Shown here: piece after piece, positions 1 through 64,000 of the stretch | How positions within the stretch are numbered: position 1 is the first letter of the stretch | Layout of the letters: every line of letters begins with the position of its first letter | Source: Parapedobacter luteus | GTDB lineage: Bacteria > Bacteroidota > Bacteroidia > Sphingobacteriales > Sphingobacteriaceae | Reading direction: 5' to 3' | Assembly: GCF_900168055.1 (NCBI RefSeq) | Contig: NZ_FUYS01000005.1 | Span: 186,001-250,000, forward strand | Length of the DNA: 64,000 nucleotides | Notes under the pieces: generated by a model | Databases searched by the model: none | What the model was told of the DNA's origin: nothing | Seen by the model: only the letters and a program-made list of their open reading frames with translations | Program-made: the position numbers and the translations under genes

Positions 1-83
1 AAATCATCGTCTGCGAACATTGTGGACGCGTATTGGTTGATGAAGCGCTGGTTCAGGAAGTGGAATCGGCCTTCGTGGGCTGA
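1..83 (+). CDS. Zinc-ribbon protein, C-terminal end only
   Basis: Only the last 26 codons are present, in frame from base 3 to the TGA at 81-83. The residues include a C-x-x-C-G-R pair (VCEHCGRVLV) followed by a short acidic tail. This matches the C-terminal zinc ribbon of the C4-type zinc-ribbon family, roughly 250-residue proteins with an N-terminal coiled coil that are common in Bacteroidota. The upstream coiled coil lies outside the window, so the family call rests on this one motif. A strong terminator follows 25 bases later. Confidence 0.6.
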   Translation, partial: IIVCEHCGRVLVDEALVQEVESAFVG

Positions 84-108
84 TAAATAAAAAATGTGTT
101 CAACTGAG

Positions 109-140
109 GCCATCATCCTATCCGATGATGGCTTTTTTTT
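109..140 (+). terminator. Intrinsic terminator of the zinc-ribbon gene
   Basis: A perfect 9-bp stem (GCCATCATC at 109-117 with GATGATGGC at 124-132) encloses a 6-base loop and is followed by eight T residues at 133-140. It ends the rightward gene and lies just beyond the stop of the leftward restriction gene. Confidence 0.9.
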
Positions 141-145
141 GCCAA

Positions 146-1435
146 CTATTCCTCAATAAGGCCGATTATCCATTGTATCCAATGCGCGATGGTTGAGGCC
201 CTGCGCCTGAATGTCGATTCGGATTCTATCGCATAAACATCGCTCATTTTCATGATTTCAACAAGCTGTTCTTTACTGGGCATTTTGGCCTGCTTATGAT
301 AGAAGAAGAAGGCCGACCGGAATGCTGTATGTTCAAAGATGTATCCTGCTAATGCCAGTTGCCTCGCTTTGATGTCCAATCGAAAGAGCGCGGAGCCTCT
401 TTGGGTCAGGTAAAATAGGGTCTCCCCTCCTTCCCGGACTTTGTCGATTAATCCCAAATATCTCCCGGCATCGCTGTAATAATTGGTTTGCCTCCTGTCA
501 AAATCATAATTTGCCGTAATTTGTTGATGCGTCAAAAGGGTTTCTTCAAACAGCAGCTCGCAGAGGTTGATAACGCGCTCAAACGAGTCGGCCTGTGGAA
601 ACGGAATACTTGGCTCCGCGATTATGGGTGTACGATGCAAAACATCAAGGATTGCCGACAAACGAATGGGAGGTGCTCCCTCGTCGATCAGGTATTTTTT
701 TTGCCGGCGCAAGCGAAGGGAATTATAAACATTCGGGTCTTCAAAAACATATTCACGGAGATGAAAGATGCCGTTTGTATAGGTCAGAAAAAGGGGTCTG
801 ACCTGTTTGGTGACCTGCCCATGCCAGAGCCGGAATGGATAGTACAGCTGCCTAATCAGGAAATTTCCCGCGATATAATTTTTTGCCTCAATGAGACTTA
901 ATGAATGTGATCCTTCGTATCCGGCATCGATTTCAATCTGCGCATTTTTGACGGCGACAGTTCTTGATTGGCCATCTGCACAATGGATATCAAAGTCGAA
1001 TGCCGACGAACCCATCCTGCCATTGACCGTTGCATATAACGCGTCGTCGTTGACAAAATCTTGAATAATCCCGGTGATAAAAGCGCAGTTTACGGCGGTT
1101 GACTCGCTGGTTATATTTTTGAAATCCAAGCTTTCAATATGGTGGGGAAACTTAATTTTATAGACTGGGGCATCATCCGGCTCAAAAACGTGATAGGCGT
1201 TGAATGAGGAGATAATATAAGCGCGCCGGGTCACTGGAAGTATCGAAAGATTATGGGCGGTAAATAATTGTGGAAGCTGGGATTGGTGGTCAAACTTGGT
1301 CATCAACCGCGCTTCTCTCACGGCATTGATTTCTGCGGAGGTGATTTTATAATAGCCTGATTCATTTATCGCTTTCAAGATTTGATGCCGTTCGAACAGC
1401 AGCTTCCAAGCAGCTTCATTTTTGGAATCAGTCAT
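146..1435 (-). CDS. Putative type II restriction endonuclease (PD-(D/E)XK)
   Basis: A 429-residue protein whose ATG overlaps the end of the upstream adenine methyltransferase by 8 bases, the usual coupling of a restriction-modification pair. The middle holds a plausible PD-(D/E)XK core: D170 in EID, then E183-A-K185 in LIEAKN, followed by an RQLYYPFR helix (about 195-202) typical of the core region. The C-terminal part (about 290-420) looks helical with winged-helix character. The role, double-strand cleavage at the partner methylase's site, is inferred from the motif and the neighbour. Recognition sequence is unknown; a GATC-like site is possible because the methylase is Dam-like. No target-recognition domain was identified. 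Confidence 0.7.
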   Translation of the reverse strand: MTDSKNEAAWKLLFERHQILKAINESGYYKITSAEINAVREARLMTKFDHQSQLPQLFTAHNLSILPVTRRAYIISSFNAYHVFEPDDAPVYKIKFPHHIESLDFKNITSESTAVNCAFITGIIQDFVNDDALYATVNGRMGSSAFDFDIHCADGQSRTVAVKNAQIEIDAGYEGSHSLSLIEAKNYIAGNFLIRQLYYPFRLWHGQVTKQVRPLFLTYTNGIFHLREYVFEDPNVYNSLRLRRQKKYLIDEGAPPIRLSAILDVLHRTPIIAEPSIPFPQADSFERVINLCELLFEETLLTHQQITANYDFDRRQTNYYSDAGRYLGLIDKVREGGETLFYLTQRGSALFRLDIKARQLALAGYIFEHTAFRSAFFFYHKQAKMPSKEQLVEIMKMSDVYAIESESTFRRRASTIAHWIQWIIGLIEE

Positions 1436-2261
1436 AATTGCGTATCAGATATTCATCAATCTCGCCCCGTTTGGCGGCATTTGAGTTAACGGCTCGCGTC
1501 GCTTTCACGGTATGGATGTGGTAATTCGCGTATAGACCGCCGATAAATGCAGTAGCGGAGTTAGAAAGCAGAAATTTGACACCTCTTTCGTTAAGATCGT
1601 CGCATACATTACGAAGACGTACCTGATCTTCTTCGCCCCATCCCCCCCGGACATAACCCGTAAAGTTTGCGGTCTGCGATACCGGGTGATAAGGCGGATC
1701 CAGATAAACAAAATCATCGCGGGTGGCTTCAGCCAATGCTTGCTCATAATCGATGTTCAGTATTTGGATCGTCGGCGTATTCAGGTACCTACTGACGGCT
1801 TTTATCGTGGGTTCGTTAATAAAATTCGGGTTTTTGTACCGGCCAAAAGGCGTATTGAATTCGCCGGCGCTATTCACCCGATACAAACCGTTGTAACAGG
1901 TTTTATTTAGGTAGATTAACCTTGACGCACGCTTGATATCTGACAAGTCCGGATAGTTCGGTAGCCTATCCAACCCCCTTATCCGATAGAAGTAGTCCAC
2001 CTCGTTTTTGTGGCTCATCAAATCATCAATTAACGCCTTTGGGCTATCCCGTATGACTTTATAGACATTGATAAGCTCGGCATTGGCATCATTAATGATC
2101 GCCTTCTTGGGTTGCAGATGAAAGAATACGGCTCCTCCGCCCACGAAAGGCTCATAATATGAACGGAATCGGGTTGGCTTCAGTGCGATGATGGCGTCAA
2201 GCAGTTGCCTCTTGCCTCCCACCCATTTCAAGACTGGCGCAATCAAGTTGTTTTTTGCCAC
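1428..2261 (-). CDS. DNA adenine methyltransferase, Dam/D12 class
   Basis: A 277-residue N6-adenine methyltransferase. The SAM-binding motifs are clear: LKWVGGKRQLL (motif X, about residues 11-21), PFVGGGAVFF (motif I, about 38-47), and the catalytic DPPY in YLDPPYHPV (about 186-194). The order X-I-IV is that of the alpha-group Dam/DpnM enzymes. Homologues of this length methylate GATC or related short palindromes. The start appears to be GTG at 2261, giving the expected MAKNN-type N terminus. It is the first gene of the module, with the nuclease following in an 8-base overlap, so methylation precedes restriction. It is divergent from uvrA. Confidence 0.93.
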   Translation of the reverse strand: MAKNNLIAPVLKWVGGKRQLLDAIIALKPTRFRSYYEPFVGGGAVFFHLQPKKAIINDANAELINVYKVIRDSPKALIDDLMSHKNEVDYFYRIRGLDRLPNYPDLSDIKRASRLIYLNKTCYNGLYRVNSAGEFNTPFGRYKNPNFINEPTIKAVSRYLNTPTIQILNIDYEQALAEATRDDFVYLDPPYHPVSQTANFTGYVRGGWGEEDQVRLRNVCDDLNERGVKFLLSNSATAFIGGLYANYHIHTVKATRAVNSNAAKRGEIDEYLIRNYD

Positions 2262-2384
2262 GAAATAATGCTAAAATGCTTAGCTGCAAAGCTCGCAAAT
2301 ATTAAGGATAAAAACAATTATTTTTTCAGCGGCAGCATGGGCGGTATTCTCGTTTCTTTACTAATAAAATTCACAAAAAATCCG

Positions 2385-2392
2385 TATTTTTG
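2385..2392 (+). promoter_or_regulatory. uvrA promoter -7 element
   Basis: TATTTTTG matches the Bacteroidota -7 consensus TAnnTTTG and lies 31 bases before the uvrA ATG, in the divergent gap with the methyltransferase. The -33 element is weak. Confidence 0.6.
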
Positions 2393-2423
2393 CTTACCAC
2401 TTAGTTTTTATTAGAAAGGGTAA

Positions 2424-5282
2424 ATGACGAAACAAACGACGCCCGACTTGGGTGAACAACGTGAAATACAAGTTTTTGGCGCGCGGGTACATAATCTCAG
2501 GGACATTGACGTAAGCTTTCCTCGTAATGAATTGGTTGTCATAACCGGCCTAAGCGGTAGTGGCAAGTCATCGTTAGCCTTCGACACCATTTATGCGGAA
2601 GGCCAACGCCGGTATATGGAAACTTTCAGCGCCTACAGCCGCCAGTTTCTGGGTGGTATGGAACGCCCGGATGTAGACAAGATCTCCGGGCTCAGTCCGG
2701 TGATTTCCATCGAGCAGAAGACCACCAGCAAAAACCCCCGTTCTACGGTGGGGACAATTACCGAAGTGTATGACTTCATGCGCCTGCTCTTTGCCCGGGC
2801 GGGAGAGGCTTACTCCTATGTGACGGGGAAAAAGATGGAGCGCATGTCGGAAGAGCAGGTTGTGGACCGTATTATCCAGCAATTTGATGGACAAGCTATC
2901 AATGTGTTGGCACCGGTGGTCAAGGGCCGTAAAGGCCACTACCGCGAACTGTTCGAGCAAATTCGCAAGCAAGGCTACGTAAAAGTGCGTGTAGACGGCG
3001 AGCTGTTGGACATCGTGCCGAAGATGCAGGTCGATCGGTATAAGATCCATGATATCGAAACGGTCATTGATCGGCTTCTGGTCACGGAAAAAGATCGCAA
3101 ACGGCTTTACACGTCGGTCATGCAGGCCATGAAAGCGGCAAAGGGCATCATCAAGGTTAGTGATAAGGACAATAACGAGTACTTTTACAGCCGGTACCTG
3201 ATGGACGCGGAATCGGGCATCTCTTATGATGAGCCGCAGCCCAATACATTTTCATTCAACTCGCCCTATGGAGCTTGTGAGCATTGCGACGGACTGGGAT
3301 ATGTTTATCAAATAGACCGCCATGCGGTGATTCCGGACCCGAAGCTCAGCATCACGAAGGGCGGCCTTGCTCCGCTTGGCGAATACCGTGATACCTGGAA
3401 CTTTCAGGTATTGAAGGCCGTCGCCAAGAAATACGATTTTTCGCTGGCTACGCCTATTGAAAAACTTTCAGACAAGCAGCTGGACATCCTGCTTTACGGC
3501 GCAGAAGAAGACGTAACGGTGCCGGTATCCTATAGCAGCTGGAATACCAAAGACTACAAAATTACCTTTGCGGGCATCTTTAAGATGCTCGAAGAGCAAA
3601 ATGAACGGCTCGGGCTCAACGGCCAAAACCTGGATGACTACCGCGTACAGAAGGTGTGCCCCGTATGCGAGGGCGCCCGCCTCAAGAAGGAATCGCTTCA
3701 CTTTAAAATAGGCGGTAAAAATATCCATGAGCTGGCGGCCATGGATATCACTACACTGGCGGCATGGTTTGATGCCGTCGAACAGCAATTGGACGATAGG
3801 CAGCGCTTAATCGCGACAGAGATTCTGAAGGAGATCCGTGCGCGGCTTGGTTTTTTGCTGGATGTGGGACTTAATTATCTGACACTCGACCGTACGGCAA
3901 AAACACTCTCCGGCGGTGAGGCGCAACGCATCCGGCTGGCCACGCAGATCGGTTCACAACTGGTCAATGTGCTATACATTCTTGATGAACCCAGTATCGG
4001 GTTGCACCAACGAGACAACGAAAGGCTTATCAATGCCCTGAAAAACCTGCGGGACATCGGCAATTCGGTACTGGTTGTGGAGCATGACAAGGATATGATT
4101 CTTCACGCCGACTATGTAATCGATATGGGGCCGGCGGCGGGCGCGCATGGCGGGCAGGTGGTGGCACAGGGCAAACCGGATGCCATCAAATCTGCCGACA
4201 CGCTTACCGCGGCGTACCTCAACGGAACAAAGGCGATACGCGTACCGGCAGAACGGCGGCCAGGCAATGGGCATGTGCTGCACCTCTCCGGCGCAACCGG
4301 CAATAACCTGCGCAATGTTTCGGTTGATTTTCCGCTGGGCAAGCTTATCGTCGTGACCGGTGTATCCGGCAGTGGCAAATCCAGCTTGATTACGGAAACG
4401 CTGTACCCCATCTTGAACCGCCATTTTTTCCGTGCAAAAAAGACGCCCCTACCTTATAAGAAGCTTGATGGACTACAGCATGTAGACAAGGTTATCGAGA
4501 TCGATCAGACTCCTATCGGACGCACGCCGCGGTCTAATCCTTCTACCTATACCGGGGTATTTTCGGACATCAGGGCGCTTTTTGTACAATTGCCCGAATC
4601 TAAAATCCGGGGATATAAACCGGGCCGCTTTTCCTTTAACGTGAAAGGCGGGCGCTGCGAAACTTGTCAGGGAGCGGGTATGAAGGTCATCGAAATGAAC
4701 TTCCTGCCGGATGTGCAGGTGCCCTGCGAGACCTGCAACGGCAAACGCTACAACCGGGAGACACTGGAAGTGCGCTATCGCGGCAAATCCATCAGCGATG
4801 TACTCGACATGCGCATTGATGAGGCAGTCACTTTTTTTGAAAACATCCCTTCGATATACCGGAAAATCAAAACGTTGCAGGACGTGGGCCTTGGCTACCT
4901 TACGCTGGGCCAGTCGTCGGTAACGCTATCCGGCGGTGAAGCGCAACGTGTGAAACTGGCTACCGAACTTTCCAAGAAGGATACGGGAAAGACTTTTTAT
5001 ATCCTCGATGAGCCGACTACCGGCCTCCATTTTGAGGACGTCAATGTACTGCTCGGTGTACTTAACCGGCTGGTAGACCGCGGAAACACGGTATTGGTGA
5101 TCGAACACAACCTCGACGTCGTCAAGGTCGCGGACTGGGTGATAGACCTTGGTCCGGAAGGGGGTGCCGGCGGCGGATCAATCCTTTTCAGCGGTACACC
5201 CGAAGATCTTGTTCAGTGTAAAAGAAGCCAAACGGCCCGCTTTCTTGAGTTAGAAATGCGGGGAGTAGGGACGTTTTCGTAA
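2424..5282 (+). CDS. uvrA: Excinuclease ABC subunit A (UvrA)
   Basis: A 952-residue UvrA, close to the usual 940. It is the damage-sensing ATPase dimer of nucleotide excision repair and loads UvrB. It has two ABC modules: Walker [10 protein letters not shown] (about 43-51) and GVSGSGKSS (about 650), each with an LSGGEAQR signature and a D-E-P Walker B ([20 protein letters not shown]). Zinc-binding cysteines are present as CEHC/CPVC in the first half and [17 protein letters not shown] in the second. It heads a rightward repair cluster, with mutL starting 10 bases after its stop. Confidence 0.98.
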
Positions 5283-5292
5283 CTTCGCCAAC

Positions 5293-7125
5293 ATGTCAGA
5301 TATTATCCAACTGTTGCCGGACACCGTGGCCAACCAAATTGCTGCGGGTGAAGTGGTGCAACGTCCGGCATCAGCAGTGAAGGAATTGATAGAAAATGCG
5401 ATTGATGCCGGAGCAGACAAAATAAGGCTGATTGTAAAAGATGCCGGTAAATCGCTTATTCAAGTGATAGATAATGGTTGCGGTATGAGCGTAACCGATG
5501 CCCGGCTATGTTTCGAACGCCATGCGACATCCAAAATCCGTGAGGCAGCAGATTTATTCGCTATCCGGACCATGGGTTTCCGCGGAGAGGCATTGGCATC
5601 CATCGCAGCGATCGCGCATGTCGAGCTCAAGACTCGCCGTGTGGAAGATGAGCTGGGCACCTTGATCGAAATCGAAGGCTCAGCGGTCACGCGGCAAGAA
5701 CCGGCAGCCCTTCCCGCGGGCACGAGCATTTGCGTAAAAAACCTGTTTTACAATATTCCTGCGCGGCGCAATTTTCTCAAAAGCAATCCGGTGGAAATGC
5801 GCCACATCTTGGATGAGTTCCAACGGGTGGCTCTGGCCCACCCGGACATCTTCTTTAGCCTGCACAGCGATGACCAGGAGCTGTTTCATTTGCCCGGCGA
5901 AAGCCTGAAACAGCGCATCGTTCACGTATTTGGGAACACCTACAATCAGCGACTGGTGCCGGTAGAGGAGGAAACGACCATCATCAACCTGAAAGGCTTC
6001 ATCGGAAAGCCCGAGTTTGCGAAGAAAACGCGGGGCGAACAGTTCTTTTTTGTGAATAACCGCTTCGTGAAAGATCCTTACCTCAACCACGCTGTCGTCA
6101 AGGCTTATGAGGGGATTCTTCCGCCGGACAGCTTTCCGCTGTATGTCTTATTCATTGAAATCGATCCGGCAAAAATAGATATCAATGTCCATCCGACTAA
6201 AACGGAGATCAAGTATGAAGATGAGCGGGCGATTTATGCGATCCTGCAATCGGCGGTGAAACGTTCGTTGGGGCGATATAATATCACACCTACGCTTGAC
6301 TTTAACCAGGAAACCGGATTCAGCCACATGATCAGTGCGAAACCGCTGGAAGAAATTACGCCCCCATCCATTACCTTCAATCCTGATTTTAACCCTTTTG
6401 AACACACGAAATCGGGTAGCCGGAAGCAAGCGCCATCGCCATCCATTCCCCAAAATTGGGATACGCTTTATCAGATCACGGAAAAAAAGGGGGACACCCA
6501 GCTTGGCCTCCATGGCAACGATGCTGATGTACCGGGAGAGCATGTGCAGCCCGCTAAGAAGCAACCTTTCCAGCTGCATAACAGGTACATCATTTCGCAA
6601 ATCCACTCAGGGTTTATTTTGATTGACCAGCAAGCTGCACATGAGCGTATTTTGTTTGAGCAGTTTTGCCAGCAGCTGGAAAACCGCCAGGGAGCAAGTC
6701 AGCAGAGCTTATTCCCACAAACCGTGACGCTTAGTGGTCCGGACTTCCAATTGATTATGGATTTACTTCCGGACATTCAGGCGCTGGGATTTCAAATCAG
6801 GGAGTTTGGCAAACATACGTTTGTGGTAGAGGGCATCCCTGCTGATTTGACCTCAGGCGTGAGCGAACGGCAGGTATTGGAGCAACTGCTTGAAGATTAT
6901 AAAAACAACCAAGCTGCGCTGAAGCTGCCTAAACGGGAAAAGCTGGCCAGAAGTTTGGCTAAGCATGCGGCCATCAAACCCGGCATGGCACTGTCTGCCG
7001 ATGACATGGCTGAATTGATAGATAAGCTCTTTGCCTGCGAAATGCCCAATGTATCATTGAATGGCAAGCCGATAATCCTTACTTTTACATTGCAAGAACT
7101 GTCAGCGCGTTTTGAACGCAATTAA
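5293..7125 (+). CDS. mutL: DNA mismatch repair protein MutL
   Basis: A 610-residue MutL. The N-terminal GHKL ATPase has all signature motifs: ELIENAIDAGAD, DNGCGM, TMGFRGEALASI, and the MutL/PMS1 signature GFRGEAL. The C-terminal dimerisation domain starts at about residue 425. It contains D445-Q-Q-A-x-x-E451-x4-E456, a version of the endonuclease motif DQHA(x)2E(x)4E with the His replaced by Gln. Two other metal-site motifs are altered: AKHAAIK (557-562) for ACHxAIK, and SLNGKP (588-593) for CPxGRP. Nicking activity is therefore uncertain. It is co-transcribed with uvrA (10-base gap) and followed by a rhomboid gene. Confidence 0.97.
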   Translation: MSDIIQLLPDTVANQIAAGEVVQRPASAVKELIENAIDAGADKIRLIVKDAGKSLIQVIDNGCGMSVTDARLCFERHATSKIREAADLFAIRTMGFRGEALASIAAIAHVELKTRRVEDELGTLIEIEGSAVTRQEPAALPAGTSICVKNLFYNIPARRNFLKSNPVEMRHILDEFQRVALAHPDIFFSLHSDDQELFHLPGESLKQRIVHVFGNTYNQRLVPVEEETTIINLKGFIGKPEFAKKTRGEQFFFVNNRFVKDPYLNHAVVKAYEGILPPDSFPLYVLFIEIDPAKIDINVHPTKTEIKYEDERAIYAILQSAVKRSLGRYNITPTLDFNQETGFSHMISAKPLEEITPPSITFNPDFNPFEHTKSGSRKQAPSPSIPQNWDTLYQITEKKGDTQLGLHGNDADVPGEHVQPAKKQPFQLHNRYIISQIHSGFILIDQQAAHERILFEQFCQQLENRQGASQQSLFPQTVTLSGPDFQLIMDLLPDIQALGFQIREFGKHTFVVEGIPADLTSGVSERQVLEQLLEDYKNNQAALKLPKREKLARSLAKHAAIKPGMALSADDMAELIDKLFACEMPNVSLNGKPIILTFTLQELSARFERN

Positions 7126-7140
7126 TTGAATAGAAATACC

Positions 7141-7872
7141 ATGTATAATAATTCCGCATCCCCATTTGCTGGACTACCGCCAGTAGTCAAAAACCTTCTC
7201 ATTATCAATATTATCTGTTTTGTCGGCACGATGATTTTTGAGCAGGCCAACCGCTTTTTCGGTGTTTATTATCCGGACTCGCCATTTTTTAAAATGTGGC
7301 AAATCATCACCTATATGTTTATGCATGGGGGATTTACGCATATTTTTTTCAACATGTTCGCGCTCTTTATGTTCGGCCCGGTACTTGAGCAGGTACTAGG
7401 GTCCAAACGATTCTTAAATTATTACCTGATTACGGGGCTCGGCGCGTTGGTATTACAATTTGGTGTGCAGGCAGCAGAGGTTTATCAAATTGCGGGGACA
7501 GTGGCTGCACGGGATTGGTTGCGATTTGATATGCTTGCAGGAGTCGTGCATGGCAATCATCCGGGATTGACACAGGAAAGCTTTGAGAAGCTGGTATCCA
7601 TCTATAACACACCGATGGTAGGAGCTTCAGGTGCAATCTACGGCTTGTTGATCGCCTTCGGGTACTTGTTTCCCAACACACCGTTGATGTTGATTTTTTT
7701 GCCGGTGCCTATCAAAGCAAAGTACTTTATTCCGGTGATGATTCTTATCGAGCTTTTTCTTGGTGTGTCGCGTACCGGCACCTCCATTGCGCACTTTGCG
7801 CATATCGGAGGGGCGCTGTTCGGATTTCTGCTCATTAAGCTGTGGGGTATCAGACGGCCCAATTATTGGTAA
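7141..7872 (+). CDS. Rhomboid intramembrane serine protease
   Basis: A 243-residue six-helix membrane protein. The serine motif G161-A-S163-G and the C-terminal AHIGGALFG histidine helix (H221) form the Ser-His dyad. The HGGFTHIFFNM segment is the rhomboid HxxxxHxxxN motif in helix 2. It cleaves single-pass membrane substrates inside the bilayer; the substrate is unknown. ATG at 7141 is preferred. An in-frame TTG abutting the mutL stop would add five residues. It is co-oriented with mutL (15-base gap) and a second rhomboid. Confidence 0.93.
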   Translation: MYNNSASPFAGLPPVVKNLLIINIICFVGTMIFEQANRFFGVYYPDSPFFKMWQIITYMFMHGGFTHIFFNMFALFMFGPVLEQVLGSKRFLNYYLITGLGALVLQFGVQAAEVYQIAGTVAARDWLRFDMLAGVVHGNHPGLTQESFEKLVSIYNTPMVGASGAIYGLLIAFGYLFPNTPLMLIFLPVPIKAKYFIPVMILIELFLGVSRTGTSIAHFAHIGGALFGFLLIKLWGIRRPNYW

Positions 7873-7975
7873 AATAAAACAAAGCGGATTGTGTTGTGTC
7901 TTCAATAAAAATGATTAAAAAAAATTTTTCCTATATTAGCCACTGTTATCAGGCAACTATACAGAAAGCACGACA

Positions 7976-8857
7976 ATGAAAAGGTCATGGATTGGCGATC
8001 TATGGGATAAAGCTTTCCGCTCGGGGAATCCGCTGTATCTGTTTATTGCTATCAACATCTTGGTGTTTGTTGGCATTAATCTGCTTTCGTTGGTTACGGC
8101 CCTGGGCATTACGAACGTCCCTTTGTCCGGCTACCTGATGTCGTGGTTGGAGCTTCCGGCATCCATCACCGGCTGGCTGTATAAGCCGTGGACCATTGCC
8201 ACATACATGTTTACGCAGCAGGGATTGTTCCATGTGCTCTTTAATATGTTGTGGTTGTTTTGGCTGGGCATCATTTTCCTCGATTTTCTTAAGCAGCGCC
8301 AATTTGTCTTTGTCTACCTTGCCGGCGGAATTGCGGGAGGCCTGCTTTATTTGCTCGCTTTCAACCTGATTCCGGCGTTCAGCGCACAAGCTTTCCGCAC
8401 GGTCATGATTGGATCGTCGGCCAGTGTCAGTGCGGTTGTCTTTGCAACGGCTACCCTATTGCCGGATTACACCATCCGGATGCTGTTTTTTGGCAATGTA
8501 AAGTTGAAATATCTCGCATTGGCATTCATTGCCATCGATGTATTGGCTATCTCCGGTCTTAATGCCGGGGGAAGTATCGCGCATATCGGCGGGGCTTTGT
8601 TTGGCTTTATATACATCAAGCGATTGCAGAATGGACAGGACTGGAGCCGCATGCTGGGCACCGAGCGCAGGAAAAGGAAATTGCGGGTGATGCGGAATGA
8701 CAACATGGCATCGCCGTATGAAGAGCCGCTGGTACCTAATCAGGAAGTAATCGATCGAATATTGGACAAAATCTCCCAGTCCGGGTACGATAGCCTTACC
8801 AAGGCCGAGAAAGAAGCTTTGTTCAAAGCCAGCAAACAGGGCCAAAACGAGTACTGA
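7976..8857 (+). CDS. Second rhomboid-family protein with C-terminal tail
   Basis: A 293-residue rhomboid-fold membrane protein. The helix-2 motif (LFHVLFNMLWLFWLG) and histidine helix (GGSIAHIGGALFG, H203) are intact. The serine motif reads G146-S-S148-A instead of GxSG. About 60 cytoplasmic residues after the last helix resemble the DUF6576-type tail seen on Bacteroidota rhomboids, ending in a helix (ILDKIS...SLTKAEKEALF). The tail has no close counterpart in the first rhomboid. The stop overlaps the next ATG by one base (TGATG), so the two are translationally coupled. Activity is likely but less certain than for the first copy. Confidence 0.88.
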   Translation: MKRSWIGDLWDKAFRSGNPLYLFIAINILVFVGINLLSLVTALGITNVPLSGYLMSWLELPASITGWLYKPWTIATYMFTQQGLFHVLFNMLWLFWLGIIFLDFLKQRQFVFVYLAGGIAGGLLYLLAFNLIPAFSAQAFRTVMIGSSASVSAVVFATATLLPDYTIRMLFFGNVKLKYLALAFIAIDVLAISGLNAGGSIAHIGGALFGFIYIKRLQNGQDWSRMLGTERRKRKLRVMRNDNMASPYEEPLVPNQEVIDRILDKISQSGYDSLTKAEKEALFKASKQGQNEY

Positions 8858-9981
8858 TGGTACGGAAATCACGTCGTATAAGAAAACTGAATTTTTTCGG
8901 TAAAACCGTTTTGTTGGCCAATATTATCGCTGTCCTGGCGCTATTACTGAGTTATTCCGCCCCGTACATTAACCCCCGCTCGTTCTGGCCGATCGCTTTC
9001 TTCGGCATCGCTTACCTGCCGCTGCTGGTCATCAATATCCTTTTTATCGTCTATTGGTTGATACTCGGGGCCCGCTATGCGGGCATTTCGTTGTTGGCCA
9101 TCGTATTCGGCTGGAACACCCTGAGCAAGCATATCGGCTTCAACCGCAAGGTGCCCGAAGCGGTGGTGACATCGCAAGACACGGCAACCATTCGGCTACT
9201 TACTTATAACGTCCATTTCTTCAGGGCCTTTGAGCAGGAGGATACCGAACTCACCATCTGGGAAGATGCCATGAAACTGATGGACAGCATTTCCCCGGAT
9301 GTTGTGTGTATACAGGAATATTATACCCGCAAGAAAGGACAATATAAAATGGCCCGGGCCTTTGAACGGAAGATCAAGACACCATACCATTACATCTCCC
9401 CCACAGCGGAAAATGAGTATGAAGCTTATGGTATCGCTATCTTCTCGCGGTATCCGATTATCGCTTCAGGTCATCTGCCCGAACATGAGCTGGGGGTGAA
9501 CCGGATTATCTACGCCGATATAGACAAAGGAGGTAAGATTTTCCGGGTATATAATGTGCATTTACGTTCGTTCGGTTTTCAGAAAGAAGATTACGATTTC
9601 ATCAAAAGGCCTTCCAAAGCCATTGAAAAGGATGCAGCCTCCACCCGGCGTATCAGTTCGCGCCTGAAACATGCTTTCAGTGCCCGGAGCGACCAGGCCG
9701 AATCCCTCCGTGAACATAGCCGTGCGTGCGAAACACCCTACATCATTGCGGGCGACTTTAACGATACGCCTTTATCTTATTCTGTAAATCGGGTTTCTGC
9801 GGGGCTACGGAACGCTTTTCATGAAAAGGGACGTGGATGGGGAGTAACGTACAACGGCGATTTCCCAAACTTCCAAATTGATTATATCCTGACAAGCAAG
9901 GAATTCAAGATACATCATTATCAAATCATCAAAGCGAAGCTTTCTGATCATTATCCGGTGTGGGCGGATGTGCAGCTTTAA
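8857..9981 (+). CDS. Membrane-anchored EEP-family hydrolase
   Basis: A 374-residue protein with three N-terminal membrane segments (about residues 13-35, 41-68, 72-90) and a C-terminal endonuclease/exonuclease/phosphatase domain. Catalytic motifs are present in order: LTYNVHFF, CIQEYY (metal Glu), IFSRYPI, YNVHLRS, AGDFNDTP, IDYILTS, and LSDHYPV (catalytic Asp-His). The family includes phosphodiesterases, DNases and inositol phosphatases, and the substrate cannot be read from sequence. The domain is probably periplasmic. It is coupled to the rhomboid gene by a one-base stop/start overlap and closes the operon before a terminator. Confidence 0.88.
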   Translation: MVRKSRRIRKLNFFGKTVLLANIIAVLALLLSYSAPYINPRSFWPIAFFGIAYLPLLVINILFIVYWLILGARYAGISLLAIVFGWNTLSKHIGFNRKVPEAVVTSQDTATIRLLTYNVHFFRAFEQEDTELTIWEDAMKLMDSISPDVVCIQEYYTRKKGQYKMARAFERKIKTPYHYISPTAENEYEAYGIAIFSRYPIIASGHLPEHELGVNRIIYADIDKGGKIFRVYNVHLRSFGFQKEDYDFIKRPSKAIEKDAASTRRISSRLKHAFSARSDQAESLREHSRACETPYIIAGDFNDTPLSYSVNRVSAGLRNAFHEKGRGWGVTYNGDFPNFQIDYILTSKEFKIHHYQIIKAKLSDHYPVWADVQL

Positions 9982-10006
9982 AATTCATAAAAGCCTTAAT
10001 TCATAA

Positions 10007-10049
10007 AAAAACGGAGAACCGCCTCTTTCGATTTGAATCCTCCGTTTTT
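10007..10049. terminator. Terminator-like inverted repeat after the EEP gene
   Basis: A perfect 10-bp inverted repeat, AAAAACGGAG (10007-10016) and CTCCGTTTTT (10040-10049), with a 23-base loop. The right arm ends in five T residues, so it can terminate rightward transcription. The symmetry gives it an A/T flank on the other strand too. Confidence 0.75.
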
Positions 10050-10417
10050 AACCTTAATTACAACCGTAGCTGTAATTGAGGCATCAAGTCAAGTATCTTT
10101 GATGGCACCTGTCTTATGCTCGCCAGAAGGCCGCATTTACATGATGCTTTTGCCGCATGTATGGTACTCCATAGAGACTGAACTGCGCAAAATCCATTGC
10201 GTATGCTTTGATTGGGCCGCCCCCCTTAGGGGACCAGCAAATCTCCAGTAGCATAATGCTTTGGAGCCAATCCATCGCTGAAGCTATCCGAAGCAAAAAC
10301 CATCAGGTATTGCTTCATCTCGGATGCTTTCTTTATGGACGATTCAAAGAACTTCGTACTTGATAAAGACTAAGGTAATAACAAAAAGTCTGACTGTCAA
10401 GAGGAAAGCTATTTGTT
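10050..10417. other. Gene-poor stretch with no convincing gene
   Basis: No open frame here has recognisable protein features. On the minus strand from 10318 a 28-codon reading (MKQYLMVFASDS...) ends in a stop, and other frames are similarly short. This could be a decayed gene or non-coding sequence. A short palindrome (CCCCTTAGGGG) lies near 10225. No RNA-gene signature was recognised. Confidence 0.4.
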
Positions 10418-10658
10418 TTATTAACAAGTTTTCCACTCAGATACAGGCCGTTATTCACAGGTTCATATCGCCCATATTCGGCTATATTGCTCCAATCAAT
10501 CTACCTTTTGTGGCGGATTTTATCTTTTCTCCACATTTAGTCTGGCAGACTTATCAACAAGTGACACTGATTCTTGACGCATTGGCCCATTTTTTCCGCT
10601 TGCTAAAAATGCCTTTTTTGGAAACGTGGTCGGAAAAAATTGTATTTTTATGTCCACA
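10418..10658. other. Cluster of DnaA-box-like 9-mers in AT-rich DNA
   Basis: Against TTATNCACA there is one exact match, TTATTCACA at 10451-10459. Near matches are TTATTAACA (10418-10426), TTTTCCACT (10429-10437), TTCTCCACA (10527-10535), TTATCAACA (10551-10559) and ATGTCCACA (10650-10658). All are on the same strand within about 240 bases of T-rich, non-coding DNA upstream of the PhoH gene. This could be a replication origin or a DnaA-titration or regulatory site. No dnaA, dnaN or other origin-linked gene is in the window. Confidence 0.4.
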
Positions 10659-10681
10659 ATTGGAAGGAAATTAGCTTATCT

Positions 10682-12010
10682 ATGACAGCATCCCGCAAGA
10701 TTTTTGTTTTGGATACTTCAGTCATTTTGTATGATCATAATGCGCTGAATAACTTTCAGGAGCACGATGTGGCCGTTCCCATACAAGTACTTGAGGAGCT
10801 CGACAACATGAAGGGGGGCAATGAGACCCGCAATTTCGAAGCCCGCAGCTTTATTCGGTTGATAGATGGCCTTTCCAAGAAGAAGTTAATCAACCAATGG
10901 GTACATCTCAACGGGCAAAGCAAAGGCAAATTCAGGGTTATTCTTTCCGGAAAGCCTCAACGGAATGACGCGGCGGAAATTTTCGGCAATGAGAAGTATG
11001 ACCACCAAATCATCAACGCTGCCCTCACGCTTATGGAAGAAAATCCTGCAAGGAAGGTTGTGCTGGTGTCAAAGGACATCTGTTTAAGGTTGAAGGCCAA
11101 GGCGCTGAACCTGCCTGCGGAGGACTATGAAACCGGAAAGATAAAAAATGTGGATGAACTCTACACGGGCAAAACGGTACGAAAGGATTTAACCGATGAG
11201 CTGGTGGAAGCGCTGAAAAACCGGGCTCCCGTAGCGGTGGATGGTACGTCTTTCAACCATATCGGCGCGAACCAGTTTTATGTGCTGAAGCGGGGTAGGA
11301 AAACGTTTAACGCGTTTTACCATAAAAGCACGCAAACATTGGCCCCTGTATCGACGGCTCCGGTATTCCGCATTAAACCCAGAAATCCCGAACAGGCCTT
11401 TGCGCTTCACGCCCTACTGGACCCGGCTATCCGCCTGGTGAGTATTCAGGGCAATGCAGGCACAGGAAAAACATTGCTGGCGTTGGCCAGTGCCTTGGAG
11501 CAACGGAAGAATTATCGGCAGATCTATATCACGCGGCCGGTTATCCCATTAAGCAATAAAGAAATCGGTTTCTTGCCAGGGGATGCAAAGTCAAAGACGG
11601 ATCCATTTCTGGCACCCATCTGGGATAACCTCCGTTTTATCAAAGAGCAATATGCCGATGACGAAAAGATGCTTGGAAAGATAGACGAACTGATTGCCAC
11701 GGAGAAAATTGCGATCACCCCGTTGGCTTTTATTCGCGGACGCACGCTTACCAAAATTTTCTTCATTGTCGATGAGGCGCAGAATTTGACGCCACATGAG
11801 ATTAAAACCATCATCTCCCGGGCTGGCGAACACACGAAGATCGTCTTTACGGGCGATATTTACCAGATTGACACCCCATACCTTGATGCCGAAAGCAACG
11901 GCCTTTCCTATTTGATCGAAAACGTGAAGAACCATCCCCTATATGCGCATATCACCCTGCAAAAGGGCGAACGCAGTGAGTTGGCTAACCTGGCGAATGA
12001 TTTGTTATAG
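10682..12010 (+). CDS. PIN-PhoH family ATPase
   Basis: A 442-residue two-domain protein. The N-terminal PIN nuclease-like domain (about residues 5-140) has VLDTSVILYD, an EELDNMK acidic motif and a later acidic pair. The C-terminal PhoH P-loop ATPase has Walker A QGNAGTGKTLLA (about 259-270) and Walker B FFIVDEAQN (about 360-368). This PIN-PhoH arrangement is known from RNA helicase/RNase proteins such as mycobacterial PhoH2, so an RNA-processing role is likely. ATG 10682 gives the expected N terminus; an upstream in-frame TTG at 10640 overlaps promoter-like sequence. The 3' end overlaps the convergent methyltransferase gene by 6 bases. Confidence 0.92.
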   Translation: MTASRKIFVLDTSVILYDHNALNNFQEHDVAVPIQVLEELDNMKGGNETRNFEARSFIRLIDGLSKKKLINQWVHLNGQSKGKFRVILSGKPQRNDAAEIFGNEKYDHQIINAALTLMEENPARKVVLVSKDICLRLKAKALNLPAEDYETGKIKNVDELYTGKTVRKDLTDELVEALKNRAPVAVDGTSFNHIGANQFYVLKRGRKTFNAFYHKSTQTLAPVSTAPVFRIKPRNPEQAFALHALLDPAIRLVSIQGNAGTGKTLLALASALEQRKNYRQIYITRPVIPLSNKEIGFLPGDAKSKTDPFLAPIWDNLRFIKEQYADDEKMLGKIDELIATEKIAITPLAFIRGRTLTKIFFIVDEAQNLTPHEIKTIISRAGEHTKIVFTGDIYQIDTPYLDAESNGLSYLIENVKNHPLYAHITLQKGERSELANLANDLL

Positions 12011-13360
12011 CGTGGCAATGCGCCACTCCTTGGGATAATAGTTATTTATGCGGTTGGGGAGTATTTTCACCCAGCCCAGCGGGACGTCTTCGTATGTGGC
12101 TAATGCCCAGCCGTTGCGGTCGTGCATGAGCGAAAGGTTGCCCTTGCGGAGGTATTCCAGTGCCTGCTCCCTGTCCAGCGCCAGCTTGGGGATGCCCGGA
12201 CTTTGCTCAACGCTTAATGCGAAGTCGTGTGCCGGAATAAGCTCACCCCGGACCAGTTTCCCCACGCGGGTGCCAGCGTTACGCAGGTAGAGCATATCCT
12301 GGACGATACGTAGGTCGACCTCACGGCTTTTGGGCAGAATGTGCAAGTCGCTGCCTACTGTAAACGCGGTGAATGCCCCAAATTCCCTGATCCAACTTTC
12401 CAGCTCCTTGGGCATGGAGTTTTTTTCGGTTTTCAGCTTGCGGCGATCAAAAGAAGGTTGCGGGCCTTTCTTGCGGAAAGCGGCCAGGAAAAAGCCTTCA
12501 CCACGCAGCTTGTGCGGATAAAACCGGTAGCCGGGGCATGCATGCTTGTCTGACAGCGTCTGTTCAATGCCCCATGACTCGTTGATGGGGATGCCGAGCG
12601 GTTCCATACCCTGGTTCTCGCAAAGCCAGTCGGCTATCTCTTCATTTTCTTCAACCGAATAGGAACACGTGGAATACAGCAGTATACCCCCCTCCTTGAG
12701 CGCGGGCAAGCTGTCGGCGAGGATGCGCCGTTGCCGTTCGCTGCATAGCAGTACCGCCGCTTCAGACCATTCCGTAATCGCATCGTGGTCTTTGCGAAAC
12801 ATGCCCGACCCAGAACAAGGAGCATCCACCAGCATGATATCGACATAGCCGGGCAGGTGACGGAATGCCGATGGGTCATTGTTGGTGACAATGGTGTTGG
12901 CCTGTCCCCAGCGCACGAGATTGTCGGCTAAAACGGTCGCCCGGGCCTTCAGGATCTCGTTGGCAATGAGCAAGCTGTCCGGGTGGAGGTACGTATTCAG
13001 CAGCGTACTTTTGCCGCCGGGTGCCGCGCAAAGGTCCAGTGCCACCACCGGTTGGCCGTCCAATGCCAGCGTTTTTATCGCATGGGCAATAAACATCGAG
13101 GACGCCTCTTGGACATAATAACAGCCGGCATGAAACAGCGGGTCCAGGGTGAAGATAGGGCGATCGGGCAGGTAAAAGCCGTTGTCGCACCAAGGCACCC
13201 GGTCAAGTGAGGCGAGATCAAGCTTACTGGCTTTTGCTGGGTTAATCCGGATGGACGTAACACCCCCTTCCCGCTCATGTACGGACTCAAAAGCCACGGT
13301 GTCAAACCCGGCGAGATTACCTAATCGGCGAACCAGCGCGGGCGGTATGATGTTGCTCAT
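12005..13360 (-). CDS. RsmF-like rRNA cytosine-C5 methyltransferase (NOL1/NOP2/Sun)
   Basis: A 451-residue SAM-dependent RNA m5C methyltransferase. The core shows LDLCAAPGGKST (SAM motif I), LVDAPCSGSGMF (motif IV, with the releasing Cys) and YSTCSYSVEENEE (motif VI, with the catalytic Cys). The C-terminal region of about 150 residues, with LRNAGTRVGKL and WALATYEDVPLGWVK, looks like the PUA-type RNA-binding extension of the RsmF/YebU group. It probably methylates 16S rRNA. Its -7 promoter element sits only 7 bases before the ATG. The end overlaps the convergent PhoH gene by 6 bases. Confidence 0.92.
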   Translation of the reverse strand: MSNIIPPALVRRLGNLAGFDTVAFESVHEREGGVTSIRINPAKASKLDLASLDRVPWCDNGFYLPDRPIFTLDPLFHAGCYYVQEASSMFIAHAIKTLALDGQPVVALDLCAAPGGKSTLLNTYLHPDSLLIANEILKARATVLADNLVRWGQANTIVTNNDPSAFRHLPGYVDIMLVDAPCSGSGMFRKDHDAITEWSEAAVLLCSERQRRILADSLPALKEGGILLYSTCSYSVEENEEIADWLCENQGMEPLGIPINESWGIEQTLSDKHACPGYRFYPHKLRGEGFFLAAFRKKGPQPSFDRRKLKTEKNSMPKELESWIREFGAFTAFTVGSDLHILPKSREVDLRIVQDMLYLRNAGTRVGKLVRGELIPAHDFALSVEQSPGIPKLALDREQALEYLRKGNLSLMHDRNGWALATYEDVPLGWVKILPNRINNYYPKEWRIATL

Positions 13361-13367
13361 GTGGATA

Positions 13368-13375
13368 CAAAGCTA
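13368..13375 (-). promoter_or_regulatory. rsmF-like gene -7 element, near-leaderless
   Basis: Reading leftward the bases are TAGCTTTG, an exact TAnnTTTG match that ends 7 bases before the ATG at 13360. Transcription would begin at or next to the start codon. Confidence 0.6.
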
Positions 13376-13397
13376 AGGATTTAATCCGGTCCTACCC

Positions 13398-13428
13398 TTG
13401 CGTATGTGTGTGAAAAGAAATATTTTCG
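13398..13428 (+). promoter_or_regulatory. Promoter of the small membrane protein gene
   Basis: TTG (13398-13400) and TATTTTCG (13421-13428) are separated by 20 bases, matching the Bacteroidota -33/-7 layout with one mismatch. Its position argues for ATG 13487 over the GTG at 13406. Confidence 0.5.
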
Positions 13429-13486
13429 AACCCTGAAAGGAGTTCGTTGTTCCGGCGATGGCTTTCAAAATTACATAAATCAGTAC

Positions 13487-13903
13487 ATGCAACCACCATT
13501 AACAGACGAACCCGTCTATCAAGTACCGGCTCGTTTCCGTTTTTCGGAAAACTTACATATCGTTTTTTGGTTAATCAAAGACATTAGCTGGGCCATGCTC
13601 TGGCAACCCCTGGGCATGGTGATGGTCATCCCGACGCTGCTGTTGGCCGTCAAAATAACCATCCAAACCCGATACATCAAGAGTGAGCTGTATCACAATC
13701 TGGCCATTTTATGTTGGATATGTGCCAACTGCACATGGATGACCTTTGAATTTTTCTGGCCTGAACACGATTCGCTTCGATATTACACGGCTATACCATT
13801 CAGTTTTGGCATCGGTTTTATTGCTTATTATTACCTTGTGCTTTTGCCTGCGGCGGGGAAGCGTGCCGTAGCGGTGGTGGAAAAAGTAGATGCGGCGCCG
13901 TGA
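13487..13903 (+). CDS. Small predicted membrane protein, unknown function
   Basis: A 138-residue protein with three hydrophobic segments, about residues 25-52 (WAMLWQPLGMVMVIPTLLL), 64-86 (NLAILCWICANCTWMTFEFFW) and 97-120. The first and last are probable transmembrane helices. The middle one carries two cysteines and aromatic residues. I do not recognise a family. The frame also opens from a GTG at 13406, but that would place the likely promoter inside the gene, so ATG 13487 was chosen. It stands alone between the divergent rsmF-like gene and the ECF sigma gene. Confidence 0.7.
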   Translation: MQPPLTDEPVYQVPARFRFSENLHIVFWLIKDISWAMLWQPLGMVMVIPTLLLAVKITIQTRYIKSELYHNLAILCWICANCTWMTFEFFWPEHDSLRYYTAIPFSFGIGFIAYYYLVLLPAAGKRAVAVVEKVDAAP

Positions 13904-13970
13904 ATGGCATACATTGCCGCTGCTAACATAAACTTAATACGAATTGCATACAAACTTTAGTTAACCCCCC

Positions 13971-13978
13971 TATTTTTG
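13971..13978 (+). promoter_or_regulatory. -7 element upstream of the first ECF sigma gene
   Basis: TATTTTTG, an exact TAnnTTTG match, 94 bases before the sigma gene ATG. The leader is long for this window. No good -33 box at normal spacing was seen. Confidence 0.5.
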
Positions 13979-14072
13979 TTGGCGAAACATATCCTTGTGT
14001 GGTTTAAAAAATAGCGTTATGTTTGTTGGCACCAAGGATAATCCACAAATTCAAACGAGGAGATAATTTGCC

Positions 14073-14630
14073 ATGTCTACCTGTGTCGATCCAGCGTTGA
14101 TTGCCCGTTTGCGTGACGGGGAGGAGGCCGCTTTCAGGGCAATTTACGATCAATTGCATGGTCGGATTTACAGGCTGATTCTTGCTTTGCTCAAAGACAC
14201 GGCGAAAACCGAAGAAGTGTTGCAAGAAACGTTCATCTCCCTATGGATGAACCGGCACAAACTGGATGGCGAACAACCATTGTATCCCTATATTTACTTA
14301 ATCGCTAAACGGCTTGCCATAGACCATTTTCGGAAGAAGCTGGCGGAAACCAATGCCTCGGATTACGTGAAGGTGTTCGCTGCTAATTCCACGAACAACA
14401 CTGAAGAAACCGTTTTCTTTGAGGATCTCAATCGTTTTGCCCGGGAATCCATCAATTCGCTGCCCGCCCAGCAACAGCAGGTTTTCACGTTGAGCAGGGA
14501 TGAGGGGCTATCCTATGACGAAATAGCAGAACGGTTGCAGATTTCGCCCAATACGGTGAGGAACCACATGGTCAATGCATTAAGGACGCTAAAACTCCGC
14601 TTTACCCAACAAGGGATGATTTATTGGTAA
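14073..14630 (+). CDS. ECF RNA polymerase sigma factor (FecI-like)
   Basis: A 185-residue sigma-70 family factor with only regions 2 and 4. Region 2 spans about residues 20-90 (FRAIYDQLHGRIY, EEVLQETFISLW). Region 4 spans about 125-175 (LPAQQQQVFTLSRDEGLSYDEIAERLQISPNTVRNHM), a typical helix-turn-helix. It is followed 109 bases later by a FecR anti-sigma gene and then by an STN-type SusC/SusD pair. This is the standard Bacteroidota arrangement in which substrate binding at the outer membrane releases the sigma factor to switch on the uptake genes. Confidence 0.95.
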   Translation: MSTCVDPALIARLRDGEEAAFRAIYDQLHGRIYRLILALLKDTAKTEEVLQETFISLWMNRHKLDGEQPLYPYIYLIAKRLAIDHFRKKLAETNASDYVKVFAANSTNNTEETVFFEDLNRFARESINSLPAQQQQVFTLSRDEGLSYDEIAERLQISPNTVRNHMVNALRTLKLRFTQQGMIYW

Positions 14631-14739
14631 AAAATATATGAACCGATAGTCCATCCGCCCATTCCATCCGTTTATTCTTATATAATTGCAGTAATTCGTT
14701 CGGAAAGACAGTGCTGCTCGTATATATTTAGGACGTACC

Positions 14740-15948
14740 ATGATGGACAGAGCACATTTACGCTATTTGCTTCAACGTTATCTTGCCGATGAAATCAGTG
14801 CAGATGAGCTGCGGGAATTAAAGCAGTATGTGCAGCATGAGCGCATGGATGATGCCTTAAGTGACGTGGTCGATGAACTATGGCAGCGGATGGACGATGA
14901 GCCGATAGCACCGGCTTCCAGTGACGCCATGTATCAAGGTATCCTCCGGCATGTAAATGAGGCGCCCGATGCACCGTTGGCGCAGCCTATGGCAGCAAAA
15001 CCATTCAAGCGAAGCCTTTACTGGGGCTGGTTGGCCGGGGCCGCCGCATTGCTGTGCGCAGGTATTTTGCTTTTCCGTGATGGCCGTTGGCCCGGTCGGG
15101 AGGCGAAGAAAGACCAGGCTGCTGTGGTGAATATTGAGCAGCCCATTGTCCCCGGAGGCAATAAGGCGGTATTGACATTGGCCGACGGGCGAGAAATTGA
15201 CTTAAGTTCGGACCATTCGGGCATCGTCATGGGCGACCGGATTACCTATGGGGATGGAAGCGTAGTTGTGGATGGAGGACAGGGGCATTCGGGCGAAAAT
15301 GAAGTGCGGGAGCCGATGCTGATAACCGCTCCCAGGGGCGGCACCTACCAAATCACCCTATCTGATGGCACCAATGTTTGGCTCAACTCGGCCTCTACGT
15401 TGAAATACCCAGGCAGCTTTACGGGGAGCGAACGTATCGTCGAACTGGAAGGCGAAGCGTACTTTGAAGTACGCGGGCAGAAAAAAATGCCGTTTGTGGT
15501 GAAAACAAAGAATCAAACCGTAGAGGTTCTTGGTACGCAATTTAATATAGCAGCTTATCCCGACGAATCCGACGTAAAGACTACCTTGGTGGAAGGCTCC
15601 GTCCAAATCAGGAATTTGGCCGCCAACCATTTGGATGTATTAAAGCCCGGTGACCAAAGCGTGGTGCGGGGAGCGGCAACGAAAATCCGTTCAGTGGATG
15701 TGGAGCAGTACATCGCTTGGAAAAATGGGTATTTTGCGTTTTCCGATGACGAACATATCAGCCAGGTCATGAATGTTATTGCCAGGTGGTATGATATCGA
15801 AGTGGAATATCAAGGTGATATGGCTAACAAATATTTCGGGGGTACCATTTCACGGTTTGAAGATTTCGAAACGTTGTTGAAAACGATAGCGCTCACCGGA
15901 TCCATCCGGTTCAAAATTACAGGAAGGAGGGTAATCGTCATGACATAG
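14740..15948 (+). CDS. FecR-family anti-sigma factor
   Basis: A 402-residue transmembrane anti-sigma protein. The cytoplasmic N terminus (about 1-88) would hold the ECF sigma factor. One helix (about 89-107, WGWLAGAAALLCAGILLF) crosses the inner membrane. The periplasmic FecR domain (about 185-290) contains TAPRGGTYQITLSDGT, VWLNSASTLKYP and VELEGEAYFEV. The C-terminal segment (YIAWKNGYFAF...) is the DUF4974-type domain that receives the signal from the STN domain of the cognate SusC. ATG 14740 is one of two adjacent in-frame ATGs. It lies between the sigma gene and the SusC gene. Confidence 0.95.
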   Translation: MMDRAHLRYLLQRYLADEISADELRELKQYVQHERMDDALSDVVDELWQRMDDEPIAPASSDAMYQGILRHVNEAPDAPLAQPMAAKPFKRSLYWGWLAGAAALLCAGILLFRDGRWPGREAKKDQAAVVNIEQPIVPGGNKAVLTLADGREIDLSSDHSGIVMGDRITYGDGSVVVDGGQGHSGENEVREPMLITAPRGGTYQITLSDGTNVWLNSASTLKYPGSFTGSERIVELEGEAYFEVRGQKKMPFVVKTKNQTVEVLGTQFNIAAYPDESDVKTTLVEGSVQIRNLAANHLDVLKPGDQSVVRGAATKIRSVDVEQYIAWKNGYFAFSDDEHISQVMNVIARWYDIEVEYQGDMANKYFGGTISRFEDFETLLKTIALTGSIRFKITGRRVIVMT

Positions 15949-15985
15949 TAGCCTAAGTGGAGACAGTAACCGAGGCTAAAAGGCA

Positions 15986-16012
15986 ATCAGGAGCGTTGCG
16001 ACCGCTCCTGAT
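15986..16012 (+). other. Hairpin between FecR and SusC genes
   Basis: A perfect 10-bp inverted repeat (ATCAGGAGCG at 15986-15995, CGCTCCTGAT at 16003-16012) with a 7-base loop and no following T run. It may be an mRNA stability or processing element between the low-level regulator and the highly expressed SusC message. It is not an ordinary terminator. Confidence 0.6.
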
Positions 16013-16084
16013 GCGCGTGGCTTTGGGCCAAAGGATTTAATGAAATAAGAAATCGAATGAATTTTTTCTATAAACCCTATTCAA

Positions 16085-19000
16085 ATGTATAAATTTTTTA
16101 CCGCACATTACAATTGTCTTCGTAAATGTGTGATGCCCAACTACTTATTGGCTATGAAATTGTCCTGTATTTTGTTGTTAATCAGCTGCTTGCAGGTAAG
16201 TGCCTTTACATATGCCCAACGCATTACGCTTCAGAAAAACCAGGTAACGCTGATAGAAGTATTTAAAGACATCAAGCGGCAAACAGGCTATCATATTTTT
16301 TACGACGCACACATCATCCGGAACACCAAGCCGGTCAACATTAATCTTCAAAATGCTTCAATTGAAGAGGCGCTCTCAGAAAGCCTCAAAGGACAGGGGT
16401 TGGGGTATAAGCTGGTGTCGCAAAACATCATCATCACCCGTATCCCGGGCTACGACCCCACCATAGCGGGCACAAGAAAACGAAACGTTCAGGAGATTGT
16501 GATTACCGGGCGGGTGACGAATGAACAAGGGCAGCCATTGGAGGGGGTCACCGTCGCTGTTAAGGGCGGCAAAACGGTGGTGACTACCACAGCGGACGGC
16601 TATTACAGCGTTCGCTTACCCAATCGCGATCAGTCTCTCTTGTTTTCAATTATTGGCTATGCTTCACAGGAACTACCTGTTTCAAGCGACAATGTCATCA
16701 ATGTTTCCCTCCGTGAGCAGGTGAGCGGCCTGGATGAGGTGATCGTGGTGGGTTATGGAACACAGCGCAAGGCAAACCTTACCGGCGCCGTTGACCAGAT
16801 TGGTCCTGAAGTGTTGGAAAAGCGACCCATTACAAACGTTGCCCAAGGACTCGTTGGGGTCGTCCCCAACTTAAATATCCAGCTGTTGGACGGGAAACCG
16901 ACCCAGTCTCCGGCTTTTAATGTACGGGGCATGACGTCTGTTGGCCAAGAAGGCAGTGCGTTGGTTTTGATCGATGGCGTAGAGGGCGATCCGCGGATGC
17001 TGAACCCAAACGACATCGAAAGCATCTCGGTACTGAAGGATGCTTCTTCCGCCTCTATTTATGGAGCACGGGCAGCGTTCGGTGTGGTATTGATCACCAC
17101 CAAGAAAGCGGTCGAAGGACTCACATCAATTACGTATTCGACCAACTTTTCGTCACGGGCGCCTACTGCCGTGCCTGACAACATAACCGATTCATATCCC
17201 TGGGCACAAGGCTTCAGTGATGCCTGGTCGCGCTGGAATGACAATGGAAATACGCCAACTGCTGTCAATAAAACCCTTCCGTTTTCACCGGCATACCTGG
17301 AGGAGATAAAACGGCGCTGGGAAGACCCCTCCCTACCCCGGGTCGAGGTCGATCCCGCTACCGGCGAATACCAATACTATTATAGCACGGACTGGTACCG
17401 TGAGCTTATGAAAGATCGGTTTTTCGCACAGGACCATAACTTGTCACTGACCGGAGGCAATGATAAAGCATCGTTTTATGTCAGCGGGCGCTTTAACGGG
17501 CAGGATGGGCTTTACCGATATAACTCAGACGACTACAGCATGCACAACCTCCGTGCGAAGGGTACGATCCAACTGACGCCTTGGCTACAGGTCGAAAACA
17601 ATGCCGAATACTCCAAAATGCGTTACTTCCAACCGCTTAACGTCGGTGAAGGCAGTGGCATCTGGCGGAACATGGCAGACGAAGGGCACCCCCTTGCACC
17701 GCTTCTGAATCCGGATGGTTCGTTGTCTTTCTCCGCAGCGTATACCGTGGGTGACTATTATATCGGACGGAATGGTATAGACACCGAACAACGCTTCCTG
17801 CGCAACCGCACGGCACTCCGGGCTGAATTTTTTGATAAAAGCCTGACCGTGCGCGGCGATTTTACGTTTCAGAACAACGATATCGGATCCAGCCAGAAGC
17901 GGGTTCAGGTACCCTACAGCCGTTTTGAGGGAGTAACCGGCTATACGGGAACCAATACGAACGACTTGGAGGAACGTCGCCGAACCACCGAGTACCTGGC
18001 GACCAACCTGTACGCGGACTACGTGAAAAATTTTGCCGACGCACATCATCTTACGTTGCTGGCCGGCTTCAACTATGAGCAATCGTTGTACAAAAACCTG
18101 ACCGTGCGGCGAAATGGCATCGTGTACGAGGATGCTGACGACATCAACCTTGCCCTGGGGCAGGGGATCGTAACCACAGGTGGACACCAGAAATGGGCCA
18201 TCGCAGGCGGCTTTTTCCGGGTGAACTATAATTTCAAAGAGCGCTACCTGCTTGAGCTTGTGGGCCGCTACGACGGTTCTTCGAAATTCCCGACTGATCA
18301 GCAGTGGGCGTTCTTCCCCTCTGCATCCGTCGGGTGGCGTTTGTCGGAAGAATCGTTCTGGAACGTCAATCCCGCGGTCCTGTCAAACGTTAAACTGCGG
18401 GCATCTTACGGCTCCCTGGGCAACGGCAATATCAACCCGTACGAATTCACCGAAAATTTCAGGATTTCCCAGTCCGGCCGGATCATTAATGGCATCCGTC
18501 CGCAGCAAACCGGACAACCCGGTGTGATTCCCGCAGGCTTGACCTGGGAAACGGTGACAACCGGGAATATCGGGCTGGATATTGGAAGCTTGAACAACCG
18601 CCTGCAATTCGTGGGCGAGCTTTATCGCCGGTGGACGTCCGACATGTTTACCGCTGGCCCAACCCTGCCGGCCATCTACGGCACCGCCGTACCGCGCGGT
18701 AACTATGCCGACCTGGAAACTACCGGGTGGGAAGTGACCGTAAATTGGCAGGACCGTTTTGAAATGGCCGGCAAGCCGTTCGCTTACGGCATTAAAGTCT
18801 TTATGGCAGACTCTTATGCAACCATCACCAAGTACAACAACCAGGAGCTGAGCCTTGCGCTCCCTCATTATACCGGGCAACGGATAGGGGAAATCTGGGG
18901 TTACCGCGTTGAAGGGCTGTTCCGTTCGGAAGAGGAAATTGCCAATTCGCCTTCACAGCACAACATCCCGAATACGAATACTCGGAGAAACTATCCCGGA

Positions 19001-19645
19001 GACCTGAAGTTTGTCAACCTGGATGGGGATGACGTCATTTTCCATGGGGAAAACCGTGTAGGCAATTCGGGAGACAAGACGATCATCGGCAATTCCGAAC
19101 CCCGGTATGCATACGGCATCAACCTGTCTGGTGACTGGAACGGTTTCTTCCTCTCCGCATTTTTCCAGGGAGTACTGAAGCAAGACTGGTATCCGTCTGC
19201 CGAAGCACGGTTCTGGGGGCAATATAACCGTCCGTATAATCAATATCCGCGCTGGCACCAGGATAACATGTTCCGGGAAGAGCTCGGTAATTTTGACGCC
19301 TATTTGCCCCGCCTTGTGGGCTATATCGCCCAGGGAAGCGGGCGGGCATTGCAGGTAGCCAATGATCGCTTCTTGCAGGATGCATCATACATCCGGTTGC
19401 GCAACCTGCAGGTGGGGTATGCTATTCCGCAACGCGCCTTATCCAAACTGCATGCCAAGGGGCTGACGGTATACCTTTCGGCCGAAAACCTGTGGACTTG
19501 GTCGCCTATGTATAAATGGACCCGCGATACCGACGTCACCAGTATTTACGGCTCTGACCGCGATCTGAGCGGGGGAAATAGCGGGGACGGCTACAACTAC
19601 CCGATGATGCGTTCCATCTCGGCAGGATTAACACTTAATTTTTAA
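16085..19645 (+). CDS. SusC/RagA TonB-dependent transporter with STN domain
   Basis: An 1186-residue outer-membrane porin. A signal peptide covers about residues 1-45. An STN signalling domain follows (about 48-105, ITLQKNQVTLIEVFKDIKR). Next is a carboxypeptidase-D-like domain (about 140-215, TGRVTNEQGQPLEGVTV), a TonB-box-like DEVIVVGYGTQRK, the plug, and a 22-strand barrel ending in GLTLNF. The STN domain shows that it signals to the upstream FecR as well as importing substrate. The SusD partner starts 8 bases after its stop. The imported substrate cannot be told from sequence; the neighbouring secreted EEP hydrolase is the only enzyme in the locus. Confidence 0.97.
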   Translation: MYKFFTAHYNCLRKCVMPNYLLAMKLSCILLLISCLQVSAFTYAQRITLQKNQVTLIEVFKDIKRQTGYHIFYDAHIIRNTKPVNINLQNASIEEALSESLKGQGLGYKLVSQNIIITRIPGYDPTIAGTRKRNVQEIVITGRVTNEQGQPLEGVTVAVKGGKTVVTTTADGYYSVRLPNRDQSLLFSIIGYASQELPVSSDNVINVSLREQVSGLDEVIVVGYGTQRKANLTGAVDQIGPEVLEKRPITNVAQGLVGVVPNLNIQLLDGKPTQSPAFNVRGMTSVGQEGSALVLIDGVEGDPRMLNPNDIESISVLKDASSASIYGARAAFGVVLITTKKAVEGLTSITYSTNFSSRAPTAVPDNITDSYPWAQGFSDAWSRWNDNGNTPTAVNKTLPFSPAYLEEIKRRWEDPSLPRVEVDPATGEYQYYYSTDWYRELMKDRFFAQDHNLSLTGGNDKASFYVSGRFNGQDGLYRYNSDDYSMHNLRAKGTIQLTPWLQVENNAEYSKMRYFQPLNVGEGSGIWRNMADEGHPLAPLLNPDGSLSFSAAYTVGDYYIGRNGIDTEQRFLRNRTALRAEFFDKSLTVRGDFTFQNNDIGSSQKRVQVPYSRFEGVTGYTGTNTNDLEERRRTTEYLATNLYADYVKNFADAHHLTLLAGFNYEQSLYKNLTVRRNGIVYEDADDINLALGQGIVTTGGHQKWAIAGGFFRVNYNFKERYLLELVGRYDGSSKFPTDQQWAFFPSASVGWRLSEESFWNVNPAVLSNVKLRASYGSLGNGNINPYEFTENFRISQSGRIINGIRPQQTGQPGVIPAGLTWETVTTGNIGLDIGSLNNRLQFVGELYRRWTSDMFTAGPTLPAIYGTAVPRGNYADLETTGWEVTVNWQDRFEMAGKPFAYGIKVFMADSYATITKYNNQELSLALPHYTGQRIGEIWGYRVEGLFRSEEEIANSPSQHNIPNTNTRRNYPGDLKFVNLDGDDVIFHGENRVGNSGDKTIIGNSEPRYAYGINLSGDWNGFFLSAFFQGVLKQDWYPSAEARFWGQYNRPYNQYPRWHQDNMFREELGNFDAYLPRLVGYIAQGSGRALQVANDRFLQDASYIRLRNLQVGYAIPQRALSKLHAKGLTVYLSAENLWTWSPMYKWTRDTDVTSIYGSDRDLSGGNSGDGYNYPMMRSISAGLTLNF

Positions 19646-19653
19646 CGATCACC

Positions 19654-21420
19654 ATGATGAAGATTTTTCAATATTTGCTGATCGCCATGGCGAGCTTGTC
19701 ATTGGCGTCCTGTAACCTGGAGGAAATTCCCGTAGATACTGCCACGAATCAGGCTATTTTTGGATCGGCAAGCGGCATGGAGCTTTATGCCAATTCATTT
19801 TACGACATTCTGCCCGGAACAGACCAAGGTGTTTTTAACGGCGATGACGTTTCCGACGTCGTCGCACGAAACGGCGTGGACAACCTATTGTCACCCGGTG
19901 CATTGAGTCCCATAACCAGCAGTGGATGGTCGTGGACGGCACTGCGCAACATCAATTACTTCATTGAAAATGCGGAGCAGAGCACTGTTGCCGAAAGGAA
20001 CCATTTTCTGGGTTTGGCGAGGTTTTTCCGTGCGCTGTTTTATTTTGAAAAAGTCAGGCGTTTTGGCGATGTGCCCTGGATCGATAAGACGATCGACGTC
20101 AACGATTCGGAAACCTTATACGGCTCACGTACGGACCGCTTTACCGTGATGGACCATGTGCTGGCCGATCTGGATTTTGCCATCGAAAACATTGCGCTGG
20201 AAACCGATCCGACGTGTACCCGAATCACCAAAAATGTCGCTCGGGCGTATAAGACGAGAATTTGCCTTTTTGAGGCGTCCTTCAGAAAATACCACGGCCA
20301 GTACGAGATGCAAGCTACGGCAAACGCCTGGTTCCAGCATGTAGTGGATGCAGCCAACGGGATTACCGGGTTTACGCTGCACCAATCGGCCAATGAAAGC
20401 TTGTCTTACCGCGAATTATTCATCACCCGTATGCCTTATGCCGATGAAACCATACTGGCCGTCACCCTGGACGCCAACTTACAGGTGTTCAGCTCGGCAA
20501 ACCGCCGGTTTATCAGCCCCACCTTTGGCAATCGGCCCAGCCTCACCCGCAACTTCGTCAACATGTACCTCAACCTTGACGGCACACGTTTTACCGATGA
20601 TCCCGATTATCGGACCACCCCGTTTGCCGAGGAAGTGAAAGGCCGCGATCTGAGGCTGAAGCAGACCATCCGGTCGGGCGATTACCACCGCACGGAAAAT
20701 GGCGTCCCCGTCATCGCGCCGCCCAATTTTAACCAGACATTCACTGGCTACCAACCCATCAAGTGGTGTTACGATGAGCGTTTTCCTTATGATGATGAAA
20801 GCAGAAATGACAATGCACACATCATCATGCGCTGGGCCGAAGTGTTGCTGAATAAAGCCGAGGCCTTGGCTGAACTGGGCAACATGACCATTGCCGACTG
20901 GTCGGCAACCATTGGAGCGATCCGCGCCCGTGCTGGCATTACCGGACCAACCTTGACGACATTGCCCGCCTCGGCTGATCCGTATCTGTTGTCCTACTAC
21001 CAAGGACGGTTTACCGACCCGATTCTGTTGGAAGTTATCCGTGAACGAACAGTGGAAATGGTGTTTGAAGGACTTCGCCCGGATGATTTAAGGCGGTGGC
21101 GCCTCGGCGATCTGTTCGAAAGCGCTCCGATGAACGGCATGTATGTGCCCGCATTGGGCGAATACGATCTGAATGAGGATGGCATAATGGATGTTTGTTT
21201 TTATCAGGGCAGCCGCCCGGCACCTTCCAACCCATCAGTGGCTTTTGTGGATGTATCGCCATCCACGGCAGCGGGGCGTGCGCAGCTTTCCAACGGCACA
21301 TCGGGAGAGGTGATTCACAATCCGGGGCCCCGCGAGTGGCAGGACCGGAAATACCTGTACCCGATACCACAGGCCGACCGCGAACTGAATCCTGCATTAG
21401 GCCAAAATCCGGGATGGTAA
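19654..21420 (+). CDS. SusD/RagB surface substrate-binding lipoprotein
   Basis: A 588-residue SusD-family lipoprotein. The lipobox SLASC puts the lipidated Cys at residue 20, followed by NLEEIPVDT. The TPR-like helical N-terminal half has the family hallmarks ARFFRALFYFEKVRRFGDVPWID (about 119-141). The C-terminal half ends in YLYPIPQADRELNPALGQNPGW, the usual SusD terminus. It caps the SusC barrel at the cell surface and binds substrate. It is translationally close to SusC (8-base gap) and to the EEP gene (2-base gap). Confidence 0.96.
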   Translation: MMKIFQYLLIAMASLSLASCNLEEIPVDTATNQAIFGSASGMELYANSFYDILPGTDQGVFNGDDVSDVVARNGVDNLLSPGALSPITSSGWSWTALRNINYFIENAEQSTVAERNHFLGLARFFRALFYFEKVRRFGDVPWIDKTIDVNDSETLYGSRTDRFTVMDHVLADLDFAIENIALETDPTCTRITKNVARAYKTRICLFEASFRKYHGQYEMQATANAWFQHVVDAANGITGFTLHQSANESLSYRELFITRMPYADETILAVTLDANLQVFSSANRRFISPTFGNRPSLTRNFVNMYLNLDGTRFTDDPDYRTTPFAEEVKGRDLRLKQTIRSGDYHRTENGVPVIAPPNFNQTFTGYQPIKWCYDERFPYDDESRNDNAHIIMRWAEVLLNKAEALAELGNMTIADWSATIGAIRARAGITGPTLTTLPASADPYLLSYYQGRFTDPILLEVIRERTVEMVFEGLRPDDLRRWRLGDLFESAPMNGMYVPALGEYDLNEDGIMDVCFYQGSRPAPSNPSVAFVDVSPSTAAGRAQLSNGTSGEVIHNPGPREWQDRKYLYPIPQADRELNPALGQNPGW

Positions 21421-21422
21421 CG

Positions 21423-22268
21423 ATGAACAAGTTCTTCATCATCTTAATGTCGTTAACCCTGCTGGGCGGGGTTAACGCACAGGAACGGCGGTCTACCTTA
21501 AACGTTGCCAGCTATAACCTGCGGATGGACACGCCACGCGATAGCCTGAACGCCTGGCCGCACCGCAAAGCGAACGTCAAAGCACTTATCCAATATCACG
21601 ATTTCGATATCGTTGGCACGCAGGAGGCATTTATCCATCAGATCAACGATCTGTTGGAAATGCCAGGGTATGCCTATTTCGGTGCTGGGCGCGACGACGG
21701 CCAACAAGGCGGCGAACACTCGGCTATCCTTTACAAGAAAGACCGCTTCGAAATCATCGACTCCGGCAATTTTTGGCTGAGCGAAACCCCGGAAGTACCT
21801 GGACTGGGATGGGACGCCACGTGTTGCAACAGAATTTGTTCATGGGTAAAAATGACCGATAAAAACACTCAAAGGGCGTTTTACGTGTTCAATGCCCACT
21901 TTGATCACCAAGGGGTGGTTGCTCGCCGAGAATCAGGGAAGCTGATGGTGGCGAAAATTAAGGAAATCGCGGGGGAGCTGCCTGTTATCTGTACCGGCGA
22001 TTTCAACTCCACGCCCGAAACGGAACAGATTAAAGGCCTGTCGGCCTTGCTCAACGATGCCTATAGCGCTACCAAGATGCCTCCTTACGGACCTGTGGGC
22101 ACGTCAAACGGCTTCCGGTTTACTGCCCCGTTGCGCAACCGCATAGACTATGTATTGGTAAGTGACCACTTTGAAGTGACGAAATATGCCGTGCTGACGG
22201 ATGCGAAGGATCAACGGTATCCATCGGATCACCTGCCTGTGGTAGCAACCCTTCGTTTAGTACGCTGA
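21423..22268 (+). CDS. Secreted EEP-family hydrolase of the SusCD locus
   Basis: A 281-residue secreted protein with a signal peptide (about residues 1-20, cleaved near GVNA-QE). The catalytic endonuclease/exonuclease/phosphatase domain shows ASYNLRMD, GTQEAF (metal Glu), NAHFDHQG, CTGDFNSTP, RIDYVLV and YPSDHLPV. ATG 21423, 2 bases after the SusD stop, gives the signal peptide; longer open frames overlap SusD and are not credible. As the only enzyme in the locus it suggests a phosphodiester- or phosphate-ester-containing substrate such as nucleic acid, a phospholipid head group or an inositol phosphate. That is inference. Confidence 0.9.
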   Translation: MNKFFIILMSLTLLGGVNAQERRSTLNVASYNLRMDTPRDSLNAWPHRKANVKALIQYHDFDIVGTQEAFIHQINDLLEMPGYAYFGAGRDDGQQGGEHSAILYKKDRFEIIDSGNFWLSETPEVPGLGWDATCCNRICSWVKMTDKNTQRAFYVFNAHFDHQGVVARRESGKLMVAKIKEIAGELPVICTGDFNSTPETEQIKGLSALLNDAYSATKMPPYGPVGTSNGFRFTAPLRNRIDYVLVSDHFEVTKYAVLTDAKDQRYPSDHLPVVATLRLVR

Positions 22269-22278
22269 TAAGTCAGGT

Positions 22279-22316
22279 TAGGCAAATAGGACATTGGACT
22301 ATTTGCCTATTTTTTT
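22279..22316 (+). terminator. Terminator of the first SusCD operon
   Basis: An 11-bp perfect stem (TAGGCAAATAG at 22279-22289 with CTATTTGCCTA at 22299-22309), a 9-base loop, and seven T residues at 22310-22316. Confidence 0.9.
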
Positions 22317-22368
22317 AACAAGTGATTGCTAATCTGAGAAACGCAACGCATTTTTCGGTGATACTTTT

Positions 22369-22376
22369 TATTTTTG
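22369..22376 (+). promoter_or_regulatory. Acylphosphatase gene -7 element
   Basis: TATTTTTG, an exact TAnnTTTG match 23 bases before ATG 22400 and just after the upstream terminator. It supports ATG 22400 over an upstream in-frame GTG. Confidence 0.6.
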
Positions 22377-22399
22377 GAGGTAATTTACGATCTCCGGCA

Positions 22400-22699
22400 A
22401 TGGCAAACGAACATGAGCTGAAACACCTCAACATCACGGTGTACGGAAAAGTGCAGGGTGTGTATTTCCGACTGACGACCAAGGCGGTGGCTGACCAGCT
22501 GGGCGTGAAAGGAACGGCCCGAAACAAACCTGAAGGTACCGTATATATTGAAGCGGAAGGCGATTCATTTGCGCTTGAATCGTTCTTTGAATGGTGCCAG
22601 GAGGGGCCCGAAGGGGCGGTAGTCGAAAAAGTCGATTGCGAGGAAGGCGAAATGAAAAACTATCGTAACTTTGAGGTCATCAGGAAATCGCGTGACTGA
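22400..22699 (+). CDS. Acylphosphatase
   Basis: A 99-residue acylphosphatase, the normal family size. It hydrolyses acyl-phosphate bonds such as those of carbamoyl or acetyl phosphate in the cytoplasm. The phosphate loop GKVQGVYFR (about residues 17-25, catalytic Arg) and GTARNKPEGTVYIEAEG (catalytic Asn) are both present. ATG 22400 is preferred because an upstream in-frame GTG overlaps the promoter. It is followed 18 bases later by a flippase gene, so the two may be co-transcribed, though a functional link is not obvious. Confidence 0.93.
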   Translation: MANEHELKHLNITVYGKVQGVYFRLTTKAVADQLGVKGTARNKPEGTVYIEAEGDSFALESFFEWCQEGPEGAVVEKVDCEEGEMKNYRNFEVIRKSRD

Positions 22700-22717
22700 T
22701 CGTAATGTTTTAAGAAC

Positions 22718-24223
22718 TTGTCTGTACTTCAAAAATTTGCCGGACAAACCGCTATTTACGGGCTGAGCACCATCGTTGCGCGGCTGATCAACTTTGTGCT
22801 TACGCCGCTGTTCGTAAGGAAGTTTCCAACGGCTGTTTATGGCATTTTCACCCATTTGTATAGTTGGGCGGCGATGGTACAGGCTGTTCTGGCATTCGGA
22901 ATGGAAACCACCTTTTTCCGATACCTACAGAAGCACGAAAACAACAAGGAAAGGGTTCTCAGCAACAGTTTCCTTGTCATTCTGTTCGTTTCCGTCTTAT
23001 TTGTCATTACCGTTTTTTTATTTACACCGACTATCGCAGCATGGCTCGACAATGGTGGTCAGGGCGACGACTATCCTCGATATGTTCGCTATTTTGCGGT
23101 CATTCTGGCGGCAGATGCATTGGCTGTTATACCTTTTGCGCAGCTGCGGGCCGACGGGCGCCCGATTCGGTTTGCGGTGGTGAAACTCCTGAATGTCCTG
23201 ACGTTGGTGGGGCTCAACCTACTGTTTATCGTGGTTATTCCGTGGGCATTGCACCACATGCCCGCATGGGTTCCCTACTTTGAAGGGTGGTATCGACAGG
23301 GATGGTTGGGCTACGTTTTTTTGGCCAATCTTGCTGCCAGCGGGCTTACGCTCGTGCTTCTGCTTCCTGAACTGCGGAAGATTCGGCTACGGCCTGATCG
23401 CAAGCTTCTGGTTGACATGCTTTCGTACAGCTTTCCCGTATTGGTTGCCAACATTTCGTTTATCATCAACGAGTACCTCGATAAGATGATGATCCCCCTC
23501 CTGGTGCCGGGAAAAGCAGGAGAGGTGGATAACGGCATATATGGCGCAGTCTCCCGCATTGCGGTCTTTCTTAGCCTTTTCGTACAGGCATTCCGCCTGG
23601 GGGCCGAACCGTTTTTTTTCAGCTACGCAAAAAATGCGAATGCCCGTAGCGTTTATGCGATCATCATGGATTATTTTGTGATTGCCATGGTACTGGTGAT
23701 GGTCGGCATCACGGTCAATATCGAATGGCTGAAATATTTTATACGCGGCGGAAGCGAGGCGGACATGGCGCTCTATTGGTCGGGTTTGCACATTGTCCCG
23801 ATCTTGCTTATGGGCTATGTTTTATTGGGTATTTATGTAAATTTATCGATTTGGTATAAGCTTTCGGATCAGACGCGCTTTGGTCTTTATATTTCAGGTA
23901 TTGGCGCTGTCATCACCTTGGTGCTCAATTTCGTGTTCATCCCGCGGTATAGCTATGTTGCCTCGGTCTGGATTACGCTGGTCGTTTATTGTTGTATGGT
24001 AGCACTTTCCTACTTCTGGGGACAGCAGCGATACCCCATTCCTTATCGGGTAGGCAAGGCATTGGGCTATATCTTGGCAGGTGCAGGCATCTGCTGGCTG
24101 TCCTTCAGTGTCTTCGATAGGAATGTATACGTTGGAAACCTCCTTTTCCTGGGGTTTATTGGCGTGACGCTTTTGCTGGAGCGGAAAATGTTGCTGGCGG
24201 TCTTTAAGCGAAGCACTCGTTAA
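22718..24223 (+). CDS. Polysaccharide/lipid-linked sugar flippase (MATE/MOP superfamily)
   Basis: A 501-residue integral membrane protein with about 14 hydrophobic segments, typical of Wzx-like flippases. The N terminus KFAGQTAIYGLSTIVARLINFVLTPLF is the family pattern. It would move lipid-linked sugars across the inner membrane. The start appears to be TTG 22718: no ATG lies near, and the frame upstream closes at once (TAA 22711-22713). No glycosyltransferases are adjacent, so it is an orphan relative to a polysaccharide cluster. The end overlaps the convergent dusB gene by 4 bases. Confidence 0.9.
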   Translation: MSVLQKFAGQTAIYGLSTIVARLINFVLTPLFVRKFPTAVYGIFTHLYSWAAMVQAVLAFGMETTFFRYLQKHENNKERVLSNSFLVILFVSVLFVITVFLFTPTIAAWLDNGGQGDDYPRYVRYFAVILAADALAVIPFAQLRADGRPIRFAVVKLLNVLTLVGLNLLFIVVIPWALHHMPAWVPYFEGWYRQGWLGYVFLANLAASGLTLVLLLPELRKIRLRPDRKLLVDMLSYSFPVLVANISFIINEYLDKMMIPLLVPGKAGEVDNGIYGAVSRIAVFLSLFVQAFRLGAEPFFFSYAKNANARSVYAIIMDYFVIAMVLVMVGITVNIEWLKYFIRGGSEADMALYWSGLHIVPILLMGYVLLGIYVNLSIWYKLSDQTRFGLYISGIGAVITLVLNFVFIPRYSYVASVWITLVVYCCMVALSYFWGQQRYPIPYRVGKALGYILAGAGICWLSFSVFDRNVYVGNLLFLGFIGVTLLLERKMLLAVFKRSTR

Positions 24224-25212
24224 GCCCATTCGGGCTCAAACTGCTCACTGATTTCATCGAGCACGGCGTGGATGTCGGCAATAGCCGTAAGGGAAACCAG
24301 TTTCATGCGATACTCCTTGAAATGCGGAATGCCTTTGAAATAGTTGGCGTAGTGACGCCGCATTTCGAAGACACCGGTTTTCTCCCCTTTCCACGCAATG
24401 GATTTCTCGAAGTGTGTGCGGCAGACAGCCACCCGTTCGGCAATGGTGGGGCCAGGGAGGTATTCGCCTGTTTGGAAAAAGTGCTTAATTTCGCGGAATA
24501 TCCACGGGTACCCAATCGATGCACGGCCAATCATGATGCCGTCTACTTCATACTCCATGCGCCATGCGGCAGCCTTCTCCACACTGTCGACGTCGCCATT
24601 GCCGAAAATAGGAATTTGGATGCGGGGGTTGCGTTTTACCTCCCGGATGAGGTGCCAATCGGCTTGTCCCTTGTAAAGCTGCGCGCGTGTGCGGCCATGA
24701 ATGCTCAAGGCTTGAATGCCGACATCCTGAAGGCGTTCGGCGACCTCATACACATTCTTGGTGTTATCGTCCCAACCAAGGCGCGTCTTGACCGTCACGG
24801 GCAGATGCGTGGCCCCCACCACGGCCTTGGTCATGGCCGTCATCTTGTCTATATCCTGCAGCAGGCTGGCTCCGGCCCCACGGCAGGCAACATTTTTGAC
24901 TGGGCAGCCATAGTTGATATCGATGAGGTCCGGCCCCGCCTGAGAGGCAATCTCCGTTGCTTCGCGCATGGTATCGATGTCGCTGCCAAAAATCTGAATG
25001 CCGATGGGGCGCTCGTATTCGAATATGTCCAGTTTCTGTCGGCTTTTGGCTGCGTCGCGGATGAGCCCCTCCGACGAAATGAATTCGGTGTACATCATGT
25101 CCACCCCGTTTTGTTTGCATACAAAGCGGAAAGGCGGATCACTGACATCCTCCATCGGTGCAAGGAGCAGTGGAAATTCACCGAGATCAATATTGCCTAT
25201 TTTGACAGTCAT
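24220..25212 (-). CDS. dusB: tRNA dihydrouridine synthase (DusB-type)
   Basis: A 330-residue FMN-dependent enzyme that reduces uridine in the D-loop of tRNA. It begins FPLLLAPMEDVSDPPFR (FMN barrel strand 1). The active-site Cys is in NYGCPVKNVACRGAGASLL. SIHGRTRAQLYKG and IFGNGDVDS are phosphate-binding segments, and GIMIGRASIGYPWIF completes the barrel. ATG 25212 is preferred, because the longer frame to 25281 crosses into trpC. It has its own -7 element inside the trpC-dusB gap and is probably also read through from the trp operon. Confidence 0.94.
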   Translation of the reverse strand: MTVKIGNIDLGEFPLLLAPMEDVSDPPFRFVCKQNGVDMMYTEFISSEGLIRDAAKSRQKLDIFEYERPIGIQIFGSDIDTMREATEIASQAGPDLIDINYGCPVKNVACRGAGASLLQDIDKMTAMTKAVVGATHLPVTVKTRLGWDDNTKNVYEVAERLQDVGIQALSIHGRTRAQLYKGQADWHLIREVKRNPRIQIPIFGNGDVDSVEKAAAWRMEYEVDGIMIGRASIGYPWIFREIKHFFQTGEYLPGPTIAERVAVCRTHFEKSIAWKGEKTGVFEMRRHYANYFKGIPHFKEYRMKLVSLTAIADIHAVLDEISEQFEPEWA

Positions 25213-25235
25213 GTAAGGATCGTTGATGTCCGGTG

Positions 25236-25243
25236 CAAAAATA
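25236..25243 (-). promoter_or_regulatory. dusB -7 element
   Basis: Reading leftward, TATTTTTG ends 23 bases before the dusB ATG. It lies just past the trpC stop, giving dusB transcription independent of trp attenuation. Confidence 0.55.
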
Positions 25244-25255
25244 CGCAAATTTTTG

Positions 25256-26050
25256 CTAATCGGATGACTGCAAAGACGCAACGAAGTGCTGTATGGCTTG
25301 TGCGGGATCTCCGGTCTTCATGAAATTTTCGCCAATCAGGAAGGCTTGGAATCCTGCTTGGCGCAGCCGCTTGATAGTGGCGGCATTGCTGATGCCACTT
25401 TCTGAAACCTTGATAAACCGGTCTGGAATCGAATCGGCCAGTCCCAGCGAATGCTCCAGTGATACCGTAAAGTCTTTCAAGTTGCGGTTGTTTACGCCGA
25501 TGGCATCTACGCTGTCCATGATGCTGCGGTCGAGTTCGTCGTGTCCGTGCACTTCCAGTAGGACGCTGAGGCCCAGTGATTGTGCCGTTTCAGACAACGA
25601 CTTGATCTCACTTGGCCGGAGGACCGCCGCAATCAACAAGATAACATCCGCACCATGCGCTTTGGCTTCAAACAGCTGATACTCGTCAATGATAAACTCC
25701 TTACGGAGCAGGGGAATAAGCAGTGCGTCACGCGCGGCCGTCAGGTCATTGAGGCTGCCGCTAAAAAACTCCGAATCAGTAAGTACGGAGACTGCTGACA
25801 CGTGGGCGGCCTGGTAGCCGGCAACGACTTCCTCCACGGGTGAGCGATCGTTAATGATTCCCTTGGATGGCGAAGCGCGCTTATATTCGGCGATGATGCC
25901 GTTTTTGCCGGGCGACAATACAAATTCGCGCAGCGAAAAACATGCTCGGGAAAATAGCGGTTTCCTTTCCAAATCGGTTATCGAAAGGGTTGCTTTTGCC
26001 TGTTCGACTTCCTGTCTTTTTTTGGCGATGATGGTATCTAAGATAGTCAT
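25256..26050 (-). CDS. trpC: Indole-3-glycerol phosphate synthase
   Basis: A 264-residue TIM-barrel enzyme that closes the indole ring in tryptophan synthesis. Recognisable segments are AEYKRASPSKG (catalytic Lys), SVLTDSEFFSGSLNDL, LLRKEFIIDEYQ, EVHGHDELDR, IGVNNRNLKDF and SESGISNA. The length is normal for a stand-alone TrpC. It follows trpG with a 6-base gap. The trpD gene normally placed between trpG and trpC is absent here, and no trpF, trpB or trpA follows. Confidence 0.97.
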   Translation of the reverse strand: MTILDTIIAKKRQEVEQAKATLSITDLERKPLFSRACFSLREFVLSPGKNGIIAEYKRASPSKGIINDRSPVEEVVAGYQAAHVSAVSVLTDSEFFSGSLNDLTAARDALLIPLLRKEFIIDEYQLFEAKAHGADVILLIAAVLRPSEIKSLSETAQSLGLSVLLEVHGHDELDRSIMDSVDAIGVNNRNLKDFTVSLEHSLGLADSIPDRFIKVSESGISNAATIKRLRQAGFQAFLIGENFMKTGDPAQAIQHFVASLQSSD

Positions 26051-26056
26051 TTTTTT

Positions 26057-26722
26057 TCAGTGGTCAATGGTCGGTGAAGGGTGATCTGCGGCCAGTGAAG
26101 GGTGGCCGGTGATCGGTGATCGATGCTGGGGTGTTGACGACAGCCAGTTGGCAATCATCTCCTTGCCATATTGGGTGAGTACCGATTCGGGATGGAATTG
26201 TAGCCCCTTTACATCCAATGTGCGGTGCGAGAGGCCCATGATGACTCCGTAGTCATCCTCGGCGGTGATGCGGAGGACATCGGGTAATTGCTCCCGCGAT
26301 ACCGCCCAGGAATGATAGCGTCCTACGGAAAACGAGGACGGCAGGCCGCTGAATAGGGGCTCGTCAGATACCGTAACCGATAGCGGCATGGCCATACCAT
26401 GTACTGGCTTGGCAAGATTATAAAGGGAGCCGCCATACACTTCGGCGATGGCCTGTTGGCCAAGGCAGATACCGAGAATGCTTTTCGTTGGCCCGTATTC
26501 GCGGATGACATCAAGCAGTAATCCCGCCTCCTGCGGAATGCCCGGCCCGGGCGAAAGCAGGATTTTGTCGAAAGCCGCTACATCTTCCAGCGCAAACTTA
26601 TCATTGCGCCATACCGTGGCATCATGCCCGCATTCATGCAGGAGGTGCACGAGGTTGAAGGTGAAAGAGTCGTAATTGTCTACCACCAATATCCGTGGTG
26701 ATGATTGTTGTGGGTTGTTCAT
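26057..26722 (-). CDS. trpG: Anthranilate synthase component II (glutamine amidotransferase)
   Basis: A 221-residue class I glutaminase that feeds ammonia to TrpE. The catalytic Cys lies in GICLGQQAIAEV and the His-Glu pair in LQFHPESVLTQYG. ATG 26722 gives the standard start near RILVVDNYDSFTFNL; longer frames overlap trpE. The core ends at about residue 199. About 20 extra residues follow, rich in H, P, S and D (SSTPQHRSPITGHPS...), encoded by near-repeats of GGTGATCGG-like units and not part of the enzyme fold. Gaps are 7 bases to trpE and 6 to trpC. Confidence 0.96.
   Translation of the reverse strand: MNNPQQSSPRILVVDNYDSFTFNLVHLLHECGHDATVWRNDKFALEDVAAFDKILLSPGPGIPQEAGLLLDVIREYGPTKSILGICLGQQAIAEVYGGSLYNLAKPVHGMAMPLSVTVSDEPLFSGLPSSFSVGRYHSWAVSREQLPDVLRITAEDDYGVIMGLSHRTLDVKGLQFHPESVLTQYGKEMIANWLSSTPQHRSPITGHPSLAADHPSPTIDH
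26060..26126 (-). repeat. Short degenerate repeats encoding the TrpG tail
   Basis: The plus-strand sequence contains near-repeats of GGTCGGTGA, GGCCAGTGAAGGGTG and GGTGATCGGTGATCGATG. They encode the low-complexity C terminus of TrpG. Confidence 0.55.
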
Positions 26723-26729
26723 TGTCGTA

Positions 26730-28139
26730 TTAAATATCTTGTGCCAGTTCCAGCGCTTTGCGCAGGGCGGCAATTTTGTTATTGACTTCCTGAAGCTCGT
26801 TTTCGGGATTTGAATCGGCAACAATGCCTGCGCCGGCTTGATAATGAAGGGTGTTGTTGCGGCTTAAGAACGAACGTATCATGATGGCGTGGTTGAAATC
26901 GCCATTAAAGCCCATATAGCCGATGGCTCCGCTATAAAAGCTGCGCTGCTGGTTTTCATAGCGATCGATCAACTGCATGGCCATATGTTTGGGTGCTCCG
27001 CTAAGCGTCCCGGCCGGAAATGTATCTCCCACGACATCAAAAGAGTTTATTCCTTTTTTCAGTGTACCGCAGACTTTGGAAACCAAGTGGATAATATGGG
27101 AGTAATACTGCGTCTCCTTGTAAGATTTGACGTGTACATGCGCACAGTGACGGCTTAAATCGTTGCGGGCAAGATCGACCAGCATAACATGTTCGGCGTT
27201 TTCCTTAGGGTCTTCCTTAAGGGCTTCAGCAATTTTTTCATCCCGTTCTTGGTTGCCGCTACGCTTGAACGTACCGGCAATGGGGTAAATGGTCGCTTCA
27301 TTGTTGCGGATGGTCAATTGGGCTTCGGGCGAGGAGCCGAATAATTTGAAGTCACCGTAGTCGAAATAAAACAGGTACGGTGAAGGGTTGATGGAGCGTA
27401 GCGAACGGTATACGTTGAATTCATCGCCTAAGAATGGCCGGGAAAAGCTCCTGGACGGCACAATCTGGAAAACATCACCCCGGTAAATGTGGGTCTTCAT
27501 TTTTTCTACGAGGGCTTTAAACCCCTCATCGGTCATGTTTGACGTTTCTCCACCGTTGATGGAAAAGCTGTATTCGGGGAAGTTTTTGTTTTGGATAAGG
27601 TATTGGATTTTTTCCAATCCGGAGGGGCTTTCTTCGTTTTCAAGTTGATGCTCGAACATATAAAGCTGATTGCGGAAATGATCGATGGCAATGACATACC
27701 GATAGACATGGTATTGCAAGTAAGGAATATTGCGGTTGGGATCGATCGGGCTTTTCAATTCGATATCCTCAAAGTGAGCTACCGTATCAAACGTAAAGAA
27801 GCCAAACAGGCCATTGGAAATGACATTAGCATCCAATACGCGTGTTTCTTCAAACGCTTGCCTGAACAGGGAAACTTCTTCACGAAGGTTGATGGCAGCA
27901 GCAGGCTTCCTTTCCACCGGGCTGCCGGGGTACTGGATTTCGAGAAACTCCTTATCCAGTTTAATACCTGCTATTGGCTGGCAACAAATATAGCTCATGT
28001 TGTTTTCCCGGCTATGGTATTCTGAGCTTTCAAGCAACAGGCTGTTTGGAAACACGTCACGCAGCCTGAGGTAAGTGCTTACCGGCGTGGTGGTATCCGC
28101 CAGCAAGTGTTTGTAGTTGGTTTTAAATCGATAAGCCAT
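26730..28139 (-). CDS. trpE: Anthranilate synthase component I
   Basis: A 469-residue chorismate-utilising enzyme that makes anthranilate from chorismate with ammonia from TrpG. Active-site segments are IVPSRSFSRPF, GSSPEAQLTI, PIAGTFKRSG, LVDLARNDLSRHC and FPAGTLSGAPKHMAMQLID. The N-terminal LLESSEYHSREN resembles the LLESx element of the tryptophan feedback site, so feedback inhibition is likely. It is the first gene of the trpE-trpG-trpC group and lies directly behind the leader peptide and attenuator. Confidence 0.97.
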   Translation of the reverse strand: MAYRFKTNYKHLLADTTTPVSTYLRLRDVFPNSLLLESSEYHSRENNMSYICCQPIAGIKLDKEFLEIQYPGSPVERKPAAAINLREEVSLFRQAFEETRVLDANVISNGLFGFFTFDTVAHFEDIELKSPIDPNRNIPYLQYHVYRYVIAIDHFRNQLYMFEHQLENEESPSGLEKIQYLIQNKNFPEYSFSINGGETSNMTDEGFKALVEKMKTHIYRGDVFQIVPSRSFSRPFLGDEFNVYRSLRSINPSPYLFYFDYGDFKLFGSSPEAQLTIRNNEATIYPIAGTFKRSGNQERDEKIAEALKEDPKENAEHVMLVDLARNDLSRHCAHVHVKSYKETQYYSHIIHLVSKVCGTLKKGINSFDVVGDTFPAGTLSGAPKHMAMQLIDRYENQQRSFYSGAIGYMGFNGDFNHAIMIRSFLSRNNTLHYQAGAGIVADSNPENELQEVNNKIAALRKALELAQDI

Positions 28140-28160
28140 AATTTCCTTTTAATAGACAAC

Positions 28161-28194
28161 AAAAAAAACCCGACGGATTTTTAAAACGTCGGGG
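28161..28194 (-). terminator. trp attenuator terminator (regions 3:4)
   Basis: In the leftward transcript CCCGACG (28193-28187) pairs with CGTCGGG (28175-28169) across an 11-base loop and is followed by eight U residues (28168-28161). It ends 21 bases before the trpE ATG. Its 5' arm is also the partner of the antiterminator arm at 28257-28249, so the two folds exclude one another. Confidence 0.93.
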
Positions 28195-28257
28195 CATATA
28201 TGTTTAAATCTTGAGCCGTGATTAACCACATGTAACCGTCCCAGCCTGCCCGACGTT
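28185..28257 (-). promoter_or_regulatory. trp antiterminator pairing (regions 2:3)
   Basis: AACGTCGGG in the transcript (28257-28249, codons 18-20 of the leader peptide) is a perfect 9-bp complement of CCCGACGTT (28193-28185). The second segment supplies the whole 5' arm of the terminator. The pairing is therefore longer than the 7-bp terminator stem and precludes it. Confidence 0.88.
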
Positions 28258-28308
28258 ATTTCCATCGAGCCGCCACCATAATGCGATGCGGAACTTGTTC
28301 ATTAACAT
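28222..28308 (-). CDS. trpL: trp operon leader peptide with tandem Trp codons
   Basis: A 28-codon open frame from ATG 28308 to TAA 28224-28222. A second in-frame ATG at 28302 would give 26 residues. Codons 11 and 12 are both TGG (28278-28273). Region 2 of the attenuator coincides with codons 18-20. Stalling at scarce charged tRNA-Trp would place the ribosome 15 bases short of region 2, leaving it free to form the antiterminator. Continued translation would cover region 2 and allow the terminator. The peptide itself needs no function. The first ATG is about 7 bases after the -7 promoter element. Confidence 0.88.
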   Translation of the reverse strand: MLMNKFRIALWWRLDGNNVGQAGTVTCG

Positions 28309-28315
28309 AGTGTAG

Positions 28316-28345
28316 CAAAAATATAAAAAAAAAACGCCAAACAAA
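28316..28345 (-). promoter_or_regulatory. trp operon promoter
   Basis: Reading leftward, TTTG (28345-28342), an 18-base spacer, then TATTTTTG (28323-28316) matches the Bacteroidota TTTG/TAnnTTTG promoter exactly. It is the best promoter in the window. Confidence 0.82.
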
Positions 28346-28370
28346 TTTTTTGTGGTAAAAATGAAAAAAA

Positions 28371-29048
28371 TCAGTCATCCAACAGATCCGGCCTTCGGGA
28401 TTTGGTCCGGGCGATGGCCTGTTCGTCCCGCCATTGGTTGATGGCGGCCTGATTGCCACTGAGCAATACATCGGGAACTTTGTGCCCATTCCAGTCGGCC
28501 GGCCGGGTATACACCGGAGCGTCCAATAAGCCACCTTGGAACGAATCCGAAAGCGCTGATGTTTCATCCGATAGCACGCCCGGGAGCAGACGTACAACAG
28601 CATCAACCAAGACCGCCGCAGGCAGCTCTCCGCCGGAGAGGACATAGTCGCCGATCGAAAGTTCACGGGTCACATAGATGTCGCGTATGCGTTGGTCAAT
28701 GCCCTTATAATGCCCACAAAGGATGATAAGGTTGGCTTTGGTTGACAGGTGGTTGGCGATAGTCTGGTTGAGCGTGTCGCCGTCAGGTGTCATGAAGATG
28801 ATCTCATCATAGCTGCGCTGGGCTTGCAGTTGCTCGATACAAGCGGCAAAAGGGGCCACTTGCATCACCATGCCGCTGCCGCCCCCGTACGGGTAGTCGT
28901 CCACGCTTTTATGCTTATTATCGGCGTAATCGCGCAGGTTGTGCACAACGATTTCGCAAAGTCCCTTTTTTTGCGCACGCTGTAAGATGGAATGTGCAAA
29001 AGGACTATCCAACAGCTGGGGTAGCACCGTAATAATGTCAAACCGCAT
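28371..29048 (-). CDS. trmD: tRNA (guanine-N1-)-methyltransferase
   Basis: A 225-residue TrmD that makes m1G37 in tRNA and prevents +1 frameshifts. Family segments are [17 protein letters not shown], the YGGGSGMVM loop, [12 protein letters not shown] and [16 protein letters not shown] (the knotted SAM site), and [11 protein letters not shown]. It is usually in an operon with rimM and rplS, but here it stands alone between metE and the trp promoter. Its -7 element lies 5 bases before the ATG. Confidence 0.97.
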
Positions 29049-29053
29049 ACGGG

Positions 29054-29061
29054 CAAAGATA
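29054..29061 (-). promoter_or_regulatory. trmD -7 element, near-leaderless
   Basis: Reading leftward, TATCTTTG ends 5 bases before the trmD ATG (29048). No -33 box is obvious. Confidence 0.6.
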
Positions 29062-29110
29062 GTGTTTTTTGGTGATGGGTCGGCCGTGGCCGATGGCCTT
29101 TAGGGGGGTT

Positions 29111-29143
29111 AAAAAAGTCCGGCTGCCGCTATTGGCAGCCGGA
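29111..29143 (-). terminator. metE terminator
   Basis: A perfect 10-bp stem (TCCGGCTGCC/GGCAGCCGGA, arms 29118-29127 and 29134-29143) with a 6-base loop. In the leftward transcript it is followed by a U run at 29116-29111. Confidence 0.9.
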
Positions 29144-29172
29144 GTCAGCGAAAATTTGTCGCGTAAAGGCAC

Positions 29173-31494
29173 TTACACCGTTTCTGTTACGCCGCGCAAC
29201 GTTTTGGCCGCTTCTACCATGGCTTCCAAAGCCGCCTTGGTTTCAGGCCAGGCACGGGTCTTTAGGCCGCAGTCCGGATTAACCCATAGTTGCTCCGCAG
29301 GAATGACGGCCTTTGCTTTTTCAAGCAGGGCTACGATCTCCTCCTTGCTCGGTACACGAGGTGAATGGATGTCATAAACGCCGGGGCCAATGTCATTCGG
29401 GTAATTGAAGTCAGCAAAGGCATCCAACAATTCCATTTGTGAGCGGGACGTTTCGATGGTGATGACATCAGCATCCATCGCCGCGATGTGCTCAATGATG
29501 TCATTAAACTCTGAATAGCACATATGCGTATGGATTTGCGTGTCGTCTTCCACATTGGATGAGGAGACGCGAAACGCACGTACCGCCCAGTCAAGGTATC
29601 CCTTATGGTCGGCCTTACGCAGCGGGAGTCCTTCGCGGATGGCAGGCTCGTCAATTTGGATGATCTTGATGCCGGCTTTTTCCAGTGCCTGTACTTCATC
29701 CAGGATGGCGAGCGCAATCTGGTAGGTGGTCTCTGAACGCGGCTGGTCATTGCGCACGAACGACCACTGCAGGATCGTTACCGGTCCGGTGAGCATGCCC
29801 TTCACGGGGCGTTCGGTGAGCGATTGCGCATATGCAGACCAGCGCACGGTCATATCTGCGGGGCGGCTTACGTCGCCATAGATGATGGGGGGCTTCACGC
29901 AGCGTGAACCGTACGATTGCACCCACCCATTTTTGGTGAACGCATAACCGGAGAGCTGCTCGCCGAAGTACTCCACCATGTCGTTGCGTTCGAATTCGCC
30001 ATGCACCAGCACATCGATATCCAATTCTTCTTGCAGACGGATGGTCCGCTCGGTTTCTTCGGCGATGAGTTTATCATATTCCTCTTGCGTGATGGCGCCC
30101 TTCTTCAGGTCGGCCCGCCACTTGCGGACGTCCCGTGTCTGTGGGAACGAGCCGATGGTGGTGGTGGCAAAGGCCGGCAGGTTGAATTTTGCAAGTTGCT
30201 TTGCTTTGCGTTCGGCGAACGGACTTGTCCGTTGTGCGTCGGCATCGGTAATGCTTTTTACACGGGCCTTCACCTCCTCGCGGTGAATCAACGTTGAGGT
30301 ACGCCGGCTTTGCTGTGCAGCCCTGTTGGCTTCGAAACGGCTTAATGTCGCCGCGTCAACGTTGCCAGTTGCCAGGACGGCCAAATCTTTTACCTCTGCC
30401 AGCTTTTGTTTGGCAAAGGCCAGCCAGTTTTTGACCTCCGCGGGCAACGATTGTTCATTGTCTTCTAAATCCAGGTCAAACGGAACATGCAGTAAGGAGC
30501 TTGACGGCGCTACCCAAACGCGGTCTGCACCTAATGTGTCCACGGCCTGTTTAATCTTCCGGAGAGACGCTTCGTAGTCATTTTTCCAGATATTGCGGCC
30601 ATCCACCACGCCCAAAGAAAGAATAAGGTTGGCAGGCACGGCAGGTAACAGTTCGTCCAACTGTTTTTCGCCGCGTACAAGATCGACATGCAGCGCCTGC
30701 ACCGGCAGGCGCAGCGCCGTTTGCGCATTTTCCTGCAGCGCCTCGAAATAAGTGGCGACCAACAGCTTGATGCCATTAGCGGCGGCCGAGAGGCGATCAT
30801 AGACGGTTTGATAGAGCGCCCGGGTCTTGTCGTCGATATCCAGCGCCAAAAACGGTTCATCAAATTGTATCCACAGGGCTCCGGCTTGAGCCAGTTTGCC
30901 GAGGATTTCTTCATAAACAGGCAATAGGCGATCTATCAAATCCAAGCGGTTGAAGCCGGCTTCTTTTTCCTTGCCTAAAAGCAAGTAAGTGATTGGACCC
31001 AACAATACCGGTTTGGTGACAATACCTAACTGCTTGGCTTCGTTAAACTCGTTGACGATCTTTTCCGAAGTAAGGCGAAACTGCTGGTCTTTTACAAATT
31101 CAGGAACAATGTAATGGTAGTTGGTATCAAACCATTTGGTCATTTCCATGGCGGTCACATCCAGGCCGTCCTGCTGGAAACCGCGGGCCATGGCAAAATA
31201 CAAATCGAGGTTGTATGAAGATGCTCCTGCTAACGGAAAGCCCTGGTAACGAGCAGGGATAGCGCCCACGGTCAGCGAGAGGTCCAACACCTGATCATAG
31301 AAAGAGAAATCATTTGACGGGATGAGGTCAATACCCGCATCCTGCTGGGTCTTCCAATTGCTTTCGCGTATAGCGCGTGCAGCATCCAATAGCTCTTGCT
31401 GGCCTATTTTTTTTGCCCAATAGGCTTCGTTAGCCTTCTTCAGTTCCCTTAGGGCGCCGATGCGGGGGTAACCCAAATTGTTGGTTTTTAACAT
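29173..31494 (-). CDS. metE: Cobalamin-independent methionine synthase
   Basis: A 773-residue MetE, the full family length, transferring a methyl group from methyltetrahydrofolate-triglutamate to homocysteine. The N-terminal barrel begins [17 protein letters not shown]. The C-terminal barrel carries [12 protein letters not shown] and the zinc ligands in [11 protein letters not shown] (His, Cys), ITIETSRS (Glu) and [10 protein letters not shown] (Cys). It is controlled by the SAM-I riboswitch in its 340-base leader, so it is expected to be off when SAM is plentiful. A strong terminator follows. Confidence 0.98.
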
Positions 31495-31538
31495 GACAAT
31501 GTGTATGATAACTTTTTAAATATACAAATCAGCTACCG

Positions 31539-31604
31539 CCTCTCCTACTTCGGAATCGGCGATCCTACGTTTTTATATTGCTTTAGGGGAGAGGGCACAA
31601 GGTG
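31539..31604 (-). promoter_or_regulatory. Expression platform of the metE riboswitch
   Basis: CACCTTGT in the transcript (31604-31597) is a perfect 8-bp complement of ACAAGGTG inside the aptamer (31658-31651). The adjacent CCCTCT (31595-31590) complements AGAGGG in the aptamer's 5' half (31700-31695). CCTCTCC (31594-31588) can alternatively pair with GGAGAGG at 31545-31539. No hairpin with a U tract is seen, so the output mechanism is unclear. Confidence 0.55.
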
Positions 31605-31615
31605 AGTTGTGTCTG

Positions 31616-31715
31616 CTTATTTTTCCCCGATTACCCGGGGTAGAATTTAGCACCTTGTCTGGTGACAGGTTGCTAAGGCTTCACAGGGTCCATTCCCTCT
31701 GCCTTTCTCCATAAG
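31616..31715 (-). ncRNA. SAM-I (S-box) riboswitch
   Basis: About 100 bases upstream of metE read as an S-box aptamer in the leftward direction. The P1 arms are CTTAT (31715-31711) and ATAAG (31620-31616). The conserved core runs GAGGGA, GTGAAGCC, TAGCAACC, then CAAGGTGCTAA, with a C/G hairpin (CCCCGGGTAATCGGGG) before the P1 closing strand. The order and identities match the SAM-I consensus. It binds S-adenosylmethionine and represses methionine synthesis genes. Confidence 0.95.
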
Positions 31716-31833
31716 CGGCCGCTAATATCGGCATAAAATTTGAAATGCGCAAAAAATAATTCGCAGGCGCGGTGCCCATCCATCCGTCATGCGGAAACGA
31801 GCAAACTTGTAGAAGGCGCTTATCCCAGCCTGA

Positions 31834-32526
31834 TTAACTGACCAACAGCTTATAACCCTTGCCATGCACATTCACGATTTCCACCTTGGGATCATCGCGC
31901 AGGTATTTGCGCAGTTTGCTCAAAAAAACGTCCATGCTACGGCCATTGAAATAGTTGTCGTCGTGCCAGATTTTTAGCAGGGCTTCCTCCCGGGTGAGCA
32001 CATCGTTCTTTTTGATGCAAAGTAGGCGCAACAACTCAGCCTCCTTGGTGGATAGTTTCTGCTGATGGCCATTGCTGCTGATTTGCTGGGCGACATAATC
32101 GAAGTGGTAATTCCCGATTTGGAATTTGTCCGGGAGTTCCTCCTCCCCTTGCTTTTCGCGGGATGCCCGCTTAAGCAAGGCGTTGATACGGAGCAAAAGC
32201 TCTTCCACGCGGAAGGGCTTGGTAATGTAGTCATCACCCCCCAGGCCAAATGCTTCGGTCTTGTCTTCCATCATCCCTTTTGCCGTGGCAAAGATAATGG
32301 GAATGTCCGCGTTGGCTTTCCGGATTTCTTTGCCCAAGGTAAAGCCGTCTTTACGGGGCATCATCACATCGAGGATGCAGAGGTCAAATTTCTCTTTATT
32401 GAATTGGCGAAGGGCTTCGTCGCCGTCTTTGCAGAGTGTGACGTCAAACTTTCCTTTCAGTTCCAGGTAGTCCTTCAAGATGTCGCCCAAATTGGGGTCG
32501 TCCTCTGCTAATAGAATTTTTTGCAT
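31834..32526 (-). CDS. OmpR-family response regulator
   Basis: A 230-residue two-domain regulator. The receiver domain has the acidic pair (AEDDP), phospho-acceptor D53 in LCILDVMMP, and the conserved Thr and Lys (FATAKG, YITKPF). The C-terminal winged helix (about 135-230, QQKLSTKEAELLRLLCIKKNDVLTREEALLKIW) binds DNA. ATG 32526 is preferred over upstream extension. It lies 10 bases downstream of its histidine kinase, with which it forms one transcription unit. Confidence 0.95.
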   Translation of the reverse strand: MQKILLAEDDPNLGDILKDYLELKGKFDVTLCKDGDEALRQFNKEKFDLCILDVMMPRKDGFTLGKEIRKANADIPIIFATAKGMMEDKTEAFGLGGDDYITKPFRVEELLLRINALLKRASREKQGEEELPDKFQIGNYHFDYVAQQISSNGHQQKLSTKEAELLRLLCIKKNDVLTREEALLKIWHDDNYFNGRSMDVFLSKLRKYLRDDPKVEIVNVHGKGYKLLVS

Positions 32527-32536
32527 AATAGTCTCC

Positions 32537-34345
32537 CTATCCTTTGAGCGGCAGCATGATTTCAAACGCAGTTCCTTTGTCCTTCTCGCTTTTTACCTGC
32601 ACTTTGCCGCCAAATCGTTTTACAATGTCACTTACGTAGCTTAACCCCAAACCGAATCCTTTTACGTCGTGACGGTTTCCGGTGGGTATGCGGTAAAACT
32701 GATCGAAAATCTTGGAAAGCTGGTCACGGTTCATTCCGATGCCCTTATCGGCCACGGTAATGTGTATGTGGCTGCCGGCATTTCTTGTTTTAATGGTGAT
32801 GTCGGGCTTTTCTTTGCTGTACTTAATCGCGTTATCGATCAAATTGAAAAACACGTTGGATAAATGTAATTCGTCTCCCACGACAGTAGCATCTGTTGCA
32901 TCAAGATGCATGTGCACATTGGCGTCGTTTTTGAGCAATTGCAGCTCCATGCTATCCACCACGGCTTGCGCAAGGTCATTAACATCTACATCGCGAAGTT
33001 CCAATTTGAGGTTTCCTTTTTCCAGGCGTGCGATGTTAAGCACCCGTTCGATATGGTTGCCTAAGCGCACATTTTCGTCGTATATGATATTAGCGAGACG
33101 GGCAGCCCGCGTCTGATCAGATGCTATCTCGGGATCGCGCAGGGATTCGCTGGCAATCATGATGGTCGCCACGGGGGTTTTAAACTCGTGCGTCATGTTG
33201 TTGATGAAATCCGTCTTCATCTCGGAAATCTTCTTTTGGCGGAGCATGGTAAAGATGGTGTACGCAAAACAGCTGATGAGTACCAGTAAAAGCGCGACCG
33301 ACGAAAACAGCATGACCGTCATGTTGCCCATCAAAATGTTGGCTTTATTGGGGAAATAGACAGAAAGCCGGCCGGATGAGCGCTCATTGTCCGCACGGAA
33401 TAACTCGGTGGTATACAGGTTTTGGGACGAAAGGTCCTCCGCCGAAAAATTCGCGAACGCATACAGCGTGGTGTGGTTGTCTTTTATTTCCAGGTTGAAG
33501 GCGGATTTTATATCCCGGCTTAGCAGCTCCTTACGCAGCTCGCGTCTGATATAAGCAACGTCGATGCGCTGGCTCAACGGGCGTTTATACAGTTCGATCT
33601 CTGCGGCGAAATCCTCCATTAATTGGGGGTTTTTGCCGCTTAGTATCGCAATGGTGTCCATCAGCGTAGTGGCCTCCAGCAGTTGGAGCTGGCGCTCTTT
33701 GCGGGCTATTTCGCTTTTCAGCTTGAGATCTTGCCTGGGAGGTAAGGTTTCGATGGCGTAATTTAAAACCGTGGAGCCGTATGCAATGGGGCCTGGAATA
33801 AAATAACGCACGCTGTCATCTTTGGCTTTGAGCAACGGCACCTGCCGGATAGCATAGAGACCCACAATATTGTCATTGCGTTGGAAAGCGCCATCAACCG
33901 TGGCGTTCGTCTGAAATTTGACGCGCAAAAAGTCTTTATACCGGGAATCATTGAGATACGTCTCATAAAACTCATTGCTTTCAATAGGCAGCACCACGGG
34001 ATATTGTGCAAACAGCGTCTCCTCATGCCGTTTGAAGGCGGCGTATTGCCGGGCTTGTTTTTCCCGTAGCCGCTCAATCTCGGTTTTTAGGCGCAACTGT
34101 TCCTCCAGCTTGCGTTGCTCCCGCTCCAGTTTTTCTTTGTTTTTGCGCTGGGCATCGGCGAGCTGCATGACCTCTCGTTTTTCAGCCTTGGCGGCGACCG
34201 CGTTGAGCGCAGCTTTCACCGATTCGTCAAATAGCTGTGCTTTCAGGATGTATGATTGCTTAATAAAAAAGTATTGCATGGCCATCACCCCCAGTAGGGC
34301 CACGGTCATCAACCCGATAATCAATCCGATACTCTTATGTTTCAT
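32537..34345 (-). CDS. Membrane sensor histidine kinase
   Basis: A 602-residue kinase. One N-terminal membrane helix (about 5-28) is followed by a predicted coiled coil rich in E, K, R and Q (about 50-100), a large periplasmic sensor region, and a second helix (about 336-360, VMLFSSVALLLVLISCFAYTIF). The HisKA phospho-acceptor is H386 in MTHEFKTPVA. The ATPase domain has NLIDNAIKYS, DKGIGM and GFGLGLSYV. The signal sensed is unknown. ATG 34345 lies 6 bases after a TATTTTTG element; longer frames would overlap the promoter. The response regulator follows after 10 bases. Confidence 0.95.
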   Translation of the reverse strand: MKHKSIGLIIGLMTVALLGVMAMQYFFIKQSYILKAQLFDESVKAALNAVAAKAEKREVMQLADAQRKNKEKLEREQRKLEEQLRLKTEIERLREKQARQYAAFKRHEETLFAQYPVVLPIESNEFYETYLNDSRYKDFLRVKFQTNATVDGAFQRNDNIVGLYAIRQVPLLKAKDDSVRYFIPGPIAYGSTVLNYAIETLPPRQDLKLKSEIARKERQLQLLEATTLMDTIAILSGKNPQLMEDFAAEIELYKRPLSQRIDVAYIRRELRKELLSRDIKSAFNLEIKDNHTTLYAFANFSAEDLSSQNLYTTELFRADNERSSGRLSVYFPNKANILMGNMTVMLFSSVALLLVLISCFAYTIFTMLRQKKISEMKTDFINNMTHEFKTPVATIMIASESLRDPEIASDQTRAARLANIIYDENVRLGNHIERVLNIARLEKGNLKLELRDVDVNDLAQAVVDSMELQLLKNDANVHMHLDATDATVVGDELHLSNVFFNLIDNAIKYSKEKPDITIKTRNAGSHIHITVADKGIGMNRDQLSKIFDQFYRIPTGNRHDVKGFGLGLSYVSDIVKRFGGKVQVKSEKDKGTAFEIMLPLKG

Positions 34346-34351
34346 CCCACA

Positions 34352-34359
34352 CAAAAATA
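34352..34359 (-). promoter_or_regulatory. Histidine kinase -7 element, near-leaderless
   Basis: Reading leftward, TATTTTTG ends 6 bases before ATG 34345, supporting that start and a transcript with almost no 5' leader. Confidence 0.6.
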
Positions 34360-34435
34360 CAGAAGCTAAGCAGCAATACACAGGGTTTTAACATATTTTA
34401 ACAGGGATAACATGACGGCCTTGACGTGTTTTTGC

Positions 34436-34443
34436 TATTTTTG
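34436..34443 (+). promoter_or_regulatory. -7 element of the small repeat-protein gene
   Basis: TATTTTTG, an exact TAnnTTTG match, 23 bases before ATG 34467 and divergent from the kinase promoter. Confidence 0.55.
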
Positions 34444-34466
34444 AATTGTACTAATTCCCTGGGACA

Positions 34467-34838
34467 ATGAAAGCGTTCATCATCGTATTAGGTGTTATTG
34501 GCATTTTTACCGTGGCCTACGGGCAATCGGACAACAAACAGCAGCGGGCTGACGGATTTGCGGGAAAGAACAGCCCGGCTGATAGCGCTGCAGCCGCCCC
34601 CAAGCAGCATCGCTTACAGTCGTTTCCGACCGATCCGATGCCCAACGCATATCGCGGAGACAGGTGTGTTGAAATACCGAATGGATACCGTGGGGATAAC
34701 TGCGTATCCATGCCGAACCTGTACCATGGTCCGTTGGTTACGCCGGCACAACCGGATAGCATCCGGGATAAACCATTAACTATTTTGCCGAAGCGGAAGA
34801 AACCCACGCTGCCTCCGATTGAACCATCGGAAAATTGA
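34467..34838 (+). CDS. Small secreted protein with PNxYRGDxCV repeats
   Basis: A 123-residue protein with a signal peptide (about residues 1-20, cleaved near AYG-QS). The mature part is low-complexity and rich in P, S, A and N. It contains two full 12-residue repeats (P59-I70 and P71-M82, consensus PNxYRGDxCVxx) and a third partial copy (PNLYHG, 83-88), then a basic-proline tail (PKRKKPTLPPIEP). The two Cys residues could form a disulfide. No family was recognised. It is divergent from the two-component system and might belong to its regulon, which is only a guess from position. Confidence 0.7.
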   Translation: MKAFIIVLGVIGIFTVAYGQSDNKQQRADGFAGKNSPADSAAAAPKQHRLQSFPTDPMPNAYRGDRCVEIPNGYRGDNCVSMPNLYHGPLVTPAQPDSIRDKPLTILPKRKKPTLPPIEPSEN

Positions 34839-34856
34839 ACCGCCGCGGGCCACTGG

Positions 34857-35576
34857 TTATCGTGCGGCCTTTCTGACGTGGAGTTTTCTGCCCTTTTTGC
34901 TAAGCTCAAACCCGCTTTTATCGCGGAAATATTCATCCACGGCAGACCGGCAGCCTGACCACGCGTAATAGTCGTCAAATACAATGACACCGCCGGGCGA
35001 CAAACGGGGCTCAATTTGAACAAGGCAGCTCATCACGGAGGCATACCAATCGCAATCGATGTGCGCGAAAGCCACCGGCTCCGTGAGATACAGGGTATCC
35101 TCGAAATATCCCTTTATCAGTTTGATGTTGTTGGTTTCGACGGGGACGCCGTGTTTAGCGAGGTTGGCGGTGACGACCTCCTTCAGATTTTCGGTATAGC
35201 CATAGTAGGTATTGTTGCCCAGTCCTTTAGATTTTCCGCTTTTGATTTCTTCATACCGGGCATGTACATCGGCATCATCCTTTTCCGACGGTGGGGGAAT
35301 CAATCCAAACGCGTCGTATATCCGAAATTCCCGTTGCTTGCTTTTTGCCTTTCCGATGGCGATGGCCGAGCCACCCAGCGCGCAGCCGGCTTCGATAAAC
35401 AATCCCGGGACCCCCGCACGCTCTACCTCAGCGGCCGCGCGATACAGGTTAAATAGATCCTTGGTCGTCAAATAGGTCAGTTGCTGCGTTTTTATCCGCA
35501 TAAGCTGAGCCTTTTCTTTGTCTGTGAAGGAATAAAATAAAGACTGTGCTTTTATGAGAAACTGGTCAGCTATCAT
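34857..35576 (-). CDS. TylF/MycF-like O-methyltransferase
   Basis: A 239-residue SAM-dependent methyltransferase. The SAM site LFIEAGCALGGSAIAIGKA lies near residue 55. The metal-binding acidic segments are HIDCDWYAS and IVFDDYYAWSG, characteristic of the TylF group that methylates sugar hydroxyls in macrolides and polysaccharides. Here no natural-product or polysaccharide cluster adjoins it, so the substrate is unknown. ATG 35576 is preferred over a TTG at 35591. It converges on the small repeat-protein gene. Confidence 0.85.
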   Translation of the reverse strand: MIADQFLIKAQSLFYSFTDKEKAQLMRIKTQQLTYLTTKDLFNLYRAAAEVERAGVPGLFIEAGCALGGSAIAIGKAKSKQREFRIYDAFGLIPPPSEKDDADVHARYEEIKSGKSKGLGNNTYYGYTENLKEVVTANLAKHGVPVETNNIKLIKGYFEDTLYLTEPVAFAHIDCDWYASVMSCLVQIEPRLSPGGVIVFDDYYAWSGCRSAVDEYFRDKSGFELSKKGRKLHVRKAAR

Positions 35577-35833
35577 TTTTGTCAACATCAATACGTGTAG
35601 GGGCAGGAATGTTATTCATTGCCCAGCTGGACGGTTGTCCAATGTGATATATAACGCTACAAGTTTGAAAATATTTTGTTTGCGCCTGATCACAGAAAGC
35701 CTTGTTTTTTACCGGCTGCGGTCCCTGACGCCGATCTTCCGGTACTGAAGGAGGCAAGAGCAAACCTGTTCAAGAAGAAGCCACCCAGGCCGAAGCCAAG
35801 GTGGCTAAATGGTATTGGGGTTGTGTTATTCCG

Positions 35834-37264
35834 CTATTCTACTTCCGTAACCTTGATGGTGTTGGTTTTGCCTTTTTTATGCAATGGTGTCGATGCGGTA
35901 TTGATGACGATTTGTCCCGGCTGCACAAGGTTTTTTTCTTTCAGCAGCGAGTTGACGTCGTGGATACTGCCGTCGGTGCTCTCAAACTTGTCGTAATAGA
36001 AAGTTTTTACGCCCCATAGCAGGCTCAGTGTATTGAGCAATACCGGATTGCCTGTAAAGATGTAAATGTCTGCATTCGGGCGGTAGCTCGATATTTCGAA
36101 AGCCGTATAGCCGGAATAGGTCATTGCGACAATGGCCGAGGCATTGGTCTTTTCGGCTAAGTATACAGAGGATCCGCAGATAGCATCCGGGATGACGGAA
36201 TCCGTGCTGTGCTCGGATTTCTTGGAGCTGTAATACGGGTAAGAAGTCCGTTCGACATGCACAATGATTTTGCTCATGGTTTCGATGACAATTTCGGGGA
36301 ACTCTCCCACAGACGTTTCACCGCTCAGCATGACTGCGTCCGCTCCGTCGAGCACCGAATTGGCCACGTCATTCACTTCCGCGCGCGTAGGGCGAGGGGT
36401 GGTAATCATGCTTTCCAGCATCTGGGTAGCAATGATGACCGGCTTGGATGCATTGCGGCATTTCTTTACGATCATTTTCTGAAGCACGGGAACATCCTCC
36501 ATAGGCATTTCTACGCCCAAGTCTCCCCGGGCAACCATGATGCCGTCGGTCGCAGCAATGATGGCGTCAATATTATCTATCGCCTCAGGCTTCTCTATTT
36601 TTGCGATGACACGGGCGGATTTGCCTTGAGCCGCAATGACTTCTTTGAGTTTCACGATGTCTTCCGCTGTCCGCACGAACGACATCCCTATCCACTCGAC
36701 ATCATATTGGAGAACGAAATTAAGGTTGTCTAAATCTTCTTCGGTAAGGCTGGGAATGGAAACCTTAGTATTGGGCAGGTTTACCCCTTTGCGGGAAGTG
36801 AGCACACCGCCATGGACAACCTCGCACCACACGGTGTCAGCAAAGTTTGACCGTAGTACGCGCAGCTGGATTTTCCCATCGTCGAGCAAGATGATTTCAT
36901 CTGTTTTGACGTCTTTTGGAAAATTATCGTATGTAATATAAATACGGTTTTCATCACCGATAAGCTCCTGGGTAGTGATTTCCACCTGTGTGCCATTGAG
37001 CAAGACCGCACCGCCTTCCTTCATTTTCCCGATACGGATTTTGGGACCCTGTAAGTCTGCCAAGATGCTGATATTTGTCTGGTGTTCTTGGTTGATCTCC
37101 CGTATGGTTTGAATTACTTTGAGGTGATCTTCTTGGCTGCCGTGTGAAAAATTAAGCCGGCAAACGTCTACACCTTTGGCAATCATGCTTGTTAATACAT
37201 CTTTTTTAGCCGATGCTGGCCCTAATGTGGCTACGATTTTAGTTCGCTTTTGAACCTTTTCCAT
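35834..37264 (-). CDS. pyk: Pyruvate kinase
   Basis: A 476-residue pyruvate kinase producing pyruvate and ATP from phosphoenolpyruvate. Key segments are KIVATLGPAS, CRLNFSHGS, LADLQGPKIRIGKM, the signature IAKIEKPEAIDNID with the metal Glu in MVARGDLGVEMP, and KPVIIATQMLESMI. The usual C-terminal allosteric domain is present (about 355-476). It lies directly downstream of the IPExxxVDY gene on the same strand, an arrangement I recognise as recurrent in Bacteroidota. Confidence 0.97.
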   Translation of the reverse strand: MEKVQKRTKIVATLGPASAKKDVLTSMIAKGVDVCRLNFSHGSQEDHLKVIQTIREINQEHQTNISILADLQGPKIRIGKMKEGGAVLLNGTQVEITTQELIGDENRIYITYDNFPKDVKTDEIILLDDGKIQLRVLRSNFADTVWCEVVHGGVLTSRKGVNLPNTKVSIPSLTEEDLDNLNFVLQYDVEWIGMSFVRTAEDIVKLKEVIAAQGKSARVIAKIEKPEAIDNIDAIIAATDGIMVARGDLGVEMPMEDVPVLQKMIVKKCRNASKPVIIATQMLESMITTPRPTRAEVNDVANSVLDGADAVMLSGETSVGEFPEIVIETMSKIIVHVERTSYPYYSSKKSEHSTDSVIPDAICGSSVYLAEKTNASAIVAMTYSGYTAFEISSYRPNADIYIFTGNPVLLNTLSLLWGVKTFYYDKFESTDGSIHDVNSLLKEKNLVQPGQIVINTASTPLHKKGKTNTIKVTEVE

Positions 37265-37372
37265 TTATCGAGTTGTTTTGTTTATTGTATTGCCCCTTCC
37301 TATAAGGCATTTATAAAATGATATTCCTGTGTTTAGTTATGGTGTAATTGATACACTTTGACAAATATGGCG

Positions 37373-37795
37373 CTAAAATATTAGATTTTCTTTGGATTTC
37401 AATTTTTGTGGGGAGATTTCACTGGCGACAACCACTTCCGGAATCGTTGTAATATGGTTCTCGATGGCAGCCAAATCCTCCTCATCGATAAAGTTCCTGA
37501 TTAGTAAAAAATAATCCGAATGACGCATTTCAGGGATTAAGAAGCCCCCGGCTGTCCCTCTGTTGGCCAATAGGTAAAACTCGGTGTCCGATGTTTCCGA
37601 AAAATCAGCATACCGGCTGAAATGCGTTAGGCCTATTGGTGCCGGCATCCAAACCTCGTGGTCGTCTATCTTGCTCAATTTAAGCCCCGTAAGTTTGTTG
37701 ATGAAATAACATAGGCGATAGTCTCTAAGTGAAGAAGTAATGGCAATGAGGACGAAATCGAGGTCCAATTCGTATTTTAGTGTGACTTTATTCAA
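37373..37795 (-). CDS. IPExxxVDY-family protein
   Basis: A 140-residue soluble protein of a small Bacteroidota-restricted family named for its central motif, here IPEMRHSDYFLLIR (about residues 87-100). The function is unknown. It has no signal peptide or membrane segment. It lies upstream of pyk and divergent from acpP, the usual conserved place for this family, suggesting a housekeeping role. Confidence 0.8.
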   Translation of the reverse strand: MNKVTLKYELDLDFVLIAITSSLRDYRLCYFINKLTGLKLSKIDDHEVWMPAPIGLTHFSRYADFSETSDTEFYLLANRGTAGGFLIPEMRHSDYFLLIRNFIDEEDLAAIENHITTIPEVVVASEISPQKLKSKENLIF

Positions 37796-38068
37796 AGTTT
37801 TTTCTATATTCAGCGCAAATTTACAAAAACAAAAACACTAGTATAGCAATTATATACAAGATAATGAAGGTAAGATGCTATATAGCGATATACCAAAAGT
37901 AAACCGTCGTATAACTGGCAATCCATAGGCTAAATCATTGATATAAAAACCATAATTTAGTTATGCTGGATGAACCTTAATAATGTTCTAAAAATCAAAA
38001 ACGTTTTAGTATTTGCTGAAATTTATTTTTCTTTGCACAGATTTATTAAACAATTAAACTATAAAATC

Positions 38069-38305
38069 ATGTCTGATATCGCATCAAGAGTTAAAGCAAT
38101 TATCGTTGAAAAACTGGGTGTAGACGAAAACGAAGTGACCCCGGAAGCTTCATTCACCAATGATTTAGGTGCTGACTCACTTGACACAGTAGAGTTGATC
38201 ATGGAATTCGAAAAGGAATTCAACGTAGCTATTCCCGATGACCAGGCTGAAACCATCAGTACGGTAGGACAAGCAATCGCTTATTTAGAAAAAAACGTTA
38301 ACTAA
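38069..38305 (+). CDS. acpP: Acyl carrier protein
   Basis: A 78-residue acidic carrier of fatty-acid intermediates. The 4'-phosphopantetheine Ser is in [13 protein letters not shown] (about residue 38). The end ([10 protein letters not shown]) is typical. ATG 38069 gives the standard MSDIASRVK start; longer frames are not credible. fabF begins 26 bases later and rnc follows, the conserved acpP-fabF-rnc order. Confidence 0.98.
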
Positions 38306-38331
38306 CTAATTCATTAGGCTAATCGTAATAA

Positions 38332-39585
38332 ATGGAGCTTAAAAGAGTAGTAGTAACAGGGTTAGGTGCGCTTACTCCTATTGGGAATACTGTCCCAGCA
38401 TTTTGGGATAGCCTGATCAAAGGGGTAAGCGGCGCTGCTCCTATCACCAAGTTTGACGCTTCGAAGTTCAAGACCCGTTTTGCTTGTGAAGTAAAGGGGT
38501 TCAATGCTGAGGATTTCATGGAGCGCAAAGAAGCCCGGAAGGTAGATCCATTTGTACATTACGCATTGGCTGTAACCGATGAAGCGATTGCTGACGCTTC
38601 GCTGGAGTTCGATAAATTAGATACCAATCGCATCGGCGTGATTTGGGGGTCTGGCATCGGCGGTCTGAAGACGTTTATGGATGAAGTAAGCAATTTCGCC
38701 AAAGGTGATGGGACCCCACGATTCAATCCGTTTTTTATTCCGAAGATGATTCTGGACATCGCTCCAGGGCACATCTCGATGCGGCATGGATTGCGTGGTC
38801 CCAATTTCTCTACGGTATCTGCTTGTGCATCATCTACCCACGCATTGATCGATTCGTTGAATTATATCCGTACAGGGTGCGCCGATATCATTATCAGCGG
38901 CGGTTCTGAGGCGATTATTAATGAAGCGGGCATTGGGGGGTTTAATGCGATGCACGCTTTGTCTACACGCAACGACGATCCGAAGACGGCGTCAAGACCT
39001 TTTGATAAAGACAGGGATGGGTTTGTTGCCGGTGAGGGTGGCGGAGCCATTGTGCTGGAAAGTCTGGAACATGCCAGAGCTCGCGGAGCGAAAATTTATG
39101 CGGAGCTCGTCGGCGGAGGCATGAGTGCAGACGCCTATCACATCACGGCATCGCATCCTGATGGCCTCGGAGCCAGGCTTGCCATGGCCAACGCCATGGC
39201 CGATGCAAAGCTCTCCATTAAAGATATCGATTATATCAATGTACATGGTACGTCCACTCCGGTAGGGGATCCCAGTGAAATCATGGCTATCCTTCAGCTC
39301 TTTGGCGAGCACGCCTATGGACTTAATATAAGCTCGACAAAATCGATGACAGGACACTTATTGGGGGCTGCGGGGGCCGTTGAATCCATTGCCTCTATCC
39401 TGGCTGTACGGCATGACATCGTCCCTCCGACTATCAATCATTTTACGGATGATCCCAACCTCGATCCGAAACTGAACTTCACTTTTAACAAGGCAGAAAA
39501 ACGGCAGGTCAACGCGGCCATGAGCAATACCTTTGGTTTTGGTGGACATAACGCTACCGTTATATTTAAGAAGTTTGAAGCATAG
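38332..39585 (+). CDS. fabF: 3-oxoacyl-[acyl-carrier-protein] synthase II
   Basis: A 417-residue condensing enzyme that elongates fatty acids. The catalytic triad is visible: Cys in VSACASSTHAL (about residue 165), His in NVHGTSTPVGD (about 305) and His in STKSMTGHLLGAAG (about 342). The C terminus TFGFGGHNATVIFKK is typical. It lies between acpP and rnc on the plus strand. Confidence 0.98.
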   Translation: MELKRVVVTGLGALTPIGNTVPAFWDSLIKGVSGAAPITKFDASKFKTRFACEVKGFNAEDFMERKEARKVDPFVHYALAVTDEAIADASLEFDKLDTNRIGVIWGSGIGGLKTFMDEVSNFAKGDGTPRFNPFFIPKMILDIAPGHISMRHGLRGPNFSTVSACASSTHALIDSLNYIRTGCADIIISGGSEAIINEAGIGGFNAMHALSTRNDDPKTASRPFDKDRDGFVAGEGGGAIVLESLEHARARGAKIYAELVGGGMSADAYHITASHPDGLGARLAMANAMADAKLSIKDIDYINVHGTSTPVGDPSEIMAILQLFGEHAYGLNISSTKSMTGHLLGAAGAVESIASILAVRHDIVPPTINHFTDDPNLDPKLNFTFNKAEKRQVNAAMSNTFGFGGHNATVIFKKFEA

Positions 39586-39602
39586 GTTTGAAGGCATTTG
39601 CA

Positions 39603-39625
39603 GCAAAGGGGTTTAGCCCCTTTGC
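39603..39625 (+). terminator. Hairpin between fabF and rnc
   Basis: A 9-bp perfect stem, GCAAAGGGG (39603-39611) and CCCCTTTGC (39617-39625), with a 5-base loop and a weak T tract (ATGTTTGT). It may partially reduce readthrough into rnc. Confidence 0.55.
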
Positions 39626-39650
39626 ATGTTTGTATTCAGTTAGTCATTAG

Positions 39651-40382
39651 ATGCCTCTTTCAAAGATTTACAAACTGCATTTTTCGTCTAATCGCCGGTA
39701 TGTCAAGGCGTTGAAGAATATGCTGGGTTTTGTGCCGGGCAATCTCCATCTTTATCACTTGGCTTTCCGACACAAGTCTGTGGCTGTACCGGTCAAAGAT
39801 GGCGTGAAAAACAGTAATGAGCGGTTGGAGTTTTTGGGAGATGCCGTGCTGGGTTCGGTGGTGGCGGAATTATTGTTTAAAAAGTATCCATACAAAGGCG
39901 AAGGCTTTTTGACCGAAATGCGCTCAAAAATCGTAAGCCGTGCACACCTTAACCAATTGTCAAAAAAGCTGGGCCTTAATGAACTCATCCAATATGATAC
40001 GCGCATGATCAGCTATCCCAATAAACAGGGATCGCTGTTGGGTGATGCTTTTGAAGCGTTGATTGGCGCCATTTATCTCGATAAAGGATATGTATTTACC
40101 AAGAATTTTTTGATAAATCGGATCATCAAGCCTCATGTGGATATCCAAACACTGGAACAAACCGAAACGAATTTTAAGAGCCGGCTTATCGAATGGTGCC
40201 AACAGGCGGGCAAGGAAGTGAGCTTTGTGCAGACCGAAAACGCCGAAGGCGATAGCGTCAAAATCTTCACCATCGATGCTGTGGTCGACGGTGAGGTATG
40301 CGGCACCGGCCGCGATTACAACAAAAAAAGCGCAGAGAAAATTGCTGCTGAGAAGGCCTGTGAGACCCTGAATGTCCTTTAG
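39651..40382 (+). CDS. rnc: Ribonuclease III
   Basis: A 243-residue double-strand-specific RNase that processes rRNA precursors. The RNase III signature NERLEFLGDAVLG lies near residue 52, the second acidic box is LLGDAFEALIGAIYLDKGY, and a C-terminal dsRNA-binding domain (about 170-243) ends in KKSAEKIAAEKACETL. An N-terminal extension of about 25 basic residues precedes the catalytic domain, as in other Bacteroidota. It is third in the acpP-fabF-rnc cluster. Confidence 0.97.
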   Translation: MPLSKIYKLHFSSNRRYVKALKNMLGFVPGNLHLYHLAFRHKSVAVPVKDGVKNSNERLEFLGDAVLGSVVAELLFKKYPYKGEGFLTEMRSKIVSRAHLNQLSKKLGLNELIQYDTRMISYPNKQGSLLGDAFEALIGAIYLDKGYVFTKNFLINRIIKPHVDIQTLEQTETNFKSRLIEWCQQAGKEVSFVQTENAEGDSVKIFTIDAVVDGEVCGTGRDYNKKSAEKIAAEKACETLNVL

Positions 40383-40431
40383 CATGCCGCAAAAATCTAA
40401 AATCTAAAAACTAAAATCCTAAATCAATCCC

Positions 40432-40439
40432 TACCTTTG
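40432..40439 (+). promoter_or_regulatory. hisS -7 element, near-leaderless
   Basis: TACCTTTG (TAnnTTTG) ends 4 bases before ATG 40444. Upstream is an A-rich tract with ATCTAAAA repeats and no clear -33 box. Confidence 0.65.
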
Positions 40440-40443
40440 CGCC

Positions 40444-41835
40444 ATGGCAGTAATCAAACCCGCTTTGGCAAAAGGCACGCGCGACTTCTCGCCCGTGGAA
40501 ATGGAAAAACGTAATTACATTTTTGATACCGTCAAAAAGGTATTCGCCAAATACGGATATCGTGAAATACAGACCCCTTCCGTTGAAAACCTGCAAACCC
40601 TTACAGGTAAATATGGCGACGAAGGGGATAAGCTGATTTTTAAAATCCTCAATTCGGGGGATTACCTGGCGAAGGTCCCTGCCGAACTGCTGGAAAGCAG
40701 GGCGTCGGCACCGCTGATTCCGCATATTGCCGAGAAGGCGCTGCGCTATGATCTAACGGTGCCTTTTGCTCGGTATGTCGTGATGCGTCAGCATGAGATT
40801 GCCTTACCGTTTAAACGGTTCCAGATACAACCGGTATGGCGTGCCGATAGGCCCCAACGGGGGCGCTATCGGGAGTTTTACCAGTGCGATGTCGATGTGG
40901 TAGGTTCGGACAGCCTGCTTAATGAAGCGGAGTTTGTACTTATTTATCACGAGGCGCTTACTAATTTGGGGTTGAGCGACTTTACGATTAAGCTAAACAA
41001 CCGCAAGATATTGACCGGTATCGCGGAAGTGCTCGGTAAGCCGGAGCTGATTGTAGACATGACTGTCGCCATTGATAAGCTTGACAAAATTGGACTGGAT
41101 GGCGTGGTCACGGAATTACTTGACCGCGGCTTTTCTCCGGAAGATTTGGAAAAGCTGCAGCCTATCATTCAACTGCAAGGGTCTAATATGGAAAAAATCG
41201 AAAACCTGAAGCAAGTGCTGGCGTCGTCAGCAATCGGCTTGCAGGGGATCGATGAGCTCGAAACGGTATTGGGTTATGTTGAAAAGCTGACGGGTGATAC
41301 GGCACTGCTGAATCGTTTTGTGGCGGTTGACATCACGTTGGCGCGCGGACTTAATTATTATACGGGGTGTATTTTCGAAGTGGCAACCAATGAAGTCCGT
41401 ATGGGAAGCATCGGCGGCGGCGGCCGATACGATGACCTTACCGGAATGTTCGGACTCAAAGGGCTTACCGGCGTGGGCATTTCGTTCGGCGCAGATCGGA
41501 TATACGATGTGTTGGAAGAACTCGGATTATTCCCCGAAAGCACTGCCCAGTCTACCAAAGTACTCATCAGTAATTTCGACAAGCTCGCAGAACTATATGC
41601 GTTGCCCTTGCTGCAAAAACTACGTAATGCCGATATCGCCGTTGAGCTTTATCCCGCCGCGGCAAAGCTTAAAAAACAATTGGCTTATGCCGATGCCAAG
41701 AAGATACCGTATGTTGTCCTCATCGGGGAGGAGGAAATCCAAAGCGGACTCTTGACATTGAAAGATATGCAAACGGGTGAACAGCGAAAACTGGATGAGA
41801 AGGCATTGTTTACCTTTTTATCTTCACCACTATGA
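40444..41835 (+). CDS. hisS: Histidyl-tRNA synthetase
   Basis: A 463-residue class II synthetase. Motif 2 is RFQIQPVWRADRPQRGRYREFYQCDVD, the histidine-specific loop is LARGLNYYTG and motif 3 is near GVGISFGADRIYD. The C-terminal anticodon-binding domain begins at about residue 370 (TKVLISNF). It is the first gene of a two-gene unit with the YccF-domain gene, which overlaps its stop by 4 bases (ATGA). Confidence 0.98.
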   Translation: MAVIKPALAKGTRDFSPVEMEKRNYIFDTVKKVFAKYGYREIQTPSVENLQTLTGKYGDEGDKLIFKILNSGDYLAKVPAELLESRASAPLIPHIAEKALRYDLTVPFARYVVMRQHEIALPFKRFQIQPVWRADRPQRGRYREFYQCDVDVVGSDSLLNEAEFVLIYHEALTNLGLSDFTIKLNNRKILTGIAEVLGKPELIVDMTVAIDKLDKIGLDGVVTELLDRGFSPEDLEKLQPIIQLQGSNMEKIENLKQVLASSAIGLQGIDELETVLGYVEKLTGDTALLNRFVAVDITLARGLNYYTGCIFEVATNEVRMGSIGGGGRYDDLTGMFGLKGLTGVGISFGADRIYDVLEELGLFPESTAQSTKVLISNFDKLAELYALPLLQKLRNADIAVELYPAAAKLKKQLAYADAKKIPYVVLIGEEEIQSGLLTLKDMQTGEQRKLDEKALFTFLSSPL

Positions 41836-42200
41836 ATTTTTTAGGCAATCTCATCTGGATTATTTTTGGCGGCTTTTTTATTTTTCTGGAGTACCTTGTC
41901 GGCGGGCTGGTGCTGTGTCTTACTATCGTGGGCATTCCCTTCGGCATCCAGCTTTTTAAGTTGGCCGTAGCTGCTCTGGTCCCTTTTGGTACCGTCGTAA
42001 CCAACCGCCCATCCAGCACGGGGTGCCTCTACACGCTGATGAACATCCTTTGGATTGTGTTTGGTGGAATATGGGTCGCACTCACGCACCTTGTATTCGG
42101 CCTATTGCTCTGCATCACCATCATCGGTATCCCCTTTGGCCGCCAACATTTTAAATTGATGGGACTTGCCTTTACTCCTTTCGGGAAGGCACTCAACTAA
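41832..42200 (+). CDS. YccF-domain inner-membrane protein
   Basis: A 122-residue membrane protein with two similar halves, each a hydrophobic stretch followed by a loop: FLGNLIWIIFGGFFIF with CLTIVGIPFGIQ, and TLMNILWIVFGGIWVAL with CITIIGIPFGRQ. This duplicated pattern is the YccF domain. The function is unknown. The ATG overlaps the hisS stop by 4 bases, so translation is coupled, which looks like a convenience of position rather than a shared role. Confidence 0.9.
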   Translation: MNFLGNLIWIIFGGFFIFLEYLVGGLVLCLTIVGIPFGIQLFKLAVAALVPFGTVVTNRPSSTGCLYTLMNILWIVFGGIWVALTHLVFGLLLCITIIGIPFGRQHFKLMGLAFTPFGKALN

Positions 42201-42202
42201 CA

Positions 42203-43585
42203 CTAACCGAACACGGCCTGGAAGACTTCCTCTACCCGGGATACCGGTTTGATGGCTATCTGGTATTTAGCCGTGCTCAAGCCTTTGACGTTATATTTAG
42301 AAATATAAATCGTTTCAAAGCCCAGTTTCTCTGCTTCGGCGATGCGTTGTTCGATACGGTTGACCGCCCGGATCTCCCCCGAAAGTCCCACTTCGCCGGC
42401 GAAGGCCGTAGTGGCGGGCACGGGAATGTCCTGCTGTGAGGAAATTATCGCCGTGATGACGGCCAAGTCAATAGCAGGGTCTTCCACACGCAGGCCTCCG
42501 GCCATATTCAGAAATACATCCTGAGCGCTCAGCCGAAAGCCGAATCGTTTTTCCAGTACGGCAAGCAGCATATTCATCCGCCGCGTGTCAAACCCGGTGG
42601 AGGAACGTTGCGGAGTGCCATAGGCGGAGGTACCTACTAATGCCTGCACTTCAATAAGCATGGGACGTACGCCTTCCAATAACACGGCGATAGCGATGCC
42701 ACTCATATTGTCTTCGCGCTGAGAGAGCAGAATCTCCGAGGGGTTGCTTACCTCGCGCAAGCCAGACCCCTGCATCTCATAAATGCCCAGTTCGGCGGCC
42801 GAACCGAAGCGGTTTTTAATGGCGCGTAAGATACGGTATACATGATGGCGGTCTCCTTCGAATTGCAGTACGGTGTCGACCATGTGTTCCAATACCTTGG
42901 GGCCTGCGATGGCCCCGTCTTTGGTGATGTGCCCCACAATGAATACGGGGATGGCGGTTTCTTTGGCAAACCGCAATAATTCGGCCGTACATTCGCGTAC
43001 CTGCGACACACTGCCCGGGGCCGAATCGATTTGGGCGGAATGCAAGGTCTGTATGGAATCAATGATTACCAGTTGAGGAGCGATGGCATCCATTTGTTTA
43101 AAAATGTTTTGCGTGGAGGTCTCGGTGAGGATAAAGCATTCGGCTTTCGGCGATTGCATCAGCCGTTCGGCGCGCATTTTGAGTTGTTGCTCGCTTTCCT
43201 CACCGGAGATATACAGGACCTTCGCACCGGGCATGCTGAGTGCGAGCTGCAACATCAGCGTAGACTTTCCGATGCCAGGTTCGCCGCCGATGAGCACCAG
43301 CGAACCGGGGACGATACCCCCGCCCAGTACACGGTTCAGCTCGTCATCCGGTGTGACGTAACGCGTTTCTTCCCGATGGGCGATTTCCTGTATCCGCGAA
43401 GCCTTGTTTGTCCGTTTGGCGGCTGGGCCTGAGGCTGTCCGCCAGTCCGGTACACGTGCCTTTGCGGGCTCCACAAGTTCCTCCACGAACGTGTTCCATT
43501 CGTTGCATGAGGGGCATTTGCCGAGCCACTTGGCAGATTCATATCCGCAGTTCTGGCAGAAATAGGTCGTTTTTGTTTTGGCCAT
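42203..43585 (-). CDS. radA: DNA repair protein RadA
   Basis: A 460-residue RecA-like branch-migration ATPase. A C4 zinc finger opens the protein (CQNCGYESAKWLGKCPSC). Walker A is GGEPGIGKST (about residue 100), Walker B is LVIIDSIQTL, and the RadA-specific KNRFG motif is present (AIKNRFGSAAELG). The C-terminal Lon-protease-like domain (about 285-460) carries the family's AGEVGLSGEIRAV. It converges on the yccF gene with a 2-base gap. Confidence 0.97.
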   Translation of the reverse strand: MAKTKTTYFCQNCGYESAKWLGKCPSCNEWNTFVEELVEPAKARVPDWRTASGPAAKRTNKASRIQEIAHREETRYVTPDDELNRVLGGGIVPGSLVLIGGEPGIGKSTLMLQLALSMPGAKVLYISGEESEQQLKMRAERLMQSPKAECFILTETSTQNIFKQMDAIAPQLVIIDSIQTLHSAQIDSAPGSVSQVRECTAELLRFAKETAIPVFIVGHITKDGAIAGPKVLEHMVDTVLQFEGDRHHVYRILRAIKNRFGSAAELGIYEMQGSGLREVSNPSEILLSQREDNMSGIAIAVLLEGVRPMLIEVQALVGTSAYGTPQRSSTGFDTRRMNMLLAVLEKRFGFRLSAQDVFLNMAGGLRVEDPAIDLAVITAIISSQQDIPVPATTAFAGEVGLSGEIRAVNRIEQRIAEAEKLGFETIYISKYNVKGLSTAKYQIAIKPVSRVEEVFQAVFG

Positions 43586-43622
43586 GTTTTTCCTGAGTCG
43601 TTATCGCCGTTCGTTTAGCGTG

Positions 43623-45404
43623 TCAAGATTTTGAGGCATTGATCGCTTCATATAAGGCGTCCTGCACCCGCCCTCTGATGTTGAGGCTGATCAGCTTGTT
43701 GCTGACCGTCGGATGCACCCGGTTGGAGAGAAAAATATAGACCAGCTGCGCTTTCGGATCAATCCAGATGCAAGTGCCCGTATATCCGGTGTGCCCAAAG
43801 GTGGCATCCGAGGCTAAGTTCGAAGGGTAGTGCTTGGCGGTATCGGGATCCCAGCGGTCAAACCCCAGGCCCCTCCTGCTGGTGGCGGATTGCCTGGAAG
43901 TAAATAGGTCAATCGTCTCGGCCTTGAAATAGCGCTCGCCGCCGTAAGTCCCCCGATTGAGCAATAATTGCCCATAGATAGCCAGGTCGTTTGCCGAGGC
44001 AAACAATCCTGCGTGGCCTGCGATACCCCCGGCCATGGCCGCTCCCTGATCATGCACATACCCTTGCAGTAAGGTCTTTCTGAACGTTTTGTCGTTTTCA
44101 GTTGGCACGATGTGGCTTTTGTCAAAGCGCCGCCTGGGCAGATAACCCGCGGTTTGCATACCCAATGGACGGTAAAACTCTTGCTGGATATAATCCTGTA
44201 TGGGCAAACCCGTTTGGTGCTCGGCGATCTCTTTCATAACATACATACTGACGTCGCTATATACATACGATCCGGAAGCATTAAGCTTGGACTGGAGCAT
44301 GGTAGGCCACATGATGTCTTCGTAATAGCCCGTACGGATATAGCAGCTGTCTGCCACTTTCACTGCATAGGCTGCTGATGAGTCCGTGCTGAGATCACCG
44401 GATTTCAGGTGCTGGTAAAAAGCGATAAAGGGAACGAAGCCGGCTTCATGGAGCATGATGTCACGCAGTTTGGTGTCTTTCTTGTTGGTGCCCTGGGCTT
44501 GGAGCAAGTAATATCCCATGGTGCTGTCCAGGTTGATAATGTCCCGTTCGGTGAGCCGCATAATGGCGGGTGTTGTTGCAGCGATTTTGGTGATGGACGC
44601 CAAGTCGAAGATGTCAGACACCGCCGTGCGCCGCTGCCGATCATAGGTATGATAGCCATACGCCTTTTCAAAAATCACTTGGCCGCTTTTGATGGCCATG
44701 ACGACAGCCCCTGGCGTAGCCCGCTCGCGGATGGCCTCCGCCAAAATAGCGTCGATTTTGGCTTCCAAGCGGGCATGGTCAATGCCCAATGCATCAACGC
44801 CGGCATATTCCAGGCGCGTCTGTTCGGTGGTAAAGCCAGCACCAGACGCGTATCTTGCAGAAAAAGACTGTGGCAAGCGTGCCGTGCAGGCCGTTCCCCC
44901 AAAAATGGACATCGCCGAATTTTTGACGGCCGTTTCGGTAATTTCGGGATTCCACGCTATTGGGAAATGGACGAAATCCAATTCGGCCAGTTTGGTGCCA
45001 TCGCCGAACACGGCCAATATCACTTCTTTGCCGACAGCCTGTGCATTGATGAGCTGCAACAGGCGCTTGTTCGCTAAGTCGGCCGTGTTTAGCACAAAAA
45101 CAAGGGTGTTGTAAAACTTGAGCGCTCCATCGAGTTGACGATAGGCATCGGCCTGAGCAGGTATCGGGAGCGCATCTGCCGGAGCATAGCGCTTCAAGAT
45201 CTCGCCGAAAACGGAGAGCGCCGGTTCATTGTTATACATGATATAAGCAATATTCCGGCGTTGAAGATCGCGCAGCGGAACAATCCTGGTCTGGTTATTC
45301 AATAGGACGGTGTGATTTACCCGTGGCGCGTGCTGCCGGGTATATGCCTCGTGCGCTACGCCAAGGAAAGCCACCAATAAATATACCGTATAAAGTTTCT
45401 TCAT
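43623..45404 (-). CDS. Secreted serine hydrolase (beta-lactamase class C fold)
   Basis: A 593-residue exported protein with a signal peptide (about 1-22). The C-terminal catalytic domain (about 210-590) has the serine motif S-I-T-K (DLASITKIAAT), a tyrosine motif YSDVSMY, and a FGHTGYTGT box in place of KTG. This is the penicillin-binding/esterase-like serine hydrolase family. The first 200 residues contain no known domain I can place. They resemble the C-terminal domain of a GH3 glycosidase, as found in fused GH3-serine-hydrolase proteins of this phylum, but the GH3 catalytic barrel is absent. The role, perhaps cell-wall or ester hydrolysis, is unproven. Confidence 0.85.
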   Translation of the reverse strand: MKKLYTVYLLVAFLGVAHEAYTRQHAPRVNHTVLLNNQTRIVPLRDLQRRNIAYIMYNNEPALSVFGEILKRYAPADALPIPAQADAYRQLDGALKFYNTLVFVLNTADLANKRLLQLINAQAVGKEVILAVFGDGTKLAELDFVHFPIAWNPEITETAVKNSAMSIFGGTACTARLPQSFSARYASGAGFTTEQTRLEYAGVDALGIDHARLEAKIDAILAEAIRERATPGAVVMAIKSGQVIFEKAYGYHTYDRQRRTAVSDIFDLASITKIAATTPAIMRLTERDIINLDSTMGYYLLQAQGTNKKDTKLRDIMLHEAGFVPFIAFYQHLKSGDLSTDSSAAYAVKVADSCYIRTGYYEDIMWPTMLQSKLNASGSYVYSDVSMYVMKEIAEHQTGLPIQDYIQQEFYRPLGMQTAGYLPRRRFDKSHIVPTENDKTFRKTLLQGYVHDQGAAMAGGIAGHAGLFASANDLAIYGQLLLNRGTYGGERYFKAETIDLFTSRQSATSRRGLGFDRWDPDTAKHYPSNLASDATFGHTGYTGTCIWIDPKAQLVYIFLSNRVHPTVSNKLISLNIRGRVQDALYEAINASKS

Positions 45405-45488
45405 CGTAGACGAATATCGCTAATTTGCACAAAAAATAGGTAGGTCTTGAAAAATTTGCCACATTTGTAATTCATTTGCCTGTTTCCA

Positions 45489-46295
45489 ATGTTTAATGTC
45501 AACAGTTCTTTTTATAAGTTTCTGATGGCTTTGCAAGCTAAGCTGCATGCGGAGTTTAATCTTGAGGCACTATCGCCAAGCGCCTGTCTCCTGCATGCGG
45601 ACGGAATGCCGGATATTGTTTATTACTTATGCGGCGCCGGGGAACGTATTGCCGTTGACAGCACGGCCCGTTGCATTCACATTGACGAAGACCGCGGTAT
45701 TAAACAGCCGGATCTACTGCTTAACAGGATTGCTGCACTGGCAGGCCTTGCCCAGCGTATCCATGCTCGGGATACGGTGGTTGCCCGTATTGATAAACAG
45801 ATGGCTATGGCCTTTCAGGAAGACCATCATCTCCAGGTGGCGCTGCCGGGTAAATACCGTTTCGGGTTGTTCCGGGAAGGTGAGCTGGTGGCTGTGGCCG
45901 TATTCAGTGGAGGAAGGAAGATGGACAACAAGGCAGCGGATTACCGCTCGTATGAGCTGCTCCGGTTTTGCCATAAACAGGGAATGCAGGTCGTGGGTGG
46001 GTTCAGCAAGCTTATCGACGCCTTTCAGCAGGCGTTTGATCCGGGGGATATCATGACCTATGCCGACAAGGATTGGACGGATGGCAGCAGCTATCGCAAG
46101 ACAGGCTTCGCGATCGCGGGGGAAACGTCTCCTCAAGTCTTCTGGGTAGATACACGGACGATGCAGCGATACTACGAGCAGGCGCTACCGGTTGAAATTC
46201 AGCAGAAGCCCGCGGAAGAACGCAGAAATCGGGGGTTTGTACCTGTTTATAACAGTGGTAGTATCAAGTTGGTGAAAGCATATAAACACGCGTGA
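45489..46295 (+). CDS. Conserved protein of unknown function
   Basis: A 268-residue soluble protein, recognised by no family with certainty. The N-terminal half contains HADGMPDIVYYLCGAGERIAVD. The C-terminal half (about 120-240) has KYRFGLFREGELVAVAVFSGGR, YELLRFCHKQGMQVVGGFSKL, DIMTYADKDWTDGSSYRKTGF and PQVFWVD. The latter resembles, from memory, a GNAT-like domain attached to some phage homing endonucleases (SKL...ITYADRRWSNG...YKKLGF). No nuclease domain is visible. It ends 1 base before the GTG start of miaA, so it is likely co-transcribed. Confidence 0.75.
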   Translation: MFNVNSSFYKFLMALQAKLHAEFNLEALSPSACLLHADGMPDIVYYLCGAGERIAVDSTARCIHIDEDRGIKQPDLLLNRIAALAGLAQRIHARDTVVARIDKQMAMAFQEDHHLQVALPGKYRFGLFREGELVAVAVFSGGRKMDNKAADYRSYELLRFCHKQGMQVVGGFSKLIDAFQQAFDPGDIMTYADKDWTDGSSYRKTGFAIAGETSPQVFWVDTRTMQRYYEQALPVEIQQKPAEERRNRGFVPVYNSGSIKLVKAYKHA

Positions 46296-46296
46296 C

Positions 46297-47202
46297 GTGA
46301 AACTGGTGGTCATCCTCGGCCCGACGGCATCCGGTAAAACCCAATTGGCTGTCGAAGTAGCCAAACGTATAAATGGCGCAATAATCAGTGCAGATTCGAG
46401 GCAGGTATATCGAGGGATGGATCTGGGCACCGGCAAGGATCTTGAGATTTATGGCGACATTCCTTATTACTTAATAGACGTTGTAGACGCCGGAGAGACG
46501 TATCATGTCAGCCGGTATCGGGAAGATGTTTACGAGGCGTTGGATGCTATCCAAGAGCGGGGCAAACAGCCTATACTTTGTGGAGGTACGGGCTTATATA
46601 TCCAATCAGTCGTCCAGGGATTTGAATACGACGGTGTTCCGGTTAATGCAGCATTGCGCGATGCGCTGGAGCCACATTCCATAGAAACGTTAACAGCAAG
46701 ATTAGTGCACCTGCCGATGCCGCCGGGCTTTAAGCCCGACACTAGCACCAAAAAGCGGCTCATCCGTGCTATTGAAATAGCCGAGTGGTGCCAGGCTCAT
46801 TTGCTGCCGGCGCGTCCCCGGCCAGCGCCGGACGCAGCAATCTTCGGCATCAATCCGCCTGTCGAAACCCGCAGGCAACGTATTACAGCCCGGCTTCGGC
46901 TACGGCTTGACAAGGGGCTGTTGGACGAAGTGAAGGCGTTATTGCAAAGTGGCGTTGCGAAGGAACGGCTAACCTACTATGGGTTGGAATACAAATACGC
47001 TACCCAATACCTTTCGGGCGAGATGGATGAAAGCACGTTTTTCTCAAGACTGAACACGGAGATACACCGGTTTGCTAAGCGGCAGATGACTTATTTCCGC
47101 AAGATGGAAAAGGATGGACTGCGCATCCAGTGGCTGAACCAAGGAACCGTCAACGAGATGGCCGACGAAGTTTTGACGATGTTGCGCGGAAAGCCCGCAT
47201 AA
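46297..47202 (+). CDS. miaA: tRNA dimethylallyltransferase
   Basis: A 301-residue MiaA that prenylates A37 of tRNAs reading UNN codons. P-loop GPTASGKTQL, ISADSRQVYRGMDLGTGKD (substrate-binding) and CGGTGLYIQSVVQGFEYD are all present, as is LTYYGLEYKYATQYLSGE. GTG 46297 is chosen because it gives the standard (M)KLVVILGPTASGKT start 1 base after the upstream stop. A terminator follows at its stop. Confidence 0.97.
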   Translation: MKLVVILGPTASGKTQLAVEVAKRINGAIISADSRQVYRGMDLGTGKDLEIYGDIPYYLIDVVDAGETYHVSRYREDVYEALDAIQERGKQPILCGGTGLYIQSVVQGFEYDGVPVNAALRDALEPHSIETLTARLVHLPMPPGFKPDTSTKKRLIRAIEIAEWCQAHLLPARPRPAPDAAIFGINPPVETRRQRITARLRLRLDKGLLDEVKALLQSGVAKERLTYYGLEYKYATQYLSGEMDESTFFSRLNTEIHRFAKRQMTYFRKMEKDGLRIQWLNQGTVNEMADEVLTMLRGKPA

Positions 47203-47227
47203 AAAAAGGGGCTGAGGCCCCCTTTTT
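47201..47227. terminator. Bidirectional terminator between miaA and rng
   Basis: A-run, then GGGGC (47208-47212), a 4-base loop, GCCCC (47217-47221) and a T run (47223-47227). The stem lies between the convergent stops, with A/T runs on both sides so that it can work in both directions. Confidence 0.85.
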
Positions 47228-48780
47228 CAAAGTTTTATTTCGACATCCTTGGCATTAAAAAAATGAAACTCGGTCAGGTAATAAGACGAAATGGGCTTTA
47301 CCTTGATCCAGCGTCCGAATTTAAAGTACCATTTCATTCTGCGGGAAATCAAGCCAGACTTAATGTACGCATAAATGTACGGGTGTACACACAGCGTGAT
47401 ATCCTTTTCGTTCTGTTCATGAAGAATGAAACTGAGGTTATTTTCGATATCGTCCATCAGTACAATACTCGATCGGATTTCCCCTGTGCCATCGCATGCA
47501 GGGCACTTTTCGTTCGTGACAATGGACATTTCGGGACGTACGCGTTGCCTGGTGATCTGTACCAATCCGAATTTACTTGGCGGTAATATGGTGTGCCGCG
47601 CGCGGTCGGCCGCCATGCACTGCTTCAGGTAAGCATGCAATTCCTTGCGGTTGGCGGGCTTATGCATGTCGATAAAGTCGATGACGACAATGCCTCCCAT
47701 ATCCCGCAGACGCAGCTGGCGCGCAATTTCCTTCGCGGCCTCCATATTGACCTGCAATGCATTTTCTTCCTGGTTTTCCTTATTGGCCGTGCGGTTGCCA
47801 CTATTTACGTCGATCACATGCAATGCTTCAGTGTGTTCGATGACCAGGTATGCGCCGCCATGGAGATTTACCGTCTTTCCGAATGCAGCCTTGATTTGCC
47901 GCTCCACGCCGAAATGCTCAAAAATCGGTTCCCGGTGCTTGTACAGTTTAACGATCTTCTCCAAATCAGGAGAGATTTCCTGCACATACGAACGTGTTTC
48001 CTCGTAAATCACAGGATCATTCACATAAATGTGCGTAAACTCATCTGTGAGGATATCACGAAGAATTGTCGATGTTCTATCCATCTCGCCGAGGACCTTG
48101 TGTGTAGGTTCGGCCATGCGCAGGCGGCTGGTCAAAACCTCCCACTTCGCAATGAGATCCAATAAGTCTTTCTGTAGCTCGGCTACCCCCTTGCCTTCTG
48201 ATACGGTACGGATAATAACGCCAAAATTGGCGGGTTTGATGCTTTCTACAATCTTTTTAAGTCGATTGCGTTCGGTATTTCCCTTTATGCGCTTGGAAAT
48301 GGATACCGCACTTGAAAACGGTACTAATACCACATATCTCCCAGCGATGGATAAATCCGAACTTAACCGTGGCCCTTTTGTGGAAATGGGCTCTTTGGCT
48401 ATCTGGACGGGCAACAACATATTGCGGGTCAATACCTCAGATATCTTGCCGGCTTTGTTGATGTCTTTTTCCAGTTTTAAACTATCAAGCAGCTTCTCTT
48501 TGTAACTGCCGTTCTTTACTAATTTGGTAAGCTTGATGAGCGACTGTACTTGTGGGCCCAAGTCCAGGTAATGAAGGAATGCGTCTTTCGAGTATCCGAC
48601 ATCTACGAATGCAGCATTAAGACCAGGCATGATCTTTTTAATCCTGCCTAAATAAATATCACCTACCGCGTAGTTGTTATTCGCCTGTTCCTTGCTGAGC
48701 TCTACAAGCTGTTTGTCCTGAAGTAAAGCGATAGTGACCCCCTTTTCGGGAGCCGAATCGATGATTAACTCCTTTACCAA
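47227..48780 (-). CDS. rng: Ribonuclease G (Rne/Rng family)
   Basis: A 517-residue single-strand endoribonuclease. An S1 domain (about residues 38-105, YLGRIKKIMPGLNAAFVDVG) is followed by the catalytic core with metal Asp residues D324 (HVIDVNSGN) and D368 (VVIDFIDM). The zinc-link CPACDGTGE sits near residue 433. It has no long C-terminal scaffold, so it is RNase G-like. The start codon appears to be TTG 48780 (VKELIID): no ATG lies near. The leader contains a long hairpin 16 bases before that TTG. Confidence 0.95.
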   Translation of the reverse strand: MVKELIIDSAPEKGVTIALLQDKQLVELSKEQANNNYAVGDIYLGRIKKIMPGLNAAFVDVGYSKDAFLHYLDLGPQVQSLIKLTKLVKNGSYKEKLLDSLKLEKDINKAGKISEVLTRNMLLPVQIAKEPISTKGPRLSSDLSIAGRYVVLVPFSSAVSISKRIKGNTERNRLKKIVESIKPANFGVIIRTVSEGKGVAELQKDLLDLIAKWEVLTSRLRMAEPTHKVLGEMDRTSTILRDILTDEFTHIYVNDPVIYEETRSYVQEISPDLEKIVKLYKHREPIFEHFGVERQIKAAFGKTVNLHGGAYLVIEHTEALHVIDVNSGNRTANKENQEENALQVNMEAAKEIARQLRLRDMGGIVVIDFIDMHKPANRKELHAYLKQCMAADRARHTILPPSKFGLVQITRQRVRPEMSIVTNEKCPACDGTGEIRSSIVLMDDIENNLSFILHEQNEKDITLCVHPYIYAYIKSGLISRRMKWYFKFGRWIKVKPISSYYLTEFHFFNAKDVEIKL

Positions 48781-48795
48781 CAGCTATTTTTTTTG

Positions 48796-48866
48796 CAAAG
48801 CAGGCAATATTGGAAATAGCATATTCAGCTATCCATATTGCGATTGCGCAATGAATGCCTGCTTTG
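48796..48866 (-). promoter_or_regulatory. Large hairpin in the rng leader
   Basis: CAAAGCAGGCA (48796-48806) and TGCCTGCTTTG (48856-48866) are perfect 11-bp inverted arms. Between them AATATTGGAAATAGC and GCTATCCATATT can form an inner stem. It ends 16 bases before the TTG start. The transcript continues with an A run rather than a U run, so it is not an ordinary terminator. Auto-regulation by RNase G is a guess, by analogy to the structured leader of E. coli rne. Confidence 0.6.
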
Positions 48867-48995
48867 AATGAAACAATAAAATACGTTTAATCAACACGCC
48901 CATCTTCCGGCAGTTCATGTGAGGCAGAGTTCAATTGTGTGAAATCACGCTCATTTATATACCCCAGCCCGGAAGTGGGTCTGCGTCAGGCAAAG

Positions 48996-49085
48996 TTATT
49001 TTTTCTTATGCCGGTTTTTTCTTAAACGCTTTTTACGTTTGTGGGTAGCCATTTTGTGTCTTTTTCTTTTTTTTCCGCTTGGCAT
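48996..49085 (-). CDS. 29-residue highly basic protein, probably ribosomal (bL38-like)
   Basis: A short open frame from ATG 49085 to TAA 48998-48996. Of 29 residues about 19 are K, R or H and none is acidic, with two near-repeated halves (KKRKRHK and HKRKKRLRKNRHKKK). I recall this sequence pattern as conserved in Bacteroidota, and it fits the small protein bL38 described in the Flavobacterium ribosome. That identity is from memory and unverified. It lies between the TPR gene and rng on the same strand, with no clear promoter or Shine-Dalgarno site. Confidence 0.75.
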   Translation of the reverse strand: MPSGKKRKRHKMATHKRKKRLRKNRHKKK

Positions 49086-49119
49086 AGCTTAATTTTTTTA
49101 ATAATGAATAAATGAATGA

Positions 49120-49956
49120 TTATTTACTCAATTCATCGATTTTACGATTGATAAACTGAGTGAGGGTTGGATCCGCGGCGAAATCTCGGCTTTTTTCAAA
49201 AGCTGCTATCGCTTCGCGTTTCAACCCAATGTTTTCATAACTTGTTGCGAGGTAAAAATAAGATTCGGCATCCGGTTGTATGGACACGACAGTTTTGAAC
49301 CGATCGATTGCGCGGTCAAACTGCCTCGATTGCATCGAAAACAGCCCCAAACTTTTATTAGCCTCCAGGTGATCGGGGTCGGATTTGACCACCTCCTGCA
49401 GCAGTGCGATACCTGCCATGGGATTCGCCGTACCACTTACATACGCGCTGCCTAAACCGGTTTTTGCATCCAGATTGGCTGCATCCAGTTCGAGCGCCTT
49501 TTCGTAAGCCTGTATCGCGCGTCCGTTGAGGACAGCAACCGTTGCGGTGTCTTGTAAGTTGGTATAGGCGGCACGGTATGCGTCGCCCGCTTTCAGCCAG
49601 TAAGTCAATTGATTGTCGAGCGTAGCGAGCTCTTCATAGACGAATCCAAGTGGCGCTGGCCGATTTACGTCGTCCCACTTGGTTGCAAGCTGCTGCAATA
49701 AATCAATCTTTTCCGGACCCGAGGCGCTTGGCAGTTGCGCCTCTATATCTGAGATTTCTTTGATGATGCTGGCATTGAGCCCTTGCTTAGCCTGCTGGGA
49801 TACCCATTCGAGCGATATATTTGACGCAGCATCGGTATTTGAAACGGCGGTACCTTTATCTTCGTTGACCAGCCCTTTGATAGGTTGCGCCAGCAGAAAC
49901 CCCATCAGTATCAGGATGGATGTAATGGCGACTATCTGTTTGGTCCGTTGCTGCAT
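49120..49956 (-). CDS. TPR-repeat protein with membrane anchor
   Basis: A 278-residue protein. One N-terminal hydrophobic helix (about 8-26, VAITSILILMGFLLAQPI) probably anchors it in the inner membrane. Then follows a helical tetratricopeptide array (about 90-270), with repeats such as AIQAYEKALELDAANLDAKTGL and AIDRFKTVVSIQPDAESYFYLA. TPRs mediate protein contacts, and no enzymatic domain is present. The partner is unknown. It lies between the HU gene and the 29-residue protein, same strand. Confidence 0.85.
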   Translation of the reverse strand: MQQRTKQIVAITSILILMGFLLAQPIKGLVNEDKGTAVSNTDAASNISLEWVSQQAKQGLNASIIKEISDIEAQLPSASGPEKIDLLQQLATKWDDVNRPAPLGFVYEELATLDNQLTYWLKAGDAYRAAYTNLQDTATVAVLNGRAIQAYEKALELDAANLDAKTGLGSAYVSGTANPMAGIALLQEVVKSDPDHLEANKSLGLFSMQSRQFDRAIDRFKTVVSIQPDAESYFYLATSYENIGLKREAIAAFEKSRDFAADPTLTQFINRKIDELSK

Positions 49957-49984
49957 GATGGATGCGTTACCTTAAAGGCAGAAA

Positions 49985-50269
49985 TTATTTGTTGCCGGTT
50001 TTTACCTTCTCTACAAATGTTTTTGCCGGTTTGAATGTGGGCACGTAGTGAGCAGGAATGATGATGGCGGTATTCTTAGAAATATTGCGTGCGGTTTTTT
50101 CGGCTCTTTTTTTCACTACAAAACTACCGAAACCTCTTACATAAACGTTCTCGCCCCCTATCATTGCATTTTTAACGACTTTGAAAAAAGCTTCGACGGT
50201 TTCCTGAACATCTACTTTCTCTAATCCGGTCTTGTTAGAGATTTCTGCGATAATTTCTGCTTTAGTCAT
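49985..50269 (-). CDS. hup: HU-family DNA-binding protein
   Basis: A 94-residue nucleoid protein of normal HU length. Hallmarks are MTKAEIIAEISNKTGL at the N terminus and VYVRGFGSFVVKKRAEKTARNISK (the beta arm and its base). The tip carries NTAIIIPAHYVPTFKPAK. It bends DNA and compacts the chromosome. It is first in a leftward series with the TPR gene, the small basic protein and rng. Confidence 0.97.
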   Translation of the reverse strand: MTKAEIIAEISNKTGLEKVDVQETVEAFFKVVKNAMIGGENVYVRGFGSFVVKKRAEKTARNISKNTAIIIPAHYVPTFKPAKTFVEKVKTGNK

Positions 50270-50329
50270 ATCTATATTTTTTGTAATTAATTATTTTTCA
50301 ACACGTAAGCCCTTTCGATGTTGGGGATG

Positions 50330-50337
50330 CAAAAGTA
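50330..50337 (-). promoter_or_regulatory. HU gene -7 element
   Basis: Reading leftward, TACTTTTG (TAnnTTTG) lies 60 bases before the HU ATG in AT-rich DNA. Confidence 0.6.
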
Positions 50338-50519
50338 TCGCTTTAAAACGAGATCTTAAAATAAAATTGTTAAAATTTTGTAAATGAACTGTTTTCCCAT
50401 TTTTTCGCTAAATAGCGCTACAACGTTTTCGTAGATAATTTATTAAAAAGTGCATAGGATGAGCTTATTTTTTAACTAATATTGGGGTTTGAATACTTAT
50501 AGACCTTATTTCGATAACT

Positions 50520-51341
50520 ATGGATGGAATACAACAGTTTTCGTTGGCAGGCAAGGTGGTCGTGATCACGGGGGCAACGGGAGTTTTAGGCGAATCATTT
50601 GCGCTTGCCACCGCGGCGGCAGGAGCCAAAGTGGCTGTATTAGGGCGTAATCAGGAGCGGGCGGAGGCACGTGTAGAAGCCATTAGGGCCAAGGGCGGAG
50701 AGGCGATTGCCGTCATCACTGACGTGTTGGATGAACATGCCGTGCGTGACGCCAAAGACCGTATACTTGCTACGTGGGGTACGATAGATGGCTTGGTGAA
50801 CGCTGCCGGCGGCAACATTCCCGGGGCCACTATCGGTCCGGATCAGAATCTCTTCGACGCCAAGATCGCCGACACACAAAAAGCGGTAGAGCTCAATTTA
50901 TTCGGGACCGTGATACCCACGCATATCTTTGGGCGGGTAATCGCCGAGAAGGGAAAAGGGTCCATCGTGAATATCTCTTCATTGGCCGCGCAGCAAGCCA
51001 TCACCCGCGTGATGGGCTATAACCTGGCGAAGTGTGCCGTGGAGGGCTATACCAAGTGGATGGCCGTCGAATTGGCCCAGCGCTATGGCGATAAAGTGCG
51101 CGTCAATGCTATTGCACCGGGCGTTTTCCTGACGGAGCAAAACCGGACATTGCTGACTAATCCGGACGGCACCTATACGGATCGTGCACAACGCTTTGTA
51201 AATAACACGGCCTATGGCCGGATGGGGAGCCCTGAGGAACTGACCGGCGCGTTGATTTTCTTATTGAGTGACGCCTCGGGCTTCATCTCCGGCGAAACCA
51301 TTTTGGTGGATGGCGGCTTTAATGCATGGAGTGGAGTTTGA
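50520..51341 (+). CDS. SDR-family D-mannonate oxidoreductase (probable)
   Basis: A 273-residue short-chain dehydrogenase. It has the NAD(P) motif TGATGVLG (about residues 18-25), NAAGG, the catalytic Ser in NISSLAA and YxxxK in GYNLAKC, and the SDR terminus FISGETILVDGGFNAW. The adjacent uxuA and uxaC assign it to hexuronate catabolism as the fructuronate/mannonate reductase, replacing the unrelated UxuB of E. coli. The substrate assignment is therefore by context. It is the first gene of a three-gene unit. Confidence 0.85.
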   Translation: MDGIQQFSLAGKVVVITGATGVLGESFALATAAAGAKVAVLGRNQERAEARVEAIRAKGGEAIAVITDVLDEHAVRDAKDRILATWGTIDGLVNAAGGNIPGATIGPDQNLFDAKIADTQKAVELNLFGTVIPTHIFGRVIAEKGKGSIVNISSLAAQQAITRVMGYNLAKCAVEGYTKWMAVELAQRYGDKVRVNAIAPGVFLTEQNRTLLTNPDGTYTDRAQRFVNNTAYGRMGSPEELTGALIFLLSDASGFISGETILVDGGFNAWSGV

Positions 51342-51370
51342 TACGTAGGGTTGTAGAAAAAAGATAAAAT

Positions 51371-52534
51371 ATGGCAAAAAAACTTGAACAAACTTGGCGG
51401 TGGTATGGACCCGCCGATACGGTATCACTGCAAGATATTAAACAAGCCGGAGCGACCGGCGTGGTAACGGCACTGCACCATATTCCCCACGGTGCGGAGT
51501 GGCCGCTGGAAGACATCCGTGAACGGAAAGCCATCATCGAGGCCGTGGGATTGACGTGGAGTGTGGTAGAAAGTGTACCGGTGCATGAAGCGATAAAAAC
51601 GCGGCGGTCGGATGCCGGGCCTTACATCGAAAATTACCGGCAAAGCCTGCGGAATCTGGCGGCCGAGGGCATTAAAACCATCTGCTATAACTTTATGCCC
51701 GTATTAGACTGGACGCGTACCCAGCTTGATCTGGAAATGCGGGACGGGTCGAAAGCGCTGTATTTTGACTGGAATGACCTGGCGGCTTTCGACCTTTTTA
51801 TATTGAAGCGGGAAGGAGCGGAGCAGGACTATCCGGGTGCCATCAAGGACGAGGCGAAGCGTCGGTTTGAGCAGTATACGCCCGCACAGCTCGATGCATT
51901 GAGCGCCAACGTGCTCATGGGCATTCCCGGTGAGCGGAGCATTGAACTGGAAGAGCTGCGGGAGAGCATCCGCGAATATGCCGCCATCGGCTTTGACGGA
52001 CTGCGGAAAAACCTGATTTGGTTTTTATCGTCCATTGCCGATGTCTGCGAAGAAAATGGTATTCAGATGACCATCCATCCTGATGATCCGCCCTATCCTA
52101 TTCTGGGCTTGCCGCGCATCGCCAGCAATAAGGAAGATCTGCTTTATATCATACGCGAGCTCGATAAACCCTTTAACGGCATCTGTTTCTGCACGGGTTC
52201 ATTGGGAGCCGGCGCATCGAATGACATTCCGGCCATTTTCGAGGCGGTAAAAGAACGGGTTTATTTTGTGCATCTCCGTAACGTAAAAAAGGACGAGCAG
52301 GGCAATTTCTTTGAGGCTGATCACCTGGACGGCGATGTGAACATGTATGCGGTGATGAAAGCCCTGACGGCCGAAAACCAACTGCGGAACCGCGCCATAC
52401 CTTTTCGGCCGGACCACGGACACCAAATGCTGGATGATCTGCAAAAGACCACGGCTCCCGGTTATTCGGCCATCGGCCGTCTGCGGGGGCTCGCCGAGCT
52501 TCGGGGGCTGGAGTTGGGAATTCTTGGACATTAA
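51371..52534 (+). CDS. uxuA: Mannonate dehydratase
   Basis: A 387-residue TIM-barrel dehydratase converting D-mannonate to 2-keto-3-deoxygluconate. Recognisable segments are the WRWYGPADTVSLQDIKQAGATGVV start, TIHPDDPPYPILGLPRI, FCTGSLGAG, DVNMYAVMKAL and the near-terminal RPDHGHQMLDD, all characteristic of UxuA. It lies between the SDR gene (29-base gap) and uxaC (21-base gap). Confidence 0.97.
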   Translation: MAKKLEQTWRWYGPADTVSLQDIKQAGATGVVTALHHIPHGAEWPLEDIRERKAIIEAVGLTWSVVESVPVHEAIKTRRSDAGPYIENYRQSLRNLAAEGIKTICYNFMPVLDWTRTQLDLEMRDGSKALYFDWNDLAAFDLFILKREGAEQDYPGAIKDEAKRRFEQYTPAQLDALSANVLMGIPGERSIELEELRESIREYAAIGFDGLRKNLIWFLSSIADVCEENGIQMTIHPDDPPYPILGLPRIASNKEDLLYIIRELDKPFNGICFCTGSLGAGASNDIPAIFEAVKERVYFVHLRNVKKDEQGNFFEADHLDGDVNMYAVMKALTAENQLRNRAIPFRPDHGHQMLDDLQKTTAPGYSAIGRLRGLAELRGLELGILGH

Positions 52535-52555
52535 TCGCTACCAAATAGAATAGCC

Positions 52556-53968
52556 ATGGCTTATTTTCTCCATGATAATTTTTTGTTGCAGTCGGATACG
52601 GCCGAAGTGCTTTATCATGATTATGCGAAGGGGCTACCCATCATAGATTACCACTCGCATCTTCCGCCTGATGCGATTGCTACTGACGCGAACTTCCGCA
52701 ATATCACCCACATCTGGCTTGCCGGCGACCATTATAAATGGCGTGCACAGCGGGTATTGGGCGTTTCTGAAAAATACATCACAGGCGATGCAGACGACCG
52801 GGAGAAGTTCAGGAAATGGGCCGAAGCCGTACCCTATACATTGCGCAATCCGTTGTACCACTGGACCCATATGGAACTGAAAAACCCGTTTGGCATCCAC
52901 GAGCTGCTCAGCCCCGATAATGCGGATGCCATCTTTGACAGTACACAGGCACAATTGCGGGCGCCGGAGTTTTCTCCCCGTGGTTTGCTACGGCACTTTG
53001 CCGTGGACATGGTGGGTACGACAGACGATCCAGCGGATGATCTCCGGCATCACCAGGCCATTGCCGAGTCTGGTTTTGGCACCAAGGTGCTGCCCACCTT
53101 CAGACCCGATAAAGCCTTCCAATTGAGTAGGGGCGATGATTACCGCCACTATATCGAACGGTTGCAGGCGAGCAGCGGTGTAGCCATTGTCGATATGGAC
53201 ACGTTGCTGGATGCGCTTTGGAATAGGGCGTATTATTTCCACAGCCAAGGGTGCCGGATTGCCGATCACGGATTGAGTTGTCTACCCCGGAGAAGCAGCT
53301 CCGCCGTCTCGTTGGATGAGGTTTTTAAGCAGGTGCTTAATGGAGATGATCGGCTTGCCGCCGAATATGAAGAGACATTTACATACACGATCCTGTTCGA
53401 GCTGTGTAAATTCTATCACGATAAAGGCTGGGTGCAGCAGTTTCACCTCGGGCCGCTGCGCAATACCAATAGCCGTAAGCTTCGCGAATTGGGCGCGGAC
53501 ACGGGATATGATTCCATCGGTGACTTTCCGCAAGCGGAAAACATGCAGCAATTTTTCAACGATCTGGAGGAACAAGGCTGCTTAGCTAAAACCATCGTCT
53601 ACAACCTTAACCCGTCAGACAACGCTGTATTTGCAGCCATGATGGGCAATTTCCAAAGCGAAGGAATAAAGGGCAAGATGCAATTCGGTTCGGGCTGGTG
53701 GTTTCTTGATCAGTTGGACGGCATGACCCAGCAGATGAACACGCTTTCCAACATCGGATTGATCAGTTGTTTCGTTGGGATGTTGACGGATTCACGCAGC
53801 TTCCTGTCATACTCGCGGCACGAATATTTCAGGCGCCTGCTTTGCAACCTATTTGCCGAAGACATCGAACGGGGACTGTTGCCAAGAGATATTGGTTGGA
53901 CGGGCAAGATTATACAAGATATCTGCTATTACAACGCTAAAGCTTACTTCGGTTTGCCGAAAAGTTAA
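52556..53968 (+). CDS. uxaC: Glucuronate (uronate) isomerase
   Basis: A 470-residue amidohydrolase-superfamily enzyme isomerising D-glucuronate to D-fructuronate. The metal ligands are in IIDYHSHLPPD (His-x-His, about residue 27). YFGLPKS is the usual terminus, and LRNPLYHWTHMELKNPFGI and HLGPLRNTNSR are family segments. It ends the unit SDR-uxuA-uxaC. No sugar-acid transporter, kdgK/kdgA or regulator is present next to it. Confidence 0.97.
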   Translation: MAYFLHDNFLLQSDTAEVLYHDYAKGLPIIDYHSHLPPDAIATDANFRNITHIWLAGDHYKWRAQRVLGVSEKYITGDADDREKFRKWAEAVPYTLRNPLYHWTHMELKNPFGIHELLSPDNADAIFDSTQAQLRAPEFSPRGLLRHFAVDMVGTTDDPADDLRHHQAIAESGFGTKVLPTFRPDKAFQLSRGDDYRHYIERLQASSGVAIVDMDTLLDALWNRAYYFHSQGCRIADHGLSCLPRRSSSAVSLDEVFKQVLNGDDRLAAEYEETFTYTILFELCKFYHDKGWVQQFHLGPLRNTNSRKLRELGADTGYDSIGDFPQAENMQQFFNDLEEQGCLAKTIVYNLNPSDNAVFAAMMGNFQSEGIKGKMQFGSGWWFLDQLDGMTQQMNTLSNIGLISCFVGMLTDSRSFLSYSRHEYFRRLLCNLFAEDIERGLLPRDIGWTGKIIQDICYYNAKAYFGLPKS

Positions 53969-53986
53969 TGGTAGGGTATAAAAACC

Positions 53987-54763
53987 CTAAAAATCAAAAT
54001 TGTACCGGAAGCTGAGGAAAAATCCCATTTCGCGGAATTTGTCATAGCCCGAGCTGTTGGTGTTGCTTGGTGGCTGGAACGTTACGCGTGGGGAAACATC
54101 CGCAAAAAAGCCGCCGTCGATACGGAAGTGCTCCCCTATCGGGAAATAAGCGCCCAGGTGCCCCCCCAGATTAAACGGGTGTCTATAGGAAGTCGTCAGG
54201 TGGCTTCCCATATGCCTTTCAAGTGGAGCCTGGCCGTTATCGCCAGCATCAAAGTCGCCGGATAATTGGTAATAAACATCCATACCGACTTTAAATCCTA
54301 CCACATCAAACGGTTTATATGTCAGCGAAAGAGGCAGGTGCAGCGCCCAATACCGGAACGTTTTGGTGGCACCGAGCCTCGGGAGCAAGGGATCGTTTGG
54401 ATTTTCGGGAACCAGCTGTCTGATGTTGTCATTCCATATTCTGAATCCGCCCGTACGGATAGCTAAGCCGGTTTCCCAGCCGAAAAGGTTTGAGCGCCTA
54501 AAGTTACCGTTCACCGCGACTCCTGCCATACCCAATGCTATGGGTTTATTGACATACCGAAAAGGCATCGCCTCTTCTTCGTTCCCGGGCAAACTGTATA
54601 CGAAATCGTCCATCGTATATCCCAGATTTCGCATATCCGTGATGCCGGAGCCAATGGAAACCGACCAAACAACGGGCTGCTGGCCGAACGAGGAAAAGGG
54701 GGCGGCAAATAAGGCTATCCATAGCAAGAAACAGAAACGTATATTACAGCTTTTTTCCATCAT
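53987..54763 (-). CDS. Outer-membrane beta-barrel protein (putative)
   Basis: A 258-residue exported protein with a signal peptide (about 1-28, cleaved near FG-QQ). The rest alternates hydrophobic and polar residues in short strands, with glycine-rich turns, and ends in FLSFRYNFDF, an aromatic C terminus as expected for outer-membrane barrels. It has no named family. It converges on uxaC with an 18-base gap, so it is not part of that operon. Confidence 0.75.
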   Translation of the reverse strand: MMEKSCNIRFCFLLWIALFAAPFSSFGQQPVVWSVSIGSGITDMRNLGYTMDDFVYSLPGNEEEAMPFRYVNKPIALGMAGVAVNGNFRRSNLFGWETGLAIRTGGFRIWNDNIRQLVPENPNDPLLPRLGATKTFRYWALHLPLSLTYKPFDVVGFKVGMDVYYQLSGDFDAGDNGQAPLERHMGSHLTTSYRHPFNLGGHLGAYFPIGEHFRIDGGFFADVSPRVTFQPPSNTNSSGYDKFREMGFFLSFRYNFDF

Positions 54764-54897
54764 TTAGCGTTCATGTGTTTAGCGGCAAACCAATGTAGCC
54801 GGACTACGCAAATCTAATCATTTGTTTTGACAACAACGGATCGGTACACAACGACACACGAAATTTGCCATTTGGGCCATGCGCGGTCTCTGCTGTT

Positions 54898-55497
54898 TTA
54901 TCTGGCCCAGCCGACTTTTCTTTTCCAGGCGTCAGCTTGGTGTTTTCTTTTGTCCATGTCTTTCGGTGGCGTTTCACGCTCGTGTTTTGCCCGTTGTCTT
55001 ATTAAAATGGTCTGTTCTTCGAGCGTGTTAAGTCCGATAGCTCGTCTTCGTTTGTTCACCCTGTCGATCCGGTCGTATCGAGCGGGGCTGAGCTCCCCGT
55101 TTTCGTCCCAATCAAATTGAGTTCCGTAAAGCTGTGGTTTCCCTTCAAATACGGCTATTCGATCAGTTAAGTAAGCTAAGCTTCTGGGGTCAGCACGATG
55201 CTCACTAACGGCAGTCTTCAATAGTTCCCTGCATCTTTTCATAAAGTTGGGCTGTCCGATTGCATGCTGAATGACCAGCCAGGCCGCTTCACTCGCTTCT
55301 TCACCTACTTTGTCAATAGTCGGGTAGCCAATTTTGTCTATGATATCATTTAACAACGTTGCATTCCGGTTATGCAGTTCCTCCATTTCCTCATTATACC
55401 CTTCTCCCAGTAGTCCGTTTTGCACAAGCCTTTGCCTGAGTGCCAAATCGGCATCGCGTAGGTCAATGATTCTCTTGGCAATGTTTTTATAGTCCAT
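54898..55497 (-). CDS. DUF6624-like soluble protein
   Basis: A 199-residue helical protein. It carries EASEAAWLVIQHAIGQPNFMKRC (about 66-88), YLTDRIAVFEGKPQLYGTQFDWDENGE, and a basic C terminus (MDKRKHQADAWKRK). These features match the DUF6624 family as I remember it, in which the QHA helix and YGTQ strand are the conserved parts. The function is unknown. It stands alone. Confidence 0.7.
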   Translation of the reverse strand: MDYKNIAKRIIDLRDADLALRQRLVQNGLLGEGYNEEMEELHNRNATLLNDIIDKIGYPTIDKVGEEASEAAWLVIQHAIGQPNFMKRCRELLKTAVSEHRADPRSLAYLTDRIAVFEGKPQLYGTQFDWDENGELSPARYDRIDRVNKRRRAIGLNTLEEQTILIRQRAKHERETPPKDMDKRKHQADAWKRKVGWAR

Positions 55498-55786
55498 TAC
55501 GTCTTCGCTTACTTCGGGTTATTCAGGGACCTCATCGCCCAGCCTAACCCGCAACCAGACTCTTTATGAGTGCAATGCATATATCAATCCGGATTACAAA
55601 TTTAATGGTTTTAATGCCAAAATTCCGACCGGCCGAACCGGGCTGGGGGCGGCAAATTAGATAAGCAGGACAACTCAGGTTCTTTGATCGAGATAACGGC
55701 GTATAGCTAATCAGGAAGCGATGGATTTATGACAACGGTCCATTAAATAGCATTAGCAGTTTGTCTAAGCCGCGCCATGCCAACTG

Positions 55787-56143
55787 TCATTGTGGAATAG
55801 GGAGATTATGAAGTTTGAGGAAGGATAATTTATCCCAATAACCACGCTGAAAAGTAATTTTGTCATGTTGTATTTGAAAGAAACCACAACCACGCAAACC
55901 GTTGGGGTCTTTCCATTCTAAAATTGCCCAGTCTCCGTCTGCAAAAATGTTTTCGGGAATACAAGTCATTTCGGCTGTTGCAAATTCGTCTGCGAACATT
56001 TGTTTGATCGCCGCTTTTCCAACAACCGGCTCATTGGCGACTTGATGATTGATTGCATGGTCAGCATACAGGTCGGAGATAGCTTCCACGTCCGCCTTAT
56101 TAAAGGCATCAATCCATTTATGTAATGTTTCTTTTGGTGTCAT
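55787..56143 (-). CDS. NTF2-like / SnoaL-family protein
   Basis: A 118-residue cystatin-fold protein. TPKETLHKWIDAFNKADVEAISDLYADHAINHQV is the usual N terminus of the SnoaL-like polyketide-cyclase/ketosteroid-isomerase superfamily. The sequence continues with GKAAIKQMFADEF and FADGDWAILEWKDPNGLRGCGFFQIQHDKI. The ligand is unknown. It lies in a small accessory cluster with an AHSA1 protein and an ArsR regulator, all on the minus strand. Confidence 0.85.
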   Translation of the reverse strand: MTPKETLHKWIDAFNKADVEAISDLYADHAINHQVANEPVVGKAAIKQMFADEFATAEMTCIPENIFADGDWAILEWKDPNGLRGCGFFQIQHDKITFQRGYWDKLSFLKLHNLPIPQ

Positions 56144-56247
56144 ATTAGCAACACATTAGAAGAAACATCGGGGCTTCGTAAGTGCGTTCGATGACTAATA
56201 TTTTCCTGTTCATTGCTTATGTTGTTTAAATCAGGGTGTTCACTTCA

Positions 56248-56712
56248 TCATTTTTGCTTGGTTTGTGGGAACTTATCTCTTACAAGATTAAGTTCAATGC
56301 CGAACTCCAACCAGGCTTTTAGCCCATCCAGTACCGTTGTAAATCCACCTGTATTGTCTTTGATAGCTTGGATAAGGTCATCACCGGCTTGAAGGAAGCC
56401 ATAATTTTTGATAATAACATAAGTGGTATTGCCGGTCAAAGCCGTAAACTCGAAATCGACGGTTGTAGCCGGGTCATCCCATTCAATGGATATTTTCTTG
56501 TCGGGTATGATTTCCTTTACAAACACATCGCTCGAAACATTGTACATTTCCCATTGCCACTTTATCGCCTTTCCCTCTTCAAGTTTTCCACTTGATTTGG
56601 TAAACCAAAATCTGGTGGTAATGGTAGGGTCGATAAATGCTTCGAAAACTTCTGCTACTGGTTTCCTTATCATCATTTGACATTCTACCGTTGGCAATTT
56701 TTTAGTTTCCAT
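56248..56712 (-). CDS. AHSA1/SRPBCC-domain protein
   Basis: A 154-residue START-like protein. RKPVAEVFEAFIDPTITTRFWFTKSSGKLEEGKAIKW and ISIEWDDPATTVDFEFTAL are typical of the Activator of Hsp90 ATPase homologue 1-like subset. In bacteria such proteins are often encoded with an ArsR regulator, as here. Their ligands are mostly unknown. Its ATG overlaps the stop of the ArsR gene by one base (TAATG). Confidence 0.9.
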   Translation of the reverse strand: METKKLPTVECQMMIRKPVAEVFEAFIDPTITTRFWFTKSSGKLEEGKAIKWQWEMYNVSSDVFVKEIIPDKKISIEWDDPATTVDFEFTALTGNTTYVIIKNYGFLQAGDDLIQAIKDNTGGFTTVLDGLKAWLEFGIELNLVRDKFPQTKQK

Positions 56713-57029
56713 TATTTTGATTTTTTATTGTTGTCAAGAAATTTGCCCAACGCGTCCAATTTGGTTTCCCAAAATTGTCCGTACTCTGTTATCCATTCAT
56801 TTACTTCGTTCAGCTTTTCCAATTTTGCTTCGCAGATTCGCTCGCGTCCTTGTTGCTTCATCGTCAGCACACCACATTCTACCAATATTTTTAAATGTAG
56901 CGATATAGCTTGTCGGCTTATATCAAACTGTTCAGCAATAGTATTGACATTGACAGGTGCTTTTGCATCATACCGATAATGGCTCTTCGGGTCTGCAATA
57001 GCCTGAAGAACATCTCTTCGCGCCTCCAT
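56712..57029 (-). CDS. ArsR-family transcriptional regulator
   Basis: A 105-residue winged-helix regulator. MEARRDVLQAIADPKSHYR and the recognition helix DISRQAISLHLKILVECGVL (about residues 36-55) are diagnostic. The wing is MKQQGRERICEAK. The metal-binding ELCVCDL motif of metal sensors is absent, as usual for those paired with AHSA1 proteins. ATG 57029 is chosen; an upstream frame to 57080 runs across the promoter. Two CAAG-N6-CTTG sites directly upstream suggest autoregulation. Confidence 0.9.
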   Translation of the reverse strand: MEARRDVLQAIADPKSHYRYDAKAPVNVNTIAEQFDISRQAISLHLKILVECGVLTMKQQGRERICEAKLEKLNEVNEWITEYGQFWETKLDALGKFLDNNKKSK

Positions 57030-57033
57030 AATA

Positions 57034-57080
57034 CGCAAGCGTTTGCTTGTAAATATAAAAGCAAGTATTTGCTTGCGCAA
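57034..57080 (-). promoter_or_regulatory. ArsR promoter with twin operator-like sites
   Basis: Reading leftward, TTG (57080-57078), a 20-base spacer and TATATTTA (57057-57050) form a promoter. Two copies of CAAG-N6-CTTG, at 57036-57049 and 57062-57075, are 26 bases apart. One is in the spacer and one covers the expected transcription start, so regulator binding would block the polymerase. Confidence 0.6.
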
Positions 57081-57304
57081 GATTTTCTTCTTTTTTGAAA
57101 ATTCAGTCTTCGCAAAAATTAATAAAAAACTTGGCTGTATGTTATTGCTTTTCGTTTTATGGAGGATTGGGGGCGAAAGGATTTATTATGCAAAGTGCTT
57201 TAAGCAACGGCAAATGCTTTCACAGCCCCCTTTCTTTGTTCTTCTTCGTAATCCACGGCTTGTGTATCAGGTAAAAGACTGAATAATTCGAACTGCAAAC
57301 CTTA

Positions 57305-57386
57305 GAGGCGCAGTAGCGCAACGGCGCGGCGGGAAGCCATAACCTGCTGCGCCTCGTTTAATGGATTGTTAACCTTAGGTTAACAA
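57305..57386 (+). promoter_or_regulatory. Inverted repeats upstream of the second ECF sigma gene
   Basis: GAGGCGCAG (57305-57313) and CTGCGCCTC (57347-57355) can form a GC-rich hairpin. Then TTGTTAACC-TTA-GGTTAACAA (57366-57386) is a perfect 9-bp dyad with a 3-base centre. A weak -7 box, TATCTTTA (57395-57402), lies 10 bases before the ATG. The dyad may be a regulator site. The rest of this 383-base gap holds no gene. Confidence 0.5.
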
Positions 57387-57412
57387 CGTGCTGCTATCTT
57401 TACCGCCGAAGC

Positions 57413-57988
57413 ATGGCGGCGCTTATGCAGAATCATACGACCGAAGAACTTTTTCATCTGGCCAAAACAGGGGATAATGCGGCTTTCACAGCCCTGTATC
57501 GTCGTACCTGGCAGCCGCTGTACGAACTCGCTTACCGTAAGACGAAGGACGAAGACGAAGCAAAAGATATTGTTCAGGATATCTACATCGTGCTTTGGCA
57601 GAAGATCGACACCATCGAGCTGCAAGGATCGGTAGCGGCGTACCTCTATAGCATGGCCAAATACGAAATTATTCGCCGTATGCGGCAGTTCTTAAAAGCC
57701 AAGCAGCATCACTACGATTACCAGCAGCTGATCGACTCCATGGTGGCACCAAGCTACCAGGCGATCTTTGCCGACGAGCTGAAGCAGCGCCTGAAAAGTG
57801 AAATCGAGGCGCTTCCGGAACGGCAACAGCGCATATTGCGGCTGCACAGCGAAAAAAACTATACCACACGGGAGATCGCCGACGAGCTTAACATCGCCGA
57901 GCAAACCGTAAAAAATCAGCTGGTACACGCACGGCGCAAGGTGCGTAGCGGGATCAAGGCCGGAATCTTATCGTCCATTTTGCTTTAA
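57413..57988 (+). CDS. ECF RNA polymerase sigma factor (FecI-like)
   Basis: A 191-residue sigma factor with region 2 (about residues 22-90, FTALYRRTWQPLYELAYRKTKDEDEAKDIVQDIYIVLW) and region 4 (about 125-180, LPERQQRILRLHSEKNYTTREIADELNIAEQTVKNQL). It differs in sequence from the first ECF factor, so it should have its own promoters. ATG 57413 is used; 57425 is a second in-frame ATG. FecR, SusC and SusD genes follow on the same strand. Confidence 0.93.
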   Translation: MAALMQNHTTEELFHLAKTGDNAAFTALYRRTWQPLYELAYRKTKDEDEAKDIVQDIYIVLWQKIDTIELQGSVAAYLYSMAKYEIIRRMRQFLKAKQHHYDYQQLIDSMVAPSYQAIFADELKQRLKSEIEALPERQQRILRLHSEKNYTTREIADELNIAEQTVKNQLVHARRKVRSGIKAGILSSILL

Positions 57989-58093
57989 GTTGCTGCGATC
58001 ACAATTCTGACATCATTTCTTAACAATTTCATCATCATTACCCATAGGTACTCCCCTCGCATTTTTTACTCATGTGGGTAAATAAACGCGGAG

Positions 58094-59074
58094 ATGACAA
58101 AGCAAGCAATAAGCGATTTGCTGGAGCGCTACCTAGCCGGCCGGTGCAGTCGGGAGGAGCGGGAGTGGATTGACCAATGGTTCGACCAGCAGGAACCGGT
58201 CACGACGGCGTTGACGGAGTCCGATGCCGACCGGCTGGCCGAGGAAATCCTCGCGGCCATCAATGAACGGACAGTAGCGGCTGAACGCCGGACTGGCATG
58301 CGGGTAGGCCGGAAGGCATGGTGGCGGGGGGTGGCTGCCGCCATTGTCCTGCTGGCGGGCGCAGGCTACCTGTTGGTAAGTCAGCGGGACAGCACGCCTG
58401 CGCAGGAGCAACTACCTGTTCGCTCGGTTTTTACATTACACACCGAACCCGGTCAGCGTGCCCGGCTCACCCTGCCGGACAGTAGCGTTATTTGGCTGAA
58501 TGGCCGCTCGGCCATCCGCTACGATAAGGTGTTTGACGGCGCGATACGGGAAGTTTTTCTGGACAGTGGGGAGGCCTTCTTTGAGGTGCAGCACGACCCC
58601 ACCCGGCCTTTTGTGGTGCATGCCGGCGAAGTGGACACCCGGGTACTGGGTACGTCGTTTAACGTGGAGGTGGCGAACCACCGCAACGAATACCAGCTTA
58701 CCGTAGCAACCGGAAAGGTAAGCGCAGGCACCGCGGAAGAATTGCACGTGCCCGCCACGGTGTTGGAGGCGGGGCAGCAGCTGGTTTACAACCGTAAGGC
58801 CGGCAGCCATGAGGTGCGCACCGTCGATCCGGCAGATTACAGCGCCTGGACGCGGAAGGTGCTCGTGTTCCACCATGCTCCATGGCCGGAGGTTGCTGCG
58901 CGGCTAAGTGCTTGGTACGGTGTGGACGTGCAGTTGCAGCTACGCCGGGGTGCGCAGGAAACATTTACGGCACGATTCGAAGATCCATCGCTGGCAGCGG
59001 TGCTAAACGCCCTGCAGAAGATTAACAAATTCCATTATACCATTAACAGGAAGGAGGTCCGCATTACTGATTAA
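58094..59074 (+). CDS. FecR-family anti-sigma factor
   Basis: A 326-residue membrane anti-sigma protein. The cytoplasmic part (about 1-74) begins TKQAISDLLERYLAGRCSREER. One transmembrane helix (about 77-94, GVAAAIVLLAGAGYLLV) precedes the FecR domain (about 112-215, HTEPGQRARLTLPDSSVIWLNGRSAIRY, IREVFLDSGEAFFEV). The C-terminal domain (about 255-326) ends with the DUF4974-type FTARFEDPSLAAVLNALQKIN. It pairs with the sigma factor 105 bases upstream and is expected to receive the SusC STN signal. Confidence 0.95.
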   Translation: MTKQAISDLLERYLAGRCSREEREWIDQWFDQQEPVTTALTESDADRLAEEILAAINERTVAAERRTGMRVGRKAWWRGVAAAIVLLAGAGYLLVSQRDSTPAQEQLPVRSVFTLHTEPGQRARLTLPDSSVIWLNGRSAIRYDKVFDGAIREVFLDSGEAFFEVQHDPTRPFVVHAGEVDTRVLGTSFNVEVANHRNEYQLTVATGKVSAGTAEELHVPATVLEAGQQLVYNRKAGSHEVRTVDPADYSAWTRKVLVFHHAPWPEVAARLSAWYGVDVQLQLRRGAQETFTARFEDPSLAAVLNALQKINKFHYTINRKEVRITD

Positions 59075-59175
59075 CCACACTACCCGAAAAAAGGCCAGAA
59101 CTGCTGACAACAATTCCGGCCGAGAACGTTTTCAATTGCTTTTCTACAAACAAATCAAAAACAACAAGTAAAGAT

Positions 59176-62100
59176 ATGCGAAAAATACCAAAACTGCATA
59201 CGTATATAGGTTTATTTATGAAATCATCAGTAGTGACTCTCTGTGTAATTGCCGCGACTGCCGGCACGTTACTGGCTCACCGGAGCGACGCGCAGGAGGC
59301 GGCAAACACCATGATACAGTTTTCATCGAAGCGGCTGTCGCTCATTCAGGTGCTGGAAACCGTGCAGGAACAGTCGGGTTTCAACCTGATCTACAGTCCC
59401 ACGCAGATTGATGGAGATCGCGTTGTCGAAATACCGGCAGCAGAAACCAACCTGGAGGCCCTCCTCCACTATTTAACGGCCAATGCACCCATTGTCCATG
59501 AGATCAAAGGACAAAACGTTTACATCAACCGCAGGCAGCAGCCGGGGCGCGTGACCGGCAGGGTCGTCGATGCGGAGGGCAGGCCGCTGACGGGGGCGAG
59601 CGTCAGCCTCGTCGGGGCAAATGCTGCGACCATGAGCGGGGAAGATGGTAGCTTTGCACTGCGTATACGGCCGGGCACCTACACGCTGCGGGTGAGCTAT
59701 ATCGGCTATGACGCCTATGAGCAGCGGGTAGCCGTTGCAGAAAATGAAGATACGCCGGTCAATGCGATTCTGCGCGGAACGGGCCAACTGGCTGAAGTGG
59801 TGGTCAGCTACGGTACACAGCGCCGCCGCGAGATCTCTGGAGCGGTTGAAGAAATTAGTGCCGCCAATTTGCAGGACATGCCGGTCGGGCAGTTCGCCCA
59901 GCAGCTGCAGGGCAGGATTGCCGGTGCACAGATTTACCAGACCTCAGGGCAGCCGGGAAGGGGAATGTCGTGGCGGATCCGCAATGCAGCCTCCCTCTCT
60001 TCGGGAAATTCCCCGCTTTTTGTGATCGACGGCATGCCGATAACGGGAAGCATAAACAACATCAACCCGGCGGAGATCGAGTCGTATACCGTGCTGAAAG
60101 ATGCCGCGGCAACGGCGCTATATGGTTCCAGGGCTTCCAACGGGGTGATTTTGATCACTACGAAACAGGCCCGGCCCGGCGATGCGACCAAAATCGAACT
60201 CAACACCAATGTGGGGATCCAGCACATTCCAAGCCGCGGCGTGCCCGTGATGATGAACGCCCGGGAATATGCGACCTTCATGAACGAGCGCTACCAGGAT
60301 ATGATCCGGTATGAAGGGTACACCGGCGAAATTCCGGAAGTATACCAAAACCCGGAACGGTATGGCAAGGGTACCGATTGGTTTTCGTTGCTGACGCGCA
60401 CGGCGCCCATCCAAAATTACGACCTTACCTTTACCAGTGCAGGCGAGCATTCCACCTCCTCGGTGGTAGCGGGTTACCAAGACCAGCAGGGCGTGGTTGT
60501 CAATTCCGGTACCAGGCTGTACTCGCTGCGCATCAACCAGAACTACCGCATAGCTGACGATCGGCTGCAGATCGGCTTCAACTTAGCGCCGAGCTACCGG
60601 CTGGACCACAACAACCGGCTGGCGGATTGTATTCAGGGCATTGTGCAGAAGACCTCGGAAGCCAGTCCATTGATCGATCCGTATGATGAAAACGGCAACC
60701 TTGTAAAACATGCGAATTCGCCGGGCATGGTCGGCTACATTAACCCCTTGGCGCGGTATACCGAAGTGATTGACGACTACATCACTACACGCATCTTGGG
60801 AAATGCCCGCCTGAACTACCGCATTTGGGACGGCCTGCATGTGAAAGGCCTGTTCGGCGTGGATAAAGGCGCCGAAACGCGACAATTTTTTTCGCCGGCG
60901 CTGATCAACGGAGATGATATTTCCACCGGCACGAGCAGCTCGGTGGATAACTATAGCTATACCGCGGAGGCCAACCTGAACTATCATAAGACCTGGAAGT
61001 CGCACGATATCGATGTGTTGGCTGGGTATTCCTTCCAGTCGTTTAGGCAAAAGAATAATTCCGTAACCGGAAGAAACTTTTCGAGCGACGACGTGCCATA
61101 CCTAAATGTAGCTGCTAACATTACCGGCGGGTCGAGCAATGCGGCGGCCTACAGCCTTCTTTCGTACCTTGGCCGGATAGACTACAGCTTCAAGCGCCGT
61201 TATTTACTTAGCGTTTCCATGCGTCGCGATGGGTCCAGCCGTTTTGGCGAAAACCAGAAATATGGGTCGTTTCCTTCCGTTTCTGCGGGATGGATCATCA
61301 GCGACGAGGCGTTTATGGATGCTTGGAGCGGCACGCTGAGCATGCTCAAGGTACGGGGCAGCTATGGTATAACCGGAAACAACAACATTGGGAACTACAC
61401 CCATGTCGCCCGGCTTGGTGGCTCCGATTATGTGGCCAACGGGGCGCTGGCTCCGGGTACGACCATTACCGCGCTAGGTAATACCAACCTGGCCTGGGAA
61501 CGGAGTAAGCAGCTCGACGTGGGCCTCGACGTGGCGTTTCTCAACGATAAGCTGTTTTTTACGTATGACTACTACCGAAAGCTGTCGGATGGGCTTATCC
61601 AAAACCGGCCGATTCCACAGGGTTCGGGCTATTCGAGCATCACGTCGAACGTCGGCGAAATCCGCTTTTGGGGGCATGAGTTTAGCGCCGGTGGCCGATT
61701 CGACTTCGGTAAACTTCACTGGAATACGGCATTCAATGTTTCGTTCAACCGCAACCACATTGTCTCGCTCGTGAGTCCGGGGTACTTCCGCCGGAACAAT
61801 ACGACCAGCTCGGATTATTTCCGCAACCAGGAAGGGTACCCGCTTGGCATGTTTTTCGGATATGTGTTCGAAGGCCTGTACCAGGATGCTGACGATCTGG
61901 CAAACTCGCCTAAGGAAGCCAATTCGGACGTGGGTACCATCAAAATGCGCGACATCAACGGCGATAACATCATCGACGAAAATGACCGCACGTTTATCGG
62001 CGACCCCAACCCGAACATGCTTTTTGGCTTGACCAACAATTTTACCTATGGCAGACTCGACCTGGGAATTTCCATGGCCGGCGCCACCGGCGGGGATATC

Positions 62101-62517
62101 ATCCTTCCTGCTAAATGGGCGTATCTGACGAACATGGACGGCGCGCGTAACCTCTTGGCGGAAGCGGCGGACCGCTGGCGGTCGGAGGAAAATCCCGGGT
62201 CGGGCAAGTTTCCACGCACGAAGACCGGTACTACCGGCATTGGCAGGCAGGTCAACTCGCAATGGGTGGAGGATGGCTCATACTTGAGCGTCAAAAACAT
62301 TACCCTGGGTTACCGGCATCCGATTAAAAATGCGGGTCCCATCAAGCAGGTTCGCCTGTATACCTCCGTCCAGAATGTGTTTATCCTCACCAACTACTCG
62401 GGGATGAATCCGGAGATCAGCCTTAACGGCCTGGACGGCACCAGCATCGGGATTGATGAAAACGCCTATCCCGTGCCCCGCACATTTTCCTTTGGCTTAA
62501 ACCTACTTTTTCAATAA
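59176..62517 (+). CDS. SusC/RagA TonB-dependent transporter with STN domain
   Basis: A 1113-residue outer-membrane transporter. A signal peptide covers about residues 1-40 and an STN domain follows (about 47-110, IQFSSKRLSLIQVLETVQEQSGFNLIY). The carboxypeptidase-D-like domain is GRVVDAEGRPLTGASVSLVG (about 118-195). A TonB-box-like VVVSYGTQRRREISGAVEEI precedes the plug, with RASNGVILITTKQ. The barrel ends in FSFGLNLLF. SusD follows 20 bases later. STN presence shows it is a signal transducer for the upstream FecR. No hydrolase is within the window, so its substrate is undetermined. Confidence 0.97.
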   Translation: MRKIPKLHTYIGLFMKSSVVTLCVIAATAGTLLAHRSDAQEAANTMIQFSSKRLSLIQVLETVQEQSGFNLIYSPTQIDGDRVVEIPAAETNLEALLHYLTANAPIVHEIKGQNVYINRRQQPGRVTGRVVDAEGRPLTGASVSLVGANAATMSGEDGSFALRIRPGTYTLRVSYIGYDAYEQRVAVAENEDTPVNAILRGTGQLAEVVVSYGTQRRREISGAVEEISAANLQDMPVGQFAQQLQGRIAGAQIYQTSGQPGRGMSWRIRNAASLSSGNSPLFVIDGMPITGSINNINPAEIESYTVLKDAAATALYGSRASNGVILITTKQARPGDATKIELNTNVGIQHIPSRGVPVMMNAREYATFMNERYQDMIRYEGYTGEIPEVYQNPERYGKGTDWFSLLTRTAPIQNYDLTFTSAGEHSTSSVVAGYQDQQGVVVNSGTRLYSLRINQNYRIADDRLQIGFNLAPSYRLDHNNRLADCIQGIVQKTSEASPLIDPYDENGNLVKHANSPGMVGYINPLARYTEVIDDYITTRILGNARLNYRIWDGLHVKGLFGVDKGAETRQFFSPALINGDDISTGTSSSVDNYSYTAEANLNYHKTWKSHDIDVLAGYSFQSFRQKNNSVTGRNFSSDDVPYLNVAANITGGSSNAAAYSLLSYLGRIDYSFKRRYLLSVSMRRDGSSRFGENQKYGSFPSVSAGWIISDEAFMDAWSGTLSMLKVRGSYGITGNNNIGNYTHVARLGGSDYVANGALAPGTTITALGNTNLAWERSKQLDVGLDVAFLNDKLFFTYDYYRKLSDGLIQNRPIPQGSGYSSITSNVGEIRFWGHEFSAGGRFDFGKLHWNTAFNVSFNRNHIVSLVSPGYFRRNNTTSSDYFRNQEGYPLGMFFGYVFEGLYQDADDLANSPKEANSDVGTIKMRDINGDNIIDENDRTFIGDPNPNMLFGLTNNFTYGRLDLGISMAGATGGDIILPAKWAYLTNMDGARNLLAEAADRWRSEENPGSGKFPRTKTGTTGIGRQVNSQWVEDGSYLSVKNITLGYRHPIKNAGPIKQVRLYTSVQNVFILTNYSGMNPEISLNGLDGTSIGIDENAYPVPRTFSFGLNLLFQ

Positions 62518-62537
62518 CCGATTAATGGACTGTACTC

Positions 62538-64000
62538 ATGTTTAGATATATTTATATTTCTCTGATCGCCACGGCATTGCTGTTCGTGTCGTGTGAACAC
62601 GCGCTGGATCTGATACCTGAAGACCAGGTTTCGGGCGGCAATTTCTTCAAAACGGAGGCCGACTTTACGCAGGCACTGAATGCGGCTTACCATCCCCTGC
62701 GGGTTGTTGGGCCGGATTATTACGTCAGTGAAATGCGGTCCGACAATACGCACTACGAACATAACCCGGCCATCCAGGGGACAGCAGTGACCATGCGCTC
62801 GGACATCGCTAATTTTACCAATGACGCCAGCAATAACTACTCCAACCAAATGTACTATGAAAGCTATAGGGGGATCTCCCGGGCCAATATCATCCTCGGA
62901 CAGATCGACCAATCGGCATTGAGCCAGGAGGCAAAGGACCGCTTCAAGGGGGAGGCGCTATTTCTGCGCGCGTTTTACTATTTTAAGCTGGTGCGTTATT
63001 TCGGTGGCGTGCCACTCTACCTGCAGCAAGTGACCAACGAGGAGGAAGCCTTTCTTCCGCGGTCGCCAAGGGCGGAGGTCTACAACCAGATCGTTGCTGA
63101 TGCCCGGCAAGCCATCGATCTGTTGAACGTCCCGTCCGGCTTCCCCCAGTCGGGTTATGCAACGAAAGGATCGGCCACCATGCTGCTGGCCGATGTGTAT
63201 GCCACGTTGGGGCAATACGGCGAAACCGAAAAATTGCTGCTCGATCTGGGTACGATGGGGTATGACTTGCTTAATAACTATGCGGACGTGTTTTCGACGG
63301 CAAATAAAAACAGCCGGGAATCGATTTTTGAAGTGCAGTTCATGGAGGGGCTGGAAACGGGTATGCAAAGCAACTTTATCTACATATTCCTTCCGAAATG
63401 TTATAACACGTCCCTGATCACCTTCGGTGTGCCCACACGCAATACCGCCACGGATGGCGGGGGAGGATGGAATACCCCGACGCAGGACCTGATTAATGCC
63501 TACGAGCCGGGCGATCCGCGCCTGGAGACATCCATCGGTATCGCCGAAGGTACTTATGACGGTAGCTATTACTTTACCCTGGAAGCGGACAAACCTGTGA
63601 CAGGCTACGAAGCACCCGTGGGTAAGGTGGGCGTGCCGTACATCAAGAAGTACCTCAATCCGCACAGCAACCCCAACAATACCGACGACAACTGGCCGGT
63701 GTATCGCTATGCGGATGCGCTGCTGTTGCTCGCTGAGGTTCAGAACGAACAGGGAAAGATCGCCGAAGCGCTGGTGCACCTAAACAAGGTTCGCAACCGG
63801 GCGATGCCCGACGCGACGCCACTGGCGACGGGTTCAAAGGAAGTGCTGCGCGAGCTAATTCTCCATGAACGCCGCGTGGAGCTGGCCTTTGAAAACAAGC
63901 GCTGGTTCGACCTGATCCGTGCTGACAAGGCCGTGGAGGTCATGAATGCCTATGGCGAAGCGATGAAACAGCAACATTCCTACTTGCTGCCGGCTTCGTA
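62538..64000 (+). CDS. SusD/RagB lipoprotein, C terminus cut by the window edge
   Basis: The frame opens at ATG 62538 and stays open for 487 codons to the edge. The lipobox LFVSC puts the lipidated Cys at residue 16, followed by EHALDLIPEDQVSGGNFF. SusD hallmarks are ALFLRAFYYFKLVRYFGGVPLY (about 139-160) and RYADALLLLAEVQNEQG near the end, then LILHERRVELAFENKRWFDLIR. It forms the outer-membrane pair with the preceding SusC. Only its last residues lie outside the window. Confidence 0.95.
   Translation, partial: MFRYIYISLIATALLFVSCEHALDLIPEDQVSGGNFFKTEADFTQALNAAYHPLRVVGPDYYVSEMRSDNTHYEHNPAIQGTAVTMRSDIANFTNDASNNYSNQMYYESYRGISRANIILGQIDQSALSQEAKDRFKGEALFLRAFYYFKLVRYFGGVPLYLQQVTNEEEAFLPRSPRAEVYNQIVADARQAIDLLNVPSGFPQSGYATKGSATMLLADVYATLGQYGETEKLLLDLGTMGYDLLNNYADVFSTANKNSRESIFEVQFMEGLETGMQSNFIYIFLPKCYNTSLITFGVPTRNTATDGGGGWNTPTQDLINAYEPGDPRLETSIGIAEGTYDGSYYFTLEADKPVTGYEAPVGKVGVPYIKKYLNPHSNPNNTDDNWPVYRYADALLLLAEVQNEQGKIAEALVHLNKVRNRAMPDATPLATGSKEVLRELILHERRVELAFENKRWFDLIRADKAVEVMNAYGEAMKQQHSYLLPAS

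Follow-up and report, generated by a model that had tools for sequence, protein, structure and literature searches.

The trpE gene of Parapedobacter luteus follows a short leader that very likely acts as a ribosome-mediated trp attenuator. An initial annotation of this DNA had called it a classical attenuator of that kind, and the call is supported by the exact anatomy of the leader, by its presence in 81 of 83 trpE loci of the Sphingobacteriaceae, by the correlated change of its arms and by constrained folds. As far as a search of the open-access literature shows (most subscription journals lie outside it), the trpE attenuator of the Sphingobacteriaceae is previously undescribed, and it would extend ribosome-mediated trp attenuation through a family of Bacteroidota.

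Anatomy of the trpE leader

The window, that is the whole stretch of 64,000 nucleotides that was analysed, comes from a genome of 4.83 Mb. The ORF list and a profile search give the order trmD, leader, trpE, trpG, trpC and dusB on its minus strand (Table 1). The trpE gene is 94% identical to trpE of P. koreensis, and its score against TIGR00564 (427 bits) is under the curated cut-off of 517.7 bits. The start of trpG is probably at MNNPQQ, and dusB might be a further member of the trpE-G-C operon. On the upstream side, 25 nt separate the stop codon of trmD from the -33 element of the leader promoter, and no terminator was seen by eye in these 25 nt. Further upstream, a SAM riboswitch (RF00162, 79.7 bits, 31717-31614, minus strand) precedes a metE-like ORF at 31494-29173.

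The promoter TTTG-N18-TATTTTTG and the frame of 28 codons with TGG TGG at codons 11-12, both reported in the initial annotation, were confirmed base for base. The spacer between the -33 and -7 elements is 18 nt long, the leader ATG (28308-28306) lies 7 nt (CTACACT) past the -7 element, and the frame closes with TAA at 28224-28222. A third TGG, found in the eight other Parapedobacter sequences, is CGG in the window (28272-28270).

Three pairings can be drawn in the leader. Region 2 (AACGTCGGG, 28257-28249) forms a 9-bp helix with region 3 (CCCGACGTT, 28193-28185), as the initial annotation had it, and none of 200 shuffles of the stretch between them scored as high as this helix. Region 3 is shared with the terminator stem, in which CCCGACG (28193-28187) and CGTCGGG (28175-28169) form 7 bp just ahead of eight T (28168-28161); 21 nt separate the end of the T tract from the trpE ATG (28139). 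The overlapping 2:3 and 3:4 folds, and the terminator with its eight U ahead of trpE, are thus both present as first described. The third pairing had been missed: the initial annotation found no convincing 1:2 hairpin, yet one exists, in which GCTCGATG (28270-28263) pairs with CGTCGGGC (28255-28248) over 8 bp, with two G-U pairs, a loop of 7 nt and a shuffle p of 0.01. Region 1 begins two nt past the second Trp codon, and its partner CGUCGGGC overlaps region 2. An unusual feature of the window is the position of the stop codon, 24 nt beyond region 2. Folding energy was dropped as evidence for the attenuator: the energy of the leader is unremarkable (z = -0.96; 31 of 200 shuffles give an equal or better fold) and is therefore, taken alone, no proof of one.

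Table 1. Positions of the trpE leader, its parts and the neighbouring genes in the window, with the second leader found on another contig
Feature	Position	Strand	Basis
trmD, upstream gene	28371..29048	-	TIGR00088 above cut-off
-33 element TTTG	28342..28345	-	read from sequence; fits Bacteroidota consensus
-7 element TATTTTTG, fits TAHHTTTG	28316..28323	-	TA and TTTG unvarying in 9 Parapedobacter sequences
Predicted transcription start, 5th or 6th base past the -7 element	28310..28311	-	F. johnsoniae spacing
Leader ORF MLMNKFRIALWWRLDGNNVGQAGTVTCG, stop included	28222..28308	-	matching 28-codon ORF in all 9 Parapedobacter sequences
Tandem Trp codons TGG TGG, codons 11-12	28273..28278	-	alignment of 9 Parapedobacter
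Region 1, GCUCGAUG, partner 28255-28248	28263..28270	-	region finder and alignment
Region 2, AACGUCGGG, in leader frame, codons 18-20	28249..28257	-	sequence and alignment
UAAUCAC, divergent form of the UAAUCAACCAAAACC block of relatives	28218..28224	-	alignment
Region 3, CCCGACGUU, common to antiterminator and terminator	28185..28193	-	sequence and alignment
Region 4, CGUCGGG, terminator 3' arm	28169..28175	-	sequence and alignment
U8 tract of intrinsic terminator	28161..28168	-	read from sequence
trpE, anthranilate synthase component I	26730..28139	-	best NCBIfam match TIGR00564, E 9.5e-128
trpG, anthranilate synthase component II	26057..26722	-	TIGR00566 above cut-off
trpC	25256..26050	-	NF001377 above cut-off
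dusB, next gene 3' of trpC, start placed at MTVKIG	24220..25212	-	TIGR00737 above cut-off
Second WWW leader and terminator before trpD-trpF-trpB-trpA	L226:1013-1161 (G000:C10)	+	sequence

Conservation and correlated change in the Sphingobacteriaceae

The family sample consisted of 83 trpE upstream regions, namely 80 named loci and three more of the genus, including the window. A leader was counted when an ATG frame of 10-45 codons with WW or WxW began 3-10 nt past a loosely defined -7 element. Such a Trp-pair leader was found in 81 of the 83 loci and in 9 of 4150 dinucleotide shuffles, the 83 rows not being independent, since Sphingobacterium contributes many leaders that hardly differ. Two loci were missed: L061, where the leader uses a GTG start, and L081, which has no -7 of the required form at that distance. 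Across the nine Parapedobacter sequences, TGGTGG, CGTCGGG in region 2, CCCGAC in region 3, CGTCGGG in region 4 and a run of five T are invariant. The comparison with related genomes proposed in the initial annotation thus finds the Trp codons and the arms kept.

Outside the family, 29 further trpE loci of the class were sampled as best-scoring hits rather than by random draw; three loci of the same family and two at contig ends (L136, L151) were left out, which gave 24. A Trp-pair frame is present in 19 of these 24, with a -7 element found in 15 and not in four, and 11 of the 15 start at most 10 nt past the element, two of them on TTG. The remaining five class loci (L133, L134, L153, L157 and L143, the last with only 151 nt upstream) showed no Trp-pair frame.

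Between genera the arms change together, clearly for 3:4 and weakly for 2:3. In an anchored test, region 2 was placed by its 3' core, region 3 by CCC and region 4 by GGG, and only the four outer columns were scored, in 69 of the 83 loci (47 distinct triples; 14 loci dropped). The outer columns of 3:4 were paired in 76% versus 67% in shuffles (0 of 5000 as high) and those of 2:3 in 65% versus 60% (101 of 5000 as high); the shuffles ignore relatedness, and the percentages are lowered because some rows, at least four of those retained (L023, L080, L088 and L091), look anchored on the wrong CCC. Region 2 could not be anchored in 10 of the 83 loci, nine of which are MAGs. Co-varying arms between genera are GUCGGG/CCCGAC, AUCGGG/CCCGAU and GCCGG/CCGGC. 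Whole clades carry their own triple of arms: ACGUCGGG/CCCGACGU/CCGUCGGG in Parapedobacter, GCAUCGGG/CCCGAUGC/GUAUCGGG in the S. multivorum group and AGCCGG/CCCGGCGA/UCGCCGGG in Mucilaginibacter. As counter-evidence, a C-A mismatch in 2:3 persists in several loci with GCGCCGGG/CCCGACGC. The compensatory changes in regions 2-4 for which the initial annotation had suggested looking were therefore seen between genera, but not within the nine Parapedobacter, where the 2:3 core is invariant and no covariation was found.

An automatic region finder gave rough tallies: a shuffle p up to 0.05 in 49 of 83 loci, and 4 nt or more on the terminator 5' arm in 57 of 83. In Parapedobacter it set the terminator in the wrong place at L021, L022 and L023 at least, and because of such errors we placed weight on the alignment and on the anchored test. 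Within Parapedobacter, 91.7% of the cells of the 1:2 hairpin are paired, with one-sided changes only; of 69 family loci, just 12, eight from Parapedobacter, have a 1:2 hairpin that beats shuffles at p up to 0.05. In Parapedobacter an inner helix might also form inside the 2:3 loop, where 82.5% of cells are paired and 2 of 500 shuffles do as well, but it is a weak candidate because a slide of +2 nearly equals its covariation score.

Proposed mechanism

The anatomy, its conservation and the joint change of the arms are established by the sequences, whereas the transcription start, the stalling, the handling of region 2 when Trp is plentiful, the efficiency of termination and the response to Trp are inferred. 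The RNA would start 2-3 nt ahead of the leader AUG, and this nearly leaderless RNA would take ribosomes. When charged tRNA-Trp is scarce, a ribosome would halt at the tandem UGG and cover region 1, region 2 would pair with the newly made region 3, and with no terminator formed trpE-G-C would be transcribed. When Trp is plentiful, the ribosome would proceed through region 2 as far as the stop codon; region 2 might then be masked by the passing ribosome or refolded onto region 1, which would leave region 3 free for region 4, and transcription would stop at the U tract.

In constrained folds with the A site of the ribosome footprint on either Trp codon, 2:3 reached 0.81 and 3:4 only 0.001, and with everything blocked up to a ribosome on the stop codon 3:4 reached 0.97. 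With the footprint on the stop alone masked, 2:3 was still preferred (0.82). The full leader without ribosome gave 0.77 for 2:3 versus 0.07 for 3:4, and at the moment when region 3 has just been made the values were 0.53 for 1:2 versus 0.37 for 2:3.

In the trp attenuator of E. coli, the ribosome at the stop codon covers region 2. The window lacks this E. coli-type covering: with 24 nt between region 2 and the stop codon, a ribosome parked at the stop would leave region 2 uncovered. Of 69 family loci, 41 have the stop at most 15 nt from region 2 and 28 have it more than 15 nt away. Given a stop so far from region 2, termination in Parapedobacter would rely on refolding into 1:2, on a moving ribosome, or on a ribosome within the loop that blocks closure. 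Of all steps in the model, the one by which region 2 would be kept off region 3 when Trp is plentiful is the least certain.

Promoter spacing and near-leaderless start

The promoter consensus TTTG/TAnnTTTG is quoted in PMC6847099, which also reports that many transcription starts of F. johnsoniae lie 4 or 5 nt past the -7 element and that Bacteroidota mRNAs are without Shine-Dalgarno sequences. From this promoter spacing, a 5' UTR of 2-3 nt is predicted for the leader mRNA. Leaders of more than 10 nt are reported to make up 87% of the F. johnsoniae transcripts with a probable promoter (PMC6847099), leaderless mRNAs 5.5% in F. psychrophilum (PMC9723704) and 5' UTRs shorter than 10 nt about 3.7% in B. 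thetaiotaomicron (PMC7366714). The initial annotation had listed the roughly 7 bases between the -7 element and the leader ATG as a difference from the E. coli geometry. The spacing is exact, and the trait belongs to the family, not to this locus alone: the start codon lies 3-10 nt past the -7 element in 82 of 83 leaders, one of them on GTG, and these leaders would have a 5' UTR of at most about 6 nt.

It is quite unlikely that the attenuator, although real, is served mostly by longer transcripts reading through from trmD, or by starts at the second AUG (28302), and is therefore not leaderless in practice. Read-through would fit the lack of a terminator visible by eye between trmD and the promoter, and the second in-frame ATG is codon 3 in four of nine Parapedobacter, including the window, and codon 4 in one more; the same ATG is, however, absent in the other four, and the first start codon holds its short spacing in all family loci but one.

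Leaderlessness as a trait exclusive to attenuators was rejected, as trmD and other ORFs share the short spacing. The trmD start lies 5 nt past a -7 element (TATCTTTG) in the window and 3-4 nt past one in 33 of the 80 named loci, a count that omits loci without trmD or without a strict -7 element. Since its start sits so close to this element, trmD mRNA is probably leaderless in many family members. As a control, ORFs of at least 150 aa in the window and the 80 loci were taken (414 starts), 62 of which have a strict -7 element within 60 nt; 45 of these 62 start at most 10 nt past it, so many because trmD contributes 34 of the 45. In the window alone, three of five control ORFs with a -7 element have a spacing of 4-6 nt. 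An ORF at 40444 (plus strand), a putative histidyl-tRNA synthetase gene, starts 4 nt past a -7 element. With a leader seemingly loaded at or near its 5' end, near-leaderless initiation in Bacteroidota would become testable on a regulated readout.

Other modes of sensing

At the trpE leader, every Rfam family, T-box included, stays below its gathering score; RF00513 (Trp_leader) gave no match there up to E 10, and Bacteroid-trp (RF01692) gave none. A conserved block, UAAUCAACCAAAACC, sits between regions 2 and 3 in Sphingobacterium and, in most leaders of that genus, downstream of the stop codon and not at it. A narrow pattern found the block in 51 of 101 loci examined. A loose pattern, devised after the sequences had been seen, matched 65 of 86 loci from the family, none of the 15 other loci of the class and 136 of 8300 mononucleotide shuffles. 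Neither the window nor P. koreensis gave a match to the block pattern. A role of the block as an element common to other attenuators found no support: an exact 14-mer search gave 25 matches in 61 family genomes, and among the 12 inspected one is a trp leader and eleven are coding or unrelated by eye.

We regard it as very improbable that Trp is sensed by an RNA-binding protein, a tRNA (T-box) or this block instead of the translating ribosome. The block does lie outside the coding part in most of the relatives that have it, and the loose pattern finds it in much of the family, which translation alone does not account for. Against such sensing, neither TRAP nor TrpR turned up in any of nine Parapedobacter genomes, the present one included, in searches that were positive in their controls (B. 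subtilis for TRAP, known carriers for TrpR); T-box and all other Rfam families stay below gathering score; and the Trp codons stay where the block is unmatched, in the window and P. koreensis. That the hairpin is merely a constitutive terminator of trmD, and the small two-Trp frame a product of chance, can hardly be maintained, even with an intrinsic terminator in place and no other one seen by eye in the 25 nt behind trmD, because the Trp-pair leader is far more frequent in the family than in shuffles (81/83 versus 9/4150), occurs also where the upstream gene is not trmD (L021), and a constitutive terminator between promoter and trpE would silence trpE.

Relation to known attenuators

The E. 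coli trp attenuator combines a tandem-Trp leader peptide, 1:2, 2:3 and 3:4 pairings and a U-tract terminator before trpE. The ribosome-mediated attenuator proposed here shares the tandem Trp codons, the three pairings and the U-tract terminator, and differs in its distant stop codon (24 nt beyond region 2) and in its predicted 5' UTR of 2-3 nt.

The Bacteroid-trp RNA appears in a table of PMC2864571. Under strict filters, RF01692 matches 29 of 296 genomes of the phylum and none of the eight Sphingobacteriaceae among them, which indicates that the Rfam model misses the Sphingobacteriaceae branch. Both have a Bacteroidota host, a leader with Trp codons (WWW in RF01692) and a terminator. The initial annotation had counted a region 2 inside the reading frame as a departure from the E. 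coli geometry; this position was indeed observed, but it is not special, as region 2 overlaps the stop codon, and so the end of the frame, in most RF01692 loci. The 29 RF01692 loci were examined by a script that found the terminator in 25 and not in four. The terminator loop and 3' arm offer region 2 its best pairing in 24 of these 25, whereas in Sphingobacteriaceae it pairs with the 5' arm; the start lies 16-20 nt past the -7 element in 16 of the 25 and 4-7 nt past it in five. The trpE leader appears to work like both known kinds and fits neither Rfam model.

For S. meliloti, PMC7298713 describes an rnTrpL that starts at the trpL ATG and trp genes split over several operons; leaderless trp attenuation is therefore already known elsewhere. 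S. meliloti is an alphaproteobacterium in which only trpE(G) is reported to be attenuated, whereas here both trp operons have a Trp leader. For F. psychrophilum, strong clues for leader-peptide attenuation before amino-acid operons are given in PMC9723704, the main text of which does not contain the word tryptophan.

A second leader before trpD and other candidates

A different contig of this genome carries trpD, with trpF, trpB and trpA behind it. The trpD leader, MNCKNEHITWWWHSN, begins 11 nt after a CATATTTG element. A GGCAA stretch starts 10 nt from the first base of its stop, and the terminator (GCUUGCC/GGCAGGC) is followed by seven T. A Trp-pair leader precedes trpD in nine Parapedobacter genomes and in two of three other family genomes with trpD, the third (G407) having none there. 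Region 2 of the trpD leader lies after the stop, as in E. coli, whereas the trpE leader has it inside the frame. Two wirings of one sensor, the runs of UGG, thus occur together in one genome. The putative trpD antiterminator is less well supported than that of trpE, because the ungapped finder gives it a short 2:3 match: among nine Parapedobacter, seven have 5 nt, one has 7 nt on the loop side and one has 8 nt; shuffle p ranges from 0.04 to 0.68 across the nine. Against RF00513 the trpD leader gives a sub-threshold match (25.5 bits, cut-off 41, E 0.27).

A wider reading, which we consider rather unlikely, would have the split trp pathway of Parapedobacter, and probably of the Sphingobacteriaceae, co-controlled by two differently wired UGG-run attenuators, with UAAUCAACCAAAACC as a second input to the trpE one in most of the family. 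The trpE leader would then be nearly leaderless and the trpD leader conventional, and the block might serve as a site for a protein, as a pause signal or as the seed of a leader RNA that acts in trans, the last by likeness to the trans-acting, terminated leader RNA rnTrpL of S. meliloti. In none of 16 loci did the block pair with the trpD 5' region better than shuffled motifs did (lowest p 0.145).

For other amino acids, an automatic search of 13 hisG and 24 ilvD loci for a frame 3-11 nt past a -7 element gave one unconvincing frame (L173). By eye, His-rich leader frames such as MIAFIHHIHFHHRPCGDY were seen upstream of hisG in two congeners (L165 and L166), about 23-25 nt past their -7 element; these might be his attenuators with an ordinary 5' UTR.
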